NCBI GenBank assembly: GCA_946645685.1
Contig: CAMPCJ010000009.1
Span: 1 to 32,857, forward strand
Direction of reading: 5' to 3'
From: an uncultured Clostridia bacterium
GTDB lineage: Bacteria; Bacillota; Clostridia; Oscillospirales; SIG627
Length of the DNA stretch: 32,857 nucleotides
Shown here: piece by piece, positions 1 to 32,857 of the stretch
How the letters are laid out: every line of letters begins with the position of its first letter
Position numbering within the stretch: position 1 is the stretch's first letter
Made by a program: the position numbers and the translations under genes
Notes under the pieces: model-generated
The model's database searches: none
Seen by the model: only the letters and a program-made list of their open reading frames with translations
Told to the model about the DNA's origin: nothing

Positions 1-404
1 TTCGCTTTGACTTCGATCTCGGCGCCCTTTGCCGGCGCCTCCGCAAAGGTCAGTTCGCCGATGGTGGAATCATAGGTGTAATCCGTAACTATCTGTCCGT
101 CCACGGTCACTTCCGTGACTTCCGCGGGGGCGGTGACGTTCCGGAGGTTGAAGGTCTTGTTCTCGCCGTCCCCCGTTCCGGAGAAGGTGCGGACAGGCTC
201 ATCCGGGAGGATCATAACAGGGGTCTCCCCGGTTTCCAGCCCTTCCGTTCTCATTTCAAATTCTTCCCGCAGCGTAGGGGCCTGCGGTTTCTCTTCGCCG
301 CCGGTGGCGGCGGGGGCTTCTCCCTTGCCGCAAGCGCTCAACAGGAGGGCGCAGACAAGGAGAGAGAAGAGAAGAATGAAAAATGTGCGCTTCATCGGTT
401 TCAT
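1..404 (-). CDS. Putative lipoprotein, 3' part missing (runs off the window)
   Basis: The N-terminal ~134 codons of a secreted lipoprotein are present; the rest lies beyond base 1. The start has a basic MKPMKR segment, a hydrophobic stretch and a lipobox ending LLSAC (Cys25), so export and lipid anchoring are predicted. After a low-complexity, Ala/Glu-rich linker comes a beta-rich segment containing VTVDGQIVTDYTYD and a conserved-looking GELTFAEAPAKGAEIEV, which resembles small Ig-like or virion-type beta modules, but I do not recognise a family. The ATG at 404 overlaps the TGA of the SPFH gene by 4 bp (ATGA), which suggests translational coupling; a second ATG at 395 is an alternative start. 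No function is assigned. Confidence 0.75.
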   Translation of the reverse strand, partial: MKPMKRTFFILLFSLLVCALLLSACGKGEAPAATGGEEKPQAPTLREEFEMRTEGLETGETPVMILPDEPVRTFSGTGDGENKTFNLRNVTAPAEVTEVTVDGQIVTDYTYDSTIGELTFAEAPAKGAEIEVKA

Positions 405-1408
405 AGTTTAGCACCCGGCTTTCCGTCGCAGCAAGGATCCGGCTCCGGCGCCTTCTGCGGCTTTTTGGCGGCTTTGGTCACGTCGCCCAGCCCGGTGGTT
501 TCCGAGAAGAGGGCGGCGTTGGTGACGGTGTTCACCACGTCGGTGGGGATAATGATCTTGGAGGCGGTGCCGTCCGCCAGCTTCACCAGAGATTCATACT
601 TTTTCAATTCCAGGATGGCGGCGGTGGGATCGGCCTCCCGCAGGGCGCGGATACCGTCCGCCTCCGCCTGCTTGGCAAGGAGAATGGCTTTTGCTTCACC
701 TTCGGCGCGGGCGATGCGGGCGTCCCGTTCCCCTTCCGCCGCCAGGATCATAGCCTGTTTGTCTCCCTCCGCCCGGGTGATGGCGGCGGCTTTATGCCCT
801 TCCGCTTGAAGCAGGGCTTCCCGCTTGTCCCGCTCCGCTTTCATCTGCTTTTCCATAGCGGACTGGATCTCCTTGGGCGGGATGATGTTTTTCAATTCCA
901 CACGGGTGACCTTGATGCCCCACTGGTCGGTGGCTTCATCCAGGAACTGGGTCATCTGTCCGTTGATGGCGTCCCGGGAAGTGAGCGTGCCGTCCAGATC
1001 CAATCCGCCCACGATGTTCCGCAGGGTGGTGGCGGTCAGCGTTTCCAGGGCGGTGATGGGGTTGACCACGCCGTAAGCGTAGAGCTTGGAGTCAAAGACT
1101 TTGAAATACACCACGGTGTCGATCTGCATGGTGACGTTGTCCTTGGTGATGACCGGCTGGGGCGGGGAGTCCAGCACCTGTTCCTTCAGCGTGATCTTCC
1201 GGGAAATGCGCTCCAGGAAGGGAATGAGCAGGTGGATGCCGGCGCTCCAGGTGGTGCGGTAGCGCCCCAAAAACTCAATGACGTATTCAGAAGCCTGGGG
1301 TACCACGTGGAGACAGCTGAACAGCAGAAATACGACGACGGCGGCGATGGCGATCCCGATGATGGAGCCGACGCTTAACGACGCGCCGACCAGGAACGTT
1401 CCTTGCAT
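401..1408 (-). CDS. SPFH domain (stomatin/prohibitin-like) membrane protein
   Basis: 335 aa. One N-terminal membrane helix (about residues 10-35) is followed by an SPFH/band-7 domain beginning HVVPQASEYVIEFLGRY and including TWSAGIHLLIPF. A long Ala/Glu/Lys/Arg-rich coiled coil with repeated AEG motifs (roughly residues 195-260) and a short tail follow. This is the architecture of slipins and QmcA-type proteins, which oligomerise on membranes and scaffold microdomains or modulate proteases. The ATG at 1408 is chosen because AAAGGAG lies 8 bp upstream; a TTG 18 bp further upstream would put the ribosome binding site inside the gene. It is transcribed from its own promoter and coupled to the downstream lipoprotein gene. 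No NfeD partner is visible in the window. Confidence 0.88.
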   Translation of the reverse strand: MQGTFLVGASLSVGSIIGIAIAAVVVFLLFSCLHVVPQASEYVIEFLGRYRTTWSAGIHLLIPFLERISRKITLKEQVLDSPPQPVITKDNVTMQIDTVVYFKVFDSKLYAYGVVNPITALETLTATTLRNIVGGLDLDGTLTSRDAINGQMTQFLDEATDQWGIKVTRVELKNIIPPKEIQSAMEKQMKAERDKREALLQAEGHKAAAITRAEGDKQAMILAAEGERDARIARAEGEAKAILLAKQAEADGIRALREADPTAAILELKKYESLVKLADGTASKIIIPTDVVNTVTNAALFSETTGLGDVTKAAKKPQKAPEPDPCCDGKPGAKL

Positions 1409-1452
1409 AAGATCCACTCCTTTCAAAATGGCGAGGGACTTTACTTATATTT

Positions 1453-1481
1453 ATTATACCATAGCGGGAAAAGGTATGCAA
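1453..1481 (-). promoter_or_regulatory. Sigma-A promoter for the SPFH gene
   Basis: On the minus strand, TTGCAT (1476-1481), a 17-bp spacer and TATAAT (1453-1458) with an upstream TGG giving an extended -10. It lies between the rplL terminator and the SPFH start. Confidence 0.8.
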
Positions 1482-1497
1482 GAAAAAATGGAGAAAC

Positions 1498-1533
1498 AAA
1501 AAAAGGAAAGAGGAGAACCTCTTTCCTTTTTTT
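1498..1533 (-). terminator. Intrinsic terminator after rplL
   Basis: A 16-bp perfect stem (AAAAAAAGGAAAGAGG and its complement) with a 4-nt loop; the A/T ends provide a U-tract in both orientations. It closes the ribosomal protein operon 12 bp beyond the rplL stop. Confidence 0.9.
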
Positions 1534-1544
1534 GAAAGCCACTC

Positions 1545-1925
1545 TTACTTGAGTTCGGCGGAAGCGCCGGCTTCGGCAAGCTTCTTCACGATCTCGTCGC
1601 CGTCGGCCTTGGAAACGCCTTCTTTGATCTTGGAAGGAACGCCTTCCACCAGATCCTTCGCGTCCTTCAGACCGAGACCGGTGATCTCGCGGACAGCCTT
1701 GATGACATCGAGCTTCTTTTCGCCGAAGCTGGTCATCACAACGTCGTACTCGCTCTTCTCTTCACCGCCGGCAGCAGCGGCAGCGGGAGCAGCGGCACCG
1801 GCGACCGCCACGGGAGCGGCGGAAACACCGAATTCTTCTTCCAGAGCGGAAACAAGTTCCTTCATTTCCAGGATGGTAAGGGTTTTGATCTCGTCAAGGA
1901 TCGCAGTGATCTTTTCAGCAGCCAT
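1545..1925 (-). CDS. rplL: Large ribosomal subunit protein L7/L12
   Basis: 126 aa, the usual length. The N-terminal dimerisation domain ([20 protein letters not shown]) binds L10, an Ala/Gly-rich flexible hinge occupies about residues 38-53, and the C-terminal globular domain with [14 protein letters not shown] and [21 protein letters not shown] recruits translation factor GTPases. GGAGG sits upstream of the ATG. It is the last gene of its transcription unit: a strong terminator follows at once, where rpoB would be expected in most bacteria. Confidence 0.98.
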
Positions 1926-1981
1926 TGTATTTTTCCTCCATTAAAAATTCAAAAAAGTTGTTGGTGTTGGGAAGACGCCGA

Positions 1982-2485
1982 TCAGTCGGCGGACTCTTCT
2001 TTGTCGATCTTTGCCTGCAGTACGTAAGCCAAGCCATAGAGCGGGCCCATCATGCTGCCCATGATACGGCAGACCATTTCCTCCTTGGAAGGAGTGTTGG
2101 CCAGCTCGTTCACCGCATTCGCGTCGATGACGCTGCCGTCGATGAAACCGGCTTTGATCTCAAAGGTCTTGACCTTTTCGGCATATTCCTTCAGGATCTT
2201 CGCGGGGGCGATGGGATCGCTCTCGGAGACCGCGATGGCGTTCATGCCTTCCAAGCCCTTGCCGAGATCGGCATAGCCGCCTGCTTCGCAAGCTCTGCTG
2301 ATGAGGGAGTTTTTGCAAACCTTGTACTCCACCCCGGCTTCCCGAAGGGACTTACGCATCGCGGTGTCCTGCTCCACGGTGATACCGGTGTAGCAGACGA
2401 TCACGCCCGCGGTCGCCTTTTCGATCTTGCCGGCAAGAGCCTCACAAGCTGCCTTTTTCTGTTCAAGGATCTTTGCGCTGGGCAT
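1982..2485 (-). CDS. rplJ: Large ribosomal subunit protein L10
   Basis: 167 aa. L10 anchors the L7/L12 stalk dimers on the 50S subunit and acts as autogenous repressor through its leader RNA. The start MPSAKILEQKK is fixed by GGAGGTAATAAG directly upstream of ATG 2485; an in-frame extension upstream runs into the leader attenuator and is not coding. Family features include VEYKVCKNSLISRA and the C-terminal helix that carries L7/L12. It is separated from rplL by 56 bp, and the two are expected to be co-transcribed. Confidence 0.97.
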   Translation of the reverse strand: MPSAKILEQKKAACEALAGKIEKATAGVIVCYTGITVEQDTAMRKSLREAGVEYKVCKNSLISRACEAGGYADLGKGLEGMNAIAVSESDPIAPAKILKEYAEKVKTFEIKAGFIDGSVIDANAVNELANTPSKEEMVCRIMGSMMGPLYGLAYVLQAKIDKEESAD

Positions 2486-2632
2486 CTTATTACCTCCATT
2501 CGATTTTTTTGAAACAACAAAACGGGCGTTTTCCCAAACGAGAAAACGCCCGATCATACGCGATGAATGCGGTTGTTTCCTCGACAGGCGCCGCGCTTAC
2601 GAGGTTTCCCTCACCTGTTGTCTCAGGATACA
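2486..2632 (-). promoter_or_regulatory. L10 leader (autogenous attenuator) upstream of rplJ
   Basis: The minus-strand leader contains GAGACAACAGGTG and, 30 nt later, GCGCCTGTCGAGGAAAC. These match the two arms of the L10-binding ribosomal protein leader (AGACAGCAGG ... CCTGCCGAGG type). An 11-bp terminator stem, CGGGCGTTTTC with GAAAACGCCCG (2523-2552), then TTTTGTTGTTTC, lies just before the rplJ ribosome binding site. Excess L10(L7/L12) should favour termination. Assignment is by consensus recognition, without a covariance-model score. Confidence 0.85.
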
Positions 2633-2638
2633 AACGGG

Positions 2639-2667
2639 AGTGTAACACACATCTCCCTTTTTGTCAA
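2639..2667 (-). promoter_or_regulatory. Sigma-A promoter for rplJL
   Basis: Minus strand: perfect TTGACA (2662-2667), a 17-bp spacer and TACACT (2639-2644) preceded by TGT. The -35 begins 6 bp after the rplA stop codon, so rplJL has its own strong promoter and leader. Confidence 0.9.
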
Positions 2668-2672
2668 GTGGT

Positions 2673-3365
2673 TTAGCCGAGTTTCAAAGAATTGACTTTG
2701 AAGCCGGGACCCATGGTGGAAGACACCACGCAGCTCTTGATGTACTGACCCTTCGCCGCGGCGGGTTTCGCCTTGATGATGGCGTCCATCAGAGTGGTGA
2801 AGTTCTCATTCAGCTTCTGAGCGCCGAAGGACGCTTTGCCGATGGGGCAGTGGATGATGTTGGTCTTGTCCAGACGGTATTCGATCTTACCTGCCTTGGC
2901 GTCCTGCACCGCTTTGCCCACGTTCATGGTGACGGTACCCGCCTTGGGGTTCGGCATCAGACCCTTGGGACCGAGAACCTTACCCAGACGACCGATGACA
3001 CCCATCATATCGGGGGTGGCGATGACCACGTCGAAGTCGAACCAGTTCTCATTCTGGATGCGGGCGACAAGCTCTTCCGCGCCCACGTAGTCGGAACCGG
3101 CTTCTTCCGCCGCCTTGGCGTTGTCGCCCTTGGCGAACACCAGGGTGCGAACGGTCTTACCGGTACCGTTGGGCAGAACCACGGCGCCGCGGACCTGCTG
3201 GTCGGCGTGACGGGAGTCGACGCCCAAACGGACGTGAAGCTCCACGGTCTCATCAAATTTGGCTTTTGCGCTGGCTACCACGCAGTCAAAGGCCTCTTCG
3301 GGTTCATAGACCTTGCGCGTGTCGTGCTCTTTCACACTGTCCAGATATTTCTTTCCTTTTTTCAT
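2673..3365 (-). CDS. rplA: Large ribosomal subunit protein L1
   Basis: 230 aa, full length. L1 forms the mobile stalk beside the E site and in many bacteria represses its own rplKA mRNA. Diagnostic sequence includes [24 protein letters not shown] and the C-terminal [10 protein letters not shown]. It follows rplK by 16 bp with AAAGGAG before the ATG and is co-transcribed with it. Confidence 0.98.
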
Positions 3366-3381
3366 CTGTCCGCTCCTTTCC

Positions 3382-3807
3382 TTACTCTTCCACGGTAACG
3401 CCCATGCTGCGCGCGGTACCGGCGATCATGGACATCGCCGTCTCAAGAGAACCCGCGTTCAGGTCGGGCATTTTCTGGGTGGCGATGGCGCGGACCTGTT
3501 CTTTGGTGAGCTTTGCCACTTTGGTCTTGTTGGGGGTGCCGGAGCCGGATTCGATGCCGGCGCTCTTCTTGATCAAAACCGCCGCGGGAGGCGTTTTGGT
3601 AATGAAGGAGAAGGAACGGTCGGCGTAAACGGTGATCACCACGGGGATGATCAGACCGGCGTCGTTTTTGGTGCGCTCATTGAACTCTTTGCAGAAGTTC
3701 GGGATGGCGATACCGTGCTGACCCAGAGCGGGACCGATAGGGGGTCCGGGCATTGCTTTCGCGGCCGGGATCTGGAGCTTGATGTAAGCTACTACTTTTT
3801 TTGCCAT
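3382..3807 (-). CDS. rplK: Large ribosomal subunit protein L11
   Basis: 141 aa. L11 binds the GTPase-associated centre of 23S rRNA. The N-terminal domain shows [27 protein letters not shown] and the C-terminal RNA-binding domain ends [19 protein letters not shown] precedes the ATG. A 114-bp gap with hairpins separates it from nusG (see the candidate L1 leader). Confidence 0.98.
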
Positions 3808-3821
3808 AATGTACTCCTTTC

Positions 3822-3859
3822 GTGGTGTTGCGGAGACCGAAGTTTTGATCTCCTCCCAC
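3822..3859 (-). promoter_or_regulatory. Candidate L1-responsive hairpin before rplK
   Basis: The minus strand carries GTGG-GA-GGAGATC ... GGTCTCC-GCAACA-CCAC: a 7-bp stem with one G.U pair (3832-3838 with 3847-3853), an asymmetric internal loop and an outer GTGG/CCAC helix. A helix-internal loop-helix with GTGGGAG near the rplKA start resembles known L1 mRNA sites that mimic its 23S target. The identification rests on shape and position only. Confidence 0.4.
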
Positions 3860-3921
3860 TTTCCGTCAAAGGACGGAAAATTTATGCCCTGGCAGGCAAT
3901 AAATCCATAAAATGTTTCGCG

Positions 3922-4452
3922 TCAGAACAACGCGATCCAGGCGGAATCCAACTCGATCTTGGTGCTGCGGCCGTGCAGGTCGGCAAGCACTTTGACCTTC
4001 TTGAAGTCCGGGCTGATCTCCTCCACGACAGCGGAGGAAATGTGCGCCGCCAAAGGTCCCTCGACGACGCGAACCTTGTCCCCCACCTTGTAGGGCAGGG
4101 AAACGGTGGCGCTTTCCACACCCAGCGCGGCAACTTCCTCATCGGTGAGGACGACGGGCTTGGATCCGGGGCCCACGAAGCCGGTGACGCCGGTGGTGTT
4201 CCGGACGATGTGCCAGCTTTCATCGTTCATGATCATCTTGACCAGAACGTAGCTGGGGAACATCTTCCGCTCCGCCACGCCGTCGCCGCCCTCTTCCTCG
4301 GGCACTTTTTCCATGGGGATCCGGATGTCCATGATCATATCCTGGACCTTGCGGTTCTCCACGATCTTTTCCAGATTCACAGCCACCTTGTTCTCGTAGC
4401 CGGAATAGGTGTGAATCACATACCAATGGGGAGTCAGATTGTCTTCTAACAT
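3922..4452 (-). CDS. nusG: Transcription termination/antitermination factor NusG
   Basis: 176 aa. The N-terminal NGN domain that binds RNA polymerase begins HWYVIHTYSGYENKVAVNLEK and includes RKMFPSYVLVKM; GFVGPGSKPVVLTDEEV follows. The C-terminal KOW domain starts near KVGDKVRVVEGPLA and ends GRSTKIELDSAWI. The start is supported by GAGGAGAGGATC before ATG 4452. It lies 10 bp after secE, the usual order. Confidence 0.97.
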   Translation of the reverse strand: MLEDNLTPHWYVIHTYSGYENKVAVNLEKIVENRKVQDMIMDIRIPMEKVPEEEGGDGVAERKMFPSYVLVKMIMNDESWHIVRNTTGVTGFVGPGSKPVVLTDEEVAALGVESATVSLPYKVGDKVRVVEGPLAAHISSAVVEEISPDFKKVKVLADLHGRSTKIELDSAWIALF

Positions 4453-4462
4453 GATCCTCTCC

Positions 4463-4732
4463 TCAACCGCCGATCTTGCCGAGCCACAAAACGATGTTGG
4501 TGAACAACAGATCCAGAACGCCGATGACGGCGCCGGAGATGACCAAAGACACGACCACCACGCCGGTGTCGCGGCTGACGTCCTTGAAGGGATACCAGAC
4601 GATCTTTTTCATCTCGCTCTTGTAATCCCGGAAGAAGTTGCCGATACGCTTGAAAAAGCCGGGCTTACCGCTCTTCTTTTTCACGGGCTTGGCTTCAGTC
4701 TTTTCCGTGACGTTTTTGGTTTCTTCTGCCAT
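4463..4732 (-). CDS. secE: Preprotein translocase subunit SecE
   Basis: 89 aa, single-span bacterial type. A charged N-terminal tail (MAEETKNVTEKTEAKPVKKK) leads into FFKRIGNFFRDYKSEMKKIVWYP, the conserved amphipathic segment that clamps SecY, then one membrane helix (VVVVSLVISGAVIGVLDLLF). GGAGGATCGAA upstream of ATG 4732 decides the start; a longer in-frame reading begins inside rpmG. Confidence 0.96.
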   Translation of the reverse strand: MAEETKNVTEKTEAKPVKKKSGKPGFFKRIGNFFRDYKSEMKKIVWYPFKDVSRDTGVVVVSLVISGAVIGVLDLLFTNIVLWLGKIGG

Positions 4733-4752
4733 TTCGATCCTCCTTCGGACGC

Positions 4753-4902
4753 TTACTTCGTCTCTTTGTGCAAGGTGTGCTTGCGGCAGAACGGGCAATG
4801 CTTTTTCATTTCCAGTCTGTCGGGATCGTTCTTTTTGTTCTTGATGGTGTCGTAATTTCTCTGCTTGCACTCGGTGCAGGCGAGGGTGATCCTCTCTCTC
4901 AT
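4753..4902 (-). CDS. rpmG: Large ribosomal subunit protein L33
   Basis: 49 aa: [12 protein letters not shown], then [20 protein letters not shown] and [14 protein letters not shown]. Two CxxC pairs (CTEC, CPFC) form a zinc ribbon, so this is the zinc-binding C+ paralogue. ATG 4902 has GGAGG 6 bp upstream. It is first in the rpmG-secE-nusG-rplK-rplA unit. Confidence 0.97.
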
Positions 4903-5003
4903 AACTATCCTCCGAAAACTTGACCGGGTGACCCGGCGTTTATTCTCCCTCACGGCGGTGGGCATAGGTATCCCGTAAAAAAAAGACCCCGAGAGGTTCT
5001 TGT

Positions 5004-5032
5004 ATTATACCAATGCCCGGCGTATTTGTCAA
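5004..5032 (-). promoter_or_regulatory. Strong sigma-A promoter for rpmG-secE-nusG-rplKA
   Basis: Minus strand: TTGACA (5027-5032), 17-bp spacer, TATAAT (5004-5009) with TGG before the -10. About 95 nt of leader follow; these contain GGGGTC plus a run of eight Ts (4979-4986) and a short palindrome CCGGGTCACCCGG at 4925-4937. Confidence 0.92.
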
Positions 5033-5112
5033 GCGTTCCGGAAAAGTTTTTTTCTTTTTTTGAAACGGGGGCAAGATAAGGGCGGAAAGACCTTTTCTTT
5101 TTTCGGGGATGG

Positions 5113-5121
5113 TGGTACAAT
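5113..5121 (+). promoter_or_regulatory. Extended -10 promoter for the deo operon
   Basis: TGGTACAAT (TGn plus TACAAT, -10 at 5116-5121), 28 bp before the deoC ATG. No good -35 is seen at the expected distance (TTTTCT at 5093-5098), so this depends on the extended -10 or on an activator. Confidence 0.6.
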
Positions 5122-5148
5122 ATAGAACAGAAAGGAAGGAACGAGAAG

Positions 5149-5820
5149 ATGGAAAACAGAGAACTGCTCCGGGCGGTGGATCACACCCTCCTGAAACAAA
5201 CCGCTACCCGGGAAGAGATCCGGGCGCTCTGCGAGGACGCCGCCCGGTACGGGGTCGCTTCCGTTTGCGTGCCGCCCTGCCACGTTGCCTTCGCTAAAGA
5301 GATCCTCGCGGGCAAGTGCGCGGTCTGCACGGTGGTCGGCTTTCCCAACGGAAACACCACCACCGCCGCGAAGGCGTTTGAAGCGGCGGACGCGGTGGCG
5401 CGCGGCGCCGATGAGATCGATATGGTCGCCAATCTCTCCTACGTCCGGGAAGGGGACTGGGAGGGCGTTCGGGCGGACATTGCCGCGGTGCGTGCCGCCT
5501 GCCCCGGGAAGATATTGAAGGTGATCGTGGAGACCTGCCTTCTGACCGAAGAAGAAAAGAAGAAGCTGCCCGCCGTGGTGTTCGCGGGGGGCGGGGACTT
5601 TATCAAGACCAGCACCGGCTTTTCCACCGGCGGCGCTACCTTTGAGGACGTGGCGCTGTTCCGGGCGTGCGCGCCCGAAGGGCTGAAGATCAAGGCGGCG
5701 GGCGGCATTTCCTCCCTGGAGGACGCCCGGCGTTTCCTGGAGCTGGGGGCTTCCCGGCTGGGCACCAGCCGCATCGTGAAACTGATCAAACAGGAAGAAG
5801 AAGGGAGAAACGGACAATGA
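5149..5820 (+). CDS. deoC: Deoxyribose-phosphate aldolase
   Basis: 223 aa, class I aldolase that cleaves 2-deoxyribose-5-phosphate to acetaldehyde and glyceraldehyde-3-phosphate, the last step of deoxynucleoside catabolism. The Schiff-base lysine is K153 in FIKTSTGFSTGGAT; the proton-relay residues are D91 (EIDMVANL) and K182 (KIKAAGGIS). AAGGAAGG precedes the ATG. It opens a tightly packed deoC-deoD-deoB-pdp operon and shares ATGA with deoD. Confidence 0.97.
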   Translation: MENRELLRAVDHTLLKQTATREEIRALCEDAARYGVASVCVPPCHVAFAKEILAGKCAVCTVVGFPNGNTTTAAKAFEAADAVARGADEIDMVANLSYVREGDWEGVRADIAAVRAACPGKILKVIVETCLLTEEEKKKLPAVVFAGGGDFIKTSTGFSTGGATFEDVALFRACAPEGLKIKAAGGISSLEDARRFLELGASRLGTSRIVKLIKQEEEGRNGQ

Positions 5821-6554
5821 ACGCTTATCCGACACCGCATATCAACGCCGCACCGGGGGATTTCGCCCCTGCCGTTCTGATGCCCGGCGATCCCAAGCGC
5901 GCCCGTTTTATCGCGGAGAACTTTTTTGACGGGGCGCGTCCGGTGAACGACGTGCGGGGGGTACAGGGCTACACCGGTACCTACCGGGGCACGCCGGTAT
6001 CCGTTATGGCAAGCGGCATGGGGATGCCCTCCATAGGCATTTACGCCTATGAATTGTTCCGCGTGTTCGGAGTGGAGGCGATCTTCCGGGTGGGCTCCTG
6101 CGGCGCCATGCAGGAGAACGTTCACGTCCGTGACGTGGTTTTGGGTCAAGGCGCCTGCACGGACTCCCGCTTCGCCCATCAATACCGCCTGCCCGGCACC
6201 TTTGCCCCTCTGGCGGATTTTTGCCTTTTGAAAAGCGCCGCGGACATCGCCGGGGAAATGGGCTTGTCCTTTCACGTGGGCAATTTGCTCTCTTCCGATC
6301 TTTTTTATAAGGACGAGGAGGGGGTCGCGCCGGAGGACACCGCCTTTGCCCGGTGGCGCAAGATGGGGGTGCTTGCCGTGGAAATGGAGAGCGCCGCCTT
6401 GTATATGACCGCCGCCCGGGCGGGAAAGAAGGCGCTGGCGATCTGCACCGTCTCGGACTCCCTGGTCACCGGGGAGTCCACGACCAGCGCCGAGCGGGAA
6501 CAGAGCTTTACCGATATGATGACCTTGGCGCTGAAGTGCGCCGTGACGCTATGA
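5817..6554 (+). CDS. deoD: Purine-nucleoside phosphorylase, DeoD (hexameric) type
   Basis: 245 aa; phosphorolysis of purine (deoxy)nucleosides to base and (deoxy)ribose-1-phosphate. Family signatures: TPHINAAPGDFAPAVLMPGDPKRA at the N terminus, RVGSCGA, the nucleoside-binding VEMESAALY and the CTVSD segment near the catalytic Asp. ATG 5817 overlaps the deoC TGA by 4 bp and gives an N terminus that matches the family; a longer in-frame reading lies inside deoC and is rejected. DeoD works with DeoB and DeoC to bring nucleoside sugars into glycolysis. Confidence 0.95.
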   Translation: MNAYPTPHINAAPGDFAPAVLMPGDPKRARFIAENFFDGARPVNDVRGVQGYTGTYRGTPVSVMASGMGMPSIGIYAYELFRVFGVEAIFRVGSCGAMQENVHVRDVVLGQGACTDSRFAHQYRLPGTFAPLADFCLLKSAADIAGEMGLSFHVGNLLSSDLFYKDEEGVAPEDTAFARWRKMGVLAVEMESAALYMTAARAGKKALAICTVSDSLVTGESTTSAEREQSFTDMMTLALKCAVTL

Positions 6555-7732
6555 AAAAGCGGGTCTTTCTCATCGTACTGGATTCCTTCGGCATCGGCGG
6601 CGCCCCCGACGCGGCGGATTTCGGAGACGCGGGATCCGATACCCTTGCCGCCTGCGCCGCCACGGGACTGCTTGAGGTGCCAAATATGATCGCTTTGGGG
6701 CTGGGCAACGTGAAGGGCGTACAGTGCCTTCCCCGGACAAATCAGCCCCTGGGCGCTTACGCCCGCCTGCGGGAGCTTTCCCGGGGGAAGGACACCACCA
6801 TCGGGCACTGGGAGATCGCCGGGGTCATTTCCCCCACGCCGCTGCCCACCTATCCCAACGGGTTTCCGGAGGAGCTTCTGGACGCCTTCCGCCGCGCCAC
6901 GGGCAGGGGCGTTCTGTGCAACAAGCCCATTTCCGGGACGGAAGCCATCCGTTTGTACGGGGACGAGCATCTGGCGACCGGGGATCTGATCGTTTACACC
7001 TCGGCGGACAGCGTTTTTCAGATCGCCGCCCACGAGGAGAAGGTGCCCGTGGCGGAGCTGTACGAGATCTGCCGGATCGCCCGCTCCCTGCTGGTGGGAA
7101 AGCACGCGGTGGGCAGAGTCATCGCCCGCCCCTTTATCACCGGGGAAAAGGGCTATGAACGAACCCCCCGGCGGCACGATTTTTCCCTGGCGCCGCCCGC
7201 GAGGACGCTGTTGGACGCGGTGAAGGAAGCGGGGATGGACGTTTTGTCCGTGGGGAAGATCGAGGACATTTTCGCCGGGCAGGGCGTGACGGAGGGCTGC
7301 CGGATCAGCGGCAACGACGACGGGATACGCGCCGCGCTGGAACGGATGGATCGGGATTTTCACGGGCTTTGCTTTGTCAACCTGGTGGACTTTGATATGC
7401 TCTACGGCCACCGGAACGACGCCCCGGGATACGCCCGGGCGCTGAACGCTTTCGACCGGGCGCTGCCGGCGATGATGGAGAAAATGGGAGAAGAGGACGT
7501 TTTGATGATCACCGCCGACCACGGCTGTGATCCCGCCACGCCCTCCACCGACCACTCCCGGGAGTGCGTGCCGTTTTTGATGTTCGGACCGGGGATCCGC
7601 CCCGGAGACCGGGGCGAGCGGGACGGGTTTCACCACGTCGCCGCCACCGTGGCGTCTCTCTTGGGATTGCCGGATCGATTCGGCGCTGTTTCTCTGGCGG
7701 AGGGTCAGGATGGACATTCTTTCACTCATTGA
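6551..7732 (+). CDS. deoB: Phosphopentomutase
   Basis: 393 aa; interconverts (deoxy)ribose-1- and -5-phosphate. Alkaline-phosphatase superfamily metal site elements: LIVLDSFGIGGAPDA (N-terminal Asp), DTTIGHWEIAG with the phospho-accepting Thr, NLVDFDMLYGHRND and the C-terminal ITADHGCDPATPSTDHSRE. The start ATG 6551 overlaps the deoD TGA (ATGA). It supplies the link between the two phosphorylases and DeoC. Confidence 0.96.
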   Translation: MKKRVFLIVLDSFGIGGAPDAADFGDAGSDTLAACAATGLLEVPNMIALGLGNVKGVQCLPRTNQPLGAYARLRELSRGKDTTIGHWEIAGVISPTPLPTYPNGFPEELLDAFRRATGRGVLCNKPISGTEAIRLYGDEHLATGDLIVYTSADSVFQIAAHEEKVPVAELYEICRIARSLLVGKHAVGRVIARPFITGEKGYERTPRRHDFSLAPPARTLLDAVKEAGMDVLSVGKIEDIFAGQGVTEGCRISGNDDGIRAALERMDRDFHGLCFVNLVDFDMLYGHRNDAPGYARALNAFDRALPAMMEKMGEEDVLMITADHGCDPATPSTDHSRECVPFLMFGPGIRPGDRGERDGFHHVAATVASLLGLPDRFGAVSLAEGQDGHSFTH

Positions 7733-9008
7733 AAAGAAAAAGAAGGGGCTCGCCCTCACGGAGGCGGAGATCGCCTTTTTTGTGAAGGGGGTGACGGATC
7801 TTTCTCTGCCGGATTATCAGATCGCCGCCTTTCTCATGGCGGTGGTGTGGCGGGGGATGGATCCGGAGGAGACGACCCTGCTGACCCGGGAAATGATGCT
7901 TTCCGGGGAGACGCTGGATCTGTCCGTTTTCGGCAGCCGCACCGTGGACAAGCATTCCACCGGCGGCGTGGGGGACAAGACCACGCTGGTGGTGGCGCCC
8001 CTTGCCGCCGCCTGCGGCGCCGTGGTCGCCAAAATGAGCGGCCGGGGGCTGGGCTTTACCGGCGGTACGGTGGATAAGCTGGAATCCATACCCGGGTATC
8101 GCGCCACGCTGAGCCCGGAAGCGTTTACAGCCATCGCCCGGGACGTGGGCGTGTGCGTCATCGGGCAAAGCCGAAAGCTTTCGCCGGCGGACAAGCGGCT
8201 CTACGCCCTGCGGGACGTGACGGGCACCATTGATTCCATTCCTCTGATCGCTTCCAGCATTCTGTCCAAAAAGTTTGCTTCCGGGGCGGCGAACATCGAG
8301 CTGGACGTGAAGTTCGGCAGCGGCGCCTTTATGAAGACGCAGGAGGACGCCCGGGCGCTCGCCCTTGCCATGATCGACGTGGGCAAGCGGATGGGACGGA
8401 CGGTACACGCCGTTCTGTCCGATATGAACGCCCCTTTGGGGTGCGCCGTGGGCAACGCCGTGGAGGTGTGGGAAGCGGCGCAGACCCTGCGGGGAGAGGG
8501 TCCACGCGATTTTACGGACTTGTGCGTGACGCTGACGGCGGCACTGGTCGCGCCTGCGCTGGGCTTGTCCCGGGAAGAGGCGCAGGGGAAGGCGGAGGAG
8601 GCGCTGACAAGCGGCGCCGGATTTGAAAAAATGCGGCAGTGGGTACGCGCCCAGGGAGGCGACGAGGGCGCGCTGACCGATTTTTGCCGTCTGCCGCAGG
8701 CAAAAGAAAAAAAGGAGATCACGGCTCCTTCGGACGGTTTCCTGTATGCCCTGGACGCGGAAAAGGTGGGGCTTGCCTCCATGGCGTTGGGCGCGGGACG
8801 GCGGGAAAAGGACGACGTGATCGACCCCGCCGCCGGCATTCTTTTGGCAAAGCGCCCGGGAGATCCCGTGAAGCGGGGCGAGGTCATCGCCACCCTTCTG
8901 TCCTCGTGCCGGGAAAAGCTTGCCGGGGGGGAGGAGACGTTCCTTTCCGCTGTGAAGTTGAGCGCGGAAAAGCCGGAGAAGAGGCCTTTGATCGCGCAGA
9001 TCTTATAA
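7710..9008 (+). CDS. pdp: Pyrimidine-nucleoside phosphorylase
   Basis: 432 aa, thymidine/pyrimidine phosphorylase family; releases thymine or uracil and (deoxy)ribose-1-phosphate. It shows the glycosyltransferase family 3 N-terminal helical domain, the phosphate-binding VDKHSTGGVGDKTTLV (K81-H82-S83) and the substrate region ALRDVTGTIDSIPLIASSILSKK. The first ATG overlaps deoB by 23 bp and has GGAGGG upstream inside deoB. Whether it prefers thymidine (DeoA) or accepts uridine too (Pdp) cannot be fixed here; length and sequence look closer to the Gram-positive Pdp type. Confidence 0.93.
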   Translation: MDILSLIEKKKKGLALTEAEIAFFVKGVTDLSLPDYQIAAFLMAVVWRGMDPEETTLLTREMMLSGETLDLSVFGSRTVDKHSTGGVGDKTTLVVAPLAAACGAVVAKMSGRGLGFTGGTVDKLESIPGYRATLSPEAFTAIARDVGVCVIGQSRKLSPADKRLYALRDVTGTIDSIPLIASSILSKKFASGAANIELDVKFGSGAFMKTQEDARALALAMIDVGKRMGRTVHAVLSDMNAPLGCAVGNAVEVWEAAQTLRGEGPRDFTDLCVTLTAALVAPALGLSREEAQGKAEEALTSGAGFEKMRQWVRAQGGDEGALTDFCRLPQAKEKKEITAPSDGFLYALDAEKVGLASMALGAGRREKDDVIDPAAGILLAKRPGDPVKRGEVIATLLSSCREKLAGGEETFLSAVKLSAEKPEKRPLIAQIL

Positions 9009-9026
9009 ATAAAGGGAGGATATATG

Positions 9027-9686
9027 ATGAAACGGATCTGTTTTGTTCTGTTGCTGCTGACCCTGCTTTTGCCCCTCGCCGCCTGCGGAAGGGAGGAGAA
9101 GCGTCCGGAGACGGCAGCCGCCCCGTCTACTGAAACGGCGCTCACCGAGACCGGAGAGATCGCCGCGACGGAGGAGACCGAAGAGGAGCCGGAGACCGAG
9201 GAGATCGCCCCGCCGGGTGAGGAGGAGCTTCGGGAGCTGGTGGAGAAAAATCTAGATTGCGTGCTGAGCATTTTTGACGGCGGGTATTTGCAGTATGACA
9301 CCACGCCCACGGAAAACAAGCTCCACAAGGTCACGGATCCCCGCTTCGCCGATTTTGCCGCCCTGGAGTCTTTTGTCCGGAGCGTCTATATCGAGACGGA
9401 GGCGGACGAGCTGCTGTACCGGCAGGTCGTTCCCGGGCACACGCTTTACGTGAACCTGGACGGGGAGCTTTATATCGATGAAGCCGCCATGGCGAACAAA
9501 GGCTATTACGTGGACTGGTCGAATTTTGACCTGACGGTGGTTGCGGTTTCGGGCGGATCGTGCCGCTTTACGGTGACTGCCGCCCTGATCGAGCCTGGCC
9601 CCGTGGCGGAGCGGAAGCCTTACGTCCGGGCGGGGGAAGCGATTTATGAAAACGACGCCTGGCGCTTGAACGGCACCATCCTGTAA
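9027..9686 (+). CDS. Putative lipoprotein at the end of the deo operon
   Basis: 219 aa. A signal peptide ends in PLAAC (Cys20), then a Glu/Thr-rich linker of about 50 residues and a C-terminal domain of about 150 residues starting ELRELVEKNLDCVLSIFDGGYLQYD. The pattern of a helix, an FADFAALESFVRSVYIETEADELL segment and late beta strands (YVDWSNFDLTVVAVSGGSCRFTVTA) recalls IseA/YoeB-type inhibitors of D,L-endopeptidases, but this is a shape-level impression. GGGAGG fits ATG 9027 better than ATG 9024, which is 3 bp upstream. It lies 18 bp after pdp and before a strong terminator, so it is probably co-transcribed. Confidence 0.75.
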   Translation: MKRICFVLLLLTLLLPLAACGREEKRPETAAAPSTETALTETGEIAATEETEEEPETEEIAPPGEEELRELVEKNLDCVLSIFDGGYLQYDTTPTENKLHKVTDPRFADFAALESFVRSVYIETEADELLYRQVVPGHTLYVNLDGELYIDEAAMANKGYYVDWSNFDLTVVAVSGGSCRFTVTAALIEPGPVAERKPYVRAGEAIYENDAWRLNGTIL

Positions 9687-9689
9687 ACC

Positions 9690-9730
9690 AAAAAAGCGGA
9701 TCTCCGGCTTTGCCGAAGATCCGCTTTTTT
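9690..9730 (+). terminator. Intrinsic terminator of the deo operon
   Basis: GCGGATCTCCGGC/GCCGAAGATCCGC: a 13-bp stem with one mismatch and a TTT loop, with A5/T6 flanks, so it can act in both directions. Confidence 0.92.
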
Positions 9731-9822
9731 GCGCCCCAACAAGATCATTTTAGTACATATTGAACAAATAGTCAAGGGTAAAAACGCCGAAAAATTAGAT
9801 AAAAGTTTGGTCATTTTGTGAA

Positions 9823-9851
9823 TTTACAAACAAGTTCACAGATGCTATACT
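9823..9851 (+). promoter_or_regulatory. Sigma-A promoter reading into the repeat unit
   Basis: TTTACA (9823-9828), 17-bp spacer, TATACT (9846-9851) preceded by TGC (extended -10). Transcription should start near 9858. The only thing downstream on this strand is the repeat array and its terminator. Confidence 0.72.
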
Positions 9852-9936
9852 ACAGATGCAAGGAAGAGAGGGAACAAAAAAAGAAGCAGCGAAAACCCAG
9901 TGAGCTTCTCCGAATCCAACCGGGAGGTACGGTCCC

Positions 9937-9972
9937 ATGTACAGAATCGAATCCGCGAGAGACGAAATCTGA
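9937..9972 (+). CDS. Micro-ORF 1 of the cassette array (11 aa)
   Basis: ATG inside cassette copy 1, preceded by GGGAGG at 9 nt; peptide MYRIESARDEI then TGA. The stop is 6 nt before the ribosome binding site of the next cassette, like a tiny operon. Translation is inferred only from the ribosome binding site and the parallel with micro-ORF 2. Confidence 0.3.
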   Translation: MYRIESARDEI

Positions 9973-9991
9973 GAAAGCGAGGTACGGTCCC

Positions 9992-10027
9992 ATGTTCCAC
10001 TCCGAAGAGGCGCAGACCCCGATCTGA
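9992..10027 (+). CDS. Micro-ORF 2 of the cassette array (11 aa)
   Basis: ATG inside cassette copy 2, preceded by GCGAGG; peptide MFHSEEAQTPI then TGA. It has the same length as micro-ORF 1 and the same ATC-TGA-GAAA end, although the peptides differ. The equal length and shared ends support duplication of a 55-bp unit rather than chance. Confidence 0.3.
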   Translation: MFHSEEAQTPI

Positions 10028-10244
10028 GAAACACCTGATCCGAAGGGAAACGCCCCTGCACAAGCCCAAAGGCAAAGACGTGGATGAAAACAACACAGAC
10101 CAGCGAGGTACGGTCCCATGTACAAGTTCTGAAAAGCCCCGGCTTCATTCCAACAAGGAGGTACGGTCCAAAGGAAGTCTTCTGATCGCAAAGACCCGGA
10201 CAAACGGCAAAAACCCCATCAAACAGGAAAGCAGGTAAAGACCC

Positions 10245-10277
10245 ATGACAAGGCTTGATCCCCCTGACAACACCTGA
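10245..10277 (+). CDS. Micro-ORF at the last, degenerate cassette (10 aa)
   Basis: ATG of copy 5 (AGG 9-10 nt upstream); peptide MTRLDPPDNT. Its TGA is the first three bases of the terminator stem, an arrangement that would let translation touch terminator folding. Confidence 0.25.
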   Translation: MTRLDPPDNT

Positions 10278-10326
10278 CCCCGGTACCGAAGAAAAACGAA
10301 ATCGGTACCGGGGTCATTCTTTTTTT
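10275..10326 (+). terminator. Perfect intrinsic terminator of the cassette transcript
   Basis: A 15-bp perfect stem (TGACCCCGGTACCGA, 10275-10289, with 10302-10316), 12-nt loop, then TTCTTTTTTTTG. The U-tract is on the plus strand, so it terminates plus-strand transcripts. On the minus strand no U-tract follows, though the hairpin may stabilise the 3' end of the operon ending at 10331. Confidence 0.88.
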
Positions 10327-10330
10327 GTTT

Positions 10331-10870
10331 TCAGAAAGTCGCGATCTGGAACAGGTAGCTTTCGCCCGCTGCCAGAGTCAGCTCTCCCGCGCCCACGTTG
10401 GCGCTGTAGTAGGTCACGCCTTCCAGCTCCACGGTGGTGGTGTACTCGCCTCCCACGTCCACGATGCCCTCGGTGGTGGTATCGGTGGTGTAAATGAAGA
10501 TGTATTCGCTCTTGGAGGCGTCGGGCTCCAGCCCGCCGATGGCGGTGATCATACCGTTGTCCAGGGTGGCCTCAAACACGTCCGCGTACGCCTCGGAGGT
10601 GATGGCGTCCTGCAGGGTGGCGCCTTCTTTCAGGTCAGCCAGATCCACGGTGCGCTCCTGAATGGAGCCCTCGTCGGCGATGAGCACCTTGACGGTCGCT
10701 TCGTCGGCGGTTTCCTCGGTGGCGGTGGTCGCTTCCCCGGCGGTTTGGACGGTCTTTTCCGCCGTTTCGGCGGGGGCGGTGGTCTTCTTTACCGCTTCCT
10801 GGCTGCAGGCGGCGAGGCTGAAGAGCATCACCAGCGCCAGGAGAAGAGAGACGATTTTGAGTTGTTTCAT
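10331..10870 (-). CDS. Lipoprotein with a DUF4430-like C-terminal domain, last gene of the cobalamin-riboswitch operon
   Basis: 179 aa. The signal peptide ends LFSLAAC (Cys22); an Ala/Thr/Glu-rich linker to about residue 58 extends the domain from the membrane. The C-terminal ~115 residues (TVKVLIADEGSIQERTVDLA, LKEGATLQDAI, NGMITAIGGLEP, SEYIFIYTTD and a final LAAGESYLFQI) follow the order of the transcobalamin C-terminal/DUF4430 beta domain: strand, helix after GATLQDAI, central Gly turn, paired strands, final GE/GD turn. The match is weaker than for the 13911 gene. ATG 10870 overlaps the S-component stop (ATGA), with AAAGGA upstream. Role inferred: surface capture of a corrinoid for the ECF transporter. 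Confidence 0.7.
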   Translation of the reverse strand: MKQLKIVSLLLALVMLFSLAACSQEAVKKTTAPAETAEKTVQTAGEATTATEETADEATVKVLIADEGSIQERTVDLADLKEGATLQDAITSEAYADVFEATLDNGMITAIGGLEPDASKSEYIFIYTTDTTTEGIVDVGGEYTTTVELEGVTYYSANVGAGELTLAAGESYLFQIATF

Positions 10871-11565
10871 GTTTGTTTTTCCTTTCTGTTTTTGTGTATT
10901 ACGAATCCGTATTTGCGACTGAGCCGTTCCGTGATGCGGCGCATTCCGGGCGTGAGAAGCCAGAGAAAGAGCGCGTTGGAGACGGCGTAGGTCACCGTTA
11001 CGGGGATCGCCGCGGCAAGGTAAGTCAGATAGCGGACAAGGGAGAAGCCGCCTTCCTGAAATACCGTGGTGAAAACGTCCATCACGGCGCTGTAAAACAC
11101 GCCGGACAGAACGCCGAACAGCCCTTGAACGAGAGGGCTTTTTTTGATGCCGGGGACCAGGGCGGCAAAGCCGCCGATGGCGCCCCAGGCGAGCATTTGG
11201 AAGGGAGTCCAGGGCCCCTGACCGAAATAGAAATTGGAAAGCAGGGCGGTGAGAGCGCCGCAGAGGAAGCCGAATTGACCGCCGAAAAAGGCGCCACCAA
11301 GCGCCACCAGCGCCGCCACGGGCTTAAAAGAGGGAAAGGGGGCAAACAGCACGCGCCCCGCCACGCTCATAGCGGTAAAGGAGGCGAGCAGGACGGCAAA
11401 ACGGGCGCTTATCTTGCCCTCTTCAAAGCGCAGGAAAAAAGGGAGCGTCAGTGCCAGGCATAGAACGGCAGTGAACAGTGCGGCGCGGTTTTCCCCATAG
11501 AGGAGAAAGAGAAGCAGCAGAAACGCGGCAAAGACGGTCAGAAGAAGGGGGACGGAGCGTTTCAC
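10867..11565 (-). CDS. ECF transporter S component (substrate-binding membrane protein), probably for cobalamin
   Basis: 232 aa, about six hydrophobic helices. Typical S-component features are FPSFKPVAALVALGGAFFGGQFGFLCGALTALLSNFYFGQGPWTPFQMLAWG and a basic C-terminal tail. It resembles the CbrT/QueT-like branch. The substrate is inferred from the operon's cobalamin riboswitch. The start is GTG 11565, sharing GTGA with the ATPase stop, with GGAGGTGAAAG upstream. It is encoded beside its own T and A components, making this a dedicated (group I-like) ECF module. Confidence 0.85.
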   Translation of the reverse strand: MKRSVPLLLTVFAAFLLLLFLLYGENRAALFTAVLCLALTLPFFLRFEEGKISARFAVLLASFTAMSVAGRVLFAPFPSFKPVAALVALGGAFFGGQFGFLCGALTALLSNFYFGQGPWTPFQMLAWGAIGGFAALVPGIKKSPLVQGLFGVLSGVFYSAVMDVFTTVFQEGGFSLVRYLTYLAAAIPVTVTYAVSNALFLWLLTPGMRRITERLSRKYGFVIHKNRKEKQT

Positions 11566-13091
11566 GGCGCTTTCACCTCCTCCGGCGCAAGGGCTTTCCC
11601 GTCCGTGACGCGGGCGGTGGGGGTTGTGAAGAGGTGCAGTTCCCGGAAAAAGAGATCGGTCTCTTCCAGTGCGGCGAATTCGCCGTTGAACAGGAGCGCG
11701 CAGCGATCCGCCGTCACGGCGGCGAAAGCGGCGTCATGGGTGACGAGAAGGATGCCGGCGCCTTCTTGCTTCCACCGGGTGAGAAGGGCGGCGAGGGCGG
11801 CTTTGGCGCCGCCGTCCAGCCCGTGGGTGGGCTCGTCCAGAAGCAAGACGTCCGGGCGGATCAGAGAAAGCTTTGCCAGCGCCGCCCGCTGTCTTTCGCC
11901 GCCGGACAGATCCAGGGGGTGCCGACCGGCGAGGGGGGGAAGATCAAAGCGGGACAGGGCTTCCCGAACTTTTTCGGGAGACGAAACGGAGAGCATCTCT
12001 TCCTCCAGGGTCTCCTTCTCAAACAGGCAGCGCACGTCCTGGGGGAGATAGGCGAGCTTCGCGCCGCCGGCAAGACGGCGTTTTCCCCGGACGGGGGAGA
12101 GCTCGCCCGACAAAAGGCGCAGCAGGGTGCTTTTTCCGGAGCCGCCTTTGCCCAGGACGGCGACGATCTCGCCCCGGGAGAGGGTCAGATCCAAGCCGGA
12201 GAGGAGATCGGGGGCGTTTTTCTCAAAGCGGAAGGACAGGTCGCGAAGGGACAGCAGCGCTTCTCCGGCGCACTTTACCCGGGGAAGGGGAGCCACCGTG
12301 TAGGGGAGGGCGGAAAGGGCGCGTTTTCCCTCGCTGTCAGTCAAGGGCAGGGTCTCTTTTTCTCCCAGGGAAAACGCGAGCCGGGCGCTTTCCGGGACGA
12401 AGGAGCCCCGCCCGGTGGTCAGAAGGAACCGGGCGGCTTCCCGGGGGGAGCCGTTGAACAGCAGCGCGCCGTTTTCCAGATAGAGGACGCGGTCCGCTTC
12501 GGCGAAAAAGGGATCACAGGTCTGCTCCGCCAAAAGGACGGTGCCGCCGCCCTCACGGCGGATGCGGTTGAGCGCTTCCGCCAGATCCCGTTTTGCCAGG
12601 GGATCCAGGGTGCTTGCGGGCTCGTCCAGCAGGAACAAGCCGGGGCGATCCGCCAAAAACGCCGCCAGGAGCGTTTTGACTTTTTCACTGCCGGAGAGGG
12701 AGGAGACGTCCCGGTAAAAGAGCGGCTCCAACCCTAAAAAACCCGCCGCTTCCGCTACCCGCAGGCGTATTTCTTCCGTGGGCAGTCCCCGGTTTTCCGG
12801 GGCAAAGGCAAGTTCCCGCCACACCTTGTCCGTGACCAGCGCCAGATCCGCGTCCTGCCGGAGCAGGGCGGTGCGGGGCGCGCCGCCGGGGAACGAGACG
12901 TGCCCGCTTCTCTTTCCGGGCAGATCCCCCCGATTTTGAAGGAGGGACAACAGGGTGGTCTTGCCGCCGCCGTTGGGGGAAAGGATCAGGCACAGTTCCC
13001 CCTCCTCCACGGAGAAGGACAGGTTGTCCAGGGCTTTTTTTTCGCCGCCGGGATAGGAAAAGGACAGATCCTTTACTTCGAGGAGCGCCAT
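11562..13091 (-). CDS. Energy-coupling factor ATPase with two fused ABC domains (EcfA-EcfA')
   Basis: 509 aa. NBD1: Walker A LSPNGGGKTT (about residues 37-46), signature LSGSE (132-136), Walker B LFLLDEP (D156-E157), and LLAEQT where the H-loop His should be (Q190). NBD2: Walker A LGKGGSGKST (313-322), signature LSGGERQR (395-402), Walker B VLLLDEP (D419-E420), H-loop VTHD (H452). The two halves energise the EcfT/S complex. NBD1 has an altered signature and no H-loop His, so hydrolysis at the two sites is probably unequal. ATG 13091 is preceded by AAAGGAG and overlaps ecfT by 19 bp. Fused pairs are known for CbiO/YkoD-type systems. Confidence 0.92.
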   Translation of the reverse strand: MALLEVKDLSFSYPGGEKKALDNLSFSVEEGELCLILSPNGGGKTTLLSLLQNRGDLPGKRSGHVSFPGGAPRTALLRQDADLALVTDKVWRELAFAPENRGLPTEEIRLRVAEAAGFLGLEPLFYRDVSSLSGSEKVKTLLAAFLADRPGLFLLDEPASTLDPLAKRDLAEALNRIRREGGGTVLLAEQTCDPFFAEADRVLYLENGALLFNGSPREAARFLLTTGRGSFVPESARLAFSLGEKETLPLTDSEGKRALSALPYTVAPLPRVKCAGEALLSLRDLSFRFEKNAPDLLSGLDLTLSRGEIVAVLGKGGSGKSTLLRLLSGELSPVRGKRRLAGGAKLAYLPQDVRCLFEKETLEEEMLSVSSPEKVREALSRFDLPPLAGRHPLDLSGGERQRAALAKLSLIRPDVLLLDEPTHGLDGGAKAALAALLTRWKQEGAGILLVTHDAAFAAVTADRCALLFNGEFAALEETDLFFRELHLFTTPTARVTDGKALAPEEVKAP

Positions 13092-13921
13092 TGCAGTTTC
13101 TCCTTTCGTTCCGCCGCGGCGGGTAAAAATGCCAAAAAGGCGGGCAGGGCGTACCACGCCCAGTGCCCGCTTCGGGCAAGGACGGGATAACAGGTGAAGC
13201 GATAGGCGCCGAGACAGTAGGCCGCGAGAGAGAGGCTTGTCAACAGCAGGGTGAGGAAAACGGCGGCGCCGTCTCTGCCCCGGAAGCGGTAGAGCGCGTA
13301 GCGGCTCGGCTTTGCCGCGCCGTAGCCCCGCTCTTCCATCCCGGCGGCGATCTCACAGCATTCCTCCAGCGTCAGCGCCACGCCGGTTTGCAGAGCGAGA
13401 AAGGCGTTTTTCAAGGTATGTTCCGGGTGGAACGCCGCTTGCGCGGCGCGCGCCTGGCGCATCCGGGTCATGAGTCTGGGGACGAAGCGGATCGCCATGG
13501 TGAAAACCAGGGTCGTCCGGGGGAGTACTTTGCCCGGAAAAACCAGAGCGGCATCCGGGGGAAGGACGCGAAACAACGCCTCGCACCACAAGATCACGTT
13601 CGCCAGCATGGCGCCGCTGACGGCGCCGTAAACGGCGGCTTCTCCCGTCACGGGAGAGGCGCCCAGGTAAAACAGGACGGTGACGCCCCGATGGGAGATG
13701 AGAGGGTTGGTCACGGCGCCGAGGGCGGTCAGCGCGGCGAAGAAAGCCAGGCGTTTCGCCGCAAAAGGCGCGCCGCTCACCTCCCCGTCAAACGCGATCG
13801 CCCCCGCCGCCAAAAGCAGGGCGGAGAAGGGATCCTTCGTGAGAAAGGCGAGAAGCAGGATGCTTCCGCCCAGGGCGTAGGAGGAGGCGGGGTGCAGCCG
13901 TGAAAGAGCGCTACGACGCAT
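13073..13921 (-). CDS. ecfT: ECF transporter transmembrane T component
   Basis: 282 aa with hydrophobic segments at both ends and a cytosolic coupling region rich in Arg/Ala, including MTRMRQARAAQAAF and ECCEIAAGMEERGYG, the equivalents of the two coupling motifs that contact the ATPases (the second ends RGYG where RGF/RGY is usual). ATG 13921 is chosen because the reading upstream lies inside the DUF4430 gene, which it overlaps by 11 bp. It sits with the A and S genes in the riboswitch-controlled operon. Confidence 0.88.
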   Translation of the reverse strand: MRRSALSRLHPASSYALGGSILLLAFLTKDPFSALLLAAGAIAFDGEVSGAPFAAKRLAFFAALTALGAVTNPLISHRGVTVLFYLGASPVTGEAAVYGAVSGAMLANVILWCEALFRVLPPDAALVFPGKVLPRTTLVFTMAIRFVPRLMTRMRQARAAQAAFHPEHTLKNAFLALQTGVALTLEECCEIAAGMEERGYGAAKPSRYALYRFRGRDGAAVFLTLLLTSLSLAAYCLGAYRFTCYPVLARSGHWAWYALPAFLAFLPAAAERKEKLQWRSSK

Positions 13922-14414
13922 GGCTGCCCACGTCCTTTCCCAGATCCAGGGTGTAGACCCAGAGGACTTCATCCCCATCCGTCAGAGACGCGTCCCCGGC
14001 GCTTTTGGATAAAAAGGAGCCGTTCACGGAAAACATCCATCCGCTTTGCGCGCCGCAGTCGAATTCAAATAGGGCGCCGATCCCCTCCACGTAAACGCCC
14101 CAGCGGGTGCCGCCTTTGGAGGAGAGGGCGATCTTTTGCGCCCGGCAGTACCGCTCCAGAACGGAGAAGGCGGTGTCGTTTTCATATAGAGTCACTTCCG
14201 CTTCCGCCATGACGCCGTCTTCCGGCAGGACGGCGCGGACGGGCTCTTTCAGATCCGGGGAGGCGAGCGCCCGGTCGCAGCGGACGGAAAGCTTCACCGT
14301 GCCGACGGCTTCCCCGTCCTTTTGCGGGGAGAAGACGCCGTTTTGCCACAGGATCGCCAGGATCACAAGAAGGAGCGCCGCGGCGGGAAGCAGGAGGCGA
14401 AGGATCTTTTTCAA
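13911..14414 (-). CDS. Membrane-anchored DUF4430 (transcobalamin C-terminal-like) protein
   Basis: 167 aa. One N-terminal hydrophobic segment (LLLPAAALLLVILAILW) without a lipobox Cys, so a signal anchor is likely. A DUF4430 domain covers about residues 70-162: AEVTLYENDTAFSVLERYC, WGVYVEGIGALFEFDCGAQSGWMFSVNGSF and a final TDGDEVLWVYTLDLGKDVG. This beta domain is the C-terminal half of transcobalamin and intrinsic factor, where it closes over the cobalamin face. TTG 14414 is chosen as start: it overlaps the upstream TGA (TTGA) and has GGGGG 8 nt upstream; a GTG at 14423 would leave no spacing. It follows the alpha/alpha-barrel lipoprotein gene directly. Confidence 0.88.
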   Translation of the reverse strand: MKKILRLLLPAAALLLVILAILWQNGVFSPQKDGEAVGTVKLSVRCDRALASPDLKEPVRAVLPEDGVMAEAEVTLYENDTAFSVLERYCRAQKIALSSKGGTRWGVYVEGIGALFEFDCGAQSGWMFSVNGSFLSKSAGDASLTDGDEVLWVYTLDLGKDVGSHAS

Positions 14415-15430
14415 CTCGCGCACCCCCTGTCGAACAGCCTTTCACCCCGCTCAAAAAGCTCCAGCGCCGCCAGCGCCAGAAGCGCCTGACAGGTGGCGAT
14501 GCCGCCGCCTGCCTCTTCCCCTTCTTTGGCGGGGAAGGAGCCGTCCGGCAATTGATAGCGCAGGAGCGCCGTCACGGGGTTGCCGCCCTCTTTCTGAAAG
14601 CGTTCATCCGAGGCGGGGTCGATCCCCAGCGCGGTGAGCGCCAATATCACCTGGCTGACGCTCATGGGATTATGGGTGCCGAAGCTTTCGAAACCGCCGT
14701 CCGGCAGTTGCTTTTCAGAGAGCAGCTCCAGCCCCTTTTCCACGGCGGCGTCCACCTTTTCCTCTCCCCGGAAGCGGGCGAGCCCGGACAGGGCCATGGC
14801 GGTGGTGTCCGCGTCGGAGTCAAAATTGCCAAACACCCAGCCGCCGTCTTCGTGCTGAGCGGCAAGGAGCAGATCGATCAATTCCGACCGGGACTGGGAG
14901 GCGTTTTCGGGTACGGCGTAGCCGCCGGCTCCCAGGAAGATCAGCGCCCACGCCACGCCGTTGCATCCCTGGGAGGTAAGGGGCGCGACTTTCCCCCGAT
15001 CCCAGATGCCGTCCGCCGCCAGGTCGGCGCCGGCAACGTTCCGGGCGTCGTCTCCCAGCGCCAGAAAGCACAGACCGATCCGGTGCCATTCCGTCGCCAG
15101 GGAGCGGCTGAGTTTATCCTGTGTTTCATAGCGGGAGGAAACGTAGGCGGTCAGTGCGTCGCGGTATACCTTTGCGCCCTCCGTTCGTCCCGTTCTGGTC
15201 AGCGCCAGCGCGATCCAGTCCTGTCCGCTTTGCCCGGCGTTTTCCGCAAGCGCCCGATACAGACCGGGCAGGTCGTGAACGCCCTCCGCCGCCATCAGGT
15301 AAGACAGGGTCTTTTCCAGGGGAGAGGACGCCGGGACGGTGGCGGCGGGCAGCGCCCTTTGGGAAGCGGAGCAGCTCCAGAGGGAAAGGAGCAGACACAG
15401 ACTAAGCACAAAAGAGAGCGTTCGTTTCAT
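14411..15430 (-). CDS. Lipoprotein with terpenoid-cyclase/transcobalamin-like alpha/alpha barrel
   Basis: 339 aa. A signal peptide with lipobox LWSC (Cys20) precedes repeats of the prenyltransferase/squalene-cyclase class: IDLLLAAQHEDGGWVFGNFDSDADTTAMALSGLARF, GLELLSEKQLPDGGFESFGTHNPMSVSQVILALTALGI, ALLRYQLPDGSFPAKEGEEAGGGIATCQALLALAAL. The DGGW/DGGF/DGSF repeats mark the alpha-6/alpha-6 barrel that forms the N-terminal cobalamin-binding domain of transcobalamin. A cell-surface location and a riboswitch operon argue against an enzyme of terpene or peptide prenylation. AGGAAGC precedes ATG 15430. It is coupled to the genes on both sides (ATGA upstream, TTGA downstream). Confidence 0.87.
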   Translation of the reverse strand: MKRTLSFVLSLCLLLSLWSCSASQRALPAATVPASSPLEKTLSYLMAAEGVHDLPGLYRALAENAGQSGQDWIALALTRTGRTEGAKVYRDALTAYVSSRYETQDKLSRSLATEWHRIGLCFLALGDDARNVAGADLAADGIWDRGKVAPLTSQGCNGVAWALIFLGAGGYAVPENASQSRSELIDLLLAAQHEDGGWVFGNFDSDADTTAMALSGLARFRGEEKVDAAVEKGLELLSEKQLPDGGFESFGTHNPMSVSQVILALTALGIDPASDERFQKEGGNPVTALLRYQLPDGSFPAKEGEEAGGGIATCQALLALAALELFERGERLFDRGCAS

Positions 15431-15675
15431 GCTTCTTCCTCCCGCTTCGCCGCCCGCGCCCGCCGGGCAAGCCGCGCTTTTTTTCTGCGCTTTTCCCGGT
15501 TTTTGTCCAGGCTCGTATTCTTTCTCGCTTCTTTCAGTCCCGCCGCTTCCAGCGCACGGGGCCAGGGACCCAGCGCCCCTTTGATGCGCGCGGCGTCCTC
15601 CGGGGAAAAATCCGCCTTTTTGGGCAGGCGGGAAAGCTCTGCCGCTTTTGTCCGCAGCAGTGTGACGGCGTCCAT
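15427..15675 (-). CDS. Small basic protein with a homing-endonuclease-associated (HNH-repeat) motif
   Basis: 82 aa, the first gene behind the cobalamin riboswitch. The N-terminal half, LLRTKAAELSRLP, then FSPEDAARIKGALGPWPRALEAAGL, follows the short helical repeat associated with HNH/homing endonucleases (FGSW..ALEAAGL type), usually a DNA-binding add-on. The C-terminal 30 residues are almost all Lys/Arg/Ala (DKNREKRRKKARLARRARAAKREEE). No nuclease domain is present. ATG 15675 has AAAGGGG upstream and its TGA overlaps the next ATG (ATGA), so it is a real, translated cistron. Function is unknown; nucleic-acid binding is inferred. Confidence 0.75.
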   Translation of the reverse strand: MDAVTLLRTKAAELSRLPKKADFSPEDAARIKGALGPWPRALEAAGLKEARKNTSLDKNREKRRKKARLARRARAAKREEEA

Positions 15676-15699
15676 GGTTTTCCCCTTTCGTCATAGGAT

Positions 15700-15730
15700 A
15701 AAAAAGCGCCTTTCCGGAAAACGGAAAAGC
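15700..15730 (-). terminator. Riboswitch expression-platform terminator
   Basis: Minus strand: GCTTTTCCG / CGGAAAGGC (9 bp, one G.U, loop TTTTC), then GCTTTTTT. It lies between the aptamer and the first ribosome binding site. Just upstream (15730-15780) a longer imperfect hairpin pairs GCGGCAC with GTGCCGC and ACCCGG with CCGGGGT. Confidence 0.75.
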
Positions 15731-15807
15731 GGCACAGCAAAAGACCCCGGGCATCTGTCCGGGTGTTTTGACCGTGCCGCCTCTCGTCCAAGCGATCGTG
15801 TCCTAAA

Positions 15808-15913
15808 GAATGCGGCGGTATTCTGACTCATTTCTCACAGTAATGACGGTTGCTCCGGATTCTCACCGGATTTCCGCTTTGATCCACCGGGCAGCGCCCT
15901 CGGAACCGCATTC
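15808..15913 (-). promoter_or_regulatory. Cobalamin riboswitch (compact form)
   Basis: The minus strand shows a perfect 8-bp P1 (GAATGCGG at 15906-15913 with CCGCATTC at 15808-15815). Core elements appear in the expected order: GCGGAAATCCGGTGAGAATC, CGGAGCAACCGTCATTACTGTGA and GAGTCAGAATACC. The long peripheral stems usually found between ACTGTGA and the final GTCAGGA-like strand are missing. Ligand-bound RNA is expected to shut off the seven-gene operon through the downstream terminator. Confidence 0.88.
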
Positions 15914-15924
15914 GTTGTATCTCT

Positions 15925-15953
15925 ATCCTACCACGGTGCGAAAAAAATGTCAA
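15925..15953 (-). promoter_or_regulatory. Sigma-A promoter of the cobalamin-riboswitch operon
   Basis: Minus strand: TTGACA (15948-15953), 17-bp spacer, TAGGAT (15925-15930) preceded by TGG. The predicted start falls immediately before the aptamer P1. It diverges from the amidase promoter. Confidence 0.88.
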
Positions 15954-15978
15954 GCGGCGCCGGGGGAGGAGGCTTCTC

Positions 15979-16007
15979 TTGCCTTTTGGACGGGAATATG
16001 GTACAAT
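15979..16007 (+). promoter_or_regulatory. Sigma-A promoter for the amidase operon
   Basis: TTGCCT (15979-15984), 17-bp spacer, TGG then TACAAT (16002-16007), 47 bp before the amidase ATG. Confidence 0.78.
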
Positions 16008-16053
16008 ACCGGAAGGGCAGGGACAAGCTCTGCCGAAAAAAGCGAGGACAAAC

Positions 16054-16746
16054 ATGGGAAGACGGGACAGACGAAAGGCTTACGAAGAAGAGAACACCCG
16101 GAAGAAAAGCGGGTGGAGGGGCGTTTTGCTCTTTATCCTGCTGCCCCTTCTGGCGGCGGGGATCTGGGGCGCGACCCGGCTTTTGGACAAATGGGACGCA
16201 TCTCTTACGCCTTCCACGCTGGAGGTGGAAAACCGGGAAGCGAGTCAAACGCTGCCGGAATGGATCCTGCCGTCCTTTATCCCCGTGGACGGCACCTCCC
16301 GCCGGGGCGAGGCGCTGGAGGGGGTGGAGGGCATCGTCATCCACTACGTGGGCAATCCCGGCACCACCGCCCGGCAAAACCGGGACTGGTTCGCCAATCC
16401 GGAATCGGAGGTGTCCAGCCATTTTGTCATCGGACTGGACGGAGAAATTTTGATGTGCGTGCCCCTGACGGAAAAATCCTCCGCCTCCAATGAAGCCAAC
16501 GGCACCACCCTCTCCATCGAGGTGTGCCACCCGGATGAGACCGGGAAATTCACCCGGGAGAGCGAAGAAGCGCTGGTGAAGCTTTTGGCGTATTTGTGCC
16601 GCCGCTTCGATCTGACCGTGGACAAGATCATCCGCCACTTTGACGTGACGGGAAAGATCTGCCCCAAATATTATGTGGAACACGAAGACGCTTACGCCGC
16701 CATGAAAAAGCGGGTGGAAGCAAGCCTTAGGGAGGACGCGGCGTGA
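16054..16746 (+). CDS. Membrane-anchored N-acetylmuramoyl-L-alanine amidase (Amidase_2/PGRP type)
   Basis: 230 aa. A basic cytosolic N terminus and one membrane helix (about residues 23-41) place the catalytic domain outside. The Amidase_2 fold runs from about residue 90: GIVIHYVGNPGTTA with zinc ligand H97, SSHFVIGLDGEI, SIEVCHP, and KIIRHFDVTGKICPKYY with H195 and C203 as the other zinc ligands. It should cut the bond between muramic acid and L-Ala in peptidoglycan. GAGGAC precedes ATG 16054; an upstream in-frame ATG at 15979 lies within the promoter. First gene of the unit with the TVP38 and ABC genes (GTGA overlap). Confidence 0.92.
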   Translation: MGRRDRRKAYEEENTRKKSGWRGVLLFILLPLLAAGIWGATRLLDKWDASLTPSTLEVENREASQTLPEWILPSFIPVDGTSRRGEALEGVEGIVIHYVGNPGTTARQNRDWFANPESEVSSHFVIGLDGEILMCVPLTEKSSASNEANGTTLSIEVCHPDETGKFTRESEEALVKLLAYLCRRFDLTVDKIIRHFDVTGKICPKYYVEHEDAYAAMKKRVEASLREDAA

Positions 16747-17519
16747 CGGAACAGTCCCTGAAAAGAAAAAAGATCGCAAGCATCATCGCCCTGATCCTGT
16801 TCGTGGTCGTCATGGGCACGCTGACCGTGGTGTTCAGCCGCCAGATCAGCGCGTTTTTCCGGGAGCCGGAACGGCTGCGGGATTGGGTGGCAAAGCACGG
16901 GGTCGCATCGCGGCTCGCCTTTCTGGGGGTGGTGATCGTCCAGGTGGTGATCGCCCTCATTCCGGGAGAGCCGGTGGAGATCGCCGCCGGCGTTTTGTTC
17001 GGCGTTTGGGAAGGTACGCTGATCTGCCTCATCGGCGCTGCCGTGGGAAGCTGCCTGGTCTTTCTGGCGGTGCGGAAATGGGGCGTGAAGGTAGTGGAGT
17101 TGTTCTTTCCCGCCAAGGAGCATCATAAACTGAAATTCATGCGGGAAGAGAAGCGGGCGGAGATCCTTCTGTTTCTTCTTCTTTTCATCCCCGGAACGCC
17201 CAAGGATCTCGTTTCGTATTTCGCGGGGCTCACGCCGGTAAAATTCATTCATTTTGCCTGGATCACCCTGGTGGCGCGGATCCCCTCCGTCGTCACCTCC
17301 ACCTGGGGCGGCGACGCCATTCTGGCGGGGAACTGGCTCCTGACCGTTCTGATATTTACCGGTACAGGCGCGGTCAGTTTGCTGGGGATCTGGGCGTACA
17401 ACCGCATCACCGCCCGCCGCGCCGCAAAAAAAGCGAAAGCGGACGGGGAAGCGGAGGAAAAAAGAGCGCCGGAGCCGGCGTACAGCACGGTAACACACAA
17501 AGGAGAAGACGATGCTTGA
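16743..17519 (+). CDS. TVP38/TMEM64 (VTT domain) family membrane protein
   Basis: 258 aa, several hydrophobic segments. The VTT core is VQVVIALIPGEPVEIAAGVLFG, then GTLICLIGAAVGSCLVFLAVRKWG and LLLFIPGTPKDLVSYFAGLTP, with the re-entrant Pro-Gly loops of the DedA/VTT superfamily. Such proteins act in lipid scrambling or membrane homeostasis, but no substrate can be given. The start is GTG 16743, overlapping the amidase TGA, with GGGAGG upstream; it overlaps the following ABC gene by 8 bp. The charged C terminus (residues 220-258) is cytosolic and variable. Confidence 0.9.
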   Translation: MTEQSLKRKKIASIIALILFVVVMGTLTVVFSRQISAFFREPERLRDWVAKHGVASRLAFLGVVIVQVVIALIPGEPVEIAAGVLFGVWEGTLICLIGAAVGSCLVFLAVRKWGVKVVELFFPAKEHHKLKFMREEKRAEILLFLLLFIPGTPKDLVSYFAGLTPVKFIHFAWITLVARIPSVVTSTWGGDAILAGNWLLTVLIFTGTGAVSLLGIWAYNRITARRAAKKAKADGEAEEKRAPEPAYSTVTHKGEDDA

Positions 17520-20283
17520 GATCCGAGATCTGACGAAGGTATACCGACCCAAACACGGCGCCCCCGTATTGGCGCTTTCACACGTGACATTATCCTTCCC
17601 CGACCGGGGCATGGTCTTTTTGCTGGGGCGCAGCGGCAGCGGCAAGTCCACCCTTTTGAACCTTCTGGGGGGGCTGGATCGCTATGACGAAGGGGATATT
17701 CTGATCAACGGAAACTCCACCGCGGCTTTCAAGCAGCGGGATTTCGATTCCTACCGGAACACCTACGTGGGCTTTGTGTTTCAGGAGTACAATCTTTTAG
17801 AGGAATTCACCGTGGGCGCCAACATTGCCCTTGCCATCGAGCTGCAGGGGAAAAAAGCCACGGATGAAGCCGTTTCCCGCATTCTGGATCAGGTGGGGCT
17901 GACGGGGTACGGCGCCCGCCGCCCCGGGGAATTGTCCGGCGGTCAGAAACAGCGGGTCGCCATTGCCCGCGCTCTGGTGAAGGATCCCAAGATCATCATG
18001 GCGGACGAGCCGACCGGCGCGCTGGATTCCTACACCGGGAAAGACGTTTTGGACACCCTGAAAAAACTGTCCGAGGAAAAACTGGTCATCGTGGTATCCC
18101 ACGACCGGGATTTTGCCCTGCGATACGGAGACCGGATCATCGAGCTGGCGGACGGGCAGGTGATCTCCGACCGGGAATACTTCACGCCCTCCTCCCCGGC
18201 GGAAGAGGCGCCCAAGCCCCGCTTTATGGGAAACAGCGTGATCCTGCCTGGGGGGTATCATTTGACGGAGGCGGATCGGGAGCAGATCAACGCCTATATG
18301 GATTCTCTGGCAGCCGGGGAGCTGGCGGTGACGATGGACAACGGGCTTTCCCTTGCCCGGGAGAGCCGTCAGACGCCGCCGGCGGCGGCGCGCACGCCCG
18401 CTCCCATCACCCTCATCCGCAGCCGCCTGCCGCTGCGCGCCGCGTTTCGCATCGGCGCGGGGGCGTTAAAGTTCAAGAAGTTCCGGCTGGTGGTGACCAT
18501 ACTCCTGTCCTGCATCGCCTTTGGGCTGTTCGGCTTGTCGGATACCTTCGGCTCCTACGACCACGTGGAGACCTGTACACGCTCCATTCAGGATACCGGG
18601 GTCAACTACGCTTCCTTTGTCCGCCTGGAAAGGAAGGGGGACGATCTCTTTCCGTATTGGGATCAATTCACGCCCTCCCTGTCCGAAGCGGATCTCGGGG
18701 AGATCCGGGAAAAGAGCGGCGTGAACGTCCGGGGCGTGTTTGCGCCGGGCAACATCTATCAGAGCTTTTCCGATCAATTCGATCCCGACCGGGACTTTAC
18801 GCAGACGGAGCATAACATTTACGCTCAGTCTCTGGTGGGTTTTGCCCCGCTGTCGCCGGAGGATCTTTCGTCGGGGGCTTTGAAACTTCTCGCGGGAAGG
18901 GCGCCTGAAAGGGAAGACGAGATCGTGATCTCTTCCTATGTTTGCGAGACCTTCCGCATCGGCGGATACCGGGCGCCCGCCGCCCCCGACGGTACGCCTT
19001 ACGAGCCGGTGCAGGGACCCGGGGATATGGTGGGAAAGGTTCTGCGCCTTGCCGGGCGGGATTTTACCGTTTCCGGCGTGGTGGATACGAACATGGATCT
19101 GGAACGCTACCGCTTTCTGACGGTCGCCCGGGAAGGGGAGATGGGCCCGAAGGATATGCTGGCGGAATTCGCCATGAGCAGTGAGCTGGAGCATTTGCGC
19201 ACCTATTCGTTCGCCCAGGTGGGATTTGTCACGGAAAAAGCAATGCAGACCCTTCAGGCGGACTTTCCCGTTTTCCGCAGTGTCGACCGGGGCTACTTCT
19301 CCCTGGATTACGAGACGGAGGACGGTTTGACCGGTCTGTGGGCAAACGGGATCGGCCGCCTTTCCGACTGCGACGGATCCCGGATCGTATGGCTGGGTGA
19401 GGCGAAAAAGACCCTGGGAGAAAGGGAAGCGGTCATTTCCCTGGATCTGGCGGAGGAGTTTCTCATGAGCGTGCGGGGAGACAAGGCGCTGCCCGATCTG
19501 TCTTTGGAAAAAGAAGAAGACCTTGCCGCCCTGAAGGAGGCGCTGGACAAAGCGGAGCTGAAAGAGTTTTACCAAAAGGACGACGAGACGACCGGTGAAG
19601 AAGGGGATAATTGGAAGATCGTGGGCGTTCTTCTGCCGCTGCCGGGCAGTACGGCAGCGGAAATGCAGAGCGTCTTTCTCCTGCCGGACGGCTGGTGCGG
19701 GGAATTGGTCTCCCGGAACGATACCCTGTATCAGTTCGCTGCGGGCGCCATGCCCGCGGATACGGCGGGGGTGCGCCGGGTCGTGGCGTTTTGCGAGGAC
19801 GGCAGCGGCGCGTACCGCTTCGCCCTGCAGAATTCGGTGACCTTCGAGCTGGACTCGATCCACGAGGTGCTTGCCGTGGTGGGCAAGGTCTTCTTCGGGC
19901 TGGGCGTCGGCTTCGCCCTCTTTGCCGCCATCATGCTGTCCAATTTCATTGCCACCAGCATTCAGTACAAAAAGCAGGAGATCGGGATCCTCCGCGCCAT
20001 CGGCGCCCGGGGGAACGACGCCTTCCGGATCTTCTTCGCCGAGAGCTTTATCATCGCGCTGATCAACTTCATCCTTGCCGCTCTGGGCACCTTCCTGATC
20101 ACCGCGAGCTTCAACGCAACCATGCGTTCCGCCGTGGGGATCCTGGTCACCATTCTGCCCTTCGGCATCCGGCAGATCCTTTTGATCTTTGTCATCAGCA
20201 TGGCGGTGGCGGTGCTGGCAAGCTTCATTCCCGTGAAGCGGATCGCCGGCAAGCGTCCCATTGACGCCATCCGCAACCGGTAA
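17512..20283 (+). CDS. Fused ABC transporter: N-terminal ATPase plus FtsX/MacB-type permease
   Basis: 923 aa. ATPase domain: Walker A GRSGSGKST (39-47), Q-loop FQEYNLLEE (Q91), signature LSGGQKQR (141-148), Walker B IIMADEPTG (D165-E166), H197 in SHDRD. A linker leads to the first membrane helix (about 325-345), an extracellular domain of over 400 residues, then three C-terminal helices with the FtsX signature QYKKQEIGILRAIGARGNDAFRIFFAESF. This mechanotransmission type acts on periplasmic or surface targets (lipoproteins, antimicrobial peptides, cell-wall enzymes) rather than importing solutes. Encoded with the amidase, so a role at the envelope is plausible. ATG 17512 has AAAGGAG upstream. 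Confidence 0.93.
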   Translation: MLEIRDLTKVYRPKHGAPVLALSHVTLSFPDRGMVFLLGRSGSGKSTLLNLLGGLDRYDEGDILINGNSTAAFKQRDFDSYRNTYVGFVFQEYNLLEEFTVGANIALAIELQGKKATDEAVSRILDQVGLTGYGARRPGELSGGQKQRVAIARALVKDPKIIMADEPTGALDSYTGKDVLDTLKKLSEEKLVIVVSHDRDFALRYGDRIIELADGQVISDREYFTPSSPAEEAPKPRFMGNSVILPGGYHLTEADREQINAYMDSLAAGELAVTMDNGLSLARESRQTPPAAARTPAPITLIRSRLPLRAAFRIGAGALKFKKFRLVVTILLSCIAFGLFGLSDTFGSYDHVETCTRSIQDTGVNYASFVRLERKGDDLFPYWDQFTPSLSEADLGEIREKSGVNVRGVFAPGNIYQSFSDQFDPDRDFTQTEHNIYAQSLVGFAPLSPEDLSSGALKLLAGRAPEREDEIVISSYVCETFRIGGYRAPAAPDGTPYEPVQGPGDMVGKVLRLAGRDFTVSGVVDTNMDLERYRFLTVAREGEMGPKDMLAEFAMSSELEHLRTYSFAQVGFVTEKAMQTLQADFPVFRSVDRGYFSLDYETEDGLTGLWANGIGRLSDCDGSRIVWLGEAKKTLGEREAVISLDLAEEFLMSVRGDKALPDLSLEKEEDLAALKEALDKAELKEFYQKDDETTGEEGDNWKIVGVLLPLPGSTAAEMQSVFLLPDGWCGELVSRNDTLYQFAAGAMPADTAGVRRVVAFCEDGSGAYRFALQNSVTFELDSIHEVLAVVGKVFFGLGVGFALFAAIMLSNFIATSIQYKKQEIGILRAIGARGNDAFRIFFAESFIIALINFILAALGTFLITASFNATMRSAVGILVTILPFGIRQILLIFVISMAVAVLASFIPVKRIAGKRPIDAIRNR

Positions 20284-20295
20284 GCAAAAAACAGG

Positions 20296-20342
20296 CAAGC
20301 GCCGCGTGTTCTTTCGGACACGCGGCGCTTGTTTGTTTTTCT
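20296..20342 (+). terminator. Terminator shared by the ABC operon and the convergent tetR gene
   Basis: A 14-bp perfect stem CAAGCGCCGCGTGT/ACACGCGGCGCTTG with TTTGTTTTTC after it on the plus strand and CCTGTTTTTTGC on the minus strand, so it can serve both convergent genes. Confidence 0.92.
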
Positions 20343-20398
20343 TTATGCCTTATCCCGCTCCGGTCCTTTTTTTCTGCCCGGCACGGGGAGGAGCGTCC

Positions 20399-20902
20399 CT
20401 ATTTCCAAAGCGACGTGAGCGTGCTTGTAAAGGCTTCAGGGGCAGACGCGGCGGACAAAACGCCGACGCGGCGCAAGGCGGCGACTCCGTGGAGGACGGC
20501 GAGAAGAAAATCACGCGCCGCGCCGCCGCCCGCCGCTTGTTCCACCGGGGCGAGGAAAGCGGGCTTCGCCGTCCCCGGCTTCAGGGTGCGCCACACCACG
20601 GCGTAAAGCCCGGCGTGGACGTCGGCAAAATCCAGCCAGGCGTCTGCCAGGGAGGCAAGGGCTTCTTCCCCCGTTTTGTTTTCCACCGCTTCCTCCAGGG
20701 CGCGGGCAAAGCGCTCTGTGGCGGTTTGCCCGATGCGGGCAAGCAGGGTGGATTCATTTTCCACGTGATTGTACAGGGAGGCGGGGCGGATATTCAAACG
20801 GCGCGCCAACTCGTGCATGGAAAAGCCTTCGAAGCCCTTTTCGTCGATCAGGCGAAGGCAGGCGCGTAAAACGTCCGTTCGGGTCAGACCTTGTCGCGGC
20901 AT
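20399..20902 (-). CDS. TetR-family transcriptional regulator
   Basis: 167 aa. The N-terminal HTH is TRTDVLRACLRLIDEKGFEGFSMHELARRLNIRPASLYNHVENESTLL, a standard TetR_N domain. The C-terminal part (residues 60-165) has LADAWLDFADVHAGLYAVVWR and HGVAALRRVGVL, resembling the WHG/TetR_C_33 group. ATG 20902 is chosen for AAAGGAGGG 6 nt upstream; the longer in-frame reading includes the promoter. A perfect palindrome inside its own promoter suggests autorepression. No obvious partner gene is adjacent in the same orientation; the ABC operon converges on it. Confidence 0.9.
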   Translation of the reverse strand: MPRQGLTRTDVLRACLRLIDEKGFEGFSMHELARRLNIRPASLYNHVENESTLLARIGQTATERFARALEEAVENKTGEEALASLADAWLDFADVHAGLYAVVWRTLKPGTAKPAFLAPVEQAAGGGAARDFLLAVLHGVAALRRVGVLSAASAPEAFTSTLTSLWK

Positions 20903-20929
20903 TGAGATCCCTCCTTTGTTGCTGAAATC

Positions 20930-20959
20930 AGTATAAACTAACGGCGTTAGTTTTGTCAA
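20930..20959 (-). promoter_or_regulatory. tetR promoter with embedded operator palindrome
   Basis: Minus strand: TTGACA (20954-20959), 18-bp spacer, TATACT (20930-20935). A 19-bp palindrome AAACTAACGGCGTTAGTTT (20935-20953) fills the spacer. An inverted repeat of this size between -35 and -10 is the classic TetR operator position. Confidence 0.88.
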
Positions 20960-20990
20960 GAAAAAACAACCGCCGGGAGGCGGTTGTTTG
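20960..20990 (-). terminator. Terminator of the nucleoside transporter operon
   Basis: Minus strand: AACAACCGCC/GGCGGTTGTT stem (10 bp), loop TCCC, then TTTTTTC, 9 bp after the permease stop. Confidence 0.88.
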
Positions 20991-20998
20991 GAAGGACG

Positions 20999-21964
20999 TC
21001 AGCGATCTTCCCGGAAGTAGGAGAGACCCAGGGAGGCGGGGGGCTGATTCTCTTTCTTGTTGCGGATGCTGGTGATGACGAGAACCAGGACCGTGATGAC
21101 GTAGGGGAGGAGCTTTAAAAGTTCCTTTTGCGAAGAGGTGCCGTTCAAAACGAACGCGGCGATCAGGAGAGCGCCGAAGAGAATGGAACCGAAAATGCTG
21201 ACGGTGGGTCTCCAGAGTGTGAAAATGACCAGGGCGATGGCAAGCCAGCCGAAGGATTCGATGGTGGAGGCGTTTTCCCAAGAGCCCTTCAGATAATCCA
21301 TGGTGTAGAAGAGACCGCCGAATCCGGCGACGGCGCTCCCCGCGAGGATCGCCCCGTATTTATAGCCGGTAACGTTGATCCCGTCGGCGTCCGCGGCGGC
21401 GGGGCTTTCACCCACGGCGCGGAGATGCAGACCGAGGCGGGTGCGCTTTAACACAAAGGAGAACACCAAAGCCAAAGCGATCGCCAGATAAACGAAAACA
21501 CCGTGAGAAAAGAGGACGCGCAGAACGCCGTTCGCGCCGGGATCATTGACGAAGCCCTTTGAGAAGAGCACGCTCGCCGCGTCAAACCGATCCCGCGGGA
21601 CGTAGACTTCCATAATAAACTGGGAAAGCCCGGTGCCGAAGGTGGTGATGGCAAGACCGGTGATGTTCTGATTGCAGCGGAGCGTGACCGTCAGAAAAGC
21701 GTAGATCAAACCGGTGAAAACGGAAAAGAGAATAGAAAAGCAGATGGAAATGAGGATCAGGGGAAACCAGACGGCGTCCCCGGCGAAAGCCAGACCGTTC
21801 ATATAGAGCGCTGCGCCGAAGCAGCCACCCGCCGTTCCCATACACATGATCCCCGGGATGCCCAGGTTGAGCTGTCCCGCTTTTTCCATCAGCGTTTCGC
21901 CCAGACAGCCGTAAAGCAGGACGACCCCGAGGGCAATAGCTCCGATCAAAAAGTTGGTAAGCAT
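20999..21964 (-). CDS. nupQ: Nucleoside ABC transporter permease (NupQ/YufQ-like)
   Basis: 321 aa, about eight or nine membrane helices, BPD_transp_2 family. Family sequence includes GETLMEKAGQLNLGIPGIMCMGTAGG near the N terminus and LRAVGESPAAADADGINVTGYKYGAILAGSAVAGFGG, the ATPase-contacting EAA-like loop. It forms the translocation pore with the preceding permease. ATG 21964 overlaps nothing but follows the other permease stop directly, with GGAGGG upstream. Gene symbol by analogy to the Bacillus/Lactococcus nucleoside system. Confidence 0.87.
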   Translation of the reverse strand: MLTNFLIGAIALGVVLLYGCLGETLMEKAGQLNLGIPGIMCMGTAGGCFGAALYMNGLAFAGDAVWFPLILISICFSILFSVFTGLIYAFLTVTLRCNQNITGLAITTFGTGLSQFIMEVYVPRDRFDAASVLFSKGFVNDPGANGVLRVLFSHGVFVYLAIALALVFSFVLKRTRLGLHLRAVGESPAAADADGINVTGYKYGAILAGSAVAGFGGLFYTMDYLKGSWENASTIESFGWLAIALVIFTLWRPTVSIFGSILFGALLIAAFVLNGTSSQKELLKLLPYVITVLVLVITSIRNKKENQPPASLGLSYFREDR

Positions 21965-23071
21965 TTATTTTCCCTCCTTTTTGCGGAAGACGATCCGATA
22001 GTTGATGAAGAAGGAGCAGGCGATCACGCAGAAATAGATCAAGCCCACCACGATGCTGACAATGGAATTGCTGGTGAGGTGGAAGCCCTGCTGAACCTGA
22101 CTCATGCCCCGGGTGATGAAGGAAATGAAGAAGCAGGACAGGAACATCAGAAGCGGGTTGAAGGAGGCGAGCCAGGAGGTCATGATCGCGGTGAAGCCCA
22201 TATTGTTCGTGGTGTCGCCGGAAAGACCCGGCCCCGTTCTGGCGATCAGGAAAAAGCCCACCAGACCGGCGATGGCGCCGGAGAGGATCATGGTGCGGAT
22301 GATGACCTTCTTGACGTTGATGCCGATGTATTTTGCGGTATTGACGCTTTCACCCACGACGGAGATCTCATAGCCGTGCTTGCTGTATTTGAGGTAGACG
22401 AACATGACCAGCGTCAGCAGAACGAAAACGACGACGGTGGGGAGCATATTGTTGTAGATCTTGGGAAGAATGCCGTTTGTCAGCGTGGGGAACTGCGCCG
22501 AACCGCTGCTGATCCAGGAGGCGCGGCAGTAAAGCACGATGCCCGTGGCGATGTAGTTCATCATCAGGGTGAAAAGCGTTTCATTGGTGTTGAAGAACGC
22601 TTTGAAAAGGGCGGGGATCAGCGCCCAGATAATACCCGATACCAGGGAGGCGGCGAACATCAGCAGCAGGAGAAGCCATTCCGGGATCTTGCCGCCCAGG
22701 AAAAAGGACAGGGAATAGGAGCAAAGGCAGGCGATCAGGATCTGCCCGTTGCCGCCCAGATTCCAGAATTTCATTTTGAAAGCGGGGATCAGCGCCATGG
22801 AAACGCCCAACAGCAGGGCGGCGTCCAAAAGCAAAAGCCAGATCTTGCGCTCCGTGCCGAAGGCGCCTTTGAAGAGGCAGGTGAAGAAGTAGAGGGGGCT
22901 TTCGTCGGAAAAGGCGGCGCAGATCAAACCGGAAAGAAGAAGCCCTCCCGCAATGGCGATGGCGTAAACGAGGATCTTTTTCCAGATCGGGATATTGACC
23001 CGTTTGATGATGTGAAAGGGAAGTCCCTGATGCTGCTTCGGCATAGAAGCGGGACCGTTTTTTTGTTCCAT
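21965..23071 (-). CDS. nupP: Nucleoside ABC transporter permease (NupP/YufP-like)
   Basis: 368 aa, BPD_transp_2 family. Hallmarks: FWNLGGNGQILIACLCSY, KAFFNTNETLFTLMMNYIATGI and the coupling loop YEISVVGESVNTAKYIGINVKKVIIRTMILSGAIAGLVG. It pairs with the next permease. ATG 23071 is chosen because GAGGAG lies 10 nt upstream; a GTG at 23080 sits against that ribosome binding site. It follows the ATPase gene by 16 bp. Confidence 0.87.
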   Translation of the reverse strand: MEQKNGPASMPKQHQGLPFHIIKRVNIPIWKKILVYAIAIAGGLLLSGLICAAFSDESPLYFFTCLFKGAFGTERKIWLLLLDAALLLGVSMALIPAFKMKFWNLGGNGQILIACLCSYSLSFFLGGKIPEWLLLLLMFAASLVSGIIWALIPALFKAFFNTNETLFTLMMNYIATGIVLYCRASWISSGSAQFPTLTNGILPKIYNNMLPTVVVFVLLTLVMFVYLKYSKHGYEISVVGESVNTAKYIGINVKKVIIRTMILSGAIAGLVGFFLIARTGPGLSGDTTNNMGFTAIMTSWLASFNPLLMFLSCFFISFITRGMSQVQQGFHLTSNSIVSIVVGLIYFCVIACSFFINYRIVFRKKEGK

Positions 23072-23087
23072 GGTGTTCACGCTCCTC

Positions 23088-24773
23088 TTACTTGTCGGTT
23101 TTCGTCATGAGAAAGCCGATCTCCTCTTTTGTGACGCTTCTGGCGTCAACGATACCGGTGACGCGCCCCGCGTTCATCACAAGGATCCTGTCGCAAAGAC
23201 CCAAAAGAACGTCCAGATCCTCTCCCACGAAGATCACGGCGGCGCCGTCTTTTTTCTGCTTGCTGAGCAGATTATAGATCAGATAAGACGAGTTGATGTC
23301 CAACCCTCTGACCGGGTACGCCGCCATCAGCACCTTCGGGGCGGAGGAGATCTCCCTGCCCACCAGCACCTTCTGTACGTTTCCTCCGGAGAGCTTGCGC
23401 ACCGGCGTGTGCAGATCGGGGGTGACTACCTCCAGCCCTTTGACGACTTCATTGGCAAGGGTTTCCGGGCGTTTGCGGTTCAAAAGGATCGACTTTCCCT
23501 TGCGGTAACTGCGCAGCATCATATTGTCGATGATGTCCATGCTGCCTACCAGCCCCATTCCCAGGCGATCCTCCGGCACGAAGGAAAGGCGGACGCCCAG
23601 CTCGCGGATCTGCAGCGGCGTTTTATCCCGCAGGCTCATGACCTCGTCCTCGTTGAAGAGGATCTTTCCGTCGTTCACCAACGCGCGGATCTCTTTTTTG
23701 CTCTTCCCGGTAAAGTCCACCGGGGTGCCGTCTTCGTAGTGAAACTTTCCCTGTGCGGCAAGGGCGATCACCTGCCCCATGGTCTTATGGAAAAAGGAGA
23801 CGGGCAGGTTCTTTTTGGGACGATTGAAAATGATCGACCCGGAATCGAGCTTTTGCAGACCGGCGATGGCTTCCAGCAGTTCCTTCTGCCCGCTGCCGGC
23901 GATGCCGGCGATGCCGAGGATCTCACCGCTTTTCGCGGTGAAGGAAACGTGATCCAGCACCTTGACGCCTTCGGCGTTGGTGCAGTTGAGATCCACGATC
24001 TGGAGCCTGTCCGCCGTGTCTTTGACCTGCTCCCGGTCGATGTTGAGGGTGATCTTTTTGCCCACCATCATTTCCGTCAGCTGCTGCACGTTGGTTTTCC
24101 CGGTTTCCACCGTGGCGATGTGCTGTCCTTTGCGAAGCACCGCCACGCGATCCGAGATCTCCATGACCTCGTTCAGCTTGTGGGTGATGATGATGATGGA
24201 TTTGCCGTCGTCCCGCATGGCGCGAAGAACGGCGAACAGCTTTTCGATCTCCTGGGGGGTGAGCACGGCGGTGGGCTCGTCCAGAATGAGGATGTCCGCC
24301 CCCCGGTAAAGAACTTTGATGATCTCCACGGTCTGCTTTTCAGACACGCTCATTTCATATATCTTTTTGTCGGGATCGATGTGGAAGCCGTAGCGGTCAC
24401 ACATTTCCCCGATCGTTTTTTTCGCGTTTTTAAGGTTGTATCCGGACCCGTTGTTGACGCCTAATACCACGTTTTCGGCGGCGCTGAAAACGGGGATGAG
24501 TTTGAAGTGCTGATGGATCATACCGATCTTTTGATCGAAGGCGTCCTTCGGCGAGCGGATCGCCGTTTCCTTGCCCCGTATGAGGATCCTGCCGCTGTCC
24601 GGATAGTAGATCCCGGCAAGCATATTCATCAGCGTTGTTTTCCCGCATCCGTTTTCGCCGAGAACGGAAAGGATCTCACCGCGAAGAACGTCCATGGAAA
24701 TGCCGTTGTTCGCCACGAGGGATCCGAAGGCTTTGGTGATGTTTTGAAATTCGATCAATACTTCTTTTGCCAC
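23088..24773 (-). CDS. nupO: Nucleoside ABC transporter ATPase (NupO/YufO-like), two ABC domains
   Basis: 561 aa. NBD1: Walker A LGENGCGKTT, signature MSVSEKQTVEI (the SVxxKQ form usual for sugar/nucleoside importers), Walker B LILDEPTAVLT, H-loop IITHKLNEV. NBD2: degenerate Walker A GIAGSGQKELLE and LSGGNVQKVLVGREI, then VLMAAYPVRGLD. The reduced second site is normal in this family, although PVRGLD replaces the usual PTRGLD. GTG 24773 is chosen because GGGAG lies 7 nt upstream. It powers the two permeases downstream and receives substrate from the BmpA-type protein encoded upstream. Confidence 0.9.
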   Translation of the reverse strand: MAKEVLIEFQNITKAFGSLVANNGISMDVLRGEILSVLGENGCGKTTLMNMLAGIYYPDSGRILIRGKETAIRSPKDAFDQKIGMIHQHFKLIPVFSAAENVVLGVNNGSGYNLKNAKKTIGEMCDRYGFHIDPDKKIYEMSVSEKQTVEIIKVLYRGADILILDEPTAVLTPQEIEKLFAVLRAMRDDGKSIIIITHKLNEVMEISDRVAVLRKGQHIATVETGKTNVQQLTEMMVGKKITLNIDREQVKDTADRLQIVDLNCTNAEGVKVLDHVSFTAKSGEILGIAGIAGSGQKELLEAIAGLQKLDSGSIIFNRPKKNLPVSFFHKTMGQVIALAAQGKFHYEDGTPVDFTGKSKKEIRALVNDGKILFNEDEVMSLRDKTPLQIRELGVRLSFVPEDRLGMGLVGSMDIIDNMMLRSYRKGKSILLNRKRPETLANEVVKGLEVVTPDLHTPVRKLSGGNVQKVLVGREISSAPKVLMAAYPVRGLDINSSYLIYNLLSKQKKDGAAVIFVGEDLDVLLGLCDRILVMNAGRVTGIVDARSVTKEEIGFLMTKTDK

Positions 24774-24814
24774 GTATGTTCTCCCTTTAAATAGAAGCGG
24801 TAAAAATGACACGT

Positions 24815-24841
24815 AGGGTTGCCGCGTAAAGCGGCAGCCCT
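24815..24841 (-). other. Hairpin between bmpA-like gene and ATPase gene
   Basis: Minus strand AGGGCTGCCGC/GCGGCAACCCT: an 11-bp stem with one mismatch and no immediate U-tract. A hairpin after the binding-protein gene often stabilises that part of the mRNA and lowers read-through. Confidence 0.6.
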
Positions 24842-24869
24842 ATATGTCCTGGTTTATTGGCTTGGGGAT

Positions 24870-26153
24870 TTATTTGATGGTGATGCCGTCGATGATGACG
24901 TCAAAGTAAGGAGCGGAGCGGAATTCGCTTTCGGCGAAGTAGGTGACGCCGCCTTCGGTCTTGATGACGTTGGTCTCGCCCACGAAGGTGCCGTCGTCGT
25001 CCACGTCCGCGTTGTAAGCGGTCAGATGGCCTTCCGCGTCAGCGGTGATGTAGGAAGCCTTGCTGAAGTCGGAGGTGTCCGCCAGCGCGTTCTTCACGGT
25101 GAAGGTGGCGCAATCAAAGACTTTGAGGGTGCCCGCTTCCAGCTGCGCTTTCACTTCTTCCAGCTTTTCCGCGGTGTCGGGAGCGGCGTTCTTACCAAGA
25201 TCGGTGAGAAGCACGGACTCGGTAGCCATGGTGCCGGTCCAGTCGTCGGGGATGTTTTCACCCTTCAGGGTGCAGTCGATGGCGTATTCAAAATAGGGAG
25301 CCCAGTTGATCCGGGAAGCGACCACGAAGGTGTCCTTGCCGGTAGAGCCGTTGTAAGCGACGTTGGGGATCTTCGCTTCGTCGCAGGCGGTGGGAGCGCC
25401 CATGGAGTCGGCGTGCTGGCTGATGAGCTTGCAGCCGTCGGCGATCAGCGCCTGAGCGGTGGTCTTTTCAGCGGTCTCGTCATACCAGGAGTTGGTGTAC
25501 TGAACTTCCATGGTGGCGTTGGGAACGATGGACTTGGCGCCCAGATAGAAGGAGGTGTAACCGGAGATCACTTCGGCGTAGGGGAACGCGCCCACGTAGC
25601 CGATCTTGGCGTTTTCGTCGGAAACGGCGCCGGTATCGTCACCGTAGAGCTCCACGAGCTTCAGACCGGCGGCGACGCCAGCCAGGAATCTGCCTTCATA
25701 GATGGAGGCAAAAGCGTCCTGGAAGTTGGCGACGGAAGCGGTGTGGGCGTTGGTGCCGGTGGCGTGGCAGAACTGAACGTCCGGGAATTCCTTCGCGGCT
25801 TTGAGCATGTAGGGCTCGTGGCCGAAGGAGTCGGCGAAGATGAGGCCGTAACCGTCGTCGGCAAATTCAGCCGCCTTGTTGTAGCACTCTTCTCCTTCGG
25901 GAATGTCGGTGACGATGGTGTACTCCACGCCCTTGTTGCCGCACGCGGTCTTGAACGCGTCGATGAAGTTCTTGTCATAAGTGGAGTTTTCGCCGTGCAG
26001 GCAGATCAGAGCGACCTTCAGGTCAGCCTTTTCGACGGGGGCTTTGCTGCCTCCCTCGGCAGGCTTGCCGGTCTCATTGGCGGGCGCCGCGGAGCAGGCG
26101 ACCAGAGCCAGGATCATGACCAGCGTGAGGAGAACGGAGAGAAACTTTTTCAT
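24870..26153 (-). CDS. bmpA: BmpA-family nucleoside-binding lipoprotein
   Basis: 427 aa. Lipobox ILALVAC (Cys20), a short linker, then a two-lobed periplasmic-binding fold of the BMP/Med family: KVALICLHGENSTYDKNFIDAF, GYGLIFADSFGHEPYMLKAAKEFPDVQFCHATG, IGYVGAFPYAEVISGYTSFYLGAKSI and CKLISQHADSMGAPTACDEAKIPNVAYNG. The last ~90 residues (from about TLKVFDCATFTVKNALAD) form an extension seen in this group. Known members bind purine or other nucleosides. AAAGGAAG precedes the ATG. It lies 77 bp after xpt, with an AT-rich inverted repeat TATGTAA-N5-TTACATA (26180-26198) between, and is likely co-transcribed from the purine-riboswitch promoter. Confidence 0.9.
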   Translation of the reverse strand: MKKFLSVLLTLVMILALVACSAAPANETGKPAEGGSKAPVEKADLKVALICLHGENSTYDKNFIDAFKTACGNKGVEYTIVTDIPEGEECYNKAAEFADDGYGLIFADSFGHEPYMLKAAKEFPDVQFCHATGTNAHTASVANFQDAFASIYEGRFLAGVAAGLKLVELYGDDTGAVSDENAKIGYVGAFPYAEVISGYTSFYLGAKSIVPNATMEVQYTNSWYDETAEKTTAQALIADGCKLISQHADSMGAPTACDEAKIPNVAYNGSTGKDTFVVASRINWAPYFEYAIDCTLKGENIPDDWTGTMATESVLLTDLGKNAAPDTAEKLEEVKAQLEAGTLKVFDCATFTVKNALADTSDFSKASYITADAEGHLTAYNADVDDDGTFVGETNVIKTEGGVTYFAESEFRSAPYFDVIIDGITIK

Positions 26154-26230
26154 GGGAGATGCTTCCTTTCAAAATAATTTATGTAAAAAAATTACATACG
26201 AGAGAAAAAGAAATCGCGCACAGGACAAAC

Positions 26231-26806
26231 CTATGAGCGAAAGCGGACGCCCCCCTCCGGGGACATTTCATCGATGATCGCCAGGGATTCCACCCGCAGA
26301 CCGGCCTTCCGCAGCGCGTCGCCGCCCTTCTGGAAGCCCTTTTCCACGGCGATGAGGGCGCCGGCGATCTTGGCGCCGCCCTGCCGGGCAAGCTCCGCCA
26401 GCCCTTTCAGCGCTTCTCCGTTTGCCAGAAAATCATCCACCAGGAGAACGGTGTCGCGCCCGGTGAGATACTCCGCCGAGACGGTGGCGGTATAGAAGGT
26501 GTTGTGGGTGTAAGAAAACACCTTGGCCTGCAAAAGGTCGCCGGAGACGTTGGCGGTTTTGCTTTTCTTGGCGAAGACCATGGGCACGTTCAAGCGAGAA
26601 GCCACGGCGTAGCCCAGGGCGATGCCGCTTGCCTCCACGGTCAGAACCTTGGTGACGGGCACACCGGCGAACAAACGGGCGCCTTCGGACGCCATTTCAT
26701 TCATAAAGGGCACGTCGATCTGCTGATTCAAAAAGGAGCCGACCTTCAGCACGTGACCGGGCAGAACTTCGCCTTCCCGCAGGATCTTTTCTTCCAGTGC
26801 TTTCAC
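26231..26806 (-). CDS. xpt: Xanthine phosphoribosyltransferase
   Basis: 191 aa, standard length. It converts xanthine (and often guanine) plus PRPP to XMP. Family sequence: MKALEEKILREGEVLPGHVLKVGSFLNQQIDVPF at the N terminus, KVLTVEASGIALGYAVA, and the PRPP loop LLVDDFLANGEALKGL. GTG 26806 is the start, with AAAGGAG 8 nt upstream; the longer in-frame reading upstream is the riboswitch. Regulation by the purine riboswitch is direct. Confidence 0.96.
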   Translation of the reverse strand: MKALEEKILREGEVLPGHVLKVGSFLNQQIDVPFMNEMASEGARLFAGVPVTKVLTVEASGIALGYAVASRLNVPMVFAKKSKTANVSGDLLQAKVFSYTHNTFYTATVSAEYLTGRDTVLLVDDFLANGEALKGLAELARQGGAKIAGALIAVEKGFQKGGDALRKAGLRVESLAIIDEMSPEGGVRFRS

Positions 26807-26825
26807 GCGCGTCTCCTTTCCAACG

Positions 26826-26850
26826 AAAAAGACAGGAGGACCCTCCTGTC
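26826..26850 (-). terminator. Terminator of the purine riboswitch
   Basis: Minus strand: GACAGGAG-GGTC-CTCCTGTC, then TTTTTCG. A neighbouring ATTGGCAGA (26849-26857) is complementary over 9 nt to TCTGCCAAT on the 5' side of aptamer P1, which supplies a mutually exclusive fold. Confidence 0.88.
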
Positions 26851-26880
26851 TGCCAATCTCCTGAAAAAAAGGAAATCGTA

Positions 26881-26942
26881 CCAATAGTCGCAACTTGGCG
26901 TGCGGTAGATACTTTCGGGCCATACATCCGAAATTATATTGG
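26881..26942 (-). promoter_or_regulatory. Purine (guanine-type) riboswitch aptamer upstream of xpt
   Basis: Minus strand: P1 CCAATA/TATTGG, then TATAATTTCGG, L2 containing TGTATGG, CCGAAA, J2/3 AGTATCTACC, a short P3 arm CGCA/TGCG, and J3/1 GACTATTGG. The C in GACTAT is the position that selects guanine/hypoxanthine (U in adenine aptamers). P3 is shorter than usual (about 4 bp). Ligand binding should favour the terminator and lower xpt and transporter expression. Confidence 0.87.
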
Positions 26943-26971
26943 CAGATCGTTGTATTAGATTTTCTGACTCC

Positions 26972-27000
26972 ATTATACAAAGTCGAATGGGAAAAATCAA
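26972..27000 (-). promoter_or_regulatory. Sigma-A promoter of the xpt-bmpA-nup operon, with an upstream palindrome
   Basis: Minus strand: TTGATT (26995-27000), 17-bp spacer, TATAAT (26972-26977). A perfect palindrome TCGACAAATTGTCGA (27002-27016) abuts the -35 and may be a protein-binding site. Confidence 0.85.
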
Positions 27001-27061
27001 GTCGACAAATTGTCGAAAAAGAGGGGCATTTTCTGTTTCTTCTGTACAAATTGACGAAAGA

Positions 27062-27097
27062 AAAAGGCGGCATAAGTTGTGCTTTATGCCGCCTTTT
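27062..27097 (-). terminator. Terminator of the DUF1846-galE-vanY-parvulin operon
   Basis: AAAAGGCGGCATAA/TTATGCCGCCTTTT: a 14-bp perfect stem with an 8-nt loop and a TTTTTC tail on the minus strand. Confidence 0.92.
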
Positions 27098-27129
27098 ATT
27101 TTGATCAACTACAATATGTAGTGGTTTCC

Positions 27130-27879
27130 TTACAGAATGCCGCTCCGATCCACGGGGTAGAGGATGCGCAGCTGGCGCATTTTGCTCTCGTACACCTCGC
27201 GTTGTTTTTCCGCCAGGAGCTTTTCCGCCACCTCATCCTTCACTTCCTCGAAGGAGGGCGCCTTGGCGGGGTTCTTTTCATTCACCCGGATGAGGTGGTA
27301 GCCGAACTGGGTGCGCACCGGTCGGGAGATCTTGCCGATCTCCAGGGCGAAGGCGGCTTCCTCGAATTCCGGCACCATCTGCCCTTTGCCGAAGGCGCCC
27401 AGGTCGCCGCCCCGCTGAGAGGAGGGGCAGGAGCTGAAGACTTTAGCGGCTTCTTCAAAGGTCATCTCACCCTTTTCGATCTTCTCCAGAACCTCGTTCG
27501 CCTTGTCTTCGCTTTCCACCAGGATGTGGCTGGCGGAAACGGTCTCTTCTCCCTGAAATTCCTCGGGATGAGTGTCAAAATACGCCTTCACTTCCTCCGG
27601 GGTGACCTTAGCTTCCCGCAGCACCTTTTCCACGTAGAAGTTGGCGAGCAGTTCGTTTTTCAACTTTTCCAGCTCCTCCCGGAACTCCGCGTCCTGCTCC
27701 AACAGATTCTTCTTCGCGTCGGTGAGGACCAGCTCTTTGTTGATGATCTGCTCCAGCATGATCTGCCGTCCCCGGGGATTGTCATACTCCTTGCCGCGGG
27801 GTCCCATGGAGCGGATCGCCCGGGTGACGTCTTCGTCGGTAATGGTTTTCAAGCCTACCTGTGCCAATACGTTTGCCAT
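27130..27879 (-). CDS. Cytoplasmic peptidyl-prolyl cis-trans isomerase (parvulin)
   Basis: 249 aa. Residues 1-105 form a SurA/PrsA-like helical chaperone region (TITDEDVTRAI, RQIMLEQIINKELVLTDAKK); residues ~113-205 form the parvulin domain (VSASHILVESEDKANEVLEKIEKGEMTFEEAAKVFSSCPSSQRGGDLGAFGKGQMVPEFEEAAFAL, ending RTQFGYHLIRV). There is no signal peptide or lipobox, unlike PrsA, so a cytosolic location is expected. AAGGGAG precedes ATG 27879, 19 bp after the vanY-like gene. Confidence 0.93.
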   Translation of the reverse strand: MANVLAQVGLKTITDEDVTRAIRSMGPRGKEYDNPRGRQIMLEQIINKELVLTDAKKNLLEQDAEFREELEKLKNELLANFYVEKVLREAKVTPEEVKAYFDTHPEEFQGEETVSASHILVESEDKANEVLEKIEKGEMTFEEAAKVFSSCPSSQRGGDLGAFGKGQMVPEFEEAAFALEIGKISRPVRTQFGYHLIRVNEKNPAKAPSFEEVKDEVAEKLLAEKQREVYESKMRQLRILYPVDRSGIL

Positions 27880-27898
27880 ATTTATATCTCCCTTTTCA

Positions 27899-29014
27899 TC
27901 AGTCTCTGTAAACGCTGTCAAATCCGAAATACGCTTCCATGGTGATCCAGTCGCCGTTGTTGTAGAGAACTTCGGCAAGCTCTTTGCCCACGTAGCGGTA
28001 ATGCCACTGCTCGTAGATGTAGCCCGTTTCATCCGTTTTGTTTTCGGGGTAGCGCTGGATGAAGCCGTATTGCCAGGCGTTTTCGTTCAGCCAGTCCATA
28101 ACGGGCGCGTTGGCTGGGAGACGGGCGGTATCCCTGCCGGAGGCGGTGATGTCCATGGCGAGCCCGGTGTGATGCTCGGAATGCCGGGGCTTGGCGCTGT
28201 AGGTCATCGCTTCTTCCAGGCCGTCGGTCTTCACATAATTGTTGAAGATGGAGGTCTGGTCGGAGATGTTCCGCACGCCGCTCTTGATCTTGAGGTTGGC
28301 GTTGATGTCGGCGGGGGCGCCTTTCTTCATTTCAAACCAGGCGCTTTCCGTTTCCGGACGCAGGGAGCGACTCCCGTCGCCGGTGGAAGAGAAGCCCTCG
28401 GGCACGGTGTAGCTCTTGTTGACGATGAGAAGTCCGTTTACGGTCGCCAGACCGTCCTTCACCACGATCTCAAAGCCCCGGAAGGTCTTATAGGTGCCGT
28501 CGATCAAATTGCCTTTTTCATCAAAGGGGGAGCGGACGGAGAGGGTGACCTCCTTCACGGCGCGCCTGCCGTCGTCAGCGACGGCAACGTAGGTGAGGGC
28601 GTAGTCGCCCGCCTTGGAAAGGTCGAAGCTGCCTTCCACGGTCACCGGGTAGGTTTTCCCGGTCTCATCCGCGGCGCTGACCCCTTCCAGCGGGTCGAAG
28701 AGCGAGGCGATCTTGCCTTCCACAACCACGGAGGAAAGCGCCTCGGGCGCCTGAATGACCGGGAGGGGAGCGGCGGGCTGCCGCGGGGGCTCCGTGGCGG
28801 TTGCGGGAGCGTCCGCTGCCGTTGTTCCGGCGGCGGGGGAGAGAGGAGCGGGCTTTGAGAAGAGAGAGCAGCCGCCCACCACCGCCAGCCCCAGAATGAT
28901 CAGAAGGATGACGAAAAAGGCGACGCGGTTCGTGCGCTTTTTCCGGCGGGGGCGGCGGTTGGCAGAACCGCTTTGTGCGCGGGGGGCGGGGTTTCTTTGC
29001 GGGGCGGGCGTCAT
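27899..29014 (-). CDS. VanY-type D-alanyl-D-alanine carboxypeptidase (peptidase M15B)
   Basis: 371 aa. A basic cytosolic tail and a membrane helix (about 31-48; the VVGGC that ends it might act as a lipobox) are followed by a Pro/Ala-rich linker, an Ig-like domain of about 75 residues (AADETGKTYPVTVEGSFDLSKAGDYALTYVAVADD) and the M15 catalytic domain. Zinc and catalytic residues: SEHHTGLAMDI (H281, D288) and YEQWHYRYVG (E335, H338). It trims the terminal D-Ala of peptidoglycan stem peptides at the cell surface. No van regulators are nearby, so a housekeeping wall-maturation role is more likely than glycopeptide resistance. ATG 29014 overlaps the galE stop (ATGA). Confidence 0.93.
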   Translation of the reverse strand: MTPAPQRNPAPRAQSGSANRRPRRKKRTNRVAFFVILLIILGLAVVGGCSLFSKPAPLSPAAGTTAADAPATATEPPRQPAAPLPVIQAPEALSSVVVEGKIASLFDPLEGVSAADETGKTYPVTVEGSFDLSKAGDYALTYVAVADDGRRAVKEVTLSVRSPFDEKGNLIDGTYKTFRGFEIVVKDGLATVNGLLIVNKSYTVPEGFSSTGDGSRSLRPETESAWFEMKKGAPADINANLKIKSGVRNISDQTSIFNNYVKTDGLEEAMTYSAKPRHSEHHTGLAMDITASGRDTARLPANAPVMDWLNENAWQYGFIQRYPENKTDETGYIYEQWHYRYVGKELAEVLYNNGDWITMEAYFGFDSVYRD

Positions 29015-30021
29015 TTTGTGCCTTCCTTCCTTTTCAACATATAGTTCCAGCCGTCGCGGCACATATCGTCCACGTTATAGGCGGCGTGCCAGCCCAGCAG
29101 ACGGGCGGCTTTTTCCGTATCGGCGTAGCAGGTGGCGATGTCGCCGGGGCGCCGGGGGGCGATCACGTAGGGAATGGTGACGCCGCTGGCTTTTTCAAAG
29201 GCGTGCACCAGCTCCAGCACGCTGGTCCCCTTGCCGGTACCCAGGTTGATGGCTTCCGCGCCGGTGTGCTCAAAGGCGTATTGCAGCGCCATCAGATGCC
29301 CCTTCGCCAGATCCACCACGTGGATGTAGTCCCGCACACCCGTTCCGTCGGGGGTGTCGTAATCGTCCCCGAAGACGCTCAGCCGGGGCAGTTCCCCGGT
29401 GGCGACCTTTGCCACGTAGGGGAAAAGGTTGTTGGGGATGCCGTTGGGGTTTTCACCCAAAAGCCCGGTGGGGTGGGCGCCAATGGGGTTGAAGTACCGC
29501 AGCAGAACGACGCTCCACTCGGGATGCGCCACGGTCTCGTCCGTCAGGATCTGCTCCAGCATCCGCTTCGTCCAGCCGTAGGGGTTGGTGGCGGAGGTGG
29601 GCATATCCTCCCGGAAGGGGACGGGATTGTTCATCCCGTACACCGTGGCGGAGGAAGAAAACACGAACACGTGGCAGTGCGCTTTTTCCATGACCTGACA
29701 AAGGGTGACGGTGCCGGAAATGTTGTTCTCATAATACGCCAGGGGCAGGCGGACGCTTTCTCCTACGGCTTTCAGCCCGGCAAAATGGATCACCGCGTCG
29801 ATGGCGTTTTCGGAGAAAATGCGCTCCATGGCGGCGCGGTCGCGGATGTCCGCTTCATAAAACTTCGGACGCTTGCCGGTGACCGCTTCGATTTTATCCA
29901 CCACGTCCGGAGAAGAGTTGCACAGGTTGTCCGCGATGACAACGTCATAGCCGGCGCAGAGAAGCTCCGCCGCCGTATGGGACCCGATGAAGCCGGTCCC
30001 GCCCGTTACTAAGATCTGCAT
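29011..30021 (-). CDS. galE: UDP-glucose 4-epimerase
   Basis: 336 aa, extended SDR. NAD-binding TGGTGFIG (residues 6-13), catalytic SSSATVYG and YGWTK (Y148, K152), and sugar-nucleotide features (RYFNPIGAHPTG, RDYIHVVDLAKGH). It interconverts UDP-glucose and UDP-galactose, for galactose use or surface glycan precursors. AAGGAG precedes ATG 30021. It sits 13 bp after the DUF1846 gene and is coupled to the vanY-like gene. No galK or galT is near, which favours the glycan-precursor role. Confidence 0.96.
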   Translation of the reverse strand: MQILVTGGTGFIGSHTAAELLCAGYDVVIADNLCNSSPDVVDKIEAVTGKRPKFYEADIRDRAAMERIFSENAIDAVIHFAGLKAVGESVRLPLAYYENNISGTVTLCQVMEKAHCHVFVFSSSATVYGMNNPVPFREDMPTSATNPYGWTKRMLEQILTDETVAHPEWSVVLLRYFNPIGAHPTGLLGENPNGIPNNLFPYVAKVATGELPRLSVFGDDYDTPDGTGVRDYIHVVDLAKGHLMALQYAFEHTGAEAINLGTGKGTSVLELVHAFEKASGVTIPYVIAPRRPGDIATCYADTEKAARLLGWHAAYNVDDMCRDGWNYMLKRKEGTK

Positions 30022-30034
30022 ATCGTGCTCCTTA

Positions 30035-31519
30035 TCAATTATGAAATAATTTCTTGGTTTGGTATTCCGGGTCGCAGGTGAGGTTGATGCCCAGCTTCCG
30101 GAAGGTGCCAGCGTCCACTTCGGACAAAATCACCGTGGAGTGCGCCTCGCATCCCCGCAGGAGCGGGATGGCCTCCATGGCGGCGCGGGCGTTTTTGTCG
30201 GACGCCGCGGCGATGGAGAGGGCGATGAGCATTTCGTTGGTGTGGAGCCGGGGGTTGTGGTTCCCCAGATTCTCGGTTTTCAGCTTCTGCACCGGCTCGA
30301 TGACGTTGCGGCTGATGAGGTCGATCTCCTGATCGATGCCGGCGATGCGCTTCAGGGCGTTGAGAAGCAACCCCGCGCAGGCGCCGAACAGATTGGAGGT
30401 CTTGCCGACCACCACGGTGCCGTCGGGCAGCTCCAGGGAGGCGGCGGGCTGACCCGTGGCGTCCCGCTTCAACCGGGCGTCGGTGGCGAGGGTGCGATCC
30501 TCCGGCGCCACGTTTGCCTGGCTCATGATGATCTTCATCCGGGCGATGGCTTCGTCCGCGGGCAAGCCCTTGCGCTTGTCGCACAGGGCGGTGAAGTAGC
30601 GGCGGACGATCTCGTCCCGGCTCGCCTTCTGACAGGCGTCGTCATCGGTGATGCAGTAGCCCGCCATATTCACGCCCATATCCGTGGGGGATTTGTAGGG
30701 GCTTGAGCCGTAGATGCGCTCGAACATGGCTTTCAGGACGGGGAAGATCTCCACGTCCCGGTTGTAGTTTACCGTGGTTTCGCCGTAGGCTTCCAGGTGA
30801 AAGGGGTCGATCATATTCACGTCGGAAAGATCCGCCGTGGCGGCTTCATACGCCAGGTTGACCGGGTGTTTCAGGGGCAGGTTCCAGATGGGGAAAGTCT
30901 CAAACTTGGCGTAGCCCGCTTTCACGCCCCGCTTGTTTTCGTGATAGAGCTGGGACAGGCAGGTCGCCATTTTGCCGCTGCCGGGCCCCGGGGCGGTGAC
31001 CACGATGAGGGAGCGCTTGGTTTCGATGTAGTCGTTTTTGCCGTAGCCCTCGTCGCTGACGATCTTCTGCACGTCCGCGGGATACCCCTCGATGGTGTAA
31101 TGCCGGAAGACCCGGATGCCCAGAGCGGTGAGCTTCTGCTGAAATTTCTCCGCGGAGGCCTGCCCGTCAAAGCGGGTCAGCACCACGCTGCCCACGTAAA
31201 GCCCACAGCCCCGGAACGCGTCGATGAGGCGGAGGGTGTCTTGATCGTAGGTGATGCCCAAGTCGCCCCGGACTTTGTTTTTCTCAATGTCGCAGGCGTT
31301 GACCGCCAGAACGATCTCCGCTTCGTCCTTGAGCTGCATGAGCATACGGATCTTGCTGTCCGGATGGAAGCCCGGCAGCACGCGGGAGGCGTGAAAGTCG
31401 TCAAAAAGCTTGCCGCCGAATTCCAGGTACAGCTTGCCGCCGAACTGGTCGATCCGCTCTTTGATCCGCTCCGATTGCAGTTTCAAATACTTTTCATTGT
31501 CAAATCCGATCCGTTGCAT
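30035..31519 (-). CDS. DUF1846 (UPF0371) family protein
   Basis: 494 aa, the usual length for this conserved family of mainly anaerobic and Gram-positive bacteria. It begins IGFDNEKYLKLQSERIKERIDQFGGKLYLEFGGKLFDD and contains KRSLIVVTAPGPGSGKMATCLSQLYHE, a P-loop-like GPGSGK segment, GYAKFETFPIWNLPLKHPVNLAYEAATADL and NLGNHNPRLHTNEMLIALSIAAASD. A nucleotide-binding role is suggested by the glycine-rich loop, but the biochemical function is not established to my knowledge. GGGGAGG precedes ATG 31519. First gene of the operon with galE, the carboxypeptidase and the parvulin. Confidence 0.93.
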   Translation of the reverse strand: MQRIGFDNEKYLKLQSERIKERIDQFGGKLYLEFGGKLFDDFHASRVLPGFHPDSKIRMLMQLKDEAEIVLAVNACDIEKNKVRGDLGITYDQDTLRLIDAFRGCGLYVGSVVLTRFDGQASAEKFQQKLTALGIRVFRHYTIEGYPADVQKIVSDEGYGKNDYIETKRSLIVVTAPGPGSGKMATCLSQLYHENKRGVKAGYAKFETFPIWNLPLKHPVNLAYEAATADLSDVNMIDPFHLEAYGETTVNYNRDVEIFPVLKAMFERIYGSSPYKSPTDMGVNMAGYCITDDDACQKASRDEIVRRYFTALCDKRKGLPADEAIARMKIIMSQANVAPEDRTLATDARLKRDATGQPAASLELPDGTVVVGKTSNLFGACAGLLLNALKRIAGIDQEIDLISRNVIEPVQKLKTENLGNHNPRLHTNEMLIALSIAAASDKNARAAMEAIPLLRGCEAHSTVILSEVDAGTFRKLGINLTCDPEYQTKKLFHN

Positions 31520-31574
31520 ACGTCCTCCCCTTTATTGTACACATCTTGCGCCTGTTTTGTTCAAAATCAAGATA

Positions 31575-31603
31575 ATCATACCATATTTCGATCTTTATTT
31601 CAA
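31575..31603 (-). promoter_or_regulatory. Sigma-A promoter of the DUF1846-galE-vanY-parvulin operon
   Basis: Minus strand: TTGAAA (31598-31603), 17-bp spacer, TATGAT (31575-31580) preceded by TGG. About 50 nt of leader precede the DUF1846 ATG. Confidence 0.82.
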
Positions 31604-31634
31604 CAGATCGGGCGAAAAAAATCGGCTCTTTTGC

Positions 31635-31667
31635 CGAAAAAAAGCCGGATCCCCTGAGGGATCCGGC
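31635..31667 (-). terminator. Terminator of the lactate/malate dehydrogenase gene
   Basis: Minus strand: GCCGGATCCC-TCAG-GGGATCCGGC, then TTTTTTTC, 18 bp after the stop. Confidence 0.95.
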
Positions 31668-31685
31668 GAAAACGCTTTGTTCAGA

Positions 31686-32633
31686 TCACAGACCGACGCT
31701 TTCCAAGGTGGCGCGGAGGATCTTGCCGCTGTTCTGCACGGCTTCCAGCTCTTCCGGCAAAAGAGGCGGATCGATTTCCCACTTCATGCCGGTCGGCCCC
31801 AGCACGCAGGGCAGGGACAGGCACACGTCGTGGATGCCGTAGCGCCCGTGCGCCATGCAGGAGACGGTCATCATAGACTCGTTGTCGCTGAACAGGGAGT
31901 CGGCGATGGCGGCGACGGCGATGGACACGGCGTAGTAGGTGGCGCCCTGCCGCTTGATGATCTCGCTGCCGGCGTTCCGCACGTCCTTTTCCACCTGATG
32001 GAGGAAATCTTCCGTTTCCTTATCGGTGTAGTGGCGGATGGCGTGCAGATATTCCTTGAACTCCATGCCGCACACGCTGGTGACGCTCCAGGGGAAGACG
32101 GAGGAATCGCCGTGCTCGCCGAAGACGTAGGCGTGGATGTTCCTGCCGCTGATCTCCAGACGGCGGGATACCACGGTGCGGAGACGGGCGGTGTCCAGCA
32201 TGGTGCCGCTGCCCACCACCTGCTTGGGATCCAGCCCGGAGAATTTGATGAAGGCGTAGGTCAGAACGTCCACGGGGTTGGAGACGATGATGTAGGACGA
32301 ACGGGGGCAGACGGACGCGATCTTGGGCGCCACCTCCCCGATGATCTTGGTGTTGATGGCAGCCAGCTCCAGGCGGCTCTGCCCGGGCTTGCGCCCCACG
32401 CCCAGGGTGACGATGACCAGATCCGCTCCTTTGGCGTCCCGGTAGTCCCCGGCGTAAATGTTGATGGGCTTGGAGAAGGAGGTGCCGTGGATGATGTCCA
32501 TGGCGGCGCCTTCCGCCTTTGCCCGGTCGATGTCGATCAAAACGATTTCCGACGCCATTTCCTTCACGACCATGGTGTAAGCGACGGTGGCGCCCACTTT
32601 GCCGGCGCCCAGCACGGCGATCTTTCTGCCCAT
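31686..32633 (-). CDS. ldh: L-lactate/malate dehydrogenase family protein (ldh-like)
   Basis: 315 aa. Rossmann start KIAVLGAGKVGAT, acidic NAD-selective IDID (D34/D36), VSNPVDVLTY, GSGTMLDTARLR (D147, R150) and the catalytic YVFGEHGDSSV (H174). Overall it is closest to L-lactate dehydrogenase, reducing pyruvate to lactate with NADH. The mobile-loop motif, however, is GRKPGQSR: R81 stands where lactate dehydrogenases classically have Gln (QKPGETR) and malate dehydrogenases have Arg. Substrate is therefore less certain than the family. AGGAGG precedes ATG 32633. It is monocistronic, with its own promoter and terminator. Confidence 0.85.
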   Translation of the reverse strand: MGRKIAVLGAGKVGATVAYTMVVKEMASEIVLIDIDRAKAEGAAMDIIHGTSFSKPINIYAGDYRDAKGADLVIVTLGVGRKPGQSRLELAAINTKIIGEVAPKIASVCPRSSYIIVSNPVDVLTYAFIKFSGLDPKQVVGSGTMLDTARLRTVVSRRLEISGRNIHAYVFGEHGDSSVFPWSVTSVCGMEFKEYLHAIRHYTDKETEDFLHQVEKDVRNAGSEIIKRQGATYYAVSIAVAAIADSLFSDNESMMTVSCMAHGRYGIHDVCLSLPCVLGPTGMKWEIDPPLLPEELEAVQNSGKILRATLESVGL

Positions 32634-32681
32634 TTGTTTGCCTCCTGACAGGTTTTCGGGGTGGTTTTAGCTTTCCCGGAT

Positions 32682-32710
32682 ATTATAATCCGGGCTTCTT
32701 AAAAAAACAA
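32682..32710 (-). promoter_or_regulatory. Promoter of the ldh-like gene with a palindrome over the -10
   Basis: Minus strand: TTGTTT (32705-32710), 17-bp spacer, TATAAT (32682-32687). The -10 lies in the centre of a 20-bp interrupted palindrome, CCCGGAT-N6-ATCCGGG (32675-32694), a likely repressor site. Confidence 0.7.
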
Positions 32711-32857
32711 GGTGTTTTTCGATTTTCGTTTATTATAATGAATTACAACGTTTTCGGTATCTTTTGTTCGTAGAAAAATGACCAATCGCCTGCCGGGGAA
32801 AAGGGGATGGGGGGGACGGGGCACGGGAAGAAAGCGGCGAAGCAGGAGAAAGGCGGG
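32711..32857. other. Upstream flank without a recognised gene
   Basis: AT-rich to 32780, then purine-rich GC sequence to the window edge. An isolated TATAAT-like hexamer on the minus strand (32732-32737) has no -35. No start with a ribosome binding site and no recognisable coding pattern was seen; a gene end from the neighbouring segment cannot be excluded. Confidence 0.5.

Follow-up and report, generated by a model that had tools for sequence, protein, structure and literature searches.

We describe an operon from an uncultured, gut-type Clostridia bacterium that is likely to be a B12-repressed operon dedicated to cobalamin import, encoding transcobalamin-like capture proteins in split form in a B12-requiring host. 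The operon lies within a 32,857-nucleotide window, the whole stretch of DNA analysed here, and its seven cistrons are tightly packed and overlapping. Read along the minus strand, the riboswitch is followed by genes for an HNH-repeat protein, an alpha/alpha-toroid lipoprotein, a DUF4430 protein, EcfT, a fused EcfA-EcfA', an S component, and a DUF4430-like lipoprotein (Table 1).

Table 1. Features of the operon and its control region, in order of transcription, with positions in the window.
Feature	Position	Strand	Evidence
Sigma-70-like promoter TTGACA-17-TAGGAT, just upstream of aptamer	15925..15953	-	Consensus scan, 10/12 matches
Cobalamin riboswitch aptamer (RF00174, short form)	15797..15925	-	cmscan 44.1 bits, E 4.2e-8
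Probable expression platform, mutually exclusive hairpins	15707..15790	-	Fold z-score -5.7, terminator scan
HNH_repeat (PF18780) protein, small, basic, first cistron	15427..15675	-	PF18780 E 2e-8
Alpha/alpha-toroid lipoprotein (lipobox LWSC), predicted corrinoid-binding alpha-domain	14411..15430	-	PF00432, AlphaFold2 model
DUF4430 (SLBB, transcobalamin-like beta-domain) protein, N-terminal membrane anchor	13911..14414	-	PF14478 E 2e-15
EcfT transmembrane coupling protein	13073..13921	-	Family profile against solved EcfT; CbiQ matches of relatives
EcfA-EcfA' fused ATPase	11562..13091	-	PF00005 x2, TIGR04520 E 1e-64
ECF S component, CbrT-like	10867..11565	-	6fnp_A E 2.7e-4 (single sequence), 5.7e-17 (family profile)
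Second lipoprotein, divergent DUF4430-like	10331..10870	-	PF14478 E 7e-4, below curated cut-off
Perfect 15-bp inverted repeat past last gene, possible operon-end hairpin	10275..10316		Sequence

A preliminary description of this DNA had claimed seven cistrons with stop/start overlaps behind a cobalamin riboswitch, and all of these were found where it had placed them. It counted the first cistron (HNH_repeat) without naming it, and a few gene starts needed small corrections. The toroid gene starts at 15430, within an open frame that extends further upstream, EcfT starts at 13921, and a TTG at 14414, overlapping the preceding stop, is the most likely start of the DUF4430 protein; in a sister species the corresponding toroid/DUF4430 boundary is an ATGA overlap. 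The inverted repeat past the last gene has no T-run on the minus strand, and transcription termination at this repeat is a guess. The HNH_repeat protein recurs early in the corresponding operon of many relatives.

The aptamer scores above the Rfam gathering score (44.1 against 31.5 bits), and no other match to RF00174 occurs in the assembly (1.65 Mb, 94% complete). A promoter scan of the region returned three sites, compared with 0.5 in shuffled sequences. Downstream of the aptamer, a long hairpin (15790-15719) overlaps a terminator-like hairpin (15731-15707) that is followed by CTTTTTT, and formation of the two is mutually exclusive. Judging from this sequence arrangement, the operon would be regulated by attenuation, with transcription proceeding when B12 is low and the riboswitch is unbound.

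The transporter genes were identified by family profiles and structural homologues, in agreement with the preliminary assignment of EcfT, a fused EcfA-EcfA', and an S component. The S component matches PF07155 (E 1.6e-6) and, as a single sequence, has CbrT (6fnp_A) as its sole match in the PDB; with a 20-member family profile the same chain remains first and the next match (4hzu_S) is at 4e-4. The structure 6FNP is that of the ECF-CbrT complex, for which the available text of PMC5997447 reports measured cobalamin transport, making CbrT an experimentally shown B12 S component. EcfT had no match in Pfam when searched as a single sequence; its family profile aligned with solved EcfT chains (5d3m_D, E 2.5e-14), and 12 of 14 relatives matched CbiQ. 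The ATPase comprises two ABC domains in one chain. A CbrT-family S component thus adjoins EcfT and a two-domain EcfA-EcfA', as in a dedicated (group I) ECF transporter of the CbrT type, and the transporter is predicted from its sequence to import cobalamin at the expense of ATP.

The preliminary description further proposed that the two domains of a transcobalamin-like carrier are encoded here as separate surface-anchored proteins; the toroid protein has a lipobox and the DUF4430 protein an N-terminal membrane anchor. Human transcobalamin (TC) and intrinsic factor (IF) match PF14478 weakly, below the cut-off (1.2e-4 and 2.9e-3, respectively). When compared as profiles, the DUF4430 family and the beta domain of IF, haptocorrin (HC), and TC do align (hhalign probability 94, pairwise E 1e-7; control pair, 0.07); searching the PDB by sequence with the DUF4430 protein or its profile produced no transcobalamin match. 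The last gene of the operon had been described as a second DUF4430-like lipoprotein: it is present and has a homologue in the sister species, but its match to DUF4430 is weak. A role as a further capture or docking protein of the SLBB type is probable.

Relatives in which the two domains form one chain link the toroid and DUF4430 proteins more directly. A search using one genome per species returned at least 578 relatives, the best 80 of which were analysed; these come from Ruminococcus flavefaciens and from Clostridia of the gut or rumen. All of these best 80 encode a signal peptide, toroid, linker, two-helix membrane hairpin, and DUF4430 domain in a single protein, a count that cannot measure the frequency of the split form because the loci were retrieved with fused queries. 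Genes for EcfT, EcfAA', and EcfS lie nearby in 70 of the 80 loci (the S component alone in four), and in 43 the coding strand upstream of the fused gene, at a distance of 0.5-2.6 kb and mostly 0.95-1.3 kb, contains a B12-riboswitch match (nhmmer E<1e-3); thresholds for the Rfam riboswitch were reached in 9 of the 19 loci scanned with cmscan. The survey suggested in the preliminary description, for the same gene pair beside ECF genes and cobalamin riboswitches, accordingly recovers a conserved operon, in its fused form. A surface protein of about 310 residues encoded between the riboswitch and the fused gene of these relatives was considered as a further DUF4430-like candidate and rejected (not significant, probability 1.3). 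Across 58 related genomes, DUF4430 and toroid relatives co-occur in many genera with the same operon order and cobalamin-family riboswitches. In the sister species (L051) the form is likewise split, and all seven genes recur there along with a cobalamin riboswitch. At another locus (L053) the break separates the two membrane helices, so that one closes the toroid protein and the other opens the DUF4430 protein, which looks like an intermediate state. Split and fused forms are interspersed in a tree of the ECF core, so that the tree does not polarize fission against fusion.

The predicted structure of one natural fusion (L114; pLDDT 90.7, pTM 0.73) was compared with 350,542 PDB chains using Foldseek. 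The first 15 matches were all TC, HC, or IF (E 3e-9 to 3e-7) and span both domains, with terpene cyclases next at 4.5e-5, two orders weaker. IF aligned over both domains (Z 17.8, 336 residues). Strands follow the helix in the model, and the isolated human TC beta domain (5no0) is also among the matches (TMt 0.75). It is important to note that the chains superpose only loosely overall (rmsd 10-17 in Foldseek and 5.2 over the 336 residues aligned with IF), and the relative placement of the domains in the model is therefore not fixed. With the DUF4430 profile match to IF, HC, and TC, this search upholds the proposed bacterial architecture of a toroid plus a transcobalamin-type beta domain, and the analogy in fold to the animal B12 carriers is, at the level of predicted models, well supported.

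In the mechanism that we propose, the toroid lipoprotein and the DUF4430/SLBB protein, both extracellular and anchored, would represent the separated alpha- and beta-domains of a capture protein. They would close on a corrinoid and hand it to the CbrT-like S component, whose cargo the EcfT/EcfA-EcfA' module, by analogy with its family, would drive into the cell, where imported B12 would supply the methionine synthase MetH. Such a split carrier is physically plausible, given that isolated alpha and beta domains of transcobalamin each bind B12 and associate with one another only when B12 is present (PMC11107200). That two separately anchored domains clamp the corrinoid and load the S component, and that the fused form of gut Clostridia, with its two membrane helices, is a living bacterial relative of the stock from which animal IF and TC derive, is a possibility that we put forward tentatively. 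The same importer could instead be served by toroid and DUF4430 proteins acting independently, for instance as alternative receptors for cobamides, cobinamide, or protein-bound B12. The two proteins are indeed separate and differently anchored, the binding of B12 by each isolated TC domain would permit such a division of labour, and operons of relatives contain several SLBB and toroid proteins of mixed architecture. We nevertheless regard independent action as rather unlikely: the fused form, which is also the animal form, is widespread (every one of the best 80 loci, which had been selected using a fused query), and in both this operon and that of the sister species the toroid and DUF4430 genes are adjacent with overlapping ends.

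The identity of the cargo is indicated by three independent observations, namely the lone RF00174 riboswitch, the CbrT-like S component, and a genome in which MetH is the sole protein found with a B12-binding domain. MetE, CobS, a FecCD/BtuC-type permease, a PduO-type adenosyltransferase, and NrdJ had no match in the assembly, with each search positive in most of 14 control genomes; at 94% completeness of the assembly these absences are likely but provisional. The bacterium is apparently, from its gene content, a B12 auxotroph whose methionine synthesis relies on import, and the earlier view of B12 as the cargo agrees with the lack of matches to the B12 synthesis and BtuC-type genes searched for. 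The system might alternatively import heme, cobalt, or a lower-ligand precursor, with B12 acting merely as regulator. The SLBB superfamily has been proposed to bind diverse ligands, a point raised by a reviewer of Burroughs et al. (PMC1796856) in the available text of that paper. Import of another ligand is nonetheless improbable, as the S component is CbrT-like, and a cell in which the cobamide assembly gene CobS is not matched would gain little from cobalt or a base, MetH needing a finished cobamide.

The related claim that the capture proteins replace BtuF holds for this genome, in which no FecCD permease was found, and does not extend to the order, in which several relatives have both systems. 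Across 58 genomes of the order, FecCD permeases and the toroid/DUF4430 system showed no anticorrelation, and the idea of FecCD as a complementary system was rejected. Among six members of the genus, a strong FecCD match occurs in one genome alone (G003), which is without the operon. B12-binding domains are near-universal in these genomes and hence uninformative as a presence marker.

Considered by itself, the toroid protein is less telling. The DGGW/DGGF/DGSF repeats previously noted in this barrel lipoprotein are present (PF00432, E 1.5e-7), and its AlphaFold2 model (pLDDT 84.9) is a 12-helix ring. The closest structural matches of the model are squalene-hopene cyclase and drimenyl diphosphate synthase (Z about 22), with transcobalamin (Z 18.5-18.9) following among other toroids, so that the toroid alone does not decide the matter. 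By sequence, too, class II terpene cyclases are the solved structures nearest to it, and the toroid profile retrieves only cyclases, prenyltransferases, and chance matches from the PDB. Comparison with the transcobalamin families, as proposed in the preliminary description, gave a divided outcome: the DUF4430 profile matches the animal beta domain, but profile searches with PF01122, the eukaryotic cobalamin-binding family, gave no match at E<=1 for the operon toroid or at E<=0.1 for two fused relatives. The toroid profile matches IF weakly (probability 28), and in this weak alignment the conserved D206/D208 and Q260 fall on IF Asp204 and Gln252. The preliminary description had named, as evidence against itself, a barrel that groups with cyclases and keeps their catalytic residues; the nearest structures are indeed cyclases, yet the DxDD motif is not intact, reading DxD[V/A/C/S] in 78 of the 80 relatives (those in which it was readable) and DxDT in the operon toroid. 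It is very improbable that the toroid acts outside the cell as an enzyme of terpene cyclase-like or prenyltransferase-like kind and is present in the operon by chance: cyclases are its best sequence and single-chain structure matches and two Asp of the motif are kept (DADTT in the operon), but the last Asp is replaced, the protein is tethered at the surface, its relatives are naturally fused to a transcobalamin-type beta domain, and the operon has a B12 riboswitch.

The general view of ECF S components is that they bind their vitamin straight from solution. If the proposed mechanism is correct, a single operon that combines a B12 S component with a capture protein of transcobalamin fold would couple the two in a new way, giving an ECF transporter its own dedicated extracellular capture device, and would explain how gut and rumen Clostridia that do not synthesize B12 compete for it.

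Several known systems share parts of this design. Like BtuCDF, the system would use ATP to bring B12 across the inner membrane and would rely on a predicted extracytoplasmic capture protein; the capture fold and the permease are unrelated, and no FecCD permease was found in the assembly. It shares with ECF-CbrT of Lactobacillus delbrueckii (PMC5997447, 6FNP) a CbrT-family S component, EcfT, EcfA ATPases, and, as predicted here, cobalamin as the cargo. In the present operon, however, a single chain carries both ATPases and the module is a dedicated one, whereas the ECF-CbrT cluster is nrdJ-cbrS-cbrT-pduO, with no toroid or DUF4430 protein mentioned in the available text. With animal transcobalamin, intrinsic factor, and haptocorrin it has in common the plan and predicted fold of an alpha/alpha toroid plus a beta-grasp domain. 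Each animal carrier, however, is one soluble chain to which a receptor (CD320, cubilin) binds, whereas the bacterial proteins are split, membrane-anchored, and encoded beside an importer, and the toroid sequence has no PF01122 match.

The closest precedent is Burroughs et al. 2007 (PMC1796856), the only source naming toroid/DUF4430 proteins as part of a B12 importer in a literature search from which subscription journals were mostly absent. In its available text, bacterial toroid+SLBB surface proteins encoded beside CbiO/CbiQ genes are predicted to scavenge B12 in hosts that do not synthesize it, the SLBB proteins are paired and extracellular, often with a second paralogue, and transfer from Gram-positive bacteria to animals is proposed as the source of transcobalamin. 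As far as that text describes the class, the present operon has its surface toroid and SLBB (DUF4430) domains, CbiO-like ATPase, CbiQ-like permease, second, SLBB-like protein, and host apparently without B12 synthesis; it is a member of that predicted class, and the general idea is not new. The same text describes fusions and reports no binding test, and the paper predates the CbrT structure; here the genes are split, with separate anchors, a cobalamin riboswitch, and an identified CbrT-like S component. What is new is that the two domains are encoded separately, together with the CbrT-type S component, the riboswitch and its attenuator-like hairpins, the context of an apparent MetH-only auxotroph, and support at the level of structure. 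The operon also makes the 2007 proposal of a Gram-positive origin of the animal B12 carriers accessible to testing in a tractable system.

In most Ruminococcus-type loci, the riboswitch is separated from the fused capture gene by a gene for an anchored surface protein of approximately 310 amino acids, which carries an EF-hand-like DxDxDG loop and a ENGGSYGYYVNN motif and whose likeness to DUF4430 is insignificant. Coordinates of this and other features of the window and of related Clostridia loci (L-numbers) are summarized in the table below.

Features of the window and of related loci
Feature	Locus	Position	Strand	Remarks
HNH_repeat (PF18780) protein, small, basic	window	15427-15675	-	first cistron after riboswitch
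28-nt direct repeat GAGGTACGGTCCCATGT..., four copies	window	9924-10185		downstream of operon; spacing 53-126 nt
Purine riboswitch	window	26865-26961	-	above Rfam threshold
L10 leader	window	2508-2645	-	above Rfam threshold
~310-aa anchored surface protein	L081	8983-10011		between riboswitch and fused gene; also in similar loci
~310-aa anchored surface protein	L107	7777-8757		as L081
Toroid-DUF4430-toroid surface protein	L059	2307-5411	-	
Toroid-DUF4430-toroid surface protein	L054	1611-4403	-	

The HNH_repeat protein is not known to have a role in B12 uptake. Its gene is also present in nine related loci (L051, L053, L056-L058, L062, L063, L066, and L068) and close to the operon in 15 of the 80 other loci with a fused capture gene; in L079, L110, and L124 it lies directly ahead of EcfT, and in L082 a Cys-rich 179-aa protein (7912-8451), which looks DUF2284-like, is encoded between it and the capture genes.

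Since the S component directly follows the fused capture gene in L113, L121, L123, and L132, with EcfT and EcfA absent nearby, a shared ECF module is suggested. In L078 (11857-12833; C5 of genome G002), an EcfT frame of reduced length and a short S component come after the fused capture gene, and EcfAA' is missing between them, as if it had been deleted. Genome G002 also carries a second locus, L053, which is complete and of the split type.

The surface proteins of L059 and L054 (approximately 930-1030 aa) combine toroid, DUF4430, and toroid on a single chain, the L059 gene lying directly downstream of a cobalamin riboswitch, and their C-terminal region looks SLH-like.
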